Shown here: in pieces, positions 1 through 52,517 of the stretch | How positions within the stretch are numbered: the stretch's first letter is position 1 | Layout of the letters: each line of letters begins with the position of its first letter | Assembly: GCF_900104045.1 (NCBI RefSeq) | Contig: NZ_FNIN01000012.1 | Location: forward strand, 1-52,517 | Direction: 5' to 3' | Length of the DNA: 52,517 nucleotides | Source: Desulfonauticus submarinus | GTDB lineage: Bacteria; Desulfobacterota; Desulfovibrionia; Desulfovibrionales; Desulfonatronovibrionaceae | Notes under the pieces: generated by a model | Told to the model about the DNA's origin: nothing | The model's database searches: none | The model's input: only the letters and a program-made list of their open reading frames with translations | Made by a program: the position numbers and the translations under genes

Positions 1-17
1 GTTTCTATAAAATTCCC

Positions 18-285
18 ATTTGAATTGTCCCTTGATGAAAAAAGGATTGAGACCCATCTATTTTTCTCCCAAAAATAAAAGAGCGCTCCAGTCTGTATTT
101 GAATTGTCCCTTGATGAAAAAAGGATTGAGACTGGCCTTCATAATCGAAGGCCTTTTCTGGGCGCTCCACGCATTTGAATTGTCCCTTGATGAAAAAAGG
201 ATTGAGACAGTTTTCCAATAAGTGTTGTATGTTATCCAATTGCTTTTAGATTTGAATTGTCCCTTGATGAAAAAAGGATTGAGAT
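18..285 (+). CRISPR. CRISPR array, 3' (trailer) end, partial
   Basis: Four 36-bp repeats lie at 18-53, 97-132, 173-208 and 250-285, with spacers of 43, 40 and 41 bp. The first three repeats are identical; the last ends GAGAT instead of GAGAC, the usual decay of a terminal repeat. Each repeat ends in ATTGAGAC, the form of the 8-nt 5' handle of type I-B/III crRNAs, so transcription is inferred to run left to right and this is the leader-distal end. Bases 1-17 are the end of a further spacer, so the array continues beyond the window edge. The leader is not visible. Confidence 0.97.
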
Positions 286-473
286 AATAGTTTAAAGCTA
301 TCAAAGCTACCTTGTTTTATATTTTTTATTGAAATTTTTATTGAAAAATTAAATGGAGCGTTGACTTTTAGATTATCATATTTTTAGCAATAAATATAAA
401 TTTAATAATTAATATTGTCTCAATATTGTTTTTTCCCTATTTAACTATCTTTAAGCTAAAAAGGAGGAAAGAA
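286..473. other. Array trailer and intergenic region
   Basis: Very AT-rich sequence between the last repeat and the first small gene. It contains a tandem TTTATTGAAA-like direct repeat near 325-345 and the paired AATATTG/CAATATTG element described separately. No convincing ORF or terminator is seen. Confidence 0.6.
411..428. promoter_or_regulatory. Paired AATATTG-N3-CAATATTG element (copy 1)
   Basis: AATATTG, the spacer TCT, then the perfect 8-bp palindrome CAATATTG, followed by a T-run. The same architecture, with an 11-bp period, appears at 2241-2259 between the Card1-like gene and cas1. The repetition in two intergenic regions of the same island suggests a binding site for a dimeric regulator. 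The CARF-winged-helix protein at 4019 is the obvious candidate, but that link is inference. Confidence 0.45.
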
Positions 474-494
474 ATGTGGTTCGATGGATTGTGA
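474..494 (+). CDS. Possible six-codon leader ORF
   Basis: An AAGGAGG Shine-Dalgarno at 461-467 sits 6 nt upstream of an ATG that opens a six-codon frame (MWFDGL) ending in TGA at 492-494. A second AAGGAG then serves the gene at 522. The strong ribosome-binding site without an obvious long gene suggests a translated leader peptide, or alternatively a remnant of a lost gene start. Nothing about function can be read from it. Confidence 0.25.
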   Translation: MWFDGL

Positions 495-521
495 AAATTT
501 TATTATACAAGGAGAGGATAA

Positions 522-842
522 ATGAAACAGATAAAAGAAATCATCCAAACAACAATTAAAGATTTTGTAGAAGTTATAAAAATTCCTAGAACAATTAGAA
601 ATACCTTTAAACCAAAACTTTTATTAATTTTATCTCAAAATTTAGGCAATATCCCCAAGGATTCTAAAATTAATTATATAGAAATATCTGATACAGATGG
701 GATGTTATATTTAGATTCTGTATTTTTGATTTATCTTCCATCTAAAATAACCAAAGCACTTTGTTTAGTAGTTAAACAAAATCCAAGTTGTTATGAAGTT
801 TTTGTCAACCAAAATAAAATAATAGAGTATTGTTGGGATTAA
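522..842 (+). CDS. Hypothetical protein in CRISPR island
   Basis: A 106-residue protein I do not recognise. It starts at ATG 522 with AAGGAG 8-9 nt upstream. The first 35 residues are basic and helix-like; the middle and end alternate hydrophobic strands with polar turns, ending in YCWD. There is no signal peptide, membrane helix or obvious catalytic motif. It lies on the same strand as the array and cas1, directly behind one copy of the paired CAATATTG element, and is convergent with the small membrane gene at 861-1076. Its place in the island suggests a defence-linked accessory role, but this is only position-based inference. Confidence 0.65.
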   Translation: MKQIKEIIQTTIKDFVEVIKIPRTIRNTFKPKLLLILSQNLGNIPKDSKINYIEISDTDGMLYLDSVFLIYLPSKITKALCLVVKQNPSCYEVFVNQNKIIEYCWD

Positions 843-860
843 TGTTTATATTATATTTTG

Positions 861-1076
861 TTAATCTTTTTTAATTTCATCTATAAGTAGTTCAACATAA
901 AATACTACAACACATACAATTAACCAAAATACAGGATTTATAATTAGATTATCTAGATTAAATTTATTTCTTGGTATTACTAATGACAATAGATGACATA
1001 CTCCCAAAATAAACAAAAGGCCACGACATGAATATAAAAGAACTATAAAGAATCTTTTTACACCTTTTTTAGACAT
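861..1076 (-). CDS. Small two-helix membrane protein downstream of Card1-like gene
   Basis: A 71-residue protein with a basic N-terminus, a hydrophobic segment at about residues 9-34, a short polar loop (PRNKFNLDN) and a second hydrophobic segment at about 45-63 that ends in acidic/basic IDEIKKD. This is a typical two-transmembrane hairpin with both ends inside. The start codon lies 9 nt after the stop codon of the Card1-like gene, with AGAGGT as ribosome-binding site, so the two are almost certainly co-transcribed and coupled. No family is recognised. By context it could be a membrane partner or membrane effector of the CARF protein, an inference from gene order alone. Confidence 0.7.
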   Translation of the reverse strand: MSKKGVKRFFIVLLYSCRGLLFILGVCHLLSLVIPRNKFNLDNLIINPVFWLIVCVVVFYVELLIDEIKKD

Positions 1077-1085
1077 TAGTTACCT

Positions 1086-2189
1086 CTATGAAATCCAATC
1101 ACTAATAATGTTTTTGAGATTTTTTAAACTGTTTCCATAGCTTGTTTTTATGTTTAATAGATTACAGCGCTCTAATAAAGAGGAGGATAGTTGATGAAAG
1201 GATATAAGCATAGCTTGTCCAAATGTCCCACCCATTATTTGGCGTAAAGAATCTAATTTGTATATGGGTTCGGTTGTAGAGGCTGATTTGTGATTTCTAA
1301 AAGTTTTTGTTTTGCATTCAATTAAAAACAATTTGTTGTCGCAACAAAAAGCAACATCTATTTCGTTTTCTGTATTTTCTCTTTTGACTTTAAATGTGCC
1401 AGCAAAGTCATAAATCTTATTTATTTGGCTAACAGTATAAAGGGTATATTCTTCTAGCCAACCACCATTGCAAAATTCTAGATTTTTAAATGAAGTAAAT
1501 TTAAAAACATTCCTATTTATTTGTTGTAGAATATTATTTTCTTTTAAAATTGATAATAATTTTTTCATAGCAGTTGTCATTGTAGGTACTTTAAAAGTTA
1601 AATCTTGTTTGTTTCTGGATTCACTAGCATGGAAATTAAGTGTTTTTATTGCTCGGCTAAATAATTTTGGTTGAGCAATTATTTTATTTATTGCATTTAA
1701 ATGGTTATTTTTTGGTTTAGATGGACTTTTTTTATTAACTTCATATCCATAAAGGTTAAAATATTGTGTCATGTTGATTAGATTAGAAGGCAAAGTTTCT
1801 ATATCGTATTTTGGAGTAAGATGAATAATTTGTTTTTGATATGTATTGATATAATAACTATTCAAGTTAAATGTTTTACAGATTTCAAATCCAGCCATAG
1901 TCATTATTTTTGTCCCGCCTGTGAGATTTAAATATATTTTATATTTTGATTTGTATTTATTTACTATATTAGAAAGCTGTTTTCTTATTTGTTCCAAATT
2001 GTAAGGAAGAATTTTATATATTTCTACCATGCTGAATTTCTCTATGTTCTTTTTTAAGATGTTAGATTTAAGAAGTTTATCTTTTGAAGTAAGTAAAGCA
2101 ACCTTTTCAGCTTTGAATTTTGTTAAGAGTAGGGGCATAAAATTTGGGATAGGTTGGTCAGAAACCAACATAATATGAAGTTGCTTCAT
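1086..2189 (-). CDS. Card1/Can2-type CARF nuclease
   Basis: A 367-residue cyclic-oligoadenylate-activated nuclease of the DUF1887/Card1 (Can2) family. The N-terminal CARF domain carries the ligand-binding NLTGGTK at about 88-94. The C-terminal PD-(D/E)XK nuclease shows WLEE near 244-247, E276-x-D278 and E291-x-K293. Family members cut nucleic acid when the type III complex makes cyclic tetra-adenylate. I chose the start at 2189 (MKQLH) because GGAGG lies just before it and a TATACT -10 box sits at 2208-2213; the ATG at 2219 would precede the likely transcript start. It is divergent from cas1 and shares the paired CAATATTG element. No Cas10 is in the window. Confidence 0.92.
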   Translation of the reverse strand: MKQLHIMLVSDQPIPNFMPLLLTKFKAEKVALLTSKDKLLKSNILKKNIEKFSMVEIYKILPYNLEQIRKQLSNIVNKYKSKYKIYLNLTGGTKIMTMAGFEICKTFNLNSYYINTYQKQIIHLTPKYDIETLPSNLINMTQYFNLYGYEVNKKSPSKPKNNHLNAINKIIAQPKLFSRAIKTLNFHASESRNKQDLTFKVPTMTTAMKKLLSILKENNILQQINRNVFKFTSFKNLEFCNGGWLEEYTLYTVSQINKIYDFAGTFKVKRENTENEIDVAFCCDNKLFLIECKTKTFRNHKSASTTEPIYKLDSLRQIMGGTFGQAMLISFHQLSSSLLERCNLLNIKTSYGNSLKNLKNIISDWIS

Positions 2190-2240
2190 TATTCCTCCTT
2201 TCATAAGAGTATATTGCAAAATTATTTTTTAAGTTAAAAA

Positions 2241-2259
2241 CAATATTGCAGCAATATTG
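2241..2259. promoter_or_regulatory. Paired CAATATTG element (copy 2), card1/cas1 divergent region
   Basis: CAATATTG-CAG-CAATATTG: two identical 8-bp palindromes separated by 3 bp. Together with flanking A and T runs they form a 12-bp perfect inverted repeat around one central base (AAACAATATTGC / GCAATATTGTTT). The one-base centre makes a DNA-binding site more likely than a terminator, although a T-run follows. It sits about 35-55 bp upstream of the probable Card1 transcript start and upstream of cas1, so it could control both. Confidence 0.5.
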
Positions 2260-2342
2260 TTTTTTTAATTTTTTTAAAAAAATAGGTTAATGACTATAAA
2301 AAAAAGAAATAATTTAGGTCAACAAAAAAGTAGGGGTAAACG

Positions 2343-3467
2343 ATGGCTGTAGTTTATATAACAAAGCCTCATAGCAAAGTGCATTTAGAAGGGAATCATC
2401 TTTTAGTAAAAGCTGAAAATTTTAAGCAAAACATATATACTTTTAATTTAGAGCGTTTAATTATTGTTGGAAAAGTGGAAATTACTCATGCAGCCTTAAT
2501 GCATATTTTTAGAAATAATATAGATTTGGTTTATTTAACAAGACAAGGTAGGTTTGTTGGTTCTTTTTTAGGTGAATTCCCTAAAAATTTATTTTTGCGT
2601 TTGCGACAATATGAAAAAAGCAAGGATAAAGATTTTTCTCTTCAAACAGCATGTTCAATTGTAAGAGGAAAGGTTTCAAACATGCGTACTTTTGTCTTAC
2701 GTATGGGTAGGGTTTTGAAAAAGCCTGTATTTCAACAAGTTGCAGATAATTTAAATAAAATATTATTTCTTTTGCCCAATGTTAAAGATGTAGAGAGCTT
2801 GCGAGGATTTGAGGGGCAAGCATCTAAAGAGTATTTTAGAGCTTATCGAGAGGGGTTTTCTCAAAATTTAAAATTTAAAAAAAGAGTTAAAAGGCCTCCT
2901 ACAGATCCTGTAAATGCTTGTTTATCGTTTGGTTATACTGTGTTGTTTAATATTGTTCTTGGGGCATGTTATGCAGTAGGTCTTGATCCTGCTTTTGGGG
3001 CATTGCATTCATTAAATTATGGTCGAGCGTCTTTGGCTTTAGATTTGATGGAGGAATTTAGAACACCTATAGTAGATATGACTGTTTTAGCCTGCTTTAA
3101 TCTTAAAATACTAAAAAAAGATAGTTTTGTTTTTGAAAAATTTAAGCCAGAAGATAGTGATTCAGCTATTATTGAACAAATAGATCCTTTAAAGGATAAA
3201 TTCATGTCCAACGGAATTCAAGATATTGAGCAAGAAGAAGCAGATAATATAGCAAATGAGCCAGATACTGCAACAAGAGTATTATTAAAAACAGAGGCAA
3301 AAAGACTTTTTTTAAAAAGACTTGAAAGTCGCTTGAGCAAACAAATTTACTATCAACGCAAAGAAAAACGTCTTAGTTTAAGAGAAATTATTTATGCTCA
3401 AGTAGAACATTACGCCTCTTATTTAAGAGGAGAATATACAAAATATATTCCATTTCAAAGTAGATAA
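2343..3467 (+). CDS. cas1: CRISPR-associated endonuclease Cas1
   Basis: The integrase of spacer acquisition, acting as a Cas1-Cas2 complex. It is 374 residues long, against about 330 for typical members. Catalytic metal ligands are visible: E157 in GFEGQ, H222 in LHSLNYG and D234/E237 in DLMEEF. The extra length comes mainly from an acidic stretch at about residues 263-302, before the basic C-terminal helices. The start at 2343 has AGGGG 6-10 nt upstream and the typical N-terminal VVYITKP. The gap to cas2 is one base, so this is an operon cas1-cas2-cas2-CARF. No reverse transcriptase domain is fused. Confidence 0.97.
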   Translation: MAVVYITKPHSKVHLEGNHLLVKAENFKQNIYTFNLERLIIVGKVEITHAALMHIFRNNIDLVYLTRQGRFVGSFLGEFPKNLFLRLRQYEKSKDKDFSLQTACSIVRGKVSNMRTFVLRMGRVLKKPVFQQVADNLNKILFLLPNVKDVESLRGFEGQASKEYFRAYREGFSQNLKFKKRVKRPPTDPVNACLSFGYTVLFNIVLGACYAVGLDPAFGALHSLNYGRASLALDLMEEFRTPIVDMTVLACFNLKILKKDSFVFEKFKPEDSDSAIIEQIDPLKDKFMSNGIQDIEQEEADNIANEPDTATRVLLKTEAKRLFLKRLESRLSKQIYYQRKEKRLSLREIIYAQVEHYASYLRGEYTKYIPFQSR

Positions 3468-3468
3468 T

Positions 3469-3744
3469 ATGTTATATGTAGTAGCTTATGATGTTTGCTC
3501 TCCAAGACGATTGAGCAGAATTCATAAATTTTTAAAAGATTTTGGAGTTCCTGTTCAGTATTCTGTATTTGAGTGCGATTTAGATCTAGAACAAATAAAT
3601 AAAATGATTGCAGGAATAAAAGATATTTTAGATTTAGAAGAAGATTCTTTAATTGTTTATCCTGTTTGTAGAGAATGTAGGCCTAAAATTAGCATTGCTG
3701 GGCAAGGTTATATTTGGATAGATAAAGAGTTTTGGGTTTACTAA
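3469..3744 (+). CDS. cas2: CRISPR-associated endoribonuclease Cas2 (copy 1)
   Basis: A 91-residue ferredoxin-like Cas2 with the N-terminal signature YVVAYDV, in which D8 is the conserved aspartate, followed by RRLSRIHKFLKDFG and QYSVFEC. It serves as the structural dimer of the Cas1-Cas2 integrase. It contains a CRECRP motif in the C-terminal part. It starts one base after cas1 and its stop codon overlaps the start of a second cas2 (TAATG), so translation of the two is coupled. Confidence 0.95.
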   Translation: MLYVVAYDVCSPRRLSRIHKFLKDFGVPVQYSVFECDLDLEQINKMIAGIKDILDLEEDSLIVYPVCRECRPKISIAGQGYIWIDKEFWVY

Positions 3745-4022
3745 TGTGGGTAGTAGTTATTTACGATATTAGAAATTCAAGGCGATTGTCCAGAGTTGCC
3801 AAGGTAATGGAAGGTTATGGAAAAAGAGTGCAAAAGTCGGTTTTTGAATGTCAACTTGAGCTAAGTCATTTAAAAAGATTGCAAAGAGAAATAGAAAATA
3901 TTATCAACAAAAAGGAAGATTCTGTAAAATATTTTCGTTTGTGTGGAAAGTGTTTTGAAAAAAGTTTTGTGCTTGGCCAGTGTGAACGCCATATTGTTAT
4001 CCCAGAGGTAGAGATTATTTGA
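3744..4022 (+). CDS. cas2: Second Cas2 family protein
   Basis: A 92-residue paralogue of the preceding Cas2: WVVVIYDIRNSRRLSRVAKVMEGYG with the conserved aspartate, then QKSVFEC, and a CGKC motif where copy 1 has CREC. I place the start at ATG 3744, which overlaps the cas2 stop and gives the family-typical N-terminus; an ATG 12 nt upstream would add four residues. The two proteins are clearly diverged, so a heterodimer, or separate partners for two adaptation complexes, is possible. The stop overlaps the TTG start of the next gene. Confidence 0.9.
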   Translation: MWVVVIYDIRNSRRLSRVAKVMEGYGKRVQKSVFECQLELSHLKRLQREIENIINKKEDSVKYFRLCGKCFEKSFVLGQCERHIVIPEVEII

Positions 4023-5131
4023 AAAATAGAATTTTACTTTGTCTTTGTGGTTTAACCCCTCAAGTTATCACAGAAGCAGTTTATTGTTTAGCTCATTACG
4101 AGCCCCAATTTATTCCTGATAAATTAGAAATTATTACTACTTCTAGAGGCAAGATGCATATTTTAGAAAGTTTATTGCATCCAATGCAGGGTAAATTTAA
4201 CTTATTATGTAAAGAATATAATTTGAATATATTTTTTGATGAGTCTTGTATTCATGTAGTGGATTTTCAAAAAGAATATCTAGATAATTTTGAGACTAAG
4301 AATAATAATCTGAAGATGATGGATTTAATTTTAGCCATTGTAAGAAATCTTTGTTTGCCTCAAGAAAATCAAGTCTATGCTTGTCTTTCTGGTGGACGCA
4401 AGACAATGAGCTTTTATTTAGGTATGGCAATGCAGTTTTATGCTAAAGAAAATGATGAACTTTTTCATGTATTGGTTAATAAAGAGTTTGAAAATCATCC
4501 AGAATTCTATTTTCCCCCTAAAATAGAAAAGCAAATTGTTTCTGTTGATTCAAAAAGTGGGAAATTAACTTATTTTTCCAGTAAAGATGCAAAATTGGTA
4601 CTATATAAAGTTCCTTTTGTAAGATTAAGGCCTTTAGGTGTAGTAAAAGATATAGAAAAAATTTCTTTTGCTAAACAAGTTAAATATGTACAAGAAACTA
4701 TTAATAAATCTTTGAAATTACATGTAAACATAGGAAAAAGAACTTTAGTGTATGGAAATAGAATGGTTGAGCTAACTCCAATGGAAATGGCGTTATATTG
4801 TTTTTTTGTAAAAAAGAAACTTGATTGTCCTCAAAATAAATGTATTTTAAATTGTACAAAATGTTTTGTTTCTGTATATGATTTGGATGTAGATGTGTTA
4901 ATTCGATTTTTAAATAAGATTAAAGGGCATTGGAATCCTAATTCAGCTCAACTTTATCAACTTAAACAAAAAGGGGATATTAAAAGTTGGTTTTTTCCTC
5001 ATAGATCAAGAATAAACAGAAAAATAAAAAAAGTATTTGGCTCAATTGGACTTATTGAGTCTGAAAAACGTTATGCAGGTACACGATATGGTTTAAATAT
5101 TGATAAAAAAAATTTAATTTTAGAAGATTAA
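4019..5131 (+). CDS. CARF protein of NE0113 type with C-terminal winged helix
   Basis: A 370-residue protein. The N-terminal half is a CARF domain of the NE0113/Csm6-like family: LCLCGLTPQVITEAVY near the start and LSGGRKTMSFYLG at about 123-135, the expected cyclic-oligoadenylate pocket. The C-terminal third resembles an OmpR/PhoB-type winged helix: VELTPMEMALYCFF, then SRINRKIKKVFG and GTRYGLNID. No HEPN R-x4-6-H motif stands out. This suggests a ligand-sensing transcriptional regulator, or a ring nuclease with a DNA-binding tail. Translation starts at TTG 4019, overlapping the second cas2 stop. Part of its tail is duplicated at 7592-7663. Confidence 0.85.
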   Translation: MKNRILLCLCGLTPQVITEAVYCLAHYEPQFIPDKLEIITTSRGKMHILESLLHPMQGKFNLLCKEYNLNIFFDESCIHVVDFQKEYLDNFETKNNNLKMMDLILAIVRNLCLPQENQVYACLSGGRKTMSFYLGMAMQFYAKENDELFHVLVNKEFENHPEFYFPPKIEKQIVSVDSKSGKLTYFSSKDAKLVLYKVPFVRLRPLGVVKDIEKISFAKQVKYVQETINKSLKLHVNIGKRTLVYGNRMVELTPMEMALYCFFVKKKLDCPQNKCILNCTKCFVSVYDLDVDVLIRFLNKIKGHWNPNSAQLYQLKQKGDIKSWFFPHRSRINRKIKKVFGSIGLIESEKRYAGTRYGLNIDKKNLILED

Positions 5132-5449
5132 AAAAAGTAAAAACAAATTTTTTGATTTAGGTATGAAAAAATTCAAGCCTAAGAAGAGCTTTTATTCTCT
5201 GTTATAAGGGTGTTTTGGGGTAGTTTTTGAGGCAAAAAGGGATTGAAATTAGGAAAACATAAGATTTACAAAGTTGTTATCGTTTTTTATTATCTCTCTT
5301 GTTTCCTCATAAAAAGTTTGCAAGTGTAGGCTATAGACCTACCAAGAATTGTATCCTTGAAGGCTGCATCGCATTTGATGTTCCTTTCTTGAAACTGGCA
5401 AAAATTTTGGTTTAATTCAAGAGTATAGAGGGGATAAAATTAATTTTTT
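5132..5449. other. Intergenic region before the M50 gene
   Basis: 318 bases with no supported gene. It begins with ATTAAAAAAAGTAAA, which recurs after the duplicated tail at 7663. A small hairpin (GTAGG / CCTAC around 5327-5343) lies in the middle, and AGAGGGG at 5427-5433 is the only Shine-Dalgarno-like stretch before the next gene. No clear promoter or terminator is visible. Confidence 0.5.
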
Positions 5450-7144
5450 ATGAATAATACTGAAATGCGTGACACGTATTTAATTATTAATCCTGAGCTT
5501 TCAAATGTTCGTAAAGCAACAGAATTTGTAAAGCAATGGGCTGTAAGATCAGGGCTTGCTGATAAAATACTTTTAAGATTTCTTTTTGCTGTTAGTGAGT
5601 TAATCGAAGCTATTGTGCTGTTTTCTATTGAAAATAGTTTGAGAGAAAAAATAAATATTGAAGTCGAGCCATGGGAAGGATGGATAAAAGTAAATGTAAA
5701 GTTTTCTGCCAAAGTCCCCATAGAGCCTTATTTTGAGCATAAAGAATCTAAAAGTGATAAATTCCCAGGACATGAAATAGCTCCAGAGGTGTTTTGGCAT
5801 CGTGTAGTTGTGGAGTGGGTAGATAAAGCAGAGTGGACAGAAATTGGCGGATGGAAACGAGTAAGTTTTGTTCAGTATGCAAGGCCTTCAGGTAGTCCTG
5901 GAGAATTATATTTTTTAGGTCTTGTCCCTATTCAAAGAAAAGGAGTGAATATAAAAATCGTGGGAGAAGATGTTGGCATTGTTACGATAGAAGGAGTTAG
6001 AAATGCATTTAGAATGACAAAAGAAATGATGTTTATACTCAATGCTGTAGATGGCAAACGCAATGTGAGAGAAATTTATCGTTTGTATGTAGAAAAGTTC
6101 GGAATTGTCCACCCAAAAGTAGTTGGTGGTATGATAGAAGAGCTTATAAAGCGAGGTATTTTATTACCTGGATACCGTATTACTGCAAAGGGTTCCACCC
6201 TAACAAATACAAAGCAGAATAAATTTTTGCAAAAGCTGTTGCGCTTTCAATATTCTATCCCACATCCAGATAGCTTTGTTTCATTTGTACATCGTTACTT
6301 AGGTTGGTTATGGTCTCCTTTTGTGGTTGTTGTTGCTTTTGTTTTAATATTTTCTTCTTTTCATATTCTTGTATTTAACTTCAGAGCTGTTGAATCTATT
6401 TCTGGTAAGGCATATTTGCTTTTTTCGCGCGCAGGAGGGCTAATTGGACTAGTTAGTCTTTTATTACTTAATGTGCATATTATTTTTCATGAATTATCGC
6501 ATGCTGTAGTATGTAAACGATTTGGAGGGCGTATTCATGCTCTGGGCATCCTTTTTTATTATGGTTTTATATGCGCATTTGCAGATACCACTGATTCCTG
6601 GGCGTTTCCATCGCGATGGAAGAGAATAATGGTTTCTTTTGCTGGACCGTTGTCTGATCTTACTGTTTCGTGTATTTATGGTTGGGCTCATATTTTTTTT
6701 ACACGGCAGAATTTAGATATATATGCTGGCGTATGTGGATTGATGAGTATTTTACTTTTTTATTTTTCTTTGGTTAATATGATACCTTTTTTTGAAACAG
6801 ATGGTTATTATATCCTTTCTGATATGTTGAATATCCCCAATTTAAGGAAGAAATCATGGAATTATTTAAAACAGTTTTTGTTTTCAATTGTTTTAAACAA
6901 AGATAGGCCAAAAATTTCTTGGAAGGAAAAATTTTCGTATCTTATATTTGGAAGCGTTTCTCTTTTATGTGTTGGAGCTATATTGCTTCCGCCTATTCTT
7001 GTCGTTTTTGGATTAAAGCAATCACCCAATGATTTTGTTTGGTTTTTTTCTTGTTTTTTTGTTGTCATAATAGCATTAAAAATTTCAAAAATAGCCTTTG
7101 AATGGTATCATAAGGCTCGTTTGACCCAGATAAAATTGAAATAA
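5450..7144 (+). CDS. Membrane M50 metalloprotease with RsbW-like and PqqD-like domains
   Basis: A 564-residue protein with three parts. Residues 10-150 resemble an RsbW/anti-sigma GHKL ATPase fold (INPELSNVRKATEFVKQW, then SELIEAIVLFS), but the N-box asparagine position is glutamate and the glycine boxes are poor, so ATP use is doubtful. Residues 170-240 resemble a PqqD-like winged helix that binds peptide leaders. From about 285 on there are several membrane helices with the zinc motif HELSH (H347, E348, H351), SWAFPSRWKRIMVSFAGP and the third ligand D451 in TDGYY, as in YydH-type peptide proteases. The ribosome-binding site is weak (AGAGGGG 17 nt away). It precedes the NHLP peptide, its probable substrate. 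Confidence 0.85.
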   Translation: MNNTEMRDTYLIINPELSNVRKATEFVKQWAVRSGLADKILLRFLFAVSELIEAIVLFSIENSLREKINIEVEPWEGWIKVNVKFSAKVPIEPYFEHKESKSDKFPGHEIAPEVFWHRVVVEWVDKAEWTEIGGWKRVSFVQYARPSGSPGELYFLGLVPIQRKGVNIKIVGEDVGIVTIEGVRNAFRMTKEMMFILNAVDGKRNVREIYRLYVEKFGIVHPKVVGGMIEELIKRGILLPGYRITAKGSTLTNTKQNKFLQKLLRFQYSIPHPDSFVSFVHRYLGWLWSPFVVVVAFVLIFSSFHILVFNFRAVESISGKAYLLFSRAGGLIGLVSLLLLNVHIIFHELSHAVVCKRFGGRIHALGILFYYGFICAFADTTDSWAFPSRWKRIMVSFAGPLSDLTVSCIYGWAHIFFTRQNLDIYAGVCGLMSILLFYFSLVNMIPFFETDGYYILSDMLNIPNLRKKSWNYLKQFLFSIVLNKDRPKISWKEKFSYLIFGSVSLLCVGAILLPPILVVFGLKQSPNDFVWFFSCFFVVIIALKISKIAFEWYHKARLTQIKLK

Positions 7145-7256
7145 ATATAGTTTTTTGAACGAAGACATTAATTTTTTATGGATTTTGGAGATTTTTTTTT
7201 GTAAATAAAAAAACACATATATTCACATATATTTTATTAAAAAAAGGAGGCGTAAG

Positions 7257-7499
7257 ATGAAAGAAAAAGAACTTTTATTAAGCCTACTTTCCGATGCTGA
7301 ACTTATGGCAAAATTCAAGGAAAATCCCAAAGCAGTATTAAAAGAAAAGGGAATTGATGTTCCTGAAGATGTGGAAATTAGGGTTGTGGAAGAAACAGAA
7401 AAGGTAAAGTATTTTGTAATTCCTTATGTGGGTAGCGATGCCCCAGCTAGTATTGAGGAATTGGAACAAAGGACAGCAAAATATTGGATTATAGCGTAA
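7257..7499 (+). CDS. NHLP-leader (nitrile hydratase-like) peptide, RiPP precursor candidate
   Basis: An 80-residue peptide with a nitrile-hydratase-alpha-like leader: LLSDAELMAKFKENPKAVL, KGIDVPEDVEIRVVEET and KVKYFVIP. Such leaders precede modified peptides (RiPPs of the NHLP group). The tail after the leader is about 24 residues, YVGSDAPASIEELEQ to AKYWIIA. It lacks cysteine and the usual GG cleavage site, and has only a few serine/threonine residues. The start has an excellent AAGGAGG. It lies 112 nt after the M50/PqqD protease gene and is followed by a strong terminator. No modifying enzyme is adjacent. It could also be a small nitrile-hydratase-like protein of other function. Confidence 0.8.
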   Translation: MKEKELLLSLLSDAELMAKFKENPKAVLKEKGIDVPEDVEIRVVEETEKVKYFVIPYVGSDAPASIEELEQRTAKYWIIA

Positions 7500-7539
7500 A
7501 AATTTAAGTTGAAGTTTATAATTTTGTAGAATACTTGTT

Positions 7540-7584
7540 AAAAGAATCCTCGACGTACTTTTTTGTGACGTCGAGGATTCTTTT
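7540..7584 (+). terminator. Strong intrinsic terminator after NHLP peptide
   Basis: A perfect 17-bp inverted repeat: AAAAGAATCCTCGACGT at 7540-7556 and its complement at 7568-7584, with an 11-nt loop rich in T. The A/T ends make it potentially bidirectional. It closes the M50-NHLP unit. Confidence 0.85.
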
Positions 7585-7591
7585 GTTATGT

Positions 7592-7663
7592 GATATTGAA
7601 GCTAAAAAATATTATGCAGGTACAAGATATAATTTAAGTTTTGATAAAAAGAAGGTTAAGTGA
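7592..7663 (+). pseudogene. Duplicated C-terminal fragment of the CARF-winged-helix gene
   Basis: The frame reads IEAKKYYAGTRYNLSFDKKKVK and stops at TGA 7661-7663. It matches the tail of the CARF regulator (IESEKRYAGTRYGLNIDKKN). The nucleotide similarity includes TATGCAGGTACA and continues past the stop into ATTAAAAAAAGTAAA. No start codon or upstream part remains; the terminator hairpin abuts it. It is a remnant of a second CARF-winged-helix gene or of a duplication that accompanied insertion of the M50-NHLP cassette. Confidence 0.8.
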
Positions 7664-7703
7664 GAAAATTAAAAAAAGTAAATAACATAAGGAGAAATTA
7701 AAA

Positions 7704-7961
7704 ATGAGAAAAAGTTTATGGGTAATCATAGTGTTATTGGCTTTGGTTATAAGCACTATTGCTAGTGCAGGCATTTGGACATCTATTAACTCTTTGACCT
7801 TAAAAGAAGTAAAGCCTTCCAAAACTTATGCTTTAGACGTGGTAGGCTTAAATGTAAGAGTATATGAATTTGACACTCAAGAAGAGCCTGTTCATCATTG
7901 TGTTGTTATTTTTACAGAAAGTAAGTATAAAGCTCCAGTAATGCAATGTTGGAAAAAATAA
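7704..7961 (+). CDS. Small secreted protein, unknown
   Basis: An 85-residue protein with a signal peptide (MRKSLW, hydrophobic core, cleavage after ASA about residue 22), leaving a mature chain of about 63 residues with exactly two cysteines near the end (HHCVV and MQCWKK). They could form a disulfide in the periplasm. AAGGAG lies 9 nt before the ATG. It lies downstream of the duplicated CARF tail and converges with panB, with 4 nt between the stop codons. No family is recognised, and a link to the NHLP cassette is uncertain because the terminator separates them. Confidence 0.7.
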   Translation: MRKSLWVIIVLLALVISTIASAGIWTSINSLTLKEVKPSKTYALDVVGLNVRVYEFDTQEEPVHHCVVIFTESKYKAPVMQCWKK

Positions 7962-7965
7962 AGAG

Positions 7966-8802
7966 CTAACTTTCTTTTAACTCTTTTAATTCTTTTTCAT
8001 TTATAGAAAAGCAGTGTTCGTGTTGAGGAAATTTTTCTTCTTCTACTTCTTTTTTAAATTGTTTTACGGCATTTTCTATTTCTGGGTTAAGGTTTAAATA
8101 TTGTTTTACAAATTTGGGAACAAATCTATCAAACATGCCTACTAAATCGTGAAATACTAAAACTTGTCCATCGCAGTCCTTTCCCGCACCTATACCAATA
8201 GTAGGTATAGAAATATTTTCTGTGATTAATTTAGCTATAGGCGCTGGAATTGCTTCTAATACTATACTAAAACAACCCGCTTCTTCCAGAGCTTTAGCAT
8301 CTTCTATGAGTTTTTTGGCTGCTTTGGCTGTTTTCCCTTGAACTTTAAATCCTCCTAATTGGGCGATGCTTTGAGGTGTTAGTCCTAGATGGCCTTGTAC
8401 AGGAATGCCAGCATTGATGATGGCTTTTATTTGAGGAATAACTGTTGCTCCTCCCTCTAATTTCACAGCTTGAGCTCCACCTTCTTTTAAAAATCTCCCA
8501 GCATTTTCAACTGCTTGTTCTGGACTTATTTGATAGGACATAAATGGCATATCTCCTATGACCACAGAGTATTTTACAGCTCTACTTACGGCCTTTGTAT
8601 GGTGGAGCATTTCTTCCATAGTGACAGCTAAAGTGTCTTTATGTCCTAATACTACCATAGCCAAAGAATCTCCAACCAAAATCATATCTATTTGGCATTT
8701 ATCTAAAAGAAGGGCTGTTGGGTAGTCGTAAGCAGTTAGCATAGATAGTTTTCGTTTACCTTTTGTTTGTATTATTTCTGGTATAGTCATAGGTTTAGTC
8801 AT
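7966..8802 (-). CDS. panB: 3-methyl-2-oxobutanoate hydroxymethyltransferase
   Basis: Ketopantoate hydroxymethyltransferase, the first step of pantothenate synthesis: transfers hydroxymethyl from 5,10-methylene-THF to 2-oxoisovalerate. The 278 residues show the TIM-barrel family signatures [21 protein letters not shown] (D45 metal ligand), VKLEGG and [21 protein letters not shown]. Length is normal. The start overlaps the end of holA by 8 nt, so it is the last gene of the leuS-lptE-holA-panB run; no panC is next to it. Confidence 0.97.
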
Positions 8803-9775
8803 GGAGCTCTCCTTTTTTTAGATTACTTATTTTAAATATTAGATAATCTAGTGATTCTGATGGTGTTATTTGCCCTGTTTTTATTTTTAGTTCCAAGTCT
8901 AAACACAAGTCAAACAAGAATCCTATTTTGCTAGGCCCCAGTTTTAGAGCAAGATTTTTTTTTCTTTGTTGGACAAAATTAGGTAGATATACCTTTTCTC
9001 CAAAATAGAGCATCCATAATATTTTGGCCTCTCTTTCTAAAAGCGAGAGTAAGGGGAAAATTATATTTTCTTCCTGACCCAGGTAGCTGTTTTTATAGAG
9101 CCAGGTTTTAAAGGAGTGGGGAGAGGTTAAAAGAAGATTTATAAAGTCAAAAATATTTTCATCTATCTCTAAATTTAAAATTTGAAGATGTTCTTCTTTT
9201 ACTTCTTGATCTGCAGAGGCTAAAATTTCTAATTTTTCCAGTTCATGTAGACAGTATGTAGAATCAAGAGGCAAAAGTTGGCTTAATTTGTTTAGGAGTA
9301 TAGGGGGAATGGTTATTTTTTTTTCTACAAAATAATTTTGAATGAATTGGGCAATATTTTTTCGGTTGAGTCCTTTAGAGCTAAATATCCATTTATTTTT
9401 TTGAGCTAGTTGATATAGAGCATGTTTTTTAAACCAAGCTGGCCAAGGAGGTTCTTTAGTTGACCATTCCTGTTCAAAAAAAAAGATACTTAGAGAAGAT
9501 TTGTTAGTTGTAGTAAGATAAGGTTTTACTTGATCCCAGAATCCCTTATTAAGCTTGTTCGCTAGACGCACTACTACAACTTTTCCAGGTCCAAATAAGT
9601 TAGCTGTAGAAATGGAGTTCCAAAATTCTGACTCTAAAGGCTCGTCTGCCCAAAATACTTTTTTTTCCCAATGTTCGAGCTGAAATTGTTTAATTGTTTT
9701 GGCAAGACGTATGTTTAATATCCCACTATCTGGGCTTATAAAAAACAAAAAATTAGGTTTGTGAGGCTTAGGCAT
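8795..9775 (-). CDS. holA: DNA polymerase III delta subunit
   Basis: A 326-residue HolA-type clamp-loader subunit that opens the beta clamp. The sequence is divergent: the N-terminal part has [21 protein letters not shown] and [15 protein letters not shown], the central part [19 protein letters not shown], and the C-terminal collar region [19 protein letters not shown] and [21 protein letters not shown]. The order leuS-lptE-holA is the standard proteobacterial arrangement and supports the call. It is 8 nt from lptE and overlaps panB. Confidence 0.85.
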
Positions 9776-9783
9776 TTTTTTAT

Positions 9784-10281
9784 TTAAAAATCATTGTTAC
9801 TCAGTTGATTTAATCCTAAACGTAAGCACTCATCTACTGCTTTTGCAAGAGCCTCTTTTTTTTCTGCCTCAGAAGTATAACTTTCACTATAAGTAGTCGG
9901 TTTAGTTTTTAAGACAACAACTCCCTTTGAATCTTTAAAAATTAAAGATAAACTTACTTTTGCTGCATATTTAAAAGTTAAATCGTTTTCTTCTTTTGTT
10001 TGTTCTGAAGTGCTTATATGTTCTATTCTTACAATTAGACTTAAATCCGCAGTATTTTGACTGATGATTTTAGCGTTGCTTCTTTTAGTAATTTCTTCAT
10101 TTAAAAAGCTTCTTATTTCTCCTTCTAGCCATGATTCCTGAGATGGGTTGATAACTTTTTGAATAATTATAGTTTTGGCGTTATTGGGAAAAATAATAGG
10201 AATTGTAGCACTAAAGTGATAGCCACAACCCAAAGTTATTAAACCAATAGCTATAGATAAAATAAAAGATTTTAAATACAT
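9784..10281 (-). CDS. lptE: LPS-assembly lipoprotein LptE
   Basis: A 165-residue outer-membrane lipoprotein that plugs LptD during lipopolysaccharide insertion. The signal peptide ends in a lipobox (LITLGC, Cys19), followed by the family's GYHFSATIP and a Sec-exported alpha/beta domain (WLEGEIRSFLNEEITKRS). It directly abuts leuS (one base apart) and precedes holA, the conserved order. Its presence implies an outer membrane with LPS. Confidence 0.88.
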   Translation of the reverse strand: MYLKSFILSIAIGLITLGCGYHFSATIPIIFPNNAKTIIIQKVINPSQESWLEGEIRSFLNEEITKRSNAKIISQNTADLSLIVRIEHISTSEQTKEENDLTFKYAAKVSLSLIFKDSKGVVVLKTKPTTYSESYTSEAEKKEALAKAVDECLRLGLNQLSNNDF

Positions 10282-12780
10282 TTATTTAACTACAATATTT
10301 ACTAATTTTTTAGGTACTACAATAGTTTTTACTATTGTTTTTCCCTGAACGTGTTTTTGTACATTGCTATCTTCTAGTGCTTTGGCTTTTACTTCTTCGT
10401 CAGAGATATTTGCGGCAACCTCTATTTTGCCCCTAAGTTTCCCATTTACCTGAATAACAATAGTTAAAGTATCTTGTTGTAATGCTTCTGGATCTGCTTT
10501 TGGCCAGCTAGTTATTGCCAAGTGTTCTTTATATCCAATCATTTGCCACAATTCTTCGCAAATATGAGGCACAATAGGATAAAGTAAGCAGCACACTGAA
10601 CTTAAGGCAGAAGAGAGAAGTTTAGCTCCTATTTCATCTTGTTTAAGTTCATCTTTTACCAGATAAATAAGATTTACTAACTCCATTACAGCGGCAATAG
10701 CTGTATTAAATTGAAATTTTCCCTTTAGGTCTCTGGTCACCTTGTCTATGGTTTGATGTTCTTTAAAGAGTAATTTTTTGGCATTAGGAGAAAGGTTATT
10801 TTTATCTATTTTGCAGGCAGCACCTACTGGAGAAAGTATAGGAAGCAGTTCTATGATAACTCGCCAGAGACGATTTAAAAATCTAAATGAACCATCAATA
10901 CCTTGATCACTCCATTCCATGTCTTTTTCTGGTGGAGCTGCAAAAAGGCAAAAAAGTCTTACAGTATCTGCTCCATATTTTTGAATCATTTCATCTGGAT
11001 CTACAACATTTCCTTTAGATTTAGACATCTTAGCGCCATCTTTCAAAACCATCCCTTGGGTAAGGAGATTTTTAAAAGGTTCATCAAGATCTATATATCC
11101 TAAGTCGCGCAGAACTTTTACAAAGAAACGAGAATAAAGAAGATGCAAAATTGCGTGTTCTACGCCTCCAATATATTGGTCTACTGGTAACCAATACTTT
11201 AAACTATTGGGGTCAAATGGTGCATCTTCTTTGCGAGGAGAGGTATAGCGTAGAAAATACCATGAAGATTCAACAAAAGTGTCCATAGTATCTGTTTCTC
11301 TTTTAGCTTTAGCGCCACATTTAGGACAGGTTGTTTCTACAAATTCTTTATATTCTGGTAATGGAGAGCGTCCATCTTCTTTAGTTTTAACGTCTAAGGG
11401 TAAAACTACTGGCAAATCCTCTTCTTTTACTGGGACTAAACCACACTTGGGGCAATAAATTACAGGGATAGGGGCTCCCCAGTAGCGTTGGCGAGATATA
11501 TTCCAGTCTCTTAAGCGATAATTGACAGTTCTTTTGCCTAAATTTTTCTCTTCAAGGTATTTAGCTATGGCCACTTTTGCATCTTCGTTAAATAAGCCAT
11601 TAAATTCGCCTGAATTAACTAAAAAGCCTTGTTCTGTATAGGCTTGAGTCATAGAAGAAGGATCTAGAGTTTCATTTTTAGGTTGAATAACCACTTTAAG
11701 GGGTAAATTATATTTTTTAGCAAATTCAAAGTCTCTTTGATCATGGGCAGGAACAGCCATTACAGCTCCTGTTCCATATTCTGCTAAGACAAAATTTGCC
11801 AAGTAAATTGGCATTTTTGCTCCTGTAACAGGATTGATACAGTATCTTCCAGTGAATACTCCTTCTTTTTCTAAGTCTTCAGAAGTTCTTATAATTTTGT
11901 CTAATCTTTTTGTCTTTTCAATAAATTCTTTGCAAGCCTTTTCTTGGTTAGTTCCAGAAATAAGAGCTGGAACAAGGGGGTGTTCTGGGGCCATACTCAT
12001 AAAGGTAGCTCCAAAAAGAGTGTCTGGTCTGGTGGTAAATACCCTAATTTTAGTGGCTTCGCCATCTACTTGAAAATCGATTTCCACACCTTCACTTTTT
12101 CCAATCCAATTTTTTTGCATGGCCAATACTTTTTCTGGCCAGCCGCCCTTTAATTTTTCAAGATCCGCAAGTAATTCTTCTGCATAATCAGTAATTTTTA
12201 AAAACCACTGTTCTAATTCTTTTTGTTCTACTACAGAGCTACATCTCCAACAGAGGCCTTCTTCCACTTGTTCATTGGCAAGCACAGTATGACATCCAGG
12301 ACACCAGTTTACAGGTGATTTTTTACGATAAACAAGCCCTTTTTCCCATAATTTGAGAAAAAATAGTTGTTCCCATTTGTAATATTTGGGATGGCAGGTA
12401 GCGATTTCTCTGTCCCAGTCATAAGAATAACCAAGTCTTTTTAACTCCTTGCGCATATAATCAATATTTTCATAGGTCCATTTTGCTGGATGAACATTGC
12501 GTTTTATAGCTGCATTTTCTGCAGGAAGCCCAAAAGCATCCCACCCCATAGGATGTAATACATTATATCCTTGCATTGTTTTTAAGCGAGCCACTACATC
12601 GCCTATGGAATAGTTTCTAACATGGCCCATGTGGATACGTCCTGATGGATAGGGAAACATTTCTAGAACATAATATTTTGGTTTTTTAGAATCATCTTTT
12701 ACCTTAAAATATTCTTTTTCTTCCCAAATTTTTTGCCATTTAAGTTCAATTTCTTGAGGATTGTAATTTTTCTTGTCCAT
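10282..12780 (-). CDS. leuS: Leucyl-tRNA synthetase
   Basis: An 832-residue class I synthetase charging tRNA-Leu. It shows the HIGH-type motif HMGH in [14 protein letters not shown], two zinc-binding-like CPGC/CWRC and CPKC pairs, the editing domain with the [19 protein letters not shown] segment, and [12 protein letters not shown]. Length is normal for bacteria. Its promoter is not obvious; the unknown gene upstream ends 16 nt away, so transcription probably comes from the rib operon. Confidence 0.98.
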
Positions 12781-12796
12781 AGGTTCTCCTCGCTTT

Positions 12797-13276
12797 TTAA
12801 GTAGTTGTTGATAGGGATATGGAGTTATTGAAGTTTATCTTTGTTGTGGAATTTTTACTTTCTCTTAAATCGTATTTTTCTTTAAAGCAAACGTGAGTAA
12901 ATTTTTTTATCCATTTAGTGAAAACTTCTTCCAAAGAATAATTTTTTACTAAAAAAAAGAATGTGCCATCCCATTTTTTAAAACTTGGCCAAATACTTTC
13001 TCCCCATTTAGTTAAAGCATCGATTAAAGAAAGTTTATAAATGCTAACCAATACCGTGGGATCAAAGCAGATGTGTTTTACATTTAAGCCAGAAATGGCC
13101 TCAAATAATACTTCTCCAAAAGGTTGGCTGGGGTGAAAAAATAACTGAAGCCATGCAGTTTTATTAGCATCTATTTTTAAGATAGTTTTAGCTTTATTTT
13201 GGCTTTTATGTAATTTTAAAATTAATGCAGGTTGGGGCAAAAGTGTATATTTATCTATCAAGCCCAAGTTGACCAT
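12797..13276 (-). CDS. Hypothetical protein between nusB and leuS
   Basis: A 159-residue protein I do not recognise. It overlaps the end of nusB by 26 bp and ends 16 nt before leuS, so it belongs to the operon. There is no signal peptide or membrane helix. The sequence is rich in F, W and K, with a [14 protein letters not shown]-like start, [19 protein letters not shown] in the middle and a serine/threonine-rich end. The position suggests a lineage-specific gene of the nusB-leuS neighbourhood. Function unknown. Confidence 0.65.
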
Positions 13277-13742
13277 TGTTTATATCCCTAGCAATGGCAT
13301 CTAAAATACCATTTACAAATGTCTTAGAATGTAAATCCCCAAAATTTTTAGCTAATTCCACAGCCTCATTAATACTTACTTTAGGTGGTATATCTGGCCT
13401 AAATAGAAGTTCAAATGTAGCTAGTCTTAAAATAGTAAGTTCTATTTTTGCTATTCGATTTATTTTCCAGTTAGTAGAATATCTTGCAATATGGTCATCT
13501 ATTTGGGATAAGTTTTGGATTACTCCATTTATAAGTTCCCAGGCAAAAACAGCTTGGTCTGGATAAAAATTATTTTTTCTTTTATCTGGGAAGTTGTCTA
13601 AACTGAGTTGTAATTGTTTTAATATTTTTTCTGGGCATTCACTCTGTAAGCTAAAATTAAGTGCATACAGAACTTGAAAAGCAAATTCCCGTTGTTTTCT
13701 TCTTGAAGGAGTTTTATCTAATTTTGGACTTGTTTCCTGCAT
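13251..13742 (-). CDS. nusB: Transcription antitermination factor NusB
   Basis: A 163-residue all-helical RNA-binding protein that, with NusE (S10), binds boxA for rRNA antitermination. Family signatures: SRRKQREFAFQVLYALNF near the N-terminus, then DDHIARYSTNWKINRIAKIELTILRLATFELLF and SINEAVELAKNFGDLHSKTFVNGILDAIARD. The start overlaps the end of ribH by one base, the common ribH-nusB pairing. Confidence 0.96.
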   Translation of the reverse strand: MQETSPKLDKTPSRRKQREFAFQVLYALNFSLQSECPEKILKQLQLSLDNFPDKRKNNFYPDQAVFAWELINGVIQNLSQIDDHIARYSTNWKINRIAKIELTILRLATFELLFRPDIPPKVSINEAVELAKNFGDLHSKTFVNGILDAIARDINNGQLGLDR

Positions 13743-14212
13743 TAGATCTGTTCCATTACCCTAATAGTTTCTAAAAGAGCTTGGGCTGCTTCAGCTCCTT
13801 TGTTTCCAGCTTTGCTTCCTGCGCGTTCAATGGCTTGTTCTAATGTATCTGTGGTAAGTACCCCAAAACCAACAGGAGTTTCTGTTTCTAAGCTAACTAG
13901 GGCAATTCCTTTGCTAGCTTCTGCGGCAACATAATCAAAATGAGGAGTGGCTCCTCTAATGATTGCTCCTAAACAGATTACCCCATCAAATTTTTTACTT
14001 TTAGCTAACTTTTTGGCCACAAGAGGAAGTTCAAATGCGCCAGGAACTCTAACCAAGGTTAGGTCCTCTTTTTCTAGACCATGTCTAGTTAAATAATCTA
14101 CTGCCCCTGCAATGAGCTTGTCTACAATAAAGTCATTAAATCTGCTGGCCACAAGGGCAATCTTAAGACCTTTAGCTTCCAATTTTCCTTCAATGGTCTT
14201 TAGGTTCAACAT
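13742..14212 (-). CDS. ribH: 6,7-dimethyl-8-ribityllumazine synthase
   Basis: Lumazine synthase, the penultimate step of riboflavin synthesis, which condenses the ribityl-uracil with dihydroxybutanone phosphate. It is 156 residues long with [36 protein letters not shown] and [25 protein letters not shown] (catalytic histidine in PHFDYV). Length is standard. It lies between ribBA (41 nt) and nusB (one-base overlap) in the rib operon. Confidence 0.97.
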
Positions 14213-14253
14213 TTTTTATCTCCTCTTAAAATTTTATTTCTGAGAATAAAACT

Positions 14254-15459
14254 TTATTTTGTTATGTTGTTTAAAAGGTGTCCTAATTTATCTCTTTTAG
14301 TTCTAAGATAACAGAAGTTTTCTTCACATGGTTTAATTTCGATAGGCACTCGCTCTACAACTTCTAATCCGTACCCTTCTAAGCCTACGATTTTTTTGGG
14401 GTTATTGGTCATGAGACGCATTTTGCTTATGCCCAAACTTACTAGAATTTGTGCGCCTATGCCATAGTCTCTTAAATCTGGTGGAAAGCCAAGGGCTAAG
14501 TTTGCCTCTACAGTGTCTTTCCCTTGTTCTTGCAGGGCATATGCCTTGATTTTATTGGCAAGACCAATACCTCTACCTTCTTGGCGCATATAAAGGATAA
14601 CCCCTTTACCTTCTTTTTCTACCATTTGCATAGCTGATTTCAGTTGACTTCCACAATCACAGCGTAGAGATGCAAAAACATCTCCTGTTAAGCATTCGCT
14701 ATGCACTCTGACTAGAACTGGTTCGTCTTTGTCCCATGTCCCTTTAACTAAAGCAATGTGCGTTTCTTTATCTGTTTCGCTTTCAAAGGCAATGATTTTA
14801 AAGTTCCCATAAGCAGAAGGTAGGTGAGCTTCTGCTACTTTTTTTACCAGAGAATCAAAACGCATTCTATAGCGAATCAAATCTTCTATTGTACAGATTT
14901 TTAAGTCATGTTCTTTGGCGAATTCTTCTAGGTCTGGCATTCTAGCCATGGTGCCATCATCTTTCATAATTTCACAGATTACAGCAGCTGGCTTAAGGCC
15001 TGCTAATCGGGCTAAGTCCACACTTCCTTCTGTTTGTCCTGCACGTTGTAAGACCCCTCCTTTTCTAGCTTTTAGGGGGAAAATATGACCAGGAGTTACA
15101 ATATCTTGAGGCGAGACATCATCTTTAATCGCAGTGAGAATGGTAGTTGCCCTGTCATGAGCAGAAATTCCAGTGGTTACTCCATCTCTGGCTTCAATAG
15201 ATACAGTAAAGGCTGTGCCAAAGCGAGATCCTCCGCGTTGAGGTTGCATTGGTAATTCTAATTTGTCGATTAATTCTGGTGCCATAGCTAAACAAATAAG
15301 ACCACGACCATATTTTGCCATAAAATTAATAGCTTCTGGAGTAACCTTTTCTGCAGCTATAGTAAGGTCTCCCTCATTTTCTCTGTCTTCGTCATCTACT
15401 AAAATAATCATTTTGCCTTGTTTAAGATCTTCAATTGCTTCTTCTACACTACACTTCAT
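14254..15459 (-). CDS. ribBA: Bifunctional DHBP synthase / GTP cyclohydrolase II
   Basis: A 401-residue fusion supplying both riboflavin precursors. The N-terminal RibB half makes dihydroxybutanone phosphate from ribulose-5-phosphate ([11 protein letters not shown] acidic metal site; [21 protein letters not shown]). The C-terminal RibA half opens GTP, with the zinc cysteines in [19 protein letters not shown] and the [16 protein letters not shown] motif. Both halves look intact. It sits between ribE and ribH. No FMN riboswitch was found upstream of the operon. Confidence 0.97.
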
Positions 15460-15470
15460 TTTTGACCTCT

Positions 15471-16124
15471 TTAAAATCCATATTTTTGTAAAAAATCCAA
15501 AGTAATTCCACTATCAGGTTTGGATTTTTTTTCACTATTTGAGTGAGTTAAAAAACTATGCACATACTTGCCTATTAAGTCTGTTTCTAGATTAACTAAG
15601 GTCCCTTTTTGCCAAATAGAAATGGTGGTTTCTTTTTTAGTTGCAGGAATAATGTTTACTGTAAGATAACCAGAACCACAAGTGTTTACTGTAAGACTAA
15701 TGCCATCTAAGGCTACTGAACCCTTGGGAATAATAAAAGGGCTTAGATCACTAGAAAATTTTAAGGTGAAAATGGTTGATTCTCCTTTGGGAGTAATTTC
15801 TACTACTTCTGCTAGGCCATCTACATGCCCAGAAACAAGATGTCCGCCTATTCTAGAGTTTAGTTGTAAGGCTTTTTCTAGGTTAACTTTGTCTCCTGAT
15901 TTAAGAAATTGCAGGTTGGTTCGTTTTAGTGTTTCTTCTGAAGCATAAGCTTCAAAGTAATTATGGCCAAAGTTTTCTACAGTAAGGCACACTCCATTTA
16001 CTGCAATGCTTTCTCCTTTTTTAAACTCAGAGAATTTAAATGTTTTTACTACTAATCTTTTTTCTTTTAGAGTAGGACTAATTTCAAGAATTTGTCCAAT
16101 GTCTTCAATAATACCTGTAAACAT
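15471..16124 (-). CDS. ribE: Riboflavin synthase, alpha chain
   Basis: A 217-residue enzyme that dismutates two lumazines to riboflavin. It consists of two lumazine-binding barrels in tandem: [12 protein letters not shown] with [14 protein letters not shown] and [12 protein letters not shown]-like [12 protein letters not shown], then the second barrel with [13 protein letters not shown]. The internal duplication is typical. It lies 3 nt after ribD and 11 nt before ribBA. Confidence 0.96.
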
Positions 16125-16127
16125 ATT

Positions 16128-17243
16128 TTAATCTCTTGGTTGAAAAATAAGTAATAAGTCTTGATCTACTTTTCGATGTTTTTTTAGTTTCAAGGACAAA
16201 CAATCTTGAATAGAGTTTGCCTTTCTTCCCCAAAAGCTAGAAATACCTGCTTGGTCCCCCATAATTTTTGGTGCAAGAAAAAGCCAAAATTCATCTACTA
16301 GATGATTGAAAAAGAAGCTCTGAGCAATAAATCCACCGCCTTCTATTAGTATATAGTAGTATTGGTTTTGAAAAAGCCAGGAGGCAACTTTATATAAGTC
16401 TAAAAAGTTATCTTTTTCAGGTACAAGAATCGTTTTAATTCCCAGGTTTTTAAAAGAGTTTATTGTTTTTTGATTGTCTTTATTTTGTAGAGCAAAAAAG
16501 ATAGTTTCCTGTGGTCTTTTACTCCCTAGATAATATTGTATGGGATTAGAAGGAAGATGTTTTGTTAAAATAATTGCCTTGGGAGTAGAAGAGGTGTGTT
16601 TTAAACGTACAGTAAGTTTTGGATTATCTTTTCGAAGGGTTCCACCTCCAATTAAAACTCCATTTACTTTTGATCGCAATTTATGAACTAATTTACGAGA
16701 TTTTTCACAGCTAATCCAATTAGAGGCGCCCGTAGAAGTGGCAATTTTCCCATCTATAGTTGAGGCTAATTTGAGATAAAAAAATGGTCTTTTTTGAATA
16801 GTCCAACAATAAAAATCTCGGATCAAATTTTGGCATTCTTTTTCTAAAATAGGATAAACAACTTTTACTCCCTGTTGTTGGAGAAATTGGGCACCTCCAC
16901 CATTTACTTTAGGGTTAGGATCTAATGTTCCAATATAAACCTCTTTTATTTTTGCTTCTAATATAGCTTTAGTACAAGGTGGTGTTTTGCCATAATGATT
17001 GCATGGTTCTAAAGTTACAAAAAGGGAGCATTTAGAGGTATCAATTCCTTTTTTTTTCGCATCAGTAATAGCTTCTACTTCTGCATGAGCACAGCCATAT
17101 TTCCGATGATATCCTTTTGCTACAATTTGTCCATCTTTAGTTAGAACTGCGCCTACACATGGATTGGGGGCTGTTTTCCCTTTTCCTTTTTTTGCTAAGG
17201 AAATTGCCATTTTCATGAATGTTTTGATTTGTCTGTCAGTCAT
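16128..17243 (-). CDS. ribD: Riboflavin biosynthesis deaminase/reductase
   Basis: A 371-residue bifunctional enzyme. The N-terminal zinc deaminase has CAHAEVEAI and LEPCNHYGKTPPC. The C-terminal NADPH reductase has KLASTIDGKIATSTGASNWIS, LIGGGTLRKDNPKL and ILIEGGG. It performs steps two and three of the GTP branch. It is the first rib gene in this run, following the related comEB deaminase 31 nt upstream. Confidence 0.96.
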   Translation of the reverse strand: MTDRQIKTFMKMAISLAKKGKGKTAPNPCVGAVLTKDGQIVAKGYHRKYGCAHAEVEAITDAKKKGIDTSKCSLFVTLEPCNHYGKTPPCTKAILEAKIKEVYIGTLDPNPKVNGGGAQFLQQQGVKVVYPILEKECQNLIRDFYCWTIQKRPFFYLKLASTIDGKIATSTGASNWISCEKSRKLVHKLRSKVNGVLIGGGTLRKDNPKLTVRLKHTSSTPKAIILTKHLPSNPIQYYLGSKRPQETIFFALQNKDNQKTINSFKNLGIKTILVPEKDNFLDLYKVASWLFQNQYYYILIEGGGFIAQSFFFNHLVDEFWLFLAPKIMGDQAGISSFWGRKANSIQDCLSLKLKKHRKVDQDLLLIFQPRD

Positions 17244-17274
17244 AGAGCAGCTAAGTAGAAATGATATTATATGG

Positions 17275-17718
17275 TTATTTTAGTTTTTTAAATTTTATTT
17301 TGGCTTCTTTTAGCATTTCTACAGCCAATTCATCTGGATAACCTTCAGCAAAATAAATAGCTTTTATCCCACAATTGATGAGCATTTTAGTACAAATAAG
17401 ACACGGCTGAGTAGTGCAATAAAGAGAAGCCCCTTTTAAACTTACTCCATGCAAGGCAGCTTGAATAATAACATTTTGCTCTGCATGGAGCCCTCTGCAT
17501 AATTCATGGCGTTCTCCAGAAGGAATATTCAATTGCTCCCTAAGGCAACCTATATCTAAACAATGAGTTAAGCCAGTAGGAGCTCCATTATATCCTGTGG
17601 CTAAAATACGTTTATCTTTAACTGCAATGGCTCCTACTTTGCGGCGCAAACAAGTAGATCTTTTAGCCACTAACTTGGCGATTTCCATATAATATTCATC
17701 CCAAGAAATACGTTCCAT
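17275..17718 (-). CDS. comEB: dCMP deaminase family protein
   Basis: A 147-residue zinc deaminase converting dCMP to dUMP for thymidylate synthesis. Visible motifs are [29 protein letters not shown] (zinc histidine and catalytic glutamate) and [16 protein letters not shown] (zinc cysteines). It is separated from glyA by 5 nt and precedes ribD. ComE-type (Bacillus ComEB) members have the same architecture. A tRNA or cytidine deaminase role is less likely given the NG and C-rich insertion. Confidence 0.92.
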
Positions 17719-17723
17719 TTATT

Positions 17724-18968
17724 TTACCACGCAAATAGAGGGAATTGACTGGCAAATTTTTCTACTTCTTTGCGAATTTCTGATAATTGGGTTTCGTTAT
17801 CTTTAGATTCTATTGCTGCTACAATCCACTTAACTATTTTTTCAATATCTTTGGGTTGCATTCCCCTTGTAGTAATGGCTGGGGTCCCTACCCGAATGCC
17901 AGAAGTTACAAAAGGTGACTTGGTTTCAAAAGGAACGGTGTTTTTGTTTACTGTAATCCCAGCTTTATCAAGAGCTTCTTCAGCTTCTTTTCCTGTAACA
18001 TTTTTGTTTGTAAGGTTAATGAGTATAAGATGATTGTCTGTTCCGTCAGAGACTAAATTAAAACCAGCATTTTTTAGCTCTTCAGCCATTTTTTGAGCAT
18101 TTTTAATTACTAACTTTTGATATTCTTTAAATTCAGGTTTTAGCGCTTCTCCAAAAGCCACTGCCTTGGCAGCAATTACATGCATAAGAGGACCGCCTTG
18201 AATCCCTGGAAAAATCTGAGAATTTAACGTCTTGCCAAACTCTTCAGAGCTTAAGATCATTCCACCTCTTGGTCCACGAAGAGTTTTATGTGTTGTAGTG
18301 GTTGTAAAATGAGCATAAGGTATGGGTGAAGGATGTAAATCAGCTGCAATAAGTCCTGCTATGTGGGCCATATCTACCATTAATTTTGCACCTACACTGT
18401 CTGCAATGGCTCTGAACTTGGCAAAATCTATTTCTCTAGGATAAGCACTAGCTCCAGCAACAATGACTTTTGGTTTGTGTTCTTGAGCTAATTTTTCCAC
18501 TTGAGCATAATCTATAGTCTCTGTGTCTTTATTTACTCCGTAAAATACTACTTTGTATAGCTTCCCTGAAAAATTTACAGGGCTTCCGTGGGTTAGGTGC
18601 CCTCCATGAGAAAGATCCATCCCCAAAATAGTATCGCCAGGTTTTAGGCACGCAAAGTATACAGCCATGTTAGCTTGAGAACCACTATGAGGCTGAACAT
18701 TAGCGTATTCGGCTTGAAAAATTTGCTTAGCCCGTTCTCTAGCCAAGTCTTCTGCCATATCTACGAATTCACATCCGCCATAATATCTTTTCCCAGGATA
18801 ACCTTCAGCATATTTATGAGTTAAAACACTACTCATAGTTAATCTAACAGCAGGAGAGGCAAAATTTTCTGAGGCGATTAGTTCTAATTTTTTAAGCTGA
18901 CGTTGTTCTTCTAAAAAAATTGCCTTAGCCAAATCAGGATCATGTTTTTGTAAAAATTCTAATAACAT
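17724..18968 (-). CDS. glyA: Serine hydroxymethyltransferase
   Basis: A 414-residue PLP enzyme interconverting serine and glycine with tetrahydrofolate, feeding one-carbon units to panB and thymidylate/purine synthesis. Signatures: [49 protein letters not shown] and the PLP lysine in [14 protein letters not shown]. Length is normal. A GGAGAG ribosome-binding site precedes the ATG. It lies 75 nt after fabF and may have its own promoter there. Confidence 0.98.
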
Positions 18969-19043
18969 GCTCTCTCCTCACATTTTTAACATTTTTTAAT
19001 TTTAAAAAATAAAGGTTTAACTTGGCTTATTTTGTTAAATTTT

Positions 19044-20282
19044 CTATGAGCGAAATTTTTTAAACAAAATAGAGCCATTAGTCCCACCAAATCCAAAAGA
19101 ATTACATAGGGCAAATTCTATTTCTTGTTGGACACTACCATTGGCACAATAGTTAAGATCGCATTCTTCATCTGGGGTTTCTAGGTTGGTTGTACCAGGA
19201 ATTTTGTCGTGATATAAACTAAGAACACTGAATACAGATTCAATACCGCCAGCTGCTCCTAGTGTATGTCCTATCATAGATTTATTTGCGGTTATTAAAA
19301 TATTATAAGCATGGCTGCCAAAAACTTTTTTGATCGCTCTTGTTTCACACAGGTCATTTAACTTAGTTGAGGTTCCATGAGCGTTGATGTGATCTATTTG
19401 TTCTGGTTGCACATGTGCTTCTTTTAGGGCTCTTTGCATAGCCAAAGCCATGCCTTCTCCATCTTCTTTAGGTGCTGTCATATGATAGGCATCAGAAGAG
19501 GCACCAAAACCAACTACTTCTGCATAAATAGTAGCTCCTCTCTCTAAAGCACTTTCTAAACTCTCTAATAAAAGTAAACCACAACCTTCTCCTATTACAA
19601 ATCCATCTCTGTCTTTATCAAAGGGACGACTAGCCTTTTCTGGTTCATCATTTCTAGTGGAAAGGGCCTTCATAGCATTAAATCCAGCTACAGCCATAGG
19701 TGTGATGGTAGATTCAACTCCTCCAGTAATGATGGCTTTTACTCTACCTAGCTTAATTTCACTATAGGCAAAGCCTATTGCATGGAGACCTGAAGCACAA
19801 GCAGAGGTTGTAACCAAATTTGGTCCTTTGGCCTTAGTGCCAATAGAAATTTGTCCTGCGGCCATATTAGAAATTAGTTGGGGAATAGAGAAGGGAGAAA
19901 CTTTTTTTGGACCTCTTTTTAAAAGTTTAGAGTGAAAACTTTCTATGGTTTCTAACCCTCCAAGGCCACATCCTACAATAACCCCCAAGTTTTCATTGAG
20001 TTCTTCGTCAAGAGGCCATTTGGCATCTTGCATTAACATTTTTGCAGTAGCCAAAGCATACTGACAGAATCTGTCTAATCGTTTTATTTGTTTTGGTTCG
20101 AGAAAATTTTGAACTTCAAAATTCTTTATTTCTCCTGCAATTTGAGTGTCATACTTACTACAATCAAATCTTGTAATGGGTCCAATTCCATTTTTCCCTG
20201 CTAAAAGATTTTGCCAACTTTCCTCTAAAGAATTTCCAATAGGAGTAATAGTAGCTAGTCCTGTTACTACAACTCGTTGCAT
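19044..20282 (-). CDS. fabF: 3-oxoacyl-ACP synthase II
   Basis: A 412-residue condensing enzyme elongating acyl-ACP with malonyl-ACP in fatty acid synthesis. The Cys-His-His triad is visible: TTSACASGLHAI, INAHGTSTKLND and KSMIGHTLGAAGG. It has the N-terminal RRVVVTGL-like QRVVVTGLATITPIG. It follows acpP with a hairpin in the 70-nt gap, as is usual for acpP-fabF pairs. Confidence 0.97.
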   Translation of the reverse strand: MQRVVVTGLATITPIGNSLEESWQNLLAGKNGIGPITRFDCSKYDTQIAGEIKNFEVQNFLEPKQIKRLDRFCQYALATAKMLMQDAKWPLDEELNENLGVIVGCGLGGLETIESFHSKLLKRGPKKVSPFSIPQLISNMAAGQISIGTKAKGPNLVTTSACASGLHAIGFAYSEIKLGRVKAIITGGVESTITPMAVAGFNAMKALSTRNDEPEKASRPFDKDRDGFVIGEGCGLLLLESLESALERGATIYAEVVGFGASSDAYHMTAPKEDGEGMALAMQRALKEAHVQPEQIDHINAHGTSTKLNDLCETRAIKKVFGSHAYNILITANKSMIGHTLGAAGGIESVFSVLSLYHDKIPGTTNLETPDEECDLNYCANGSVQQEIEFALCNSFGFGGTNGSILFKKFRS

Positions 20283-20313
20283 AAATTAGCCTCTCTTCAC
20301 AAGATAGTTTTTA

Positions 20314-20345
20314 AGTAGTTCCAGAAGTTTATTTCTGGAACTACT
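20314..20345 (-). terminator. Hairpin between acpP and fabF
   Basis: A 13-bp perfect stem, AGTAGTTCCAGAA paired with TTCTGGAACTACT around a 6-nt loop. On the minus strand it is followed by an A-rich rather than a T-rich stretch. It is therefore more likely a partial attenuator or a 3'-end stabiliser giving extra acpP mRNA than a full stop before fabF. Confidence 0.5.
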
Positions 20346-20352
20346 AGTTTGG

Positions 20353-20583
20353 TTATGTATTGGATTTAATAAAGTTAATAGCATCTTGAACTGTTCTTAT
20401 TTCTTGAGCTTTGTCATCATCGATTTCTACATCGAATTCATCTTCCATAGCCATAATAAGCTCAGTAAGGTCTAAAGAGTCTGCCCCAAGGTCTTCTACA
20501 AACTTTGCTTCTGGTTTTACTTGGTCTAAAGATACTCCCAATTGTTCAGCTACTATTTCCTTTACTTTTTCTTCTACAGACAT
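20353..20583 (-). CDS. acpP: Acyl carrier protein
   Basis: A 76-residue acidic helical carrier of acyl chains in fatty acid synthesis. The phosphopantetheine serine is S36 in [11 protein letters not shown] use ATG 20583 ([10 protein letters not shown]), which has GGAGG 7-11 nt before it and the family N-terminus, rather than the in-frame ATG 12 nt upstream. It lies between fabG and fabF. Confidence 0.97.
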
Positions 20584-20632
20584 TTTAACCTCCAAATTTA
20601 ATTTTTTTATTTAAGTGGGTTAAACCTTTTAA

Positions 20633-21367
20633 TTAAAGGTACATACCGCCATTTACTCCAATAATTTGTCCTGTGATATAGCCAGCTTTTTTAGAAGCTA
20701 AAAAAGCAACCAGCTCAGCAATGTCTTCACTAGAACCAAATCTATGAAGAGGTATTTTTTCTTGATAAGATTTTTTTATTTCCTCTGGGAGTTTTTCTGT
20801 CATATCTGTAGTAATAAACCCTGGAGCTATTGCATTTACTGTAATGTTTCTAGGGGCTAACTCTAAGGCAGCTGTTTTAGTAAGACCTATAAGGCCTGCT
20901 TTTGCCGCAGCATAATTGGCTTGCCCAATATTTCCGCATTGTCCTACCACAGAAGTGATATTAATTATTCTCCCATACCGTTCTTTCATCATAATTTTTG
21001 CAGCTTGTTGAAGAAAAATAAATGCCCCTGTTAAATTCACTCTTAATACGTCTTCCCATTGTTCTTTTTTAAGTCTGACAATAAGGGCATCTTTGGTAAT
21101 ACCAGCATTGTTCACTAATACTTCTAATTTTACCTTGCCTTTAACTTGCTCTTTAAAAAAATTTGTAACTTCTTCCCAATTACTGCTATCTAAACAAAAG
21201 GCCTTTGCCTCAACTCCTTTTTGTTTAATTTCTTCTACCACTTCTTGAGCTAGGTTTGGCTTACTTACATAAGTGAAAAAAATTTGAAAACCTTGCTCTG
21301 CCAGTTTTAACGCAATAGATTTGCCGATTCCTCTAGATGCTCCTGTTATGATAGCCGTTTTTGTCAT
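20633..21367 (-). CDS. fabG: 3-oxoacyl-ACP reductase
   Basis: A 244-residue short-chain dehydrogenase reducing beta-ketoacyl-ACP with NADPH. It has the cofactor motif TGASRGIGK, NNAGIT, the catalytic serine in NITSVVGQCGN and YAAAK, plus the family C-terminus GQIIGVNGGMYL. It lies 14 nt after fabH in the plsX-fabH-fabG-acpP-fabF order. Confidence 0.97.
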   Translation of the reverse strand: MTKTAIITGASRGIGKSIALKLAEQGFQIFFTYVSKPNLAQEVVEEIKQKGVEAKAFCLDSSNWEEVTNFFKEQVKGKVKLEVLVNNAGITKDALIVRLKKEQWEDVLRVNLTGAFIFLQQAAKIMMKERYGRIINITSVVGQCGNIGQANYAAAKAGLIGLTKTAALELAPRNITVNAIAPGFITTDMTEKLPEEIKKSYQEKIPLHRFGSSEDIAELVAFLASKKAGYITGQIIGVNGGMYL

Positions 21368-21380
21368 AATGTTATACCCC

Positions 21381-22361
21381 TTAAAATTCTAAAATACTTG
21401 CGCCCCAAGTAAAACCACCTCCAAAAGCTACAAGCAAGACTTTATCCCCTTTTCTTATTTTATTTTTTTCATAAGCTTCACTTAAAGCTAGTGGTATAGA
21501 GGCAGCAGACGTATTGCCATAGTTTTGAACATTTATGTATACCTTGTCTAGGGATAGGTCCAATTTTTTAGCAAGTGCTTCAATAATACGGATATTGGCT
21601 TGATGAGGAATGAAAAGGTTAATATCTTTTGAACTTAAATTGTTGCTTTCTAATATTTCTTCGCAGATGCTCGCCATAGAACGTACAGCGTGTTTAAATA
21701 CTTCCCGTCCTTTCATTTGCACAAAATATTTTTCATCTATAATTTTACCGAGCTGGGGAGGATGCATGGAACCTCCACCAATTACAGTTAACAGGTTTCC
21801 TAATGTCCCATCTGCTTTTAATCTTACATCCTTTATTTTAATATTAGATGAAGATTCTCTAGATACAATAATTGCTCCAGCAGCATCTCCAAACAATACA
21901 CAGGTAGTGCGATCTTGAAAATTCATTCTAGAGCTTAGAATTTCTGAGGCAACTACTAACACTTTTGCCTTTTCGTGAATAGCGCAGATACCTCTAGCAA
22001 GCTCTAAGGCATATAAAAAGCCTGTGCAGGCAGCGTTTACATCAAAGCAAGGAATATTTTTTAATCCTAGTTTGGCTTGGAGTACAGTTGAAGCATTTGG
22101 CACATAGGCATCTGGCGTAAACGTAGCTATCAAGATATGAGTTAAGTCTTCAGGCGTTAAATTAGCATCTTTTAAAGCATTTAAACTTGCTTTAAACGCT
22201 AAATCTGAACAGGTTTCTTTTTCTACTAGATGCCTTTGTTTTATTCCTGTTCTAGTAGTGATCCATTCATCAGATGTGTCTACTATTTTTTCTAAATCTT
22301 CATTAGTGAGAATTTTGTTTGGCACAAAATGGCCTATTCCAAGAATATTACATTTTTCCAT
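21381..22361 (-). CDS. fabH: 3-oxoacyl-ACP synthase III
   Basis: A 326-residue enzyme starting fatty acid synthesis by condensing acetyl-CoA with malonyl-ACP. The triad is in DVNAACTGFL (Cys), FIPHQANIRI (His) and VQNYGNTSAASIP (Asn). TRTGIKQRHLV is also conserved. It starts 5 nt after plsX. Confidence 0.97.
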   Translation of the reverse strand: MEKCNILGIGHFVPNKILTNEDLEKIVDTSDEWITTRTGIKQRHLVEKETCSDLAFKASLNALKDANLTPEDLTHILIATFTPDAYVPNASTVLQAKLGLKNIPCFDVNAACTGFLYALELARGICAIHEKAKVLVVASEILSSRMNFQDRTTCVLFGDAAGAIIVSRESSSNIKIKDVRLKADGTLGNLLTVIGGGSMHPPQLGKIIDEKYFVQMKGREVFKHAVRSMASICEEILESNNLSSKDINLFIPHQANIRIIEALAKKLDLSLDKVYINVQNYGNTSAASIPLALSEAYEKNKIRKGDKVLLVAFGGGFTWGASILEF

Positions 22362-22365
22362 GGTT

Positions 22366-23430
22366 CTATTTAATTTTTGTTTGTTGAGTATTGTTTTCCA
22401 ATGCTTTTTTACTTAACAGAGAAATTTCTCTGTGCATAGAAAGACCTTCTTCTAAGTGTAAATTAGCTTTATTCCTTACAAAAGAAGCTGCCATTAACAC
22501 AGCATTTTTTATAGCCTTGCTATTAGAGGAACCATGGCAGACAAGGGCAATTTTTTTCAAGCCTAATAGAGGTGCTCCTCCATATTCTGCATAATCTATT
22601 TTACGACTAAAATTTTTTAATGCTCTTCTGCCCAATAGAAAACCAATTTGAGCTAAAAGACTTTTTTTAACTTCTTGTTTTAAAATTTTAGTCAGAGAGT
22701 TTGCTAAGCCTTCCATTAATTTAAGGGCAACATTACCTACAAATCCATCGCATACAATGACATCTACATTTCCTGTAAAAATATCTCTTCCTTCTACATT
22801 CCCAATAAAGTTAAAAGAAGAGAGTTTAAATAAATTAAAGCTTTCTTTAGTAAGAGCATTTCCTTTTCCTTCTTCTTCTCCAATGGTTAAAAGACCTATT
22901 TTAGGCTCTTTAATTTTAAGGACATCTCTGGCAAAAATTTCTGCCATAAGACCAAATTGAAGAAGATGAATAGGTTTGCAGTCCACATTGGCGCCTACAT
23001 CTATTAAGATAACAGGTTTTTTTTCTGTAGGTAAAATAGAAGCCAAAGCAGGGCGTTCAATGCCTTTAATTCTGCCTACAATAAACATTCCACAAGCCAG
23101 TGTAGCTCCTGAATTACCAGCACTTACTACACCATCCACTTTGCCTTTGCGGGCTAAGAGAAAGGCTTTTTGAATAGAAGAATCTTTTCGTTTTCTTAAG
23201 ACTTCAGAAGGTTTTTCTTCCATGCCCACAACTTCGCTTGCTGGGCAGATGTCAATACTTAAGCCTTTTATGTTCTCTTGCCCCAGAATATTTTTTATCT
23301 TCCCCTCATCTCCCACTAAAACCACAGAGAGATTTTTAGTGCGAGCGGCTTGGATGGCGCCTGGGACAATTACTTCTGGGCCGTGGTCTCCTCCCATTGC
23401 ATCCACGGCAATGCAAGGCTTTTTACTCAT
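22366..23430 (-). CDS. plsX: Phosphate acyltransferase
   Basis: A 354-residue enzyme making acyl-phosphate from acyl-ACP, the substrate of PlsY in phospholipid synthesis. Family motifs are IAVDAMGGDHGPEVIVPGAI, SAGNSGATLA, ILIDVGANVDCKP and VCDGFVGNVALK. The start overlaps rpmF by 8 nt, the common rpmF-plsX linkage tying ribosome and lipid synthesis. Confidence 0.97.
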   Translation of the reverse strand: MSKKPCIAVDAMGGDHGPEVIVPGAIQAARTKNLSVVLVGDEGKIKNILGQENIKGLSIDICPASEVVGMEEKPSEVLRKRKDSSIQKAFLLARKGKVDGVVSAGNSGATLACGMFIVGRIKGIERPALASILPTEKKPVILIDVGANVDCKPIHLLQFGLMAEIFARDVLKIKEPKIGLLTIGEEEGKGNALTKESFNLFKLSSFNFIGNVEGRDIFTGNVDVIVCDGFVGNVALKLMEGLANSLTKILKQEVKKSLLAQIGFLLGRRALKNFSRKIDYAEYGGAPLLGLKKIALVCHGSSNSKAIKNAVLMAASFVRNKANLHLEEGLSMHREISLLSKKALENNTQQTKIK

Positions 23431-23605
23431 TATCCTCGCGTCTTAAATATTGTTTGCCCCTATATTTTCCACACGCAGGACATACACTATGAGGAAGAGT
23501 AGCCTCCCCGCAAGAACAGTAAATAAAATTGGGAGTGTCTAAATGATGATGAGATCTTCTCATTCCTTTTTTTGATTTAGAAGTTCTTTTTTTTGGATTA
23601 GCCAT
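23423..23605 (-). CDS. rpmF: 50S ribosomal protein L32
   Basis: A 60-residue ribosomal protein with the typical basic start MANPKKRTSKSKKGMRRSHH and a zinc-binding four-cysteine form (CSCGEATLPHSVCPACG). It lies between yceD (12 nt upstream) and plsX, the standard order. Confidence 0.98.
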   Translation of the reverse strand: MANPKKRTSKSKKGMRRSHHHLDTPNFIYCSCGEATLPHSVCPACGKYRGKQYLRREDNE

Positions 23606-23616
23606 TTTTTTACCCC

Positions 23617-24144
23617 TTATTTAGAATTTATTTTTAGTTGTCTAAAAATGCTAAGCCTTGGATCCCCATTATCTTGCTCACAAGAGCATTCCCCTTGGTT
23701 TAGGTTTTGTCCACATTTGGGGCAAAGGCCCTTACAATTTTTTTGGCATAATTTTTTTTCAGGCAATGCCAATAAGAACTGTTCCCACAATACCTGAAAT
23801 ACATTTAACTCAAAGTGATCATCAACATAACGTAACAGCCGTTCTCCTAAAAGCTCGATTTCTTGAGGCTCAAATTCTTCAAAAAAATCAAAAGAGCTTT
23901 TTATCTCAATTTTGGCTGGCTCTAAACACCTATCGCAAGGGAATAGAGCGTACCCTTGCAATGTCCCCTGAATTAAGAACCCTTTTTTTTGAGGGAAAAT
24001 GGTCAATACCATAACTAAAGGAGATTTTAGTTTAAATTCTAAGTGAAACTTTGAGACAAACTTTATCCATTCTGGAGTTGTCTCAAATGAAAATTCCCGG
24101 CCCTCAGCCGGGATATCTGTTAATTTTAGCCAGCCTTCTACCAT
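23617..24144 (-). CDS. yceD: YceD (DUF177) family protein
   Basis: A 175-residue protein of the DUF177 family encoded upstream of rpmF; family members are linked to 23S rRNA metabolism. It has the FPCDRCLEP motif and a C-terminal zinc-like CPKCGQNLNQGECSC preceded by CQKNCKGLC. I place the start at 24144 (MVEGWLKL): AAGGAAAAG precedes it, and the promoter -10 box at 24181-24186 would put the transcript start at or below the alternative ATG at 24177. Confidence 0.88.
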   Translation of the reverse strand: MVEGWLKLTDIPAEGREFSFETTPEWIKFVSKFHLEFKLKSPLVMVLTIFPQKKGFLIQGTLQGYALFPCDRCLEPAKIEIKSSFDFFEEFEPQEIELLGERLLRYVDDHFELNVFQVLWEQFLLALPEKKLCQKNCKGLCPKCGQNLNQGECSCEQDNGDPRLSIFRQLKINSK

Positions 24145-24180
24145 AATACTTTTCCTTAAAAGGAGCTGAAACTTCATCTG

Positions 24181-24208
24181 TCTATAGTGGGAATGCCTTT
24201 CTTGTCAA
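24181..24208 (-). promoter_or_regulatory. Promoter of yceD-rpmF-plsX-fab run
   Basis: Read on the minus strand: TTGACA (24203-24208), 16-bp spacer, TATAGA (24181-24186). It is close to the sigma-70 consensus and sets a transcript start near 24174, about 30 nt before the chosen yceD start. Confidence 0.75.
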
Positions 24209-24218
24209 GAATTTAGAC

Positions 24219-24247
24219 TTGCCATTTTTCCTTAACAAGGATATAGA
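24219..24247 (+). promoter_or_regulatory. Promoter of rpmB
   Basis: TTGCCA (24219-24224), 17-bp spacer, TATAGA (24242-24247), 45 nt before the rpmB start. Its -35 box is 10 bp from the -35 box of the divergent promoter. Confidence 0.75.
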
Positions 24248-24292
24248 CCTCTCTTCTTAATTGATTTTGAAAAAATTTTGGAGGTAATAGAT

Positions 24293-24490
24293 ATGTCTAG
24301 GCGATGTGAGATCTGCGGAAAAGGTCCTTTAGTAGGCAACAATGTGAGCCATGCTAATAATAAAACCAAAAGAAGATTTTTACCTAACTTGCAAAAAGTA
24401 AGAGCTGTTTTACCAAATGGAGAGGTAAGAAGAATTAGAGTTTGCACACGGTGTATTAGAAGTGGTGCAGTTAAAAAACCTTCTTGTTAA
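24293..24490 (+). CDS. rpmB: 50S ribosomal protein L28
   Basis: A 65-residue ribosomal protein, zinc-binding form: [20 protein letters not shown] at the start and VCTRCIRSG near the end. I chose ATG 24293 (MSRRCEICG), with GGAGG 9-13 nt upstream, rather than an ATG 15 nt earlier. It is monocistronic, with its own promoter and terminator. Confidence 0.97.
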
Positions 24491-24497
24491 TTTAATA

Positions 24498-24713
24498 TTA
24501 GGTTAATTTAGCCCTGCTTTTAGGCAGGGCTTTATTATTTATTTCTTCTTCTTCCATTTCTTCTATCATTTCTTCTTTAAATTTTTCTAACTCATCTTTG
24601 TAAAAGGCAATACTTGTTTCTATTCCGCACCGCGGACAGTACACTCTAGCATTTGCTCAGCGACCTTTTATTTCCACAGGATGTCCACAGAACTTACATA
24701 AAAGCTCAGCCAT
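24498..24713 (-). CDS. Zinc-ribbon protein with in-frame UGA (possible selenocysteine)
   Basis: Starting at ATG 24713 with AGAGGA as ribosome-binding site, the frame reads MAELLCKFCGHPVEIKGR, then TGA at 24659-24657 (codon 19), then ANARVYCPRCGIETSIAFYKDE and an acidic helix to TAA at 24500-24498: 71 codons. The second CxxC (C26, C29) needed to complete the zinc ribbon (C6, C9) lies after the TGA, so the full protein only makes sense with read-through. A 5-bp hairpin TCCGC/GCGGA with a GGT loop sits about 25 nt after the TGA. This is compatible with a bacterial SECIS, but is minimal. Alternatives are a nonsense mutation or a base error. Confidence 0.6.
24510..24531 (+). terminator. rpmB terminator
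   Basis: The stem AGCCCTGC / GCAGGGCT with a 6-nt loop, followed by TTATTATTTATTT. It lies 20 nt after the rpmB stop. The 3' end of the convergent zinc-ribbon frame runs through it. Confidence 0.85.
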
Positions 24714-24735
24714 TTTTATTCCTCTTGGTTAATTT

Positions 24736-25947
24736 TTATTCAGGCCCAAAACATCTGTATGGTTTTTGGTAAGCATAAGTGTCAACTATTTCTTGATAAT
24801 CGTCAAACCAATACGCATTTGGATTTCGTTTAAAGAGCATGATGTCGCCACTGGTAGAGTCATCTGCAGCTCTATGATAGCGAAAAATAATATGTTTATC
24901 TGTTAAGGCTACAGGCTCTATTTTTCCACTAGCATGAGACATAGTAAGACGTGCTCTTTTAGCAAGGCCTGAACACATCATTTGTGCTTTTTGAAAAATT
25001 TCTAGGGCCTTTTCTATGGGGACGCTAAAACTGAAATTTCCTATGGTTGGTCTGCAAATAAATACATAGTAAGGAGGAATCCCAATATAAGATAATTTTT
25101 TAAATAAATTGGCTAAAATATAAGGGGAATCATTGATTCCTTTTAGCATAGGAGTTTGATTAGCTAAGATAACGCCCGCTTTTAGAAGAAGCTGCACGGC
25201 TTTTAGAGTTGGTTGGCTAATTTCAGCAGGATGATTAAAGTGGGTCATGATATAAATTCTTTTTTCTGGCAAACTATAAGCGGAAAGTAGTTTTATTAAA
25301 TTTTCATCATTTAAAATTCGAAAAGGATTAAAGGCTAGGAGCTTAGTGCCTATTCTAATGATTTTCACATGGTTAATTTGTCTAAGCCTAGAGATAATGG
25401 TTTTAAGCTTTGAAGTAGATAAAATTAGTCCATCTCCTCCAGTAAGTAAGACATTATTTATTTCAGGATGCGCCTCAATATAGGAAAAGACAGGTTCAAG
25501 GTCTTGTATATATTCATTCATTTCAGGGTGAAGAAAAAGCCTTTTTCTAAAGCAAAATCTACAAAATCCTCCGCATACATTGCTTATAAGCATTACTGCT
25601 GTGCTTGTATATTTGTGTTGAAACCCTGGCATTATAGAGTAGTCTTTTTCATTAGAGGCATCTAATCGTCCCCATTTTTCTAGTTCTTGTAAGTTAGGGA
25701 TAATTATTTTTTTTATTGGATCGTCAGGATTTTGCCAATTAATAAGAGATAAGTAGTGTTCATGTGCTCTAAAGCTGAACTTGTTTAGTACAGGTTGGAG
25801 TGCGTCTAGTTCTGTTTTGTTAATACCCTTAACTTTTTGAATATCTGTTAGATATCCTTGATTTGGCAATTTTCCCTCCTTAACATTTAGAGATGTTGAG
25901 TATTTTAAACGAAGCTTTTGAAGATATAGAAGAAGAGCTTTTAACAT
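24736..25947 (-). CDS. KamA-family radical SAM protein (lysine 2,3-aminomutase-like)
   Basis: A 403-residue radical SAM/PLP protein of the KamA/EpmB family. The cluster motif is C125-GGF-C129-RF-C132, with LTGGDG at about 168-173. The PLP lysine is probably K342 in SHASGKIEP, where true lysine aminomutases have a glycine-rich GGK. PLP-dependent aminomutation is expected; the substrate cannot be read from the sequence. It is divergent from ahbD, with an inverted repeat between them, and precedes the UGA-containing zinc-ribbon gene (22 nt). Confidence 0.85.
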   Translation of the reverse strand: MLKALLLYLQKLRLKYSTSLNVKEGKLPNQGYLTDIQKVKGINKTELDALQPVLNKFSFRAHEHYLSLINWQNPDDPIKKIIIPNLQELEKWGRLDASNEKDYSIMPGFQHKYTSTAVMLISNVCGGFCRFCFRKRLFLHPEMNEYIQDLEPVFSYIEAHPEINNVLLTGGDGLILSTSKLKTIISRLRQINHVKIIRIGTKLLAFNPFRILNDENLIKLLSAYSLPEKRIYIMTHFNHPAEISQPTLKAVQLLLKAGVILANQTPMLKGINDSPYILANLFKKLSYIGIPPYYVFICRPTIGNFSFSVPIEKALEIFQKAQMMCSGLAKRARLTMSHASGKIEPVALTDKHIIFRYHRAADDSTSGDIMLFKRNPNAYWFDDYQEIVDTYAYQKPYRCFGPE

Positions 25948-25960
25948 TGGATTAAAGTTT

Positions 25961-25992
25961 AAGTCAAATGGACGAAAGATTAGATTTGACTT
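25961..25992. promoter_or_regulatory. Inverted repeat between kamA-like and ahbD genes
   Basis: Two 9-bp arms, AAGTCAAAT (25961-25969) and ATTTGACTT (25984-25992), separated by 14 bp, with 23 bp centre to centre. The location between divergent starts and the roughly two-turn spacing suggest an operator. The regulator is unknown. Confidence 0.4.
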
Positions 25993-26046
25993 ACTTTAGG
26001 GAAGCTGGCAACAACAAAATTTAAATAAAATCAAATGGAGTTTTAA

Positions 26047-27102
26047 ATGAATAAATTTAATCTTAGGCTAGTTGCTTGGGAGGTTACGCGTGCCTGCAAC
26101 TTGGCTTGTAAGCATTGCAGGGCAGAAGCAAGGCTAGAACCTTTTGAGGGAGAGTTAGATACTAAAGAGGCTTTGAGCTTAATTGACGAATTTAAAAAAT
26201 GTGGTGATCCTGTCATTATTTTTACAGGCGGAGAGCCTTTATTACGCAAGGATATTTTTGAGTTAGTTTCGTATGCGTCTTCTTTGGAGTTGCGCTCTGT
26301 TATGGCTCCTAATGGCACTTTAGTTACCTTAGAAAATGCTAGGGAGATGAAGAGAGTTGGGATTCAGAGATGTAGTATTTCTATAGATGGTGTGGACGCT
26401 AAAAGTCATGATGAGTTTAGGGGGCAACCAGGTGCATTTGAAGGAGCCTTACGAGGGATTGAATATTTAAAACAGGCTGGAATTCCTTTTCAAATTAACA
26501 CTACTGTTACTAAACAAAACCTGCATAGTTTTAAGGATATTTTTTCTTTAGTAGAAAAATTAGGAGCTGTTGCTTGGCATATTTTTATGTTAGTGCCCAC
26601 AGGTAGAGGCTCAGAGATTAGAGATGAGATTATTTCTGCTCAGGAATATGAAGAAGTATTAAATTGGTTTTATGATTTTAGAAAAACAACTTCTATGCAC
26701 TTAAAGGCCACTTGTGCGCCCCATTACTATAGAATTATGAGACAACGAGCGAAACAGGAAGGACTTAAAGTAGATAAATCTACTTTTGGGTTAGATGCAA
26801 TGACAAGAGGATGCCTTGGTGGTATTGGCTTTTGTTTTGTTTCTCATTCTGGGCAGGTTCAGCCTTGTGGATATTTGGAGCTTGACTGTGGGCAGATACG
26901 TGAAATGCCATTTTCAAAGATTTGGGAAAGTTCTCCTATTTTTTTAAATTTAAGAAATCCCAAAGCGTATAAGGGAAAATGTGGATATTGTGAATTTCAT
27001 AGAGTATGTGGGGGGTGCAGAGCCAGAGCCTATACTATGAAAGGAGATTATTTAGCAGAGGAACCTCTTTGCACTTATGACCCTAAAAAAATAAAAGCGT
27101 AA
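26047..27102 (+). CDS. ahbD: Haem b synthase AhbD-like radical SAM protein
   Basis: A 351-residue radical SAM/SPASM protein. The N-terminus LRLVAWEVTRACNLACKHCRAEA carries C17, C21, C24; the C-terminal half has the auxiliary-cluster cysteines (QPCGYLELDCG, CGYCEFHRVCGGCRARA, LCTYD). AhbD oxidatively decarboxylates Fe-coproporphyrin III to haem b in the siroheme-dependent pathway of sulfate reducers and archaea. The next gene is an AhbB-type siroheme decarboxylase subunit, which supports this over a peptide-modifying SPASM enzyme. Its relative AhbC is the main alternative. Confidence 0.85.
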   Translation: MNKFNLRLVAWEVTRACNLACKHCRAEARLEPFEGELDTKEALSLIDEFKKCGDPVIIFTGGEPLLRKDIFELVSYASSLELRSVMAPNGTLVTLENAREMKRVGIQRCSISIDGVDAKSHDEFRGQPGAFEGALRGIEYLKQAGIPFQINTTVTKQNLHSFKDIFSLVEKLGAVAWHIFMLVPTGRGSEIRDEIISAQEYEEVLNWFYDFRKTTSMHLKATCAPHYYRIMRQRAKQEGLKVDKSTFGLDAMTRGCLGGIGFCFVSHSGQVQPCGYLELDCGQIREMPFSKIWESSPIFLNLRNPKAYKGKCGYCEFHRVCGGCRARAYTMKGDYLAEEPLCTYDPKKIKA

Positions 27103-27128
27103 CTATATTCTTTTTAAAGAGAGGTGTT

Positions 27129-27587
27129 ATGGATAAAATAGATAAAGCTATTTTAGATATTATTCAAACGGATTTTCCTTTAGTGTCTAGGCCCTATGCA
27201 GTAATTGGAGAAAAATTGGGATTAGAAGAAAAAGAAGTGTTTAACAGAGTGATAAAGTTAAAAGAAAAAGGAGTTATTAGAAGAATTGGAGCAAATTTCC
27301 AATCTAGAAAGTTAGGGTGGTTTTCTACTCTTTGTGCAGCTAAAGTGCCTAAAGAAAAATTAGAAGAATTTGTGCAAGTGGTAAATTCATATCCTGGAGT
27401 TACACATAATTATTTAAGAAAACATGATTTTAATGTGTGGTTTACATTTATTGGACCTTCAGAAGAAGAGGTAAATAAGAATTTGCTTGAGATTAAAGAA
27501 AAAACAGGCATAGCAGTTTATAGTTTGCCTGCAATTAAAATGTTTAAGATAAAAGTGGATTTTCCTATGCAGAGGAGGAATAAGTGA
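27129..27587 (+). CDS. ahbB: Siroheme decarboxylase subunit (AhbB-like)
   Basis: A 152-residue Lrp/AsnC-like protein: an N-terminal winged helix (DKIDKAILDIIQTDFPLVSRPYAVIGEKLG, GVIRRIGANF) and a C-terminal ferredoxin-like half with YPGVTHNYLRKHDFNVWFTFIG, the AhbA/B signature. AhbA-AhbB converts siroheme to didecarboxysiroheme. AhbB is favoured over AhbA from the THNY motif; its AhbA partner is not in the window. It lies 26 nt after ahbD and overlaps rpe by a few bases. Confidence 0.82.
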   Translation: MDKIDKAILDIIQTDFPLVSRPYAVIGEKLGLEEKEVFNRVIKLKEKGVIRRIGANFQSRKLGWFSTLCAAKVPKEKLEEFVQVVNSYPGVTHNYLRKHDFNVWFTFIGPSEEEVNKNLLEIKEKTGIAVYSLPAIKMFKIKVDFPMQRRNK

Positions 27588-28258
27588 AAAAAAGAATTAT
27601 TTTGTCACCATCTTTATTATCTGCGAATTTTGGAAGATTAGAAGAAGAACTTTTTGCTTTAGAAGAAGCTGGTTTAAAATGGGTGCATTGGGATGTAATG
27701 GATGGTATTTTTGTCCCAAATATTACTTTTGGTCCTCCAGTAATTAGGCAGTTGCGAAAGAAGAGCAAATTGTTTTTTGATGTGCATTTAATGATAGATA
27801 AGCCAGAAAGGTTTTTTGAGGTGTTTACAGATGCGGGGGCAGACTTAATTTGTTTTCATGCAGAAGCAAGTTTGCATTTAGAGAGAGCAGTGCAAAAGGT
27901 AAAAGATTTGGGAGTCAAAGTAGGGGTAGCCTTAAATCCTGCGACACCCCTTTGTAAAATAAAATATCTTTTGCCAGATTTAGATATGGTTTTGCTTATG
28001 AGTGTAAATCCTGGTTTTGGAGGACAGAAGTTTATTCCTTTTACTAAAGAAAAAATCAAAGAGCTAAGACAATTGCTGGAAGAGAAACAACTTTCTGTAG
28101 ATATTCAGATAGATGGTGGAGTGAGTCCTCAAAATATAGGAGAGTTGGCAAGTTTAGGGGCAAATATTTTTGTATCTGGCTCTGCATTTTTTAATTTCCC
28201 TCCGTATGGGCAAAGATATGAAACTTTTTTAAAGGCTCTTAAGGATAAAGACAGTTAA
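27584..28258 (+). CDS. rpe: Ribulose-phosphate 3-epimerase
   Basis: A 224-residue TIM-barrel enzyme interconverting ribulose-5-P and xylulose-5-P in the pentose phosphate pathway. It has SPSLLSANFGRLEEEL, HWDVMDGIFVPNITFG, FDVHLMIDKPE, LMSVNPGFGGQKFIP and IDGGVSPQNI. It starts at GTG 27584, overlapping the ahbB stop, with AGAGGAGG upstream. Confidence 0.96.
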   Translation: MKKRIILSPSLLSANFGRLEEELFALEEAGLKWVHWDVMDGIFVPNITFGPPVIRQLRKKSKLFFDVHLMIDKPERFFEVFTDAGADLICFHAEASLHLERAVQKVKDLGVKVGVALNPATPLCKIKYLLPDLDMVLLMSVNPGFGGQKFIPFTKEKIKELRQLLEEKQLSVDIQIDGGVSPQNIGELASLGANIFVSGSAFFNFPPYGQRYETFLKALKDKDS

Positions 28259-28273
28259 ATTGTGTGATCAAAA

Positions 28274-29194
28274 ATGAAAAAGATTTTATTGTTGTTTATT
28301 GTTTTTTCTTTTTTTCTAGGGGCGTGTGAGGATAAAGATTATCCTTATGTAGATTTAAATGATCGTCAAGATATTGCTATTTCTCCCTCCAAACCTGCTT
28401 TGACTTATGCTTATTTGCCTCAATATTCGCATACAGTCTCTTTTGAACGACATCATCTTTTGGTAAAATATCTTAGCGCTGTTACAGGGTTGCCAATTAG
28501 ACAGGTTTTCCCTGATTCTTTTGCAGATCATATTAAAATGGTGGGAAACGGAAAGCTAGATATCTCTTATTCAAATCCTTTTGTTTACGTAAAGATTGCT
28601 AAGCGTTATAAAGCTCAAGCTATTGCAAGAGTAGTTGAAAATACAGGAACTCCATATTTTCGAGGCCAAATCATTTGTCGAAAGGATAATAAGGCAATTA
28701 ATTCTGTTTCTGATTTAAAAGGAAAGTCTTGGATTGCTGTGGATCCTTCGTCAGCAGGTGGTTATCTTTTTGTGTTAGGTTATCTCTTGAATCATGGATT
28801 AAAACTTTCTGATTTTTCTGAGGTTAGCTTTGCAAGAGGGTCTGGAGGCAAACAAGAGCAAGTTGTTATGGCAGTTTATTTAGGAAAATATGATTTTGGC
28901 TCTATTAGAGAGGGAACTTTAGATGTAGTTAAAAAAGAGATAGATGTTTCTCAGATCCGTGTTCTTGCCAATACTCAATGGTATCCTGGTTGGGTGTTTG
29001 CAGTTAGAAGTGGGCTTAGTAAAAACGTTAAGGAGAAAATTCAGCAGGCTTTGTTAAGATTAGATATTGCAAAGCCAGACTATAGAAAAATTTTAGAAGC
29101 AGCAGGCTTTAAAAAAGTGATTTTAGCTACAGATAAAGACTATGATCCTATTCGTAATTTATGTAAGAAATTAAATATTAACTTAGATGAATAA
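28274..29194 (+). CDS. PhnD-family substrate-binding lipoprotein
   Basis: A 306-residue lipoprotein (lipobox FLGAC, Cys18) of the phosphate/phosphite/phosphonate-binding PhnD family: LTYAYLPQYSHTVSFERHHLLVKYLS, DISYSNPFVYVKIAKRY, SVSDLKGKSWIAVDPSSAGGYLF. There is no ABC permease or ATPase beside it. Its stop overlaps the start of a histidine kinase with an extracytoplasmic loop, so a sensory role, delivering a ligand signal to the kinase, is the likely reading. The ligand is not known. Confidence 0.85.
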   Translation: MKKILLLFIVFSFFLGACEDKDYPYVDLNDRQDIAISPSKPALTYAYLPQYSHTVSFERHHLLVKYLSAVTGLPIRQVFPDSFADHIKMVGNGKLDISYSNPFVYVKIAKRYKAQAIARVVENTGTPYFRGQIICRKDNKAINSVSDLKGKSWIAVDPSSAGGYLFVLGYLLNHGLKLSDFSEVSFARGSGGKQEQVVMAVYLGKYDFGSIREGTLDVVKKEIDVSQIRVLANTQWYPGWVFAVRSGLSKNVKEKIQQALLRLDIAKPDYRKILEAAGFKKVILATDKDYDPIRNLCKKLNINLDE

Positions 29195-31253
29195 ATTAAA
29201 AAATATTTATTTTTCAAGATTACCGTTTCGAACCAAAATAACCTATGGTCTTAGTTTACTATTGTTGTTTTGTGGTCTTAGTGTTGGTTATTTTGTTACC
29301 CAAATTTCAGAGAAATCTATTTTATGGGAACATTATAGTAGAGGAAAGACTCTGGTAAAAAGTTTTGCTTATAGAACGATAGAACCCTTACTTGCCAGAA
29401 ACTATCTTCAATTACAAAAGGTAATTACAGAACTTAAAAAATATCCAGAATTTACCTATGCCTATATTTTAGATGAACACAAGAATATTTTAATTCATTC
29501 TTTTGATAATGGATTCCCTTTAAAGTTATTGCAAATAAATGCAGCTCTTACCAATGAGATAAGTATTATAACCATTAAAACAAATTTGGGATTAGTAGAT
29601 GATTTTGGAATAAAAATTACTTTAAAGGGTGAAGATATTGGGTATATTCATCTTGGCTTAAATAGACATGGTATTGCTCAAATTTTAGCTTCTCAAAGAA
29701 GAACAGCTTTTTTTACTACTTTAGGGATAATTTTTTTAGGTATATTTTTGGCTCATTGGTTTTCTCAAAATATTACTCGGCGTTTAGAGACTTTAAAATT
29801 ATCTGCAGATGAGATTATTAAAGGTAATTTAGATGTACAGGCGGGTCCTTTATTTGCAAGAAATTGTTGGGATATTATGCACTGTAAGCAAAAAAATTGT
29901 CCTGCCTATAAAGATACTAGGAGACGTTGTTGGCATTTGGTTGGAACTTTGTGTGAAAATTGTAGCCAAGAAGGTTATCCTTCTAAATTGAGTTCTTGTG
30001 TGAAATGTAAAGTATATCAACAACTTTCTGGAGATGAAGTTCAAGATCTAGCCGAAGTTTTTGATGTAATGGCGTTAAGTTTAAAAAATTATATCTCTGA
30101 GATTAGAAATCAACAAAAAGAGTTAAAACGACAGGAAAATTTACTTAGAACCATAGTTAATACTACTCCTGATTTTATTACCTTCCAAGACATAGATTTA
30201 AAGTATCAGATGGCCAACAAAGCGTTTTGTGATTATTTTAAAACAACAGAAAGAGATGTCTTAGGGAAAACAGATTTTGATATTTTTTCTCCTGAACAAG
30301 CAGATCATAATTATCACGAGGATAAACAGATTTTTCTTACGAAAAAACCTCTTTCTAAAGAGATTCAGGTAAGAAAAGGGAAACAGGAACGATGGTTTCA
30401 TGTATTAAAGGTTCCTGTGTTTGAAGGTGATAAGATGGTGGGCCTTTTACTTACTGCCAGAGATATTACTATGTTGAAAAAGTATCAGGAACAACTTTTG
30501 GCTTCTCAAAAAATGGAACATTTAGGTCGATTAGCTGGTGGTGTTGCCCATGAGATAAATACGCCCCTTAGTATTATCCTAGGTTATACTCAACTTTTGT
30601 TAGAAGATGTGGACAATCCTCAATGGAGAGAGGATCTAAAAACTATTGAAAAACAAACAAAAGTTTGTCGAAAAATTGTTGCGGATTTACTTCGTTTTTC
30701 AAGGCAAGGTCCAACAGAAGCCAAAAATGTCGACTTAAATGCTTCTTTAAAAGAGGTTGTTTCTTTAATTGAACATACTTTTTCCTTAAGTCATGTAACT
30801 ATTTTAACTAATTTTGATTCTAGCTTACCTCCTATTAAAGGAGATGGAGAAAAATTAAAACAAGTTTGGCTAAATTTGTTAAATAATGCCTTAGATGCAA
30901 TAGGAGAAAATGGATATATTTTTATTAGAACAAAGCTCTGTGCCCATAGAAGAAGGATTGTGGTTCATTTCCTAGATACTGGCTCTGGCATTCCTCAAGA
31001 AAATTTAGATAAAATTTTTGATCCTTTTTTTACCACCAAAGAAGTTGGAAAAGGTACTGGCTTGGGTCTTTCTGTAACTTTTGGTATTATAAGAGATCAT
31101 GGAGGAAGGATTTTTGCTTATTCTCCTCCTCCTGTAGAATATTTGCCCAAAGAAGATAAAGCAGATGATAAAGAATGGGCAACTATTTTTATTATAGAGT
31201 TGCCTTTAAAAGAGGAAAAGTTGCCAGACGACTTAGAACCCTGTCAGGGTTAG
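29187..31253 (+). CDS. Sensor histidine kinase with cysteine-rich insert
   Basis: A 688-residue membrane kinase. In order: a transmembrane helix at about 17-37, an extracytoplasmic sensor domain to about 165, a second helix at about 170-190 followed by a HAMP region, a cysteine-rich module at about 226-278 (CWDIMHC, NCPAY, RCWHLVGTLCENC, SCVKCKVYQ), a coiled segment, a PAS domain, then HisKA with phosphoacceptor histidine in GGVAHEINTPLS, and HATPase with NLLNNALDAI, DTGSGI and GKGTGLGLS. The cysteine module is the CW-type found in deltaproteobacterial sensors and may bind metal or sense redox. It pairs with the receiver 61 nt downstream. Confidence 0.93.
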   Translation: MNKLKNIYFSRLPFRTKITYGLSLLLLFCGLSVGYFVTQISEKSILWEHYSRGKTLVKSFAYRTIEPLLARNYLQLQKVITELKKYPEFTYAYILDEHKNILIHSFDNGFPLKLLQINAALTNEISIITIKTNLGLVDDFGIKITLKGEDIGYIHLGLNRHGIAQILASQRRTAFFTTLGIIFLGIFLAHWFSQNITRRLETLKLSADEIIKGNLDVQAGPLFARNCWDIMHCKQKNCPAYKDTRRRCWHLVGTLCENCSQEGYPSKLSSCVKCKVYQQLSGDEVQDLAEVFDVMALSLKNYISEIRNQQKELKRQENLLRTIVNTTPDFITFQDIDLKYQMANKAFCDYFKTTERDVLGKTDFDIFSPEQADHNYHEDKQIFLTKKPLSKEIQVRKGKQERWFHVLKVPVFEGDKMVGLLLTARDITMLKKYQEQLLASQKMEHLGRLAGGVAHEINTPLSIILGYTQLLLEDVDNPQWREDLKTIEKQTKVCRKIVADLLRFSRQGPTEAKNVDLNASLKEVVSLIEHTFSLSHVTILTNFDSSLPPIKGDGEKLKQVWLNLLNNALDAIGENGYIFIRTKLCAHRRRIVVHFLDTGSGIPQENLDKIFDPFFTTKEVGKGTGLGLSVTFGIIRDHGGRIFAYSPPPVEYLPKEDKADDKEWATIFIIELPLKEEKLPDDLEPCQG

Positions 31254-31314
31254 AGTTTATTTTTTAATTTTAACACACGTTGTTTTTTATATTAGGTCCT
31301 ATGAGGGGGTAAAA

Positions 31315-31674
31315 ATGGCCAAGATTTTAGTTTTAGATGATGTGGAGGATCAGACAATTTTATTAAAAAGAATTTTAGGACGTAAAAATTATGAAGTAAT
31401 AACTTTTACTTTAGAAGAAGAAGCTTTGAATTGGATAAAAGATAATCCTGTAGATTTAGCAATTTTAGATATAAAATTAAAAAAATCTAGTGGTATAGAG
31501 GTGTTAAAGGCTTTAAAAAATATTTATCCTAAAATTAAAGTCATTATGCTCACTGGTTATCCTACTTTGGAAACAGCTCAGCAAGCACTGCAGCTGGGAG
31601 CAAACGAGTATTTAGTAAAACCAATAGATAAATCTGAATTAGAAGAAAAAGTAGCCAAGGTTTTGGCTGAGTAA
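31315..31674 (+). CDS. Single-domain response regulator
   Basis: A 119-residue CheY-like receiver with acidic pair DD at 8-9, phospho-accepting aspartate in LAILDIKL (about residue 52), threonine in MLTGYP and lysine in LVKPID. There is no output domain. A GAGGGGG ribosome-binding site precedes it. It is flanked by the kinase and a PEP-synthase-like gene that starts immediately at its stop, so the phosphorelay may act through a protein partner. Confidence 0.95.
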   Translation: MAKILVLDDVEDQTILLKRILGRKNYEVITFTLEEEALNWIKDNPVDLAILDIKLKKSSGIEVLKALKNIYPKIKVIMLTGYPTLETAQQALQLGANEYLVKPIDKSELEEKVAKVLAE

Positions 31675-34044
31675 ATGGATTGGTTAAAAAAATTCTATTT
31701 TCTTTTAAAGGCTAAAGTTTTTCCCTTAACAGCGTCTTTAAAATACAAACATTTTAGAGAACTTTTGCTTTGGGATCGCCGTTCTTTAGAAAGCATTGCG
31801 CAAATAGAGGAGATTATCTTAAAAAAAATCCCATGTGATTTTTACTTTTTATCCTTGAAGATAGATGAAGTAAAAAAGTATGTAAAACAGACTATAGAAT
31901 GTTTAATTCAAATAAATCCTCAATATATAATTTTAAGAGAATATTTTAAAAAGGTTTGTTTTTATCTTGATTTAAATTTAAAGTTTGCATTCCCTTCTCC
32001 AGAACTTCCTTTTGTTTTGCCTCTTTACCAGGCTAAAAATTCTTTTTTATGCGGAGGCAAAGCATCTTCTTTGTCTAAAATATTAGAATTAGATATAAAG
32101 ATAAATATTCTCCCTGGGTTTGTAATTACTACCCAAGCATTTTCCTTTTTTTTAAAGGAAAATGATTTGATCAGTTTTATTAGATTGCAGCTATCATCTT
32201 TAGATAATAATGATTTTTCTAAGATAAAAAAAATAAGCTCTGAGATTCAAGAAAAAATTTTAAATAGCCCTGTTCCTGATAAACTTAAACAGGAAGTAGA
32301 ACATGCTCTTAAAAATCTAAAGTTCAGTAAATTTGCCTTTCGCTCTAGTGCGCATCTTGAAGACAGTTGTTTTTCTTTTGCAGGGCAATACAAGTCGTGT
32401 TTAAATGTAGAGAAAAATAAGTGGGAAGAGGCATATAAACAAGTATTAGCTAGTAAATATGCTCCTTCAGCGATAACTTATCGTCTCAAATCCCACCTAC
32501 CAGACACAATGACTCCAATGGCTGTTTTGGTTATGCCCATGTTAAGTCCAGAGAAAAGTGGAGTAATGTACACCTCTTTGCCAGAGAATAGAGCAAATTT
32601 AGGTATTTTTTATGTTTCTGGGATAGGAGAAAATCTTGTAGGAGGAGAACAAAAAGGAGATAAAATTATATTAGAAAAAAAATATAACAAAAAAATAGAA
32701 CTGTTAGATAAAGGGATTAAAACCCTCTTCAAATGGGGGCTAGCCTTAGAAAATATCTTACAACACCCATTAGATATAGAGTGGGCAATTCAAGATTCTA
32801 GAGTGTATTTGTTGCAGGTTCGTCCTTTTATGTTTTTTGAACATTCTTCAAAAGAGATAGATCTTCCTGTTTTGACTGAGGGAAGTGGAGTATCTTTTGG
32901 ATTTGGTTGTGGCTCTATTTTTGTTTTAAATAGTTTAAAAGACATAGAGAAGGTTCCAGCTAAAAGTATTGTTTGGACAAAATATTTATATCCTGAGCTC
33001 ACTCTTATTTTAGATAAAGTTTCAGGGATAATTGCAAAAGAAGGAAGCCTTGCTTCTCATTTTAGTCATATCGCACGGGAAATAGCAAAGCCTGTACTTA
33101 CAGGCATTACATTAGATGAGCTACCTTTAAATGGCCAAGTTGTATCAATAGATGGTCAAACAGGCAAAGTATTTTTAGGCAAAATTAAAATAAATGAAAG
33201 TATAAAATCTACTCCATTTGAATGTAAAAGTGCTGAAACATTAAATAAAATATTGACTCATTTATCTAAATTAAATCTTGTTACTACAGATGAAAACTTT
33301 GTCCCAGAAAATTGTAGATCTTTACATGATTTAGTGCGTTATTGTCATGAAATGGCTATTAAAGAGATGTTTTATTTACAACCAAGTAATAGGAAAAGAG
33401 TAGTGAAACAGTTAAAAACAAGTCTACCTCTTTCTATTTTTATTTTTAATTTAGGTAGCGCTTGGGAAAAATTTAAAAAAGACAAAAAATATATTAATCT
33501 AGAGGATATAAAAAGCACTCCATTTCAGTATTTATTTAAAGGTTTTTTAAATTCTGCTGTTTCTTGGGGAAATACGCCACCTAATTTTGATTGGGATAAG
33601 TTTGATGACTTGAGTGCAGGTATATTTAATCCTAAGAATGCTATTGAACTAAATAGTTTTTGTCTTTTAGATAAAGATTATATGCACTTTATGTTGCGTT
33701 TTGGTTATCATTTTACATTAATAGATGCGCTTGTATCAGATATAACAGAACAAAATTATGTTCAAGTTAGTTTTAAAGGAGGAGGAGGACTAGAGATTGG
33801 GAAAAATTTAAGGTTAAAATTAATTTCTTTTGTTTTTAGAAAGATGCACTTTCAGATAAAACGAGAAGGAGATTTTTTAAAGGCAACCTTAAGATCAAGA
33901 ACAAAAGATGAACTTAAGATGATTTTAGAATTACTAGGTATTCTTTTTGGATTGACTAGAATGCTAGATATGCATTTAAATTTTTCAAATTATAAAAATT
34001 ATGTTCATACTTTTTTAAATTTGCTTAAAGAATATGGATTTTAA
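31675..34044 (+). CDS. PEP synthase-like protein (ATP-grasp plus phosphohistidine domain)
   Basis: A 789-residue protein. Residues 1-115 are a helical extension; about 120-390 is a PEP/pyruvate-kinase type ATP-grasp domain (CGGKASSLSKIL, PGFVITTQAF, FAFRSSAHLEDSCFSFAGQY, DIEWAIQDSRVYLLQVRPF); about 420-505 is the swivelling phosphohistidine domain with H462 in SLASHFSHIAREIAKPVLTG. The C-terminal 270 residues are unlike the TIM barrel that binds PEP/pyruvate. So it can probably form phosphohistidine, but the acceptor is unknown. ATG 31675 touches the preceding stop; the end overlaps the next gene by 11 nt. Confidence 0.85.
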   Translation: MDWLKKFYFLLKAKVFPLTASLKYKHFRELLLWDRRSLESIAQIEEIILKKIPCDFYFLSLKIDEVKKYVKQTIECLIQINPQYIILREYFKKVCFYLDLNLKFAFPSPELPFVLPLYQAKNSFLCGGKASSLSKILELDIKINILPGFVITTQAFSFFLKENDLISFIRLQLSSLDNNDFSKIKKISSEIQEKILNSPVPDKLKQEVEHALKNLKFSKFAFRSSAHLEDSCFSFAGQYKSCLNVEKNKWEEAYKQVLASKYAPSAITYRLKSHLPDTMTPMAVLVMPMLSPEKSGVMYTSLPENRANLGIFYVSGIGENLVGGEQKGDKIILEKKYNKKIELLDKGIKTLFKWGLALENILQHPLDIEWAIQDSRVYLLQVRPFMFFEHSSKEIDLPVLTEGSGVSFGFGCGSIFVLNSLKDIEKVPAKSIVWTKYLYPELTLILDKVSGIIAKEGSLASHFSHIAREIAKPVLTGITLDELPLNGQVVSIDGQTGKVFLGKIKINESIKSTPFECKSAETLNKILTHLSKLNLVTTDENFVPENCRSLHDLVRYCHEMAIKEMFYLQPSNRKRVVKQLKTSLPLSIFIFNLGSAWEKFKKDKKYINLEDIKSTPFQYLFKGFLNSAVSWGNTPPNFDWDKFDDLSAGIFNPKNAIELNSFCLLDKDYMHFMLRFGYHFTLIDALVSDITEQNYVQVSFKGGGGLEIGKNLRLKLISFVFRKMHFQIKREGDFLKATLRSRTKDELKMILELLGILFGLTRMLDMHLNFSNYKNYVHTFLNLLKEYGF

Positions 34045-35032
34045 TATGTTTAATGGTATTGCTAAATTTTTTTCTCCTCCCAAAAAGAGTATAAATTGGG
34101 TAACTGCTAATTTAGCTGAAGGACCTGCACCTACAACTATACGGCAAATTAACTTTTTAAAAAATAATGGAATTCAAGCTATTTTAAATTTATGTGCTGA
34201 ATGTCCGTGGATCGTAGAAAATGAGAGAAAGGCCGGATTTGAGGTTTATTTTTTACCTGTAGAAGATGAAGATGTCCCTTCTTGGGATGAACTAGAAAAG
34301 GCTTTAACCTGGTTAGAGGAGAATATATTTTTAGGCAAAAAGGTATATATTCACTGCAAATACGGTATTGGTAGGACAGGAACAATTTTAGCTGCTTATC
34401 TTTGTAGGCGTGGTATGAGTTTAAAGCAGGTAGAATCTGTTTTGAAATCTCTTAGAGCTAAACCAGAAAGTTATCCTCAATGGCAGTTACTTTTAAAATA
34501 TCAAAAAACACAAGGTCATTTAAAAGAACTTAGTCCATGTATTTCTTTAGAATGTGGTTTGCATTATATTCCGTTTTTTAAAGCACTTCAAAAGATTTAT
34601 AATCAGGTTGAGTCCTTTTATTCTCCTAATCAAAGACAATGTGGGAAAGAACATTCATTATGTTGCAGAAAAGGAAAAAAACTTTTTTTGGTTGAGGCAT
34701 ATTATTTACAATTTAACTTTAATCTTGCGCTTAATTTAAATATTAGAAATAAAATTTTAAATAATTTGAATAGTAACATGCTTTGCCCCCTGAATAACAA
34801 TAGTAGTTGCATTTTATTTAATTATCGACCATTTGATTGCAGATTAAGTGATTTTGCTACAAAGGATATAGAAAGATTAAATTATTTTAAGAATAAAATT
34901 TTTAAAATCAATATGAGCTTTTTAAAAGTTAATTTTCAAATTAAAAATTTTCAGCACAAGTTCGATATAGAACAATCTATTAGTGGAAAATATGTTCAGA
35001 GCTTTTTTTCTTGTATTGTGCATAAAAAATAA
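34034..35032 (+). CDS. Tyrosine/dual-specificity phosphatase fold with Cys-rich tail
   Basis: A 332-residue protein. Residues 20-150 form a cysteine phosphatase with P-loop H107-CKYGIG-R114-TGT and candidate general acid aspartates near 78-80. The tail from about 205 has CGKEHSLCC, CPLNNNSSCILFNYRPFDCR, resembling the metal-chelating YkgJ-type family. It is the last gene of the PhnD-kinase-receiver-PEP-synthase-like operon and could dephosphorylate a partner in it. It ends convergently with uvrB, 81 nt away. Confidence 0.8.
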   Translation: MDFNMFNGIAKFFSPPKKSINWVTANLAEGPAPTTIRQINFLKNNGIQAILNLCAECPWIVENERKAGFEVYFLPVEDEDVPSWDELEKALTWLEENIFLGKKVYIHCKYGIGRTGTILAAYLCRRGMSLKQVESVLKSLRAKPESYPQWQLLLKYQKTQGHLKELSPCISLECGLHYIPFFKALQKIYNQVESFYSPNQRQCGKEHSLCCRKGKKLFLVEAYYLQFNFNLALNLNIRNKILNNLNSNMLCPLNNNSSCILFNYRPFDCRLSDFATKDIERLNYFKNKIFKINMSFLKVNFQIKNFQHKFDIEQSISGKYVQSFFSCIVHKK

Positions 35033-35113
35033 TTTTTAGACAATAACAATTCAAACTAAAAAAGATAAATTTTATTTTTTAAATTGTTAATAAAATTAGT
35101 AAAATTAAGATGT

Positions 35114-37111
35114 TTAACTTATTTTTAAAAGAAAATCTTTTAAGCGTAATATTTTATCTCTAATCTGGGCAGCTTTTTCAAATTCTAGGTTTTTAGCAAA
35201 TGTGTTCATTTGTTTTTCTAATTTTTTTATTTCTTTTTCTATTTCTTGAGGGGTTTTACTATAAAATAAAGTTGTTTCTTCTTTTATTTCTTTAGAGATG
35301 TCTTTTTCTGAGCAATAAAGATCATATAAGGCATGGTTAGCTTGTTTTTTTATAGTAGTTGGTGTGATATTATGGGTTTGATTAAATTTCTGTTGTTTTT
35401 TACGTCTGCGGTTTGTTTCGTAAATAGCTTGCTGCATAGCAGGAGTGATTTTATCTGCATACATAATAACTTTTCCATTTACGTTTCTAGCCGCTCTTCC
35501 AAAAATTTGGATAAGAGAACGAAAAGATCTTAAAAAACCTTCTTTATCAGCATCTAAAATAGCTATTAAAGCTACTTCTGGCAAATCTAATCCTTCTCTT
35601 AATAGGTTTATACCAATTAATATGTCGAATTCATCTGTTCTTAGCCCTTGAATTAAGTTTACCCTTTCTAGGGTATCTATATCGGAGTGCATATACTTAC
35701 ATCTCAAGCCTCTTTCATCTAAGAATTCACTTAAATCTTCTGCTAACCTTTTAGTAAGAGTTGTAATAAGTATTTTTTGTTGTTTTTGGGTAGCTTTTAC
35801 ACATTCTTGAATTAAATCTGGAATTTGATTCGCAGTTGGTCGTACTTCAATTTCAGGGTCTAAAAGACCTGTTGGGCGAATAATTTGTTCTATGATATAG
35901 GGAGTAGAACGTTCTAACTCCCAATCTCCTGGAGTGGCAGAAACATAAATACATTGGTTAATGCAGTTTAAGAATTCTTTAAAGTTTAAGGGACGATTGT
36001 CTAATGCTGATGGAAGACGAAAGCCAAACTCTACTAGGGTTTGTTTACGGGATCTATCTCCATTGTACATGCCTCTAATTTGAGGAATAGTGATATGTGA
36101 TTCGTCAATAAACAAGATAAAATCTTTGGGAAAGTAATTTAATAAACAGGCAGGAGGTTCACCTGGTTTTCTACCATCTAAATGTCTTGAATAATTTTCT
36201 ATACCTTTACAATATCCTAATTCTTCCATCATTTCTAGATCATAAAGAGTCCTTTCTTCTAATCTTTTGGCTTCGAGAAGTTTTCCTTGGGAGTTTAGAA
36301 CTTCTAACCTTTGCCTAAGTTCTTCTCTTATATCTATCATGGCTCTTTTAAGATTTTCTCTGTCAGACACATAATGGCTTGCAGGAAAGATAATAGTTTT
36401 AGGTAAAGGTCTTATTACTTCACCGGTAAGCGAATCTATTTCATATATATTATCTATTTCATCGCCAAAAAATTCTATTCTTATAGATTTATCTTCCATA
36501 TAAGATGGAATTATCTCTAATACATCTCCTCGTATTCTAAATGTTCCTCTCTTGAAGTCATATTCGTTTCTCTCATATTGAACTTCTATTAACCTACTAA
36601 TCAAATGTTCTATATCTATCTTTTGTCCTTGTTCAACTGGAACAATTAATTTTGAATAGTATTCAGGTGAACCTAATCCATAAATACAAGAAACAGAAGC
36701 AACAATAATTACATCTTTTCTCGTCAATAGAGAATGTGTTGCTGCATGTCTTAATTTATCTATTTCTTCATTTATTGAGGAATCTTTTTCAATGTAAATG
36801 TCTTGATGCGGTAAATATGCTTCTGGTTGGTAATAATCATAATAGCTTACAAAATGTTCTACAGCATTTTCAGGGAAAAGGGACTTAAATTCAGAGTAAA
36901 GTTGGGCTGCCAGAGTTTTGTTTGGAGCTATTATAAGGGCAGGCTTATTTACCTGTGCAATAACATTTGCCATAGTGAAAGTTTTGCCAGAGCCTGTAAC
37001 TCCTAGGAGTACTTGTTCTCTTATCCCTTGATTTAAATTTTGGACTAAAGAGGTAATGGCCTGAGGTTGATCGCCTTTTGGTTTTAAGTTAGTTTTCAGT
37101 TTAAATCTCAT
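35114..37111 (-). CDS. uvrB: Excinuclease ABC subunit B
   Basis: A 665-residue helicase-like subunit of nucleotide excision repair that loads at lesions and recruits UvrC. It has Walker [19 protein letters not shown], the beta-hairpin region [35 protein letters not shown] and a C-terminal UVR motif (ANLE-type [14 protein letters not shown]). It lies 22 nt after modD on the same strand, so it may be read from the mod operon. Confidence 0.98.
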
Positions 37112-37132
37112 AAGTAGTGCTATTCATGGATA

Positions 37133-37981
37133 TTAAATTGGTTCTATAAGAGACTTTATATCTGCTGGTTTTCCAAAATAAGGCCATGAGGTTACCATAA
37201 GGACAACACCTGCTTTAGCATATCCTTCTACATTTGATGGGTTTATGCCGCCTGCAATGGCTACTTTGCACTGGGGATTATTTTTTTGAATTTCTGAAAT
37301 TACTTTTTTTGTATCTTGAATAGAAAATTTGTCTAATTGTAAAATATCTACTCCTGCTTTAGCCAACTTTATAGCGTCTTTTAGATTATGGACTTCTACT
37401 GTGATTGTTTTTTCTGGGGCATTTTGTTTTAATTCTGATAACCTTTTAATAAAACCATCTATCCCTCCTAAGAACTTTAAATGCTCATCAAATACTAAAA
37501 TTGTTTCAGAAAGTCCTAGTCTATGAGGTAATCCTCCTCCTGCCAGAACTGCTTTTATAGATAATTTTTTTGTAAAGGGCATATTTTTTCTAGTAGTAAC
37601 TACTTTTGCTTTTGGATTGATATTTTGTGCAAGATCGACCAATTGTTTTGTTCTAGTAGCAATTCCAGAGCTATATTCTAACCAGATATTCCCTAACCTC
37701 CAGATTTTATGAATGGCATCAACCCCACCTTTTGCCTGAAAAAAACAGATATTTTTTTCTAAAGTTGTTCCTGAAGGAGTTGTCTTAATGACTTGTAATC
37801 CTAGTTTTAGGCATAGCCTTTCTACCTCTTCTGTTCCGCAGATAGTGGTTGTTTCTCTAGTTGAATAAGATATTTTAGCTTGTTGAGAGTTAGATAAACC
37901 TAAACTAAAGGTAGTAAGGTCTGCATAAGGTATATCTTCTTCAATGTATCGGTCTAAGTCAGATTCAGAAAAATAAATCAT
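37133..37981 (-). CDS. modD: ModD, molybdenum-linked quinolinate phosphoribosyltransferase homologue
   Basis: A 282-residue protein homologous to NadC, but with the ModD N-terminus FSESDLDRYIEEDIPYADLTT. It keeps TRKNMPFTKKLSIKAVLAGGGLPHRLGLSETILVFDEH and TVEVHNLKDAIKLAKAGVDILQLDKF. ModD proteins are encoded with molybdate transporters; their reaction is not settled. The 33-nt gap to modC supports the assignment over NadC. Confidence 0.9.
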   Translation of the reverse strand: MIYFSESDLDRYIEEDIPYADLTTFSLGLSNSQQAKISYSTRETTTICGTEEVERLCLKLGLQVIKTTPSGTTLEKNICFFQAKGGVDAIHKIWRLGNIWLEYSSGIATRTKQLVDLAQNINPKAKVVTTRKNMPFTKKLSIKAVLAGGGLPHRLGLSETILVFDEHLKFLGGIDGFIKRLSELKQNAPEKTITVEVHNLKDAIKLAKAGVDILQLDKFSIQDTKKVISEIQKNNPQCKVAIAGGINPSNVEGYAKAGVVLMVTSWPYFGKPADIKSLIEPI

Positions 37982-38014
37982 GTTATCCTCCTTAAAGTAA
38001 GGTCTTAGGAATTT

Positions 38015-39079
38015 TTAGGTTTGAGGTATAATTTTTAAATTTTCTGGTTTTAAGTAAATAAAAACTTTTTTCCCTGGTCGTAAGTTTAGCTGTTTTAACA
38101 TATTGTAAGTCATAAGTGCTCGGCAAGAAAAATTATTGCTTTTTAAATGTAAGGTAAACAGATTTGTTTCTTTAAAAATATGTTCTATATAAGCTGGAAA
38201 GATGTTAGGCAATTTTTGGGGTGGCTCTAGGAAGATCATTATCTCATCTGGCTTTATACAAAGAAAAACTTTTTTTGAGGATGGTTGAAAGTCTGTTGTA
38301 TGGAGAATACAACCATTACATTCTAAGAGAGTTCCTGAAGAATAAACTCTTTGTACTCGCGCTTCAAAAATATCTGTGCCTATAAATTTAGCAATAAATT
38401 TTGTTTTAGGTTGAGAAAAAATTTCCTTTATTGTCCCAAATTGGAGTAATTCCCCTTTTTTGAAAAAAGCGACTTTATTGGCTAAAGACCATACGTCATC
38501 TAAATCGTGAGTTACATGAATGATTGTGGTGTTAAATTCTTTGGTAGTCTGTTTTAATAAAATACGTAATTCTCTTTTAGTGTTTATATCTAAGGCTGAA
38601 AGTGGTTCATCCATTAATAATAATTTTGGATTTACAATAAGGGCTCTTGCTAAGGCAACTCTTTGTTGTTCCCCGCCAGATAAGGTTTCAGGAAATCGAG
38701 ATAAAAGATCATCTATTTGTAACTTTTGAGCAATACTCAATACTTTTGCTTTAATTTTTAATTTACTTTTTTCTTTTTTTCGCAATCCATAGGCAATGTT
38801 ATCAAATACTGTAAAATTAGGTAATAAGGCATAGTCTTGGTAAACTATGCCAATATTTCTTTTACAAGGAGCAAGGTCAACAATGTTTTTTCCTTCTAAT
38901 AAAATTTGTCCTTGTTTGGGCTTATAAAAACCAATGATGCATTCTAGAAGAATTGTTTTCCCAGATCCAGTGGGTCCTATGATAGTAAGATAATCTCCTT
39001 TTTCTATAGAAAGATTAATATTTTTTAGAAAAAAATTTCCTAAAGTTATATGTAAATTTTTGATCTGTAAAAAATTCAT
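38015..39079 (-). CDS. modC: Molybdate/tungstate ABC transporter ATPase
   Basis: A 354-residue ATPase with Walker A GPTGSGKT, signature LSGGEQQRVALARAL, Walker B LLLMDEP and the switch histidine in IIHVTHD. The C-terminal 120 residues form a TOBE/MOP-like oxyanion-binding domain. It overlaps modB by 4 nt. Molybdate or tungstate is inferred from modA and modD. Confidence 0.92.
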   Translation of the reverse strand: MNFLQIKNLHITLGNFFLKNINLSIEKGDYLTIIGPTGSGKTILLECIIGFYKPKQGQILLEGKNIVDLAPCKRNIGIVYQDYALLPNFTVFDNIAYGLRKKEKSKLKIKAKVLSIAQKLQIDDLLSRFPETLSGGEQQRVALARALIVNPKLLLMDEPLSALDINTKRELRILLKQTTKEFNTTIIHVTHDLDDVWSLANKVAFFKKGELLQFGTIKEIFSQPKTKFIAKFIGTDIFEARVQRVYSSGTLLECNGCILHTTDFQPSSKKVFLCIKPDEIMIFLEPPQKLPNIFPAYIEHIFKETNLFTLHLKSNNFSCRALMTYNMLKQLNLRPGKKVFIYLKPENLKIIPQT

Positions 39080-39858
39080 AGACTTACCTCTGCTTTTTCA
39101 AAAATAAAAATAGCAAGAAAAGATATGATTACCAATACAATTCCACTTGTGATTGCCATACCCATGTTTCCATACGAGATATTTAAATACAGAGTTATTG
39201 GTAAAACTTCAGTTTGCATATAAGATCCACCAGCTAAAATTAAAACAGTTCCAAAAGTACCAATACAACGAGCAAAAGAAATCACAGAAGATGCAATAAT
39301 TCCACTTTTAGCCAAGGGTAGACTAACATTTATAAAAGTTTCATATTGAGTGTATCCTAAGCTGCGAGAGACAAATTCTAAACGGGGATTGATAAAGTCA
39401 AAAGTAGATTTCATTATTCGAATTGCATAAGGTAAAGCAGTAAAAAATTGGGCAGCTACAATACCTTGCTTGGTAAAGACAAAGTTTAGTCCGAGTTTTT
39501 GGAGCATGCTTCCAAAACCAGTGTTCCCGAAAAGTAAAAGCAAACATAGACCTAATACTAACTCTGGAAAAGCTACTGGTAGATCACAGATTGTTTTCAC
39601 TAATGTTTTCCCCCAAAATTCAAAACGAGAAAGGGTATATCCTATGGGCAAGGCAAAAAACATTACCAAGAGAGAGGAAATAAGGCTGGTAGTTAAGGAT
39701 AGTTTTAGAGAAAATATCATTTCAGAAGTCAATAAATTGGTCCAAATTTCTTTAAAGTTTGGAACCATAAAAAGAGATAAAATCGCCCCTATTAAAAGTA
39801 TTGTAATAAAAAAGGAAATAAGCAGGAAACTAGCTTTAAACCAGTTTATTTTGAACAT
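39076..39858 (-). CDS. modB: Molybdate/tungstate ABC transporter permease
   Basis: A 260-residue inner-membrane permease with about six helices and the ATPase-contact loop around SRSLGYTQYETFINVSLPLAKSGI. It has FALPIGYTLSRFEFWGK and DLPVAFPELVLGLCLLLLFG typical of ModB/WtpB. It overlaps modA by 13 nt and modC by 4 nt. Confidence 0.93.
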   Translation of the reverse strand: MFKINWFKASFLLISFFITILLIGAILSLFMVPNFKEIWTNLLTSEMIFSLKLSLTTSLISSLLVMFFALPIGYTLSRFEFWGKTLVKTICDLPVAFPELVLGLCLLLLFGNTGFGSMLQKLGLNFVFTKQGIVAAQFFTALPYAIRIMKSTFDFINPRLEFVSRSLGYTQYETFINVSLPLAKSGIIASSVISFARCIGTFGTVLILAGGSYMQTEVLPITLYLNISYGNMGMAITSGIVLVIISFLAIFIFEKAEVSL

Positions 39859-40610
39859 GGCTTAAATCCCCATTTTTCCCATATTTTAAGACCTTCAGGA
39901 GAAGAAATATATTCGTTAAACAAAGCGGCTAGTTTTTTTTGTTTGCATGCAATGGTAATTGCCGTGGGAATTGTTTTGATGATGTTATTTTGAGGTGAAA
40001 TTGGAATTATTTGTATTTTGTTTTTGTTTTCTGCCCAAGCTGTTAAGTCTTGCCAAATAATTGCAGCATCTACTTGTTTTAAGGCAACATAAATTAAAAG
40101 TTGATTTACTGTGGGTGCCAGGACTTTAGTGTTTTTTAAAACTTCTTTGTATATCCCCAGATTAGTCAATAGTTTTTTACTAACTTTGCCTATGGCAGGA
40201 GATTTTGGATCGCCTAAAGCAACCTTAATTCCTGGTTTGGCCAAGTCTGAGAGTGTGTTGATATGAGCTGGGTTCCCCTTAGGAACCACAATTACTGGAA
40301 TATGCAACACTAGATTTTTAATACTTTTTTGAATAATCCATCCATTTTTGAGAGCATCTTGGGTGTACTTATAAGCTCCAGGTATAAATATGTCGCAGTA
40401 TTTGCCTGTGGCAATCATTCCAAACAATTCTCCAGAACTTCCGTAGTGAATGTTTACTCTAACTTTATATTTTTGTTCAAAATTTTGTTTAAGCTCTTCC
40501 ATTGGTTTAATTAAACCTGCTCCAGCATATATTAAAAGATTTTGAGCTGCGCTGCTAGAAACAGAAAAACAAAATACTGCTGCCAATATTAACCATTTTA
40601 CAAGATTCAT
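39846..40610 (-). CDS. modA: Molybdate/tungstate-binding periplasmic protein
   Basis: A 254-residue binding protein with a signal peptide (cleavage near SSSA-AQ) and the ModA/WtpA pattern LLIYAGAGLIKPMEELKQNFEQKYKVRVNIHYGSSGELFGMIATGKYCDIFIPGA. It is the first gene of modABCD-uvrB. A 14-bp palindrome lies 61 nt upstream. Whether it prefers molybdate or tungstate cannot be told. Confidence 0.92.
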   Translation of the reverse strand: MNLVKWLILAAVFCFSVSSSAAQNLLIYAGAGLIKPMEELKQNFEQKYKVRVNIHYGSSGELFGMIATGKYCDIFIPGAYKYTQDALKNGWIIQKSIKNLVLHIPVIVVPKGNPAHINTLSDLAKPGIKVALGDPKSPAIGKVSKKLLTNLGIYKEVLKNTKVLAPTVNQLLIYVALKQVDAAIIWQDLTAWAENKNKIQIIPISPQNNIIKTIPTAITIACKQKKLAALFNEYISSPEGLKIWEKWGFKPCSK

Positions 40611-40670
40611 AGTTAAGACCTCCTAACTTTTTTAAAGAAGACAAAGATTAAAAGCATAAAAAAATATTTC

Positions 40671-40684
40671 TGTCAATATTGACA
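40671..40684. promoter_or_regulatory. TGTCAATATTGACA palindrome upstream of modA
   Basis: A perfect 14-bp palindrome 61 nt upstream of modA. The half TTATGTCAAT is also present at 44182-44191, upstream of the FecCD-type operon. This suggests an operator of a metal- or oxyanion-responsive regulator. The protein is unknown. Confidence 0.45.
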
Positions 40685-40749
40685 TAAGTTAAAAGAATAA
40701 ATCTTCTCTTAGAGTATGTTAGAATAAGGTAGGAAAAAGAAACTATTTG

Positions 40750-41271
40750 TTATAATTCTTGTTCTATATATTTTACCCAGTTAGGAATATTAAAATTTGA
40801 TGCATGATGATAATAGGGCATATATGGTTTGATATCTAAAACAGGGCTTTTATGTAAGGCCTCGAATCCTAAAACAGTTAAAATATTATTCTCTATATTT
40901 AGTAATTTTACAGTTGAGATTAAAATTGAGTTTGGTCGTATAGGAGAACATGTAGCAAATATGCCTTTTGGTTCTATATGGGGGATTCCCATTGGTCTTA
41001 TTTTACAAGGACATTTTTTATTTTGAATCAGGTGCGGCCAGTAGGTAATAATAATATGCGAAAACTCATGAATTCCTTCTAACATTTCTTGATATTGAGG
41101 ATAAATAACTATCTGACAACAACTATTTTTTATTTTTTCTCTGTATTTTTTGGCTTTAAGTTTCCATTTTTGGAAATCTTTTGGGTTATCTTTAGGAGGT
41201 AATTCTAGAGGTTTTTTAAGTGAACTTTTTACAAAGCCGATGGGATTAAATTTTATCTCAAATTCTTGCAT
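40750..41271 (-). CDS. trmO: TrmO-like (TsaA/YaeB family) protein
   Basis: A 173-residue protein of the TsaA-like beta-barrel family; E. coli TrmO methylates the N6 of t6A37 in some tRNAs using SAM. The motifs FNPIGFVKS, LEGIHEFSHIIITYWPH, GIFATCSPIRPNSILISTV and VLDIKPYMPYYH match. It lies 14 nt after the binding-protein gene of the FecBCD-type operon. In sulfate reducers such genes also sit in metal-cofactor clusters, so a non-tRNA substrate is possible. Confidence 0.85.
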   Translation of the reverse strand: MQEFEIKFNPIGFVKSSLKKPLELPPKDNPKDFQKWKLKAKKYREKIKNSCCQIVIYPQYQEMLEGIHEFSHIIITYWPHLIQNKKCPCKIRPMGIPHIEPKGIFATCSPIRPNSILISTVKLLNIENNILTVLGFEALHKSPVLDIKPYMPYYHHASNFNIPNWVKYIEQEL

Positions 41272-41285
41272 TTTAATTGCCCTAT

Positions 41286-42374
41286 TTATTTATTTATACT
41301 AAAGATATTTATTTGTTTGCCTAATGGACCATATATTTTCTTTAATTCTTCATAGACTTCATTACCCACAAAAAAACGATAAATTGAATTTGCCTTTTGT
41401 TCTATATTGATATCTTTGAATTTATTTGGGTAAAGTATTTTACCTATAGCATAACAATCTACTAAAGCTGTATCTATGTTAGTAGAGTAGTAGTTATAGG
41501 GGAATAAAAGGTAAACATGTTTATTTATAAATGCTTTTAGACTTTTGTAAAAAGGATATTTTTTCCTTAAATCGTGTTGAAAAATTTTAAAACCTCCGCC
41601 GTCTAAGAAAATAATCTCAGGGTTTAGTGCTAGCAACATTTCCTTATCTAAAAAAATATGTGTACCTATTGTTGGTGTTAATTGTTGGGCAACATTATTT
41701 ACTTTAACCCAGCTAAAGGGCAAATATTCTCTATCTGTACTTTCTATACCGTGAGGCCCTCTATAACCTATACAACCTATATAAGTTTGAGCAATATTTT
41801 GTAAGGATATCTGTTTAGTTCTTTGTTCTAAATCTTTTTTTGTTTTTTGGATAAAGTCTTGTATTTCCGCTGCTCTCTTTGTTTTATTTAATATTTTCCC
41901 TACTAAATTTAAAGATGCATATATTTTTTCAAATTTTTTAAGAGTTAGACTGCCATAATCTAATACTACTACAGGAATATTTAAGATGTTTTGGATTTCG
42001 TCTGCTGTATTTTTTTGAAACGCGGTAGCGAATATTACTTGAGGCTTTAAGGTTAAAATTTTTTCTAAATAAGGTTTTTTATTTATGCCTGCAGGCCCTC
42101 CAGGGCCTATGGCAGGCAATTTGGAGAGGAAAGGGTTTGCAATTAAATATGGCGTACACTTTTTTTTGCGTTTTTCTATTTTTTCTACGCCAACTACAAG
42201 GTGTTGAGCTTGTAAATAGACTATTAAGCGCAAACATCCTGGCCCAAGGCAAATAATTTTGTTTATTTTTTCTGGCACATTTACTTTTCTGCCCAAGAGA
42301 TCAGTAAAAATTTGGGCTTTTGCATTAGAAATAATAAAAAATACACATAATAATCCTAAAAATATTTTTTTCAT
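41286..42374 (-). CDS. FecB/BtuF-type metal-chelate-binding protein
   Basis: A 362-residue periplasmic binding protein of the class III (helical backbone) type, with signal peptide (cleavage near AKA-QI), TDLLGRKVNVPEKINKIICLGPG, LTLKPQVIFATAF and a long C-terminal lobe with NYYSTNIDTALVDCYAIGKILYPN. Family ligands are ferric chelates, cobalamin or, for MolA-type members, molybdate/tungstate. The neighbouring mod operon makes the last worth testing. It overlaps its ATPase gene by 4 nt. Confidence 0.85.
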   Translation of the reverse strand: MKKIFLGLLCVFFIISNAKAQIFTDLLGRKVNVPEKINKIICLGPGCLRLIVYLQAQHLVVGVEKIEKRKKKCTPYLIANPFLSKLPAIGPGGPAGINKKPYLEKILTLKPQVIFATAFQKNTADEIQNILNIPVVVLDYGSLTLKKFEKIYASLNLVGKILNKTKRAAEIQDFIQKTKKDLEQRTKQISLQNIAQTYIGCIGYRGPHGIESTDREYLPFSWVKVNNVAQQLTPTIGTHIFLDKEMLLALNPEIIFLDGGGFKIFQHDLRKKYPFYKSLKAFINKHVYLLFPYNYYSTNIDTALVDCYAIGKILYPNKFKDINIEQKANSIYRFFVGNEVYEELKKIYGPLGKQINIFSINK

Positions 42375-43126
42375 AATGGCACCACCACTGGATTTTTATT
42401 TATATAATTTATAATTACATTTACTCCATATATTTCTTTAATAATCTCAGGAGTTATGTCATTTTTTGAATTTGCAATAAATGGAATATTGTTTTTATTT
42501 ATAAAAATAAATCTATCCCCAAATTTAAGAGCTAAATTAATGTCATGGATACTGATAATAGTAGATATCTTTTTTGTTTTTGTGGCTTTTTTTATAAGAG
42601 ACATGATTTCTAATTGATTTTTTAAATCCAAACTACTGGTTGGTTCGTCAAAAAGAATGATTTTAGGCTCTTGTACTAATGCCCTTGCTATGATAACTTT
42701 TTGAATTTCTCCTCCACTCAAGTGGGATAAAGGTTTTAGAGCTAAAGGTTGGAGGGAAAGTTCTTGAATAATATTGTCAACTAAATTTAAATCTTTGGTA
42801 GTTGCTTTCCAAGAAAAATGTGGTTTTCTACCTAATAAAATAGTTTCATAAACAGTTAAAGAAGAAGTGGGAGGAATTTGGGGCACATAAGCTAAGTGTT
42901 TGGCCAACTTATTGGTGGGCACTTGTTTTATATTTTTATTAGCTAAGAATATAGCACCTGTATATTTTGATAGAATTTTGGCAATGCATTTTAAAAGAGT
43001 TGATTTCCCTGCTCCATTTACACCTAAAAGACATAAAATTTCACCTGTTTTTATATAAAAAGAGATGTTTTTTAAGACAGAGTCTTTTTGATAACAAAAA
43101 TTGAGATTTTTTACAGTTAAAACCAT
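42371..43126 (-). CDS. FecE/BtuD-type ABC transporter ATPase
   Basis: A 251-residue ATPase with Walker A GVNGAGKS, signature LSGGEIQKVIIARALV, Walker B IILFDEPTSSLD and the switch histidine in ISIHDINLAL. It belongs to the iron-chelate/cobalamin importer class. It overlaps the permease by 10 nt and the binding-protein gene by 4 nt. Confidence 0.93.
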   Translation of the reverse strand: MVLTVKNLNFCYQKDSVLKNISFYIKTGEILCLLGVNGAGKSTLLKCIAKILSKYTGAIFLANKNIKQVPTNKLAKHLAYVPQIPPTSSLTVYETILLGRKPHFSWKATTKDLNLVDNIIQELSLQPLALKPLSHLSGGEIQKVIIARALVQEPKIILFDEPTSSLDLKNQLEIMSLIKKATKTKKISTIISIHDINLALKFGDRFIFINKNNIPFIANSKNDITPEIIKEIYGVNVIINYINKNPVVVPL

Positions 43127-44133
43127 CTTGAAGACCTCATCAATAAATATAAAAACATTGGAGCACCAAGAAAAGATGTAGTTATTCCCACTGGCAAATT
43201 ACCTAAATGAAAAATGTTTCTGGCAATATTGTCAGCTCCTAAAAGTAAAACTGCCCCAATTACACAAGAGCAGGGTAAAAGTAATAAAAAGTTGTTACCT
43301 GTAAGTTTTCTGGCTAAGTGGGGGCTAATTAATCCAACAAAAGCAATAATTCCCAAAAAAGAGGTAATAATAGCTGCTAATAAGGAAGAGATTAAAATTA
43401 GAGTAATTTTAATTCGTTGAATGTTGATTCCCAATGTATAGGCTGTTTCTTCTCCACAGTCTAAAGCATTTAACTCCCAACTTTTGGCAAAAGAGTAGAT
43501 AGCTGAAAATATCACTAATATCCCCATGATCATAATTTCTGTCCAATTTGCGCGGGCAACATCTCCAAAAGTCCAAAATACTACACTGGCTAATTGAGTT
43601 TCATCTGCAAGATATTGGATTAAAATAGTAGCAGCACTAAAAAGAGAAGAAATAGCAACTCCAGCTAAAATGATTGATTCAGAACTTAGTCTTTTTAATC
43701 TAGAGAGATATAAAATAACAATAGAGCCACTTATTGCACCTAAAAAGGCAAAGGTAGAGGTGGAAAGAAATTTATTTCCAAATATAATTACACTTAAAGA
43801 TGCTCCAAAAGCGGCTCCATGCGTAATCCCTAGAGTAGAAGGAGAAGCAAGAGGATTTTTTAATATGCCTTGAATCAAGATACCTGCCAAAGATAAACCA
43901 CATCCTCCGATTACAGCAGAAAATATTCTAGGTAGACGAATGTTTAAAAGGATAGTTCTTTTTAAAGAGTTTTCTTGTCCTAAAAAAATATTAATTATTT
44001 CTGGAATCGTTAGTTTGTATGTTCCTAAAAGCGTAAAGGTTATTATGCAGATAAATAAGAATAATATCCAGCGGAATAAAAGATTTTTTTTACGATTGAA
44101 TTGCTTATTATACGAAAATGTACATTCTGACAT
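43117..44133 (-). CDS. FecCD-type ABC transporter permease
   Basis: A 338-residue BtuC/FecCD permease with about ten membrane helices. Landmarks: LNIRLPRIFSAVIGGCGLSLAGILIQGILKNPLASPSTLGITHGAAFGA, the ATPase-contact loop and GFIGLVSPHLAR-like GIIAFVGLISPHLARKLTGNN, ending PVGITTSFLGAPMFLYLL. First gene of the fecCD-fecE-fecB-trmO unit. Substrate as discussed for the binding protein. Confidence 0.93.
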   Translation of the reverse strand: MSECTFSYNKQFNRKKNLLFRWILFLFICIITFTLLGTYKLTIPEIINIFLGQENSLKRTILLNIRLPRIFSAVIGGCGLSLAGILIQGILKNPLASPSTLGITHGAAFGASLSVIIFGNKFLSTSTFAFLGAISGSIVILYLSRLKRLSSESIILAGVAISSLFSAATILIQYLADETQLASVVFWTFGDVARANWTEIMIMGILVIFSAIYSFAKSWELNALDCGEETAYTLGINIQRIKITLILISSLLAAIITSFLGIIAFVGLISPHLARKLTGNNFLLLLPCSCVIGAVLLLGADNIARNIFHLGNLPVGITTSFLGAPMFLYLLMRSSRWF

Positions 44134-44367
44134 TTTATCCTCAAAAATAAATTTTGGCTTTGTGTTATCTTTTAATTAATATTATGTCAATCGGTTCTAA
44201 GTATTACAAAATAATATTTATAGTAAACGGGGCGCGCTTGTTATTTTGTTGGGTGATTTGAGGATTATGTTTTATTTGTATTTTTAAGAGAAATGGGTTG
44301 ATTTTTGTATTAATTAAGATAATTATTTTTCCTAAATTTTTAAGCTATTAAGTCTAGGAGGAGATAG
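44134..44367. other. Divergent intergenic region
   Basis: 234 bases between the FecCD operon and the 5'-nucleotidase gene. It contains the TTATGTCAAT half-site at 44182-44191, a short GC-rich patch (GGGGCGCGC, about 44229-44237) and AT-rich promoter-like sequence. No ORF is supported. Confidence 0.5.
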
Positions 44368-46068
44368 ATGAAAATAAATTTAAGTTGGAGAATATTTTTC
44401 GCAATTTGGATTTGTTTTATAATCGGCTGTGCCCAAAAACCCGTTCAAACCCAAAGTAAGTCTTATTTTCCTTTAACGGTTATTCATGTAAATGACACTC
44501 ATTCTCATCTTGATCCTATTTCTTTAAAAATAAAATTAGATGGTAAAAAATATTATGTTAAAAGTGGAGGATATGCAAGAATATATTCTTATGTAGAAAA
44601 AATAAGAAAAGAAAGAAAGAATGTATTCTTCTTGCATGCTGGAGATATGGTACAAGGTACTATATATTTTACTTTGTGTCATGGAAAAGCAGATATAGAT
44701 GTTTTAAATTCGTTATCCTTAGATGCTGCTGTGTTAGGTAATCATGAATTTGATAAAGGCCCAAAATTTTTATTACATAACATTTTATTTAAAGCTAAAT
44801 TTCCTATTTTAAGTGCAAATGTAAAATCTAATTTATTTAAGAATATATTTTATCCTTTTATAATAAAAAAATTTAAAAAAGAAAAAGTTGCTATTGTTGG
44901 ACTTACAACACCCTCTACAAAAGTTATCTCTTCCCCTGGCCCTGATGTAAAATTTGAAAATACATTAAAAATAGCTCGAAATGTAGTTAGTTATTTAAAA
45001 TCTAGCGGTATTAATAAAATTATCTTTTTAACTCATCTTGGATTTAAAAGAGACCTTGAACTTGCTAAAAAAGTAGAAGATATAGATGTTATAGTAGGTG
45101 GGCATTCACATACTCTACTAGGTCAGTGGGATATTTTGGGCAAACACGATCTTCCTCCTTATCCTGTACTTATCTATAATGATAAAAAACCTGTTTTGAT
45201 AGCAACCAGTTGGGAGTGGGGTAAAGTGGTTGGTGACTTAGACTTGGTATTTGATTCTAAGGGAGTATTGTTGCCAGCTAGTTGGAAAAATTCCAAATGT
45301 ATAATGTTAATTAGTTCTGAAATAAAGTTTAAAACTAAAAGTGGGGAAAAAGTTCTTGTAAAAGGTACTGACTATAAAATGTTGATTCAGAAATTAGCAA
45401 AATCCAATGTTATTGTTATGCCAGAGGATCAAAAAATTAAGGCTATTATTAACAAGTATTCAAAAATAGTTGAAAAGCAAAGACAAAAAGTTGTTGCTAC
45501 TATTACTCAAAATTTGTGGCATGTGCGTTTGCCTGGTGACACAGTAGAGGGACAAAAGTTGAAACAGGGTTCTCTATTAGCCCCTTTAGTTGCAAAAGCC
45601 TTTTTACTTAAGGCTAGACAAAATGGTGGAGCTGATTTGGCTTTGGAAAATGCAGGAGCTGTTCGTAAAAGTCTTAAAAAAGGAAAGGTTTCATTGGCAG
45701 ATATTTATGAGGTGCTGCCATTTGGCAATACCTTATGCGTATTACAGATTACAGGTAAAAAATTAAAAATAGCCCTAGAAAATGCTGTGAGGCGCTCTTT
45801 GTTAGAAAAGAAAAATACAGGCTCTTTTCCTTATCTTGCTGGGGCTAGATTGATTTGGTCTAATAATAAAGAACTGATGGGTATAGAGGTGTTTGAAAAT
45901 GGTGCTTGGGAATCTTTAAAAGAAGATAAAGTGTATAGAGTAGTTACAAATTCATATTTAGCTAGCGGTGGAGATTTTTATAAAGAGTTTAAAGGTGCTG
46001 TTAAAGAAGATTTGGGTTTTTTGTGTGCAGATGTTTTTTTAGAATTTTTAAGAGGAAGTAATTTTTAA
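44368..46068 (+). CDS. 5'-nucleotidase/UshA-type metallophosphatase lipoprotein
   Basis: A 566-residue exported enzyme that hydrolyses nucleotides or related phosphate esters outside the inner membrane. The signal peptide ends in a lipobox (IIGCAQ). The metallophosphatase core has HVNDTHSH, HAGDMVQG, LGNHEFDKGP, THLGF and GGHSHT; the C-terminal substrate domain has ENAGAVRKSL, LPFGNTLCVLQITG and TNSYLASGGDF. GGAGGAG precedes the ATG. Its stop overlaps the J-domain gene. Confidence 0.93.
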   Translation: MKINLSWRIFFAIWICFIIGCAQKPVQTQSKSYFPLTVIHVNDTHSHLDPISLKIKLDGKKYYVKSGGYARIYSYVEKIRKERKNVFFLHAGDMVQGTIYFTLCHGKADIDVLNSLSLDAAVLGNHEFDKGPKFLLHNILFKAKFPILSANVKSNLFKNIFYPFIIKKFKKEKVAIVGLTTPSTKVISSPGPDVKFENTLKIARNVVSYLKSSGINKIIFLTHLGFKRDLELAKKVEDIDVIVGGHSHTLLGQWDILGKHDLPPYPVLIYNDKKPVLIATSWEWGKVVGDLDLVFDSKGVLLPASWKNSKCIMLISSEIKFKTKSGEKVLVKGTDYKMLIQKLAKSNVIVMPEDQKIKAIINKYSKIVEKQRQKVVATITQNLWHVRLPGDTVEGQKLKQGSLLAPLVAKAFLLKARQNGGADLALENAGAVRKSLKKGKVSLADIYEVLPFGNTLCVLQITGKKLKIALENAVRRSLLEKKNTGSFPYLAGARLIWSNNKELMGIEVFENGAWESLKEDKVYRVVTNSYLASGGDFYKEFKGAVKEDLGFLCADVFLEFLRGSNF

Positions 46069-46379
46069 TGAGCAAAGAAGATATATTAGAGGCTAAGAAA
46101 ATTTTAGATTTGCCAGATAAGGTATCTTTAAAAGAGATTAAACAAAAATATTATATGTTATTAAAAAGGTGGCATCCTGATAGGTGTAAAGAAAATCAGC
46201 AGAAATGTAAGGAGATGACTCAAAAAATAACAATAGCTTATTCTATTATTTTAAAATATTTTGAAGAGTATAAAATTGATTTTAGTGAAAAGGCATTAAA
46301 AGATGTTCTTTCTCCAGAAGAATGGTGGTTTGAGCGTTTTGGGCATGACCCTGTGTGGGGAAAGAAGAATAGATTTTAA
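46068..46379 (+). CDS. J-domain protein
   Basis: A 103-residue protein that is almost only a J domain: AKKILDLPDKVSLKEIKQKYYMLLKRWHPDRC with the HPD motif, then ITIAYSIILKYFEEYK. It would stimulate an Hsp70. The tail LSPEEWWFERFGHDPVWG is short and lacks zinc or membrane elements. It overlaps the nucleotidase stop by one base and converges with the cupin gene, 23 nt away. Confidence 0.9.
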   Translation: MSKEDILEAKKILDLPDKVSLKEIKQKYYMLLKRWHPDRCKENQQKCKEMTQKITIAYSIILKYFEEYKIDFSEKALKDVLSPEEWWFERFGHDPVWGKKNRF

Positions 46380-46402
46380 CTAATTTTTGATTAAGACAAA
46401 AG

Positions 46403-46783
46403 TTACTCCAAAATTTCTGTGTCTTCATGACTATATGGAGGCGCACAACAACACAAAATTTTTAGATCAGTATCTTCTGTATTAGTTACTTGATGAGGTG
46501 TATTAGGGGGTATTAAGATCGTATCTCCTTTAGTAATGTGAAAAATATTTTCTCCTAACGTCATTTTTCCTTGTCCTTCTAAGACATGATAAATTTCTTC
46601 TGATGTCTTATGGATATGTAAAAAAGTTGTTTTATAAGGAGGAATAATTGCTTCAGCAAGACTTTGGTTGCTATTTCCATGAACTTTAGGATGCATAAGC
46701 TCTTTGATAATGGAATTATCTTTGGTAATATATTCTTTTAATTCTAAATATTTAGTTATAATAGGCTTACTTAGCTTGCTCAT
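46403..46783 (-). CDS. Cupin-domain protein
   Basis: A 126-residue single cupin barrel. Metal ligands are visible in HIHKTSEEIYHVLEGQGKMTLGE and PNTPHQV. Members are sugar-nucleotide isomerases, dioxygenases or sensors, so no reaction can be named. The start overlaps the end of the glycosyltransferase gene by 17 nt, which suggests a role in surface-sugar metabolism. It ends in CCCAPPYSHEDTEI with three cysteines in a row. Confidence 0.85.
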   Translation of the reverse strand: MSKLSKPIITKYLELKEYITKDNSIIKELMHPKVHGNSNQSLAEAIIPPYKTTFLHIHKTSEEIYHVLEGQGKMTLGENIFHITKGDTILIPPNTPHQVTNTEDTDLKILCCCAPPYSHEDTEILE

Positions 46784-47864
46784 ATATCCTAAGGGTTTTT
46801 TGGTAAAATGTTTGCTCTGTAAGTTTAGAAATAGTTTCCTGTTCAGACTTTAGGATATTTATTTTAAAGTTGGGGTCAAGACATTTTTCGATTTTTTTGG
46901 CAAGTTCTTTAGGATTGTTAGGAGAGACAAGGGCGTTTTGGGGTAATATATCTGGCAAAACTCCTACTTTTGTGCCAATAAGAGGAATTTTACAAGCCAT
47001 TATTTCTAATCCTGCTCTTATAATTGTTTCAGAATATAAAGAAGCTACAATTCCTAAATCTAGAGCATTTATAAATGCCCTAGGATTAGATATTTTGCCT
47101 GTAATAGTAGTAATCTCTGCAATTTTATATTGATGGAGCCAATTTTTAATGGTGTTTTCCGATAATGCTGAACTAAATCCTATAAGTAATAGTCGGATAT
47201 GATTGATTTTTTTTTGATTATATAGAATAGAGATAGCCTGAATTAATTGTTTTTGGCCTTTTACTTTATCAAATCGACCTAAAAGCCCAACCACGAAGTG
47301 ATTTGAGTTAAATTTGAGGTCAGCTCTAGTTTGTTGGCGTTCTTTTGGGGAAGCATAGAATTTTTGTGTGTCTACCCCACCTATTACTAAAAAAAGTTTT
47401 TCTTTTGGAACCCTAAGTGCATGGGTAAAATGATTGAACATTCTAGAATTTGTTGCAATAACGGCTTTAGCTACTTTTCTATGAAGCCAGAGATTAAAAA
47501 TATTATTTTTGGGTAAACGTTGATCCCCTCTTGTTCTGATAAGTTTATATTTAAATTTTTTTGCTAAGAGTCCAAATAAAATAAAGGCTTCTCCTCGATG
47601 ACAATTGATAATATCTGGTTTAAACTCTTTTATTATTTGCTGAAGTTGTAAATAGGTGTGAACAATTTTTAAAGGATTATTGGTATTGAGTTCTAAAGTC
47701 TTATAACTCAGACCTGTTTGTTTAACTTTGTTTAAGGTTTGCGTTTTGGGTAAACAGAGGATAAGAACTTTATGCCCACGTTGGGCAAATAGTTGACCTA
47801 AAAAGAGTCCATACCATGCAGTGGCATTAAACCAACGAACATTTATAACTTGAATAATTCTCAT
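46767..47864 (-). CDS. GT4 family glycosyltransferase
   Basis: A 365-residue GT-B enzyme. The N-terminal half binds acceptor (RIIQVINVRWFNATAWYGLFLGQLFAQRGHKV, DIINCHRGEAFILFGLLAKKF) and the C-terminal half the sugar nucleotide (VVGLLGRFDKVKGQKQLIQAI, SLYSETIIRAGLEIMACKIPLIGTKVGVLPDIL). LPS-core heptosyl- or glucosyltransferases look alike. Its ATG overlaps the ATG of the divergent GT2 gene within one CATG. Confidence 0.92.
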   Translation of the reverse strand: MRIIQVINVRWFNATAWYGLFLGQLFAQRGHKVLILCLPKTQTLNKVKQTGLSYKTLELNTNNPLKIVHTYLQLQQIIKEFKPDIINCHRGEAFILFGLLAKKFKYKLIRTRGDQRLPKNNIFNLWLHRKVAKAVIATNSRMFNHFTHALRVPKEKLFLVIGGVDTQKFYASPKERQQTRADLKFNSNHFVVGLLGRFDKVKGQKQLIQAISILYNQKKINHIRLLLIGFSSALSENTIKNWLHQYKIAEITTITGKISNPRAFINALDLGIVASLYSETIIRAGLEIMACKIPLIGTKVGVLPDILPQNALVSPNNPKELAKKIEKCLDPNFKINILKSEQETISKLTEQTFYQKTLRIYEQAK

Positions 47865-48669
47865 GTTAGTTTCTGTAATAATTCCTACTTATAATAGAGC
47901 TTCTTTTTTAAAAGATGCTGTATTGTCGGTCCTTGAACAAACATATACTAACTTAGAACTTATAATAGTTGATGATGGTTCCACAGATGATACCTCTTCA
48001 GTTGTAAGTAGAATTAAGGATAAACGTTTAAGATATTTTTATCAAGAAAATAAAGGTGTTGCAGCTGCAAGGAATTTTGGACTTAGTTTAGCTAAAGGAG
48101 ATATTATTTCTTTTTTAGATTCAGATGACTATTGGCTGCCTACTAAATTGGAAAAACAGGTAAATTTTCTCCAACAAACTAATTTTTGCGTTGTTCAGTG
48201 TTTAGAAAAATGGATTAGAAAAGGTAAACTCGTTAATAAGAAAAGAAAGCATTTTATGCCTGCTGGTTGGTTTTGGGAAAAGGCTCTGGAAATGTGTTTG
48301 ATTGGGCCATCTTGTGTTTTGTTATATAAACAGGTGTTTGATGAAATAGGCTTGTTTGATGAAAATTTTGTTGCCTGTGAAGATTATGAGCTTTGGTTAA
48401 GACTTCTTTTGCACTATCCTGTAGGTATTGTGCCAGAAGAATTGGTGGTTAAAAGAGGAGGACATTTTGATCAACTCTCAAGAAGTATTTTAGGTTTGGA
48501 TTTGTATCGTATTTATGCTTTGATAAAGCTCAAAAAACGTATTGTTAAAGATGTGGCTTTAGTGGAGAAGATGTTACAAACAAAAGCCAAATTTTATATT
48601 CAAGGCTGTTTAAAGCGAGGCAAATTAGAAGAAGCTGAGCGCATTATAAAATTATTAAATATTAAATAG
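47863..48669 (+). CDS. GT2 family glycosyltransferase
   Basis: A 268-residue GT-A enzyme: VSVIIPTYNRASFLKDAVLSVLEQTYTNLELIIVDDGSTDDTS, then the metal-binding DSDDYWLP and GLFDENFVACEDYELWLRL. It transfers sugars to surface polysaccharide or lipid acceptors. There is no membrane helix. The start at 47863 gives the canonical N-terminus and overlaps the start of the opposite-strand GT4 gene, so there is no intergenic promoter space. Confidence 0.92.
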   Translation: MLVSVIIPTYNRASFLKDAVLSVLEQTYTNLELIIVDDGSTDDTSSVVSRIKDKRLRYFYQENKGVAAARNFGLSLAKGDIISFLDSDDYWLPTKLEKQVNFLQQTNFCVVQCLEKWIRKGKLVNKKRKHFMPAGWFWEKALEMCLIGPSCVLLYKQVFDEIGLFDENFVACEDYELWLRLLLHYPVGIVPEELVVKRGGHFDQLSRSILGLDLYRIYALIKLKKRIVKDVALVEKMLQTKAKFYIQGCLKRGKLEEAERIIKLLNIK

Positions 48670-48692
48670 AAAAGGAAACAGAAATTTTAGCT

Positions 48693-49052
48693 TTAAATTA
48701 CTTCTGTTTTATCCATAGCTTTAGACTTAATTTCATCAAGTAGCTCACTTAGTACAGGTTTTACATGTTCTCTAATATCTCCTGCTACGATAATAAAGAG
48801 AAGATCATCTCCAGGCAAAAATTCTCCTTCCTTAGCGTTCACTATAATTTTAAAGATACCAGGTTTTTGTTCATATTGTTGGACTAATTTTTCTATAAGA
48901 TGATAGTTAGGTTTTACCTTTAATTTTTTTACTAGGCCTTCTCTTTTTCTTGACCAAGCCCTTACAGTCCCATTGTGAATAAGTATCATTCCTACTTGTT
49001 CTGCAAAGCCTGGTAATTTTTTTAATTTTTTTATTTCTTGGCTAATATCCAT
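48693..49052 (-). CDS. Degenerate MoaE-like protein
   Basis: A 119-residue protein resembling the large subunit of molybdopterin synthase (EIKKLKKLPGFAEQVGMILIHNGTVR, then GEFLPGDDLLFIIVAGDIREHVKPVLSELLDEIKSKAMDKTE). The usual HR-x-G before the GD motif is NAKEG, and the P-x-WK-x-E near the end is AMDKTE, so catalytic residues appear lost. I start at 49052 (MDISQ) because the frame upstream of it runs through the dsrC terminator. It lies directly behind dsrC. No MoaD is in the window. Confidence 0.7.
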   Translation of the reverse strand: MDISQEIKKLKKLPGFAEQVGMILIHNGTVRAWSRKREGLVKKLKVKPNYHLIEKLVQQYEQKPGIFKIIVNAKEGEFLPGDDLLFIIVAGDIREHVKPVLSELLDEIKSKAMDKTEVI

Positions 49053-49100
49053 CTTTTGTTTCTTATTAGGTGGGATAAATAGGTTAAATAGTAAAATAAA

Positions 49101-49121
49101 AAGGCGGGATAATCCCGCCTT
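49101..49121 (-). terminator. dsrC terminator
   Basis: The stem AAGGCGGGA / TCCCGCCTT around a 3-nt loop. On the minus strand it is followed by TTTATTTTAC. It lies 24 nt after the dsrC stop and is a textbook intrinsic terminator. Confidence 0.9.
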
Positions 49122-49144
49122 TATTTTTAGCACGCAGCAATAAA

Positions 49145-49462
49145 CTATACACAGCCAGTTGGTTTTGGCAAACCAGCCATCTTACATGCTCCCTTACCAG
49201 GTCCAGATGGGAACAATTCATAGATTTGTTTCAACTTGAAGCCAGTAACCTTGGAAAGAATTCTAACCATAGGAGCGATACCATTCTTTTTGTAGTAGTC
49301 TTGTAAGAATTCGATAACTTTTCTATGATCGTCAGTAATTTCCTTGATGCCTTCTTGTTCTTTTACATATTCAACCCACTCTTCACACCAGTCCTCAAAC
49401 CTTTGTAAGAAACCGTCTTCATCAACTTCAAATTTTTTGCCTTTGAATTCAACAACAGCCAT
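49145..49462 (-). CDS. dsrC: DsrC, sulfite reductase physiological partner
   Basis: A 105-residue small redox protein of the DsrC/TusE family. The C-terminal arm carries both redox cysteines, C93 in GACKMAG and C104 in the penultimate position (PTGCV). This marks true DsrC, the trisulfide-forming partner of DsrAB, rather than TusE with one cysteine. It is strong evidence for sulfur-compound reduction. It has AAGGAGG before the ATG, its own promoter and a strong terminator, as expected for this highly expressed gene unlinked from dsrAB. Confidence 0.97.
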   Translation of the reverse strand: MAVVEFKGKKFEVDEDGFLQRFEDWCEEWVEYVKEQEGIKEITDDHRKVIEFLQDYYKKNGIAPMVRILSKVTGFKLKQIYELFPSGPGKGACKMAGLPKPTGCV

Positions 49463-49543
49463 TTTCTAACCTCCTTAAAAGATTATTTTTTGTTGACCCT
49501 GAACCACCAGAGTCACATTCTCTATTAATGCATAGCTAAGATT

Positions 49544-49572
49544 TCCTAAAATAAGACATTATTTTTTGTCAA
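49544..49572 (-). promoter_or_regulatory. Probable dsrC promoter
   Basis: Read on the minus strand: TTGACA at 49567-49572, 17-bp spacer, then TTAGGA at 49544-49549 (an alternative TATTTT lies 3 bp closer). The -35 is perfect; the -10 is poor. It is about 80 nt upstream of the dsrC start. Confidence 0.45.
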
Positions 49573-49638
49573 TGTTTTTTTAAAAAACAGGTCATTTACT
49601 TATTATTTAAAGTAAGGTGAAGACTCGATCTTTTTATA

Positions 49639-51357
49639 TTACATTGTATTTAGTTCTTTTTGGGCAAAGTCAAGATGTGGTTCTAATTCCAAGGCTTTTT
49701 TAAGAAAAAATTTAGCGCTTTCTTGATCTCCTAAATGTTTATAACATATTCCAATATTAGCCAAGTCTATGGCAGAGCCACTATCAAGAGAGAGAGCTTG
49801 TTCAAAATATGTTAGAGCCTTAGAATAATCCTTTTGTTTAAAATAAGCTACTCCTATTAAATTATGGTATTCCTTTACATCAGGCACTAGTGAAATAGCT
49901 TGAGTTAAAATAGGAGGGATTTCGCTCCATTTTTCTTCTAAGCTTAGACTATAAGCCCAATAAAATAAACTTAACGCTTGTTCTTCTGGCTGAGGTTGGA
50001 TTTTGCTTGCTTTTTGAAAAAATTTACTTGCTTGTTCAATTTCAGATAGTTTTAATAAGGTCAATCCTTTAAAAAAAGGTATAAAATGGGCATTAGGATA
50101 ATATTTTTCCAGAATATTTAGCTTTTCCCAAGCAGCTTCAGGTGGTTCATTTTCTGCTATTAATCTTCCTACAAAAAGGCCTAAACTAGCTTGAGAAGTC
50201 CTTTCTCTAAAGGCGAATCCTGGTATTATGTTGTAGTTAGTAGGAATATTTAAGTTAGGATGCATAGTAGAGATGGCATATAGAGTATAATCCATCTGTT
50301 TTAAAGCAGAAGCCAATGATTTTAGTTCGTTGTAAATATCATCTGCTTCTAAATTGGGAAGGCAGTTAAGAGAAATAAATTCTCCTTGCATGACCCAATC
50401 TACTTCTTTTAACGAAGTATATTTTGCTAATCCTGAGGGCTCATAGGTACTATTAGTAGAAAAATCTCCACCAAGCTGAGCTACTTCTGTAAGGGCTCTA
50501 ATAGCTGCTTTGGCTGGTGAAGTAGCTGTCCCTGCTGTGAAGACTATTTCACTTTTATAAGGAAATGTACTTGGATCATACGCTAAAGCTGCTATTGTGG
50601 GTACAGGAAAACCATAAGAGAAATCTTTAAGCCATACTTTTATACCTTGACGTGTGAACTTATTCCAAAGGTCCACGAGAGTTTGATCTGTAAAGGTTGT
50701 GGGATCAATAGTGGGACATATTTGTTTTTGTCCTTCAATTAGGGCACAGACATGTCGTTCTATAAGTTCACAAGCGCCTTGGAGTATAGACTCTTCAAAT
50801 GTATTTCCTGCTGATGAGCCATTATATTCATTTAAAAGTTTGAACCAGTTAAAGGGTAAGTAAGTCTCTTCTTCTGTAGTTATTTTTAAGGCTAAGGTAA
50901 AATCCCATTTTATTAAGTCTAAAATCTCAATTGCTTTGCTAGGAGATAGATTGTCTTGTACAGATTTAAGTAGTTCTTTTATGGGTATTACTTTTTCTCC
51001 AAATTTGTTTTTAGCTTCAGAGTATGTTAAATGAAAAAAGTTCTCTTTTTCTTGGACAAAATTAAAAAAACTAAAACGTTCTACCAATTCCATTAAAGCA
51101 GAAGCTTTTGCTTGTTCTGGAGAAGAACCTTTCCCCATTTGCTTGCGAGAAGGCATAATCTTTTTAGCCTTAGGTCCACAGATACTCATATAAACGGGGA
51201 TACCTAATCTGCCTATGTCGATTCTTTTTAATTCAAAAAGAATCTCTTGTCCGAATTTTTTTAACGCACTTTCTACCTTTTTTACTGTGTGTTCAGGAGA
51301 GAATGCTTTATCTAGATCTTTTGTATATTTTTTAGGACATGCTTTAAGTTTAAACAT
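49639..51357 (-). CDS. YcaO-domain protein with C-terminal TPR repeats
   Basis: A 572-residue protein. Residues 1-400 are a YcaO domain with the ATP-binding signatures SSPEQAKASALMELVERF (79-95) and GNTFEESILQGACELIERH (184-202). From about 420 there are several TPR units (YHNLIGVAYFKQKDYSKALTYFEQAL, ANIGICYKHLGDQESAKFFLKKALELEP). E. coli YcaO has the same layout and length and is linked to RimO methylthiolation of ribosomal S12, so this may be the counterpart rather than a RiPP cyclodehydratase. It overlaps the upstream methyltransferase by 8 nt. Confidence 0.9.
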   Translation of the reverse strand: MFKLKACPKKYTKDLDKAFSPEHTVKKVESALKKFGQEILFELKRIDIGRLGIPVYMSICGPKAKKIMPSRKQMGKGSSPEQAKASALMELVERFSFFNFVQEKENFFHLTYSEAKNKFGEKVIPIKELLKSVQDNLSPSKAIEILDLIKWDFTLALKITTEEETYLPFNWFKLLNEYNGSSAGNTFEESILQGACELIERHVCALIEGQKQICPTIDPTTFTDQTLVDLWNKFTRQGIKVWLKDFSYGFPVPTIAALAYDPSTFPYKSEIVFTAGTATSPAKAAIRALTEVAQLGGDFSTNSTYEPSGLAKYTSLKEVDWVMQGEFISLNCLPNLEADDIYNELKSLASALKQMDYTLYAISTMHPNLNIPTNYNIIPGFAFRERTSQASLGLFVGRLIAENEPPEAAWEKLNILEKYYPNAHFIPFFKGLTLLKLSEIEQASKFFQKASKIQPQPEEQALSLFYWAYSLSLEEKWSEIPPILTQAISLVPDVKEYHNLIGVAYFKQKDYSKALTYFEQALSLDSGSAIDLANIGICYKHLGDQESAKFFLKKALELEPHLDFAQKELNTM

Positions 51358-52069
51358 ATTTTTTTAACTTCAATCTAAAAATATTACATAGAAATTTTTC
51401 ATTATCTGTATCGTCTTGGCTTTTATAGCCAATAGTTTTTTGTTGGATGTGAAATTCTTTTTTTGCTAAATCAAAAAAATGGTTAGATTTACGGGTATAA
51501 CTCTGGGATAAGATAACTTCATTTTCTTTTTTAGCCTTTAAATTTTTACTTAAAAATTTTACTAAAGGCCTATAACTATGTTCTAAATATAATACTTCAG
51601 AACCGATGATATAATCTACTGGCTCAATGTTTTGAGACTCAATAAAATTTATTTTTTTTACTTCTGCATTTTTGTTTAATTTATTTTTTAAAATATTTAT
51701 TTGCATAAATAAAAGTGCATCAGGTTCAATATCAGATAAAATGACTTTAAATCCTTTTTTGGCAAGAAAAAGGCCACATAGCCCTAATCCTGCTCCAATT
51801 TCTAAAACAGTTTTGTTAGAATTAGTCGGGATATATTTTAAAAGAAAATGCGTCAGAAGTACTGAAGCAGGCCAAATTTTAGCCCAGAAGGGGAGTTCTA
51901 TTTGTTCTTGGGTTTGGGCAAGTTTATCAATATAAGATTCCAAATCTTTGATTTGGAGAATAGAGAGGCTAATGCCTCCTATCTTAATAGGTTCAAAGGT
52001 AAGAGGATATTTTTTTTCTGCGATTTGTATTAATTCATTTAGAGAATATTTTTGTATATTTTGTATCAT
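51350..52069 (-). CDS. Class I SAM methyltransferase (METTL21/protein-lysine type)
   Basis: A 239-residue methyltransferase with FWAKIWPASVLLTHFLLKY, the SAM motif LEIGAGLGLCGLFLAKKG, SDIEPDALLFMQINILKN and DYIIGSEVLYLEHSYRPL, as in methyltransferase-16 proteins that modify protein lysines or histidines. It overlaps ycaO by 8 nt, so the two are translationally coupled and probably act on the same target. Confidence 0.85.
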   Translation of the reverse strand: MIQNIQKYSLNELIQIAEKKYPLTFEPIKIGGISLSILQIKDLESYIDKLAQTQEQIELPFWAKIWPASVLLTHFLLKYIPTNSNKTVLEIGAGLGLCGLFLAKKGFKVILSDIEPDALLFMQINILKNKLNKNAEVKKINFIESQNIEPVDYIIGSEVLYLEHSYRPLVKFLSKNLKAKKENEVILSQSYTRKSNHFFDLAKKEFHIQQKTIGYKSQDDTDNEKFLCNIFRLKLKKYV

Positions 52070-52140
52070 CTTTTTTCCTTGCTTCTAATTAATGGGCTTA
52101 GACTTTTAGAGTAAAATTTTTAGAGAGGCAAGTTTTAATA

Positions 52141-52217
<77 letters not shown>

Positions 52218-52256
52218 GATATTGATTTTTGAGAGAACTAGGAAAAAGATTTTAAG

Positions 52257-52331
52257 TGGAGGCGGCATCCGGATTTGAACCGGAGAATGGCGGTTTTGCA
52301 GACCGCTGCCTTACCGCTTGGCTATGCCGCC
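52257..52331 (-). tRNA. tRNA-Cys(GCA)
   Basis: 75 nt including encoded CCA. Acceptor GGCGGCA/TGCCGCC, anticodon GCA in GGTCTGCAAAACC, T-arm CCGGTTCAAATCCGG. Confidence 0.97.
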
Positions 52332-52334
52332 TTG

Positions 52335-52411
<77 letters not shown>

Positions 52412-52432
52412 TCACATACTTGAGACGTACTT

Positions 52433-52461
52433 CTTTAATCCAAGCTATGTTTAACTGTCAA
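52433..52461 (-). promoter_or_regulatory. Promoter of the tRNA cluster
   Basis: Read on the minus strand: TTGACA (52456-52461), 17-bp spacer, TTAAAG (52433-52438), about 20 nt before the first tRNA. Confidence 0.55.
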
Positions 52462-52517
52462 GGTTTTGTTTCGGTAGTTTTTAATTAGTTTTTCTCTTAA
52501 ATGGCATAGTTTTTCAC

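Follow-up and report, generated by a model that had tools for sequence, protein, structure and literature searches.

The window is a 52,517-nucleotide stretch of the Desulfonauticus submarinus genome (contig NZ_FNIN01000012.1). Two adjacent genes on its forward strand encode an M50 membrane protease and a short NHLP-type peptide (Table 1). Both open reading frames, together with a good ribosome-binding site for the peptide gene, had been proposed in an earlier sequence-only reading of this DNA, and all were recovered here. The region around the hairpin that follows the peptide gene has a folding energy of -31.4 kcal/mol (z -6.2); thus, the peptide gene is probably the last of its transcription unit. 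An ORF of 85 aa after the peptide gene (7704-7961) begins like a signal peptide and resembles no family clearly.

Table 1. Features of the protease-peptide locus (window positions; protein residues are numbered within each product)
Feature	Position	Strand	Basis
RsbW-like/RRE/M50 membrane protease, 564 aa	5450..7144	+	ORF; M50 match; AlphaFold model
N-terminal RsbW/SpoIIAB-like (GHKL) domain, residues about 5-145, ATP-binding motifs degenerate	5462..5884	+	
RRE/PqqD-like winged helix, residues about 154-243, putatively leader-binding	5909..6178	+	predicted fold
M50 (site-2) membrane protease domain	6245..7138	+	fold match; hydrophobic segments
HELSH zinc-binding motif, H347-H351	6488..6502	+	H347, E348 and H351 invariant in 18 proteins
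NMIPFFETDG, second M50 motif, likely third zinc ligand D451	6776..6805	+	18-protein alignment
Shine-Dalgarno AGGAGG of the peptide gene	7245..7250	+	sequence; 6 nt 5' of the peptide ATG
NHLP-type precursor peptide, 80 aa	7257..7499	+	ORF; TIGR03793 and NHase_alpha matches
Junction motif R72-T73-A74, at the Gly-Gly position of classical NHLPs	7470..7478	+	
C-terminal tail KYWIIA, presumed core	7479..7496	+	putative cut site
Strong hairpin with U-rich 3' side, likely terminator directly 3' of the peptide gene	7539..7585	+	

The protease belongs to the M50/site-2 family: the HExxH and NxxPxxxxDG zinc motifs are present in membrane helices, and the catalytic set H347, E348, H351, and D451 is intact. 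In the alignment of 18 proteins, P446 and D451 are invariant and N443 is nearly so. The Pfam model M50 (PF02163) matches at 39.6 bits (E 4.9e-10), above the cut-off of 27.2. An AlphaFold model of the full protein was built from 18 sequences (mean pLDDT 77.9), and its N-terminal part was modeled separately (mean pLDDT 81.7). In the full model, residues 266-465 resemble the archaeal site-2 protease MjS2P (3b4r, Z 9.2), and the protein also resembles SpoIVFB (8vjl, Z 10.4). The NCBIfam model daptide_HExxH (NF041824), which describes MpaP, matches residues 174-539 of 564 (E 4.1e-41) at 141.4 bits, below its cut-off of 300. The YydH/LiaK model NF058609 reaches 39.1 bits against a cut-off of 225 and covers the M50 part only. 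The enzyme had earlier been labeled YydH-type; MpaP is the nearer relative.

The predicted fold of the N-terminal domain is that of RsbW. Residues 7-145 superpose on Bacillus subtilis RsbW (6m37) with a Z-score of 16.2 and 1.8 Å over 115 residues, and the separate model gives Z 15.9. The HATPase_c_2 match to the window protein alone is weak (E 0.093); it is E 1.7e-5 in the relative G164, and a family profile of the region run against the PDB matches RsbW (E 0.0014), which bears out the GHKL assignment. The ATP/Mg site of RsbW/SpoIIAB, namely the N-box Asn, G1, and the G2 glycines, has not been retained with the fold. Of 17 family sequences, 16 keep the N-box Glu, none has the Asn found next after it in RsbW, and the G2 motif GLGL has become xLWL or something unlike it, with its glycines gone. 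Because the N-box Asn and the G2 glycines are lost, ATP binding by this domain appears unlikely from its sequence. The domain may have a binding role.

The first reading had suggested that the N-terminal fold controls the protease. Some M50 enzymes, SpoIVFB and RseP among them, operate on sigma-factor pathways, and the fold is very close to RsbW/SpoIIAB; hence, one may picture the domain holding a sigma factor or STAS protein that is released when the peptide is cut or bound. We regard such regulatory proteolysis as very unlikely. The ATP/Mg residues are absent in every member, which argues against control by an RsbW-type kinase, and no sigma or STAS gene was recognized beside the pair in the loci examined, where modifying enzymes recur instead.

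The second domain is predicted to be an RRE. Residues 158-243 resemble the TbiB1-leader complex (5v1v, Z 10.0), residues 154-240 resemble PqqD (5sxy, Z 8.5), and the domain also matches the PbtF RRE (8t19, Z 9.1). The Pfam search of the protease returned no PqqD match, and a family profile on this part found only PaaA, weakly (E 0.33). The proposed PqqD similarity is thus carried by the predicted fold. With the RsbW fold and the M50 match above cut-off, the three-domain fusion described from the sequence is upheld.

The peptide is of the NHLP type, as originally proposed. It matches TIGR03793 at E 7.9e-13 (48.1 bits, just under the cut-off of 50.9) and NHase_alpha (PF02979) at 32.7 bits, above the cut-off of 27.2; it is 43% identical to the peptide of the relative G421. 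C39 peptidases are the usual removers of Gly-Gly leaders, and classical NHLPs are cut by C39 ABC transporters; no C39 peptidase domain was found in the D. submarinus genome. Classical NHLPs carry Gly-Gly at the leader junction (PMC2887384). None of the protease-paired peptides has Gly-Gly there; the window peptide has ELEQRTA. Toward the end of the NHLP region, each of the 30 paired peptides has an Arg motif (consensus E-R-L-A), with 3-17 residues after it. In most loci with YcaO and ThcOx, these tails are rich in Cys, Ser, or Gly, which fits a leader/core boundary at the Arg motif. An extreme case is the NHLP precursor at L089 3690-3992, beside a YcaO and the protease, with the tail AQACCCCPCCCDGSCCP. 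The tails of the window clade (the window locus and its relatives L078, L079, and G421) are KYWIIA, KVVPPG, KIVF, and FTKFGLCA. KYWIIA has no Cys, Ser, or Thr, which excludes azole chemistry for it. NHLP matches in two further genomes (G077 and G103) were set aside: they lack the Arg motif, and both genomes lack the protease.

Several loci have very short tails (AVI, AAN, AIMI, ASAF, and KIVF). They would suit a scheme in which the NHLP part serves as a carrier that is used again and again, and the protease, acting as a carboxypeptidase, takes off one or a few modified residues at the C-terminus. There is precedent in the pearlin pathways, where the M50 enzymes TglG and TmoG act at the C-terminus of scaffold peptides and release single residues (PMC10885120). 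This carrier scheme is improbable, in our view. No pearlin enzyme was recognized next to the pair and the precursors are unlike those of pearlins, tails in the same family reach 17 residues, and the motif common to all peptides precedes the tail rather than lying at the C-terminus.

Relatives of the protease were sought in genomes and in genome contigs. In the contigs, the window protein alone found none, and an alignment of six sequences found them. Loci were scored as paired when an NHLP-type ORF lay close to the protease or within the same gene cluster. An NHLP ORF accompanies the protease in 21 of the 24 distinct loci with the RsbW-like/RRE/M50 architecture, counting the window and L097, whose N-terminal domain is divergent; the other three (G264, L080, and G528) lie on short contigs or at contig ends. 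As a control, we examined 63 M50 relatives that were scored as lacking the N-terminal domain because their profile match begins beyond it. An NHLP ORF occurred in two of these loci, one of which is L097, also among the 24. The pairing is therefore not due to chance, and the conserved association that the initial proposal depended on was found. The pair occurs mostly in metagenome-assembled genomes, from phyla including Thermodesulfobacteriota, Cloacimonadota, Bacteroidota, Acidobacteriota, Planctomycetota, Nitrospirota, and Pseudomonadota. The window clade is well supported (98/97), and the protease precedes the peptide in all four of its members. Neither gene is present in two other genomes of the same genus, which suggests that the pair was gained by transfer. 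No relative of the protease was found among viral contigs and no full-length one among plasmids, so nothing points to a phage or plasmid origin of the gene.

In the window, the pair sits in a type III CRISPR region, with Card1 (1086-2219), cas1, two cas2 genes, and a CARF gene upstream. The two cas2 genes are consecutive and follow cas1 (3469-4022). CRISPR repeats were compared between the window and the contig ends of its own genome. The repeat of the array at the start of the window (1-300) recurs at the end of contig C14 (L220 and L230); hence, the two contigs are probably neighbors. Judged by sequence only, C14 ORFs near the shared repeat read like a cas6/csm operon. The pair might then be an accessory of the island that supplies a defense or signaling peptide, an idea raised at the outset for which we found no support. 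It adjoins the CARF gene, cas1, cas2, and Card1, with the csm-like ORFs across the same array, but no CRISPR genes were recognized beside the pair in the relatives examined, and neither the protease nor the peptide matches a PADLOC model. The setting looks like a coincidence, and a CRISPR role is highly improbable. The 3' end of the CARF gene (5053-5145) recurs in diverged form at 7594-7687, just after the peptide terminator (alignment score 112; shuffle maximum 62). The pair thus lies between two copies of this segment.

Modifying enzymes recur beside the pair in relatives. A SagD-type YcaO with ThcOx is present in L082, L084, and L088, a YcaO of stand-alone type in G421, L087, and L092, and radical SAM genes in G164 and L087. 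A B12-radical SAM gene lies next to the pair in L078 and L079. Reading the sequences alone adds a radical SAM gene in L167 and two upstream ORFs resembling B12-radical SAM enzymes in G532. In L085 and L091, no recognized modifying gene was found nearby. Within the window clade, a modifying-enzyme gene comes next after the peptide in three of the four members; the window has none, and neither the YcaO nor the dehydrogenase that marks a TOMM/azole RiPP locus lies beside its pair. The initial statement that no modifying enzyme is adjacent is thus correct for the window locus and does not extend to the family, in which relatives add YcaO, ThcOx, or radical SAM genes.

The genome itself encodes a 606-aa stand-alone YcaO on contig C3 (L064 5742-7562). 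Over 616 aa, it shares 35% identity with the YcaO that neighbors the G421 peptide, and it matches the YcaOs beside the pair in L092 and L087 at E 1e-106 and 1e-92. The cassette that had been called minimal is so locally, yet the genome keeps a YcaO of the sister-locus type. Among 395 evenly sampled genomes of the phylum, YcaOs of this type (E <= 1e-40) occur only in the window genome and G421, and the full-length protease occurs in five. Since the window genome was selected for its protease, the probability that the one other YcaO genome is also one of the remaining four with the protease is about 4/394 by our own arithmetic. The genomes of L078 and L079, which have the radical SAM gene instead, yielded no such YcaO. 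The C3 gene has a GC content of 55%, against 34% for the protease and near 33% for the genome, and so probably arrived separately from the pair. It ends near a CRISPR array at the contig end, whose repeat differs in type from that of the window and also occurs at the C5 and C17 ends. No contig link was found between this YcaO and the pair; the window array continues on C14, not on C3.

Two other candidate partners were rejected. The same genome has B12-radical SAM matches (E 7e-45), but similar ones occur in a genus and a family member without the full-length protease (G002 and G005), so these matches are not specific. The YcaO-TPR gene at 49639-51357, the nearest YcaO within the window, is near a DsrC-like ORF and is not of the type found in sister loci. 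It is a fusion gene directly beside that ORF (window 49145-51357), and the family members searched have YcaO-domain matches of the same kind. The stand-alone C3 YcaO is a plausible modifying enzyme for the window peptide, and the best candidate.

Enterococcal pheromone peptides are freed by Eep/RseP-type proteases. On that model, NHLP leaders in the window clade would deliver very short hydrophobic tails (about AKYWIIA in the window; KVVPPG and KIVF in relatives), which a single pseudo-RsbW/RRE/M50 protease cuts free, unmodified, as pheromone-like signals, with no modifying enzyme needed. The bare window locus, the strong terminator right after the peptide, the short tails without Cys in all clade members but G421, and the two relatives that likewise lack a recognized modifying gene fit this idea. 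It nevertheless seems rather unlikely, as a modifying-enzyme gene adjoins the peptide in the other three clade members, a matching YcaO is present in the genome, and no receptor gene was recognized.

The locus may alternatively be a relic, in which a modifying enzyme once present in the operon was lost and the remaining pair is useless. An enzyme gene lies downstream in all three sister loci and is missing in the window, and the likeness of the 93 bp after the terminator to the CARF gene's 3' end is a sign of rearrangement. Both ORFs are intact, though, with catalytic residues and Arg motif preserved, and the peptide retains its strong Shine-Dalgarno sequence and terminator. We judge decay unlikely, a little more so than the unmodified signal.

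We favor, with moderate confidence, the reading of the pair as a RiPP precursor and its leader protease, the latter a variant related to the daptide protease MpaP in a system that is not a daptide. The cytosolic RRE would bind the NHLP leader, with the ATP-dead RsbW-like domain perhaps as a second docking surface. The M50 active site (H347/E348/H351/D451) would receive the C-terminal tail and cleave the peptide at the E-x-x-R-[TL]-[AS] motif, the presumed stand-in for the Gly-Gly site, or immediately past it. The tail released at the membrane may comprise some six to eight residues, around KYWIIA, and the leader would stay inside the cell. In relatives, the tail would be modified before the cut by azole-forming YcaO and ThcOx, by a stand-alone YcaO, or by a radical SAM or B12-radical SAM enzyme; in the window organism, prior modification by the distant C3 YcaO is plausible.

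The nearest worked precedent is MpaP, a site-2 protease fused to an RRE, to which removal of the daptide leader is ascribed (PMC10036551). RRE-M50 leader proteases are thus already known from daptides, and the window protease shares the RRE fused N-terminally to the M50 domain. It differs from MpaP by the extra RsbW-like domain and by a score far below the model cut-off. Its precursor is of the NHLP type and ends in KYWIIA, unlike daptide precursors, which end in Thr, and no aminotransferase, decarboxylase, or methyltransferase gene was recognized beside it. EpeP, like TglG and TmoG, is an M50 protease that acts in RiPP maturation (PMC10885120). The epipeptide enzymes YydH, LiaK, and EpeP share an M50 membrane protease in a RiPP locus, but the likeness to the window protein is confined to the M50 part. 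NHLP precursors of TOMMs and proteusins have the same nitrile-hydratase-alpha-like leader, and relatives of the pair sit with YcaO and ThcOx dehydrogenase; here, an Arg motif stands in place of Gly-Gly, tails are very short, and an M50 protease is present rather than a C39 ABC transporter. The anti-sigma kinases RsbW and SpoIIAB have the same fold (Z 14-16); the domain here has lost the ATP/Mg motif residues in all members and is fused to a membrane protease. With partial coverage of the literature, we found no description of an ATP-dead RsbW domain with an RRE-M50 protease tied to non-Gly-Gly NHLPs, and nothing that joins RsbW with RiPPs in a relevant way or proteusins with M50. The novelty of this version is provisional.

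The pair would represent a second, apparently unnamed route for finishing NHLP-type RiPPs, spread across many bacterial phyla. The protease gene offers a handle by which such clusters may be searched for in several phyla, including some whose precursors would be difficult to identify under existing rules. The Arg motif is a concrete candidate for the cut site and would account for how very short products could arise.
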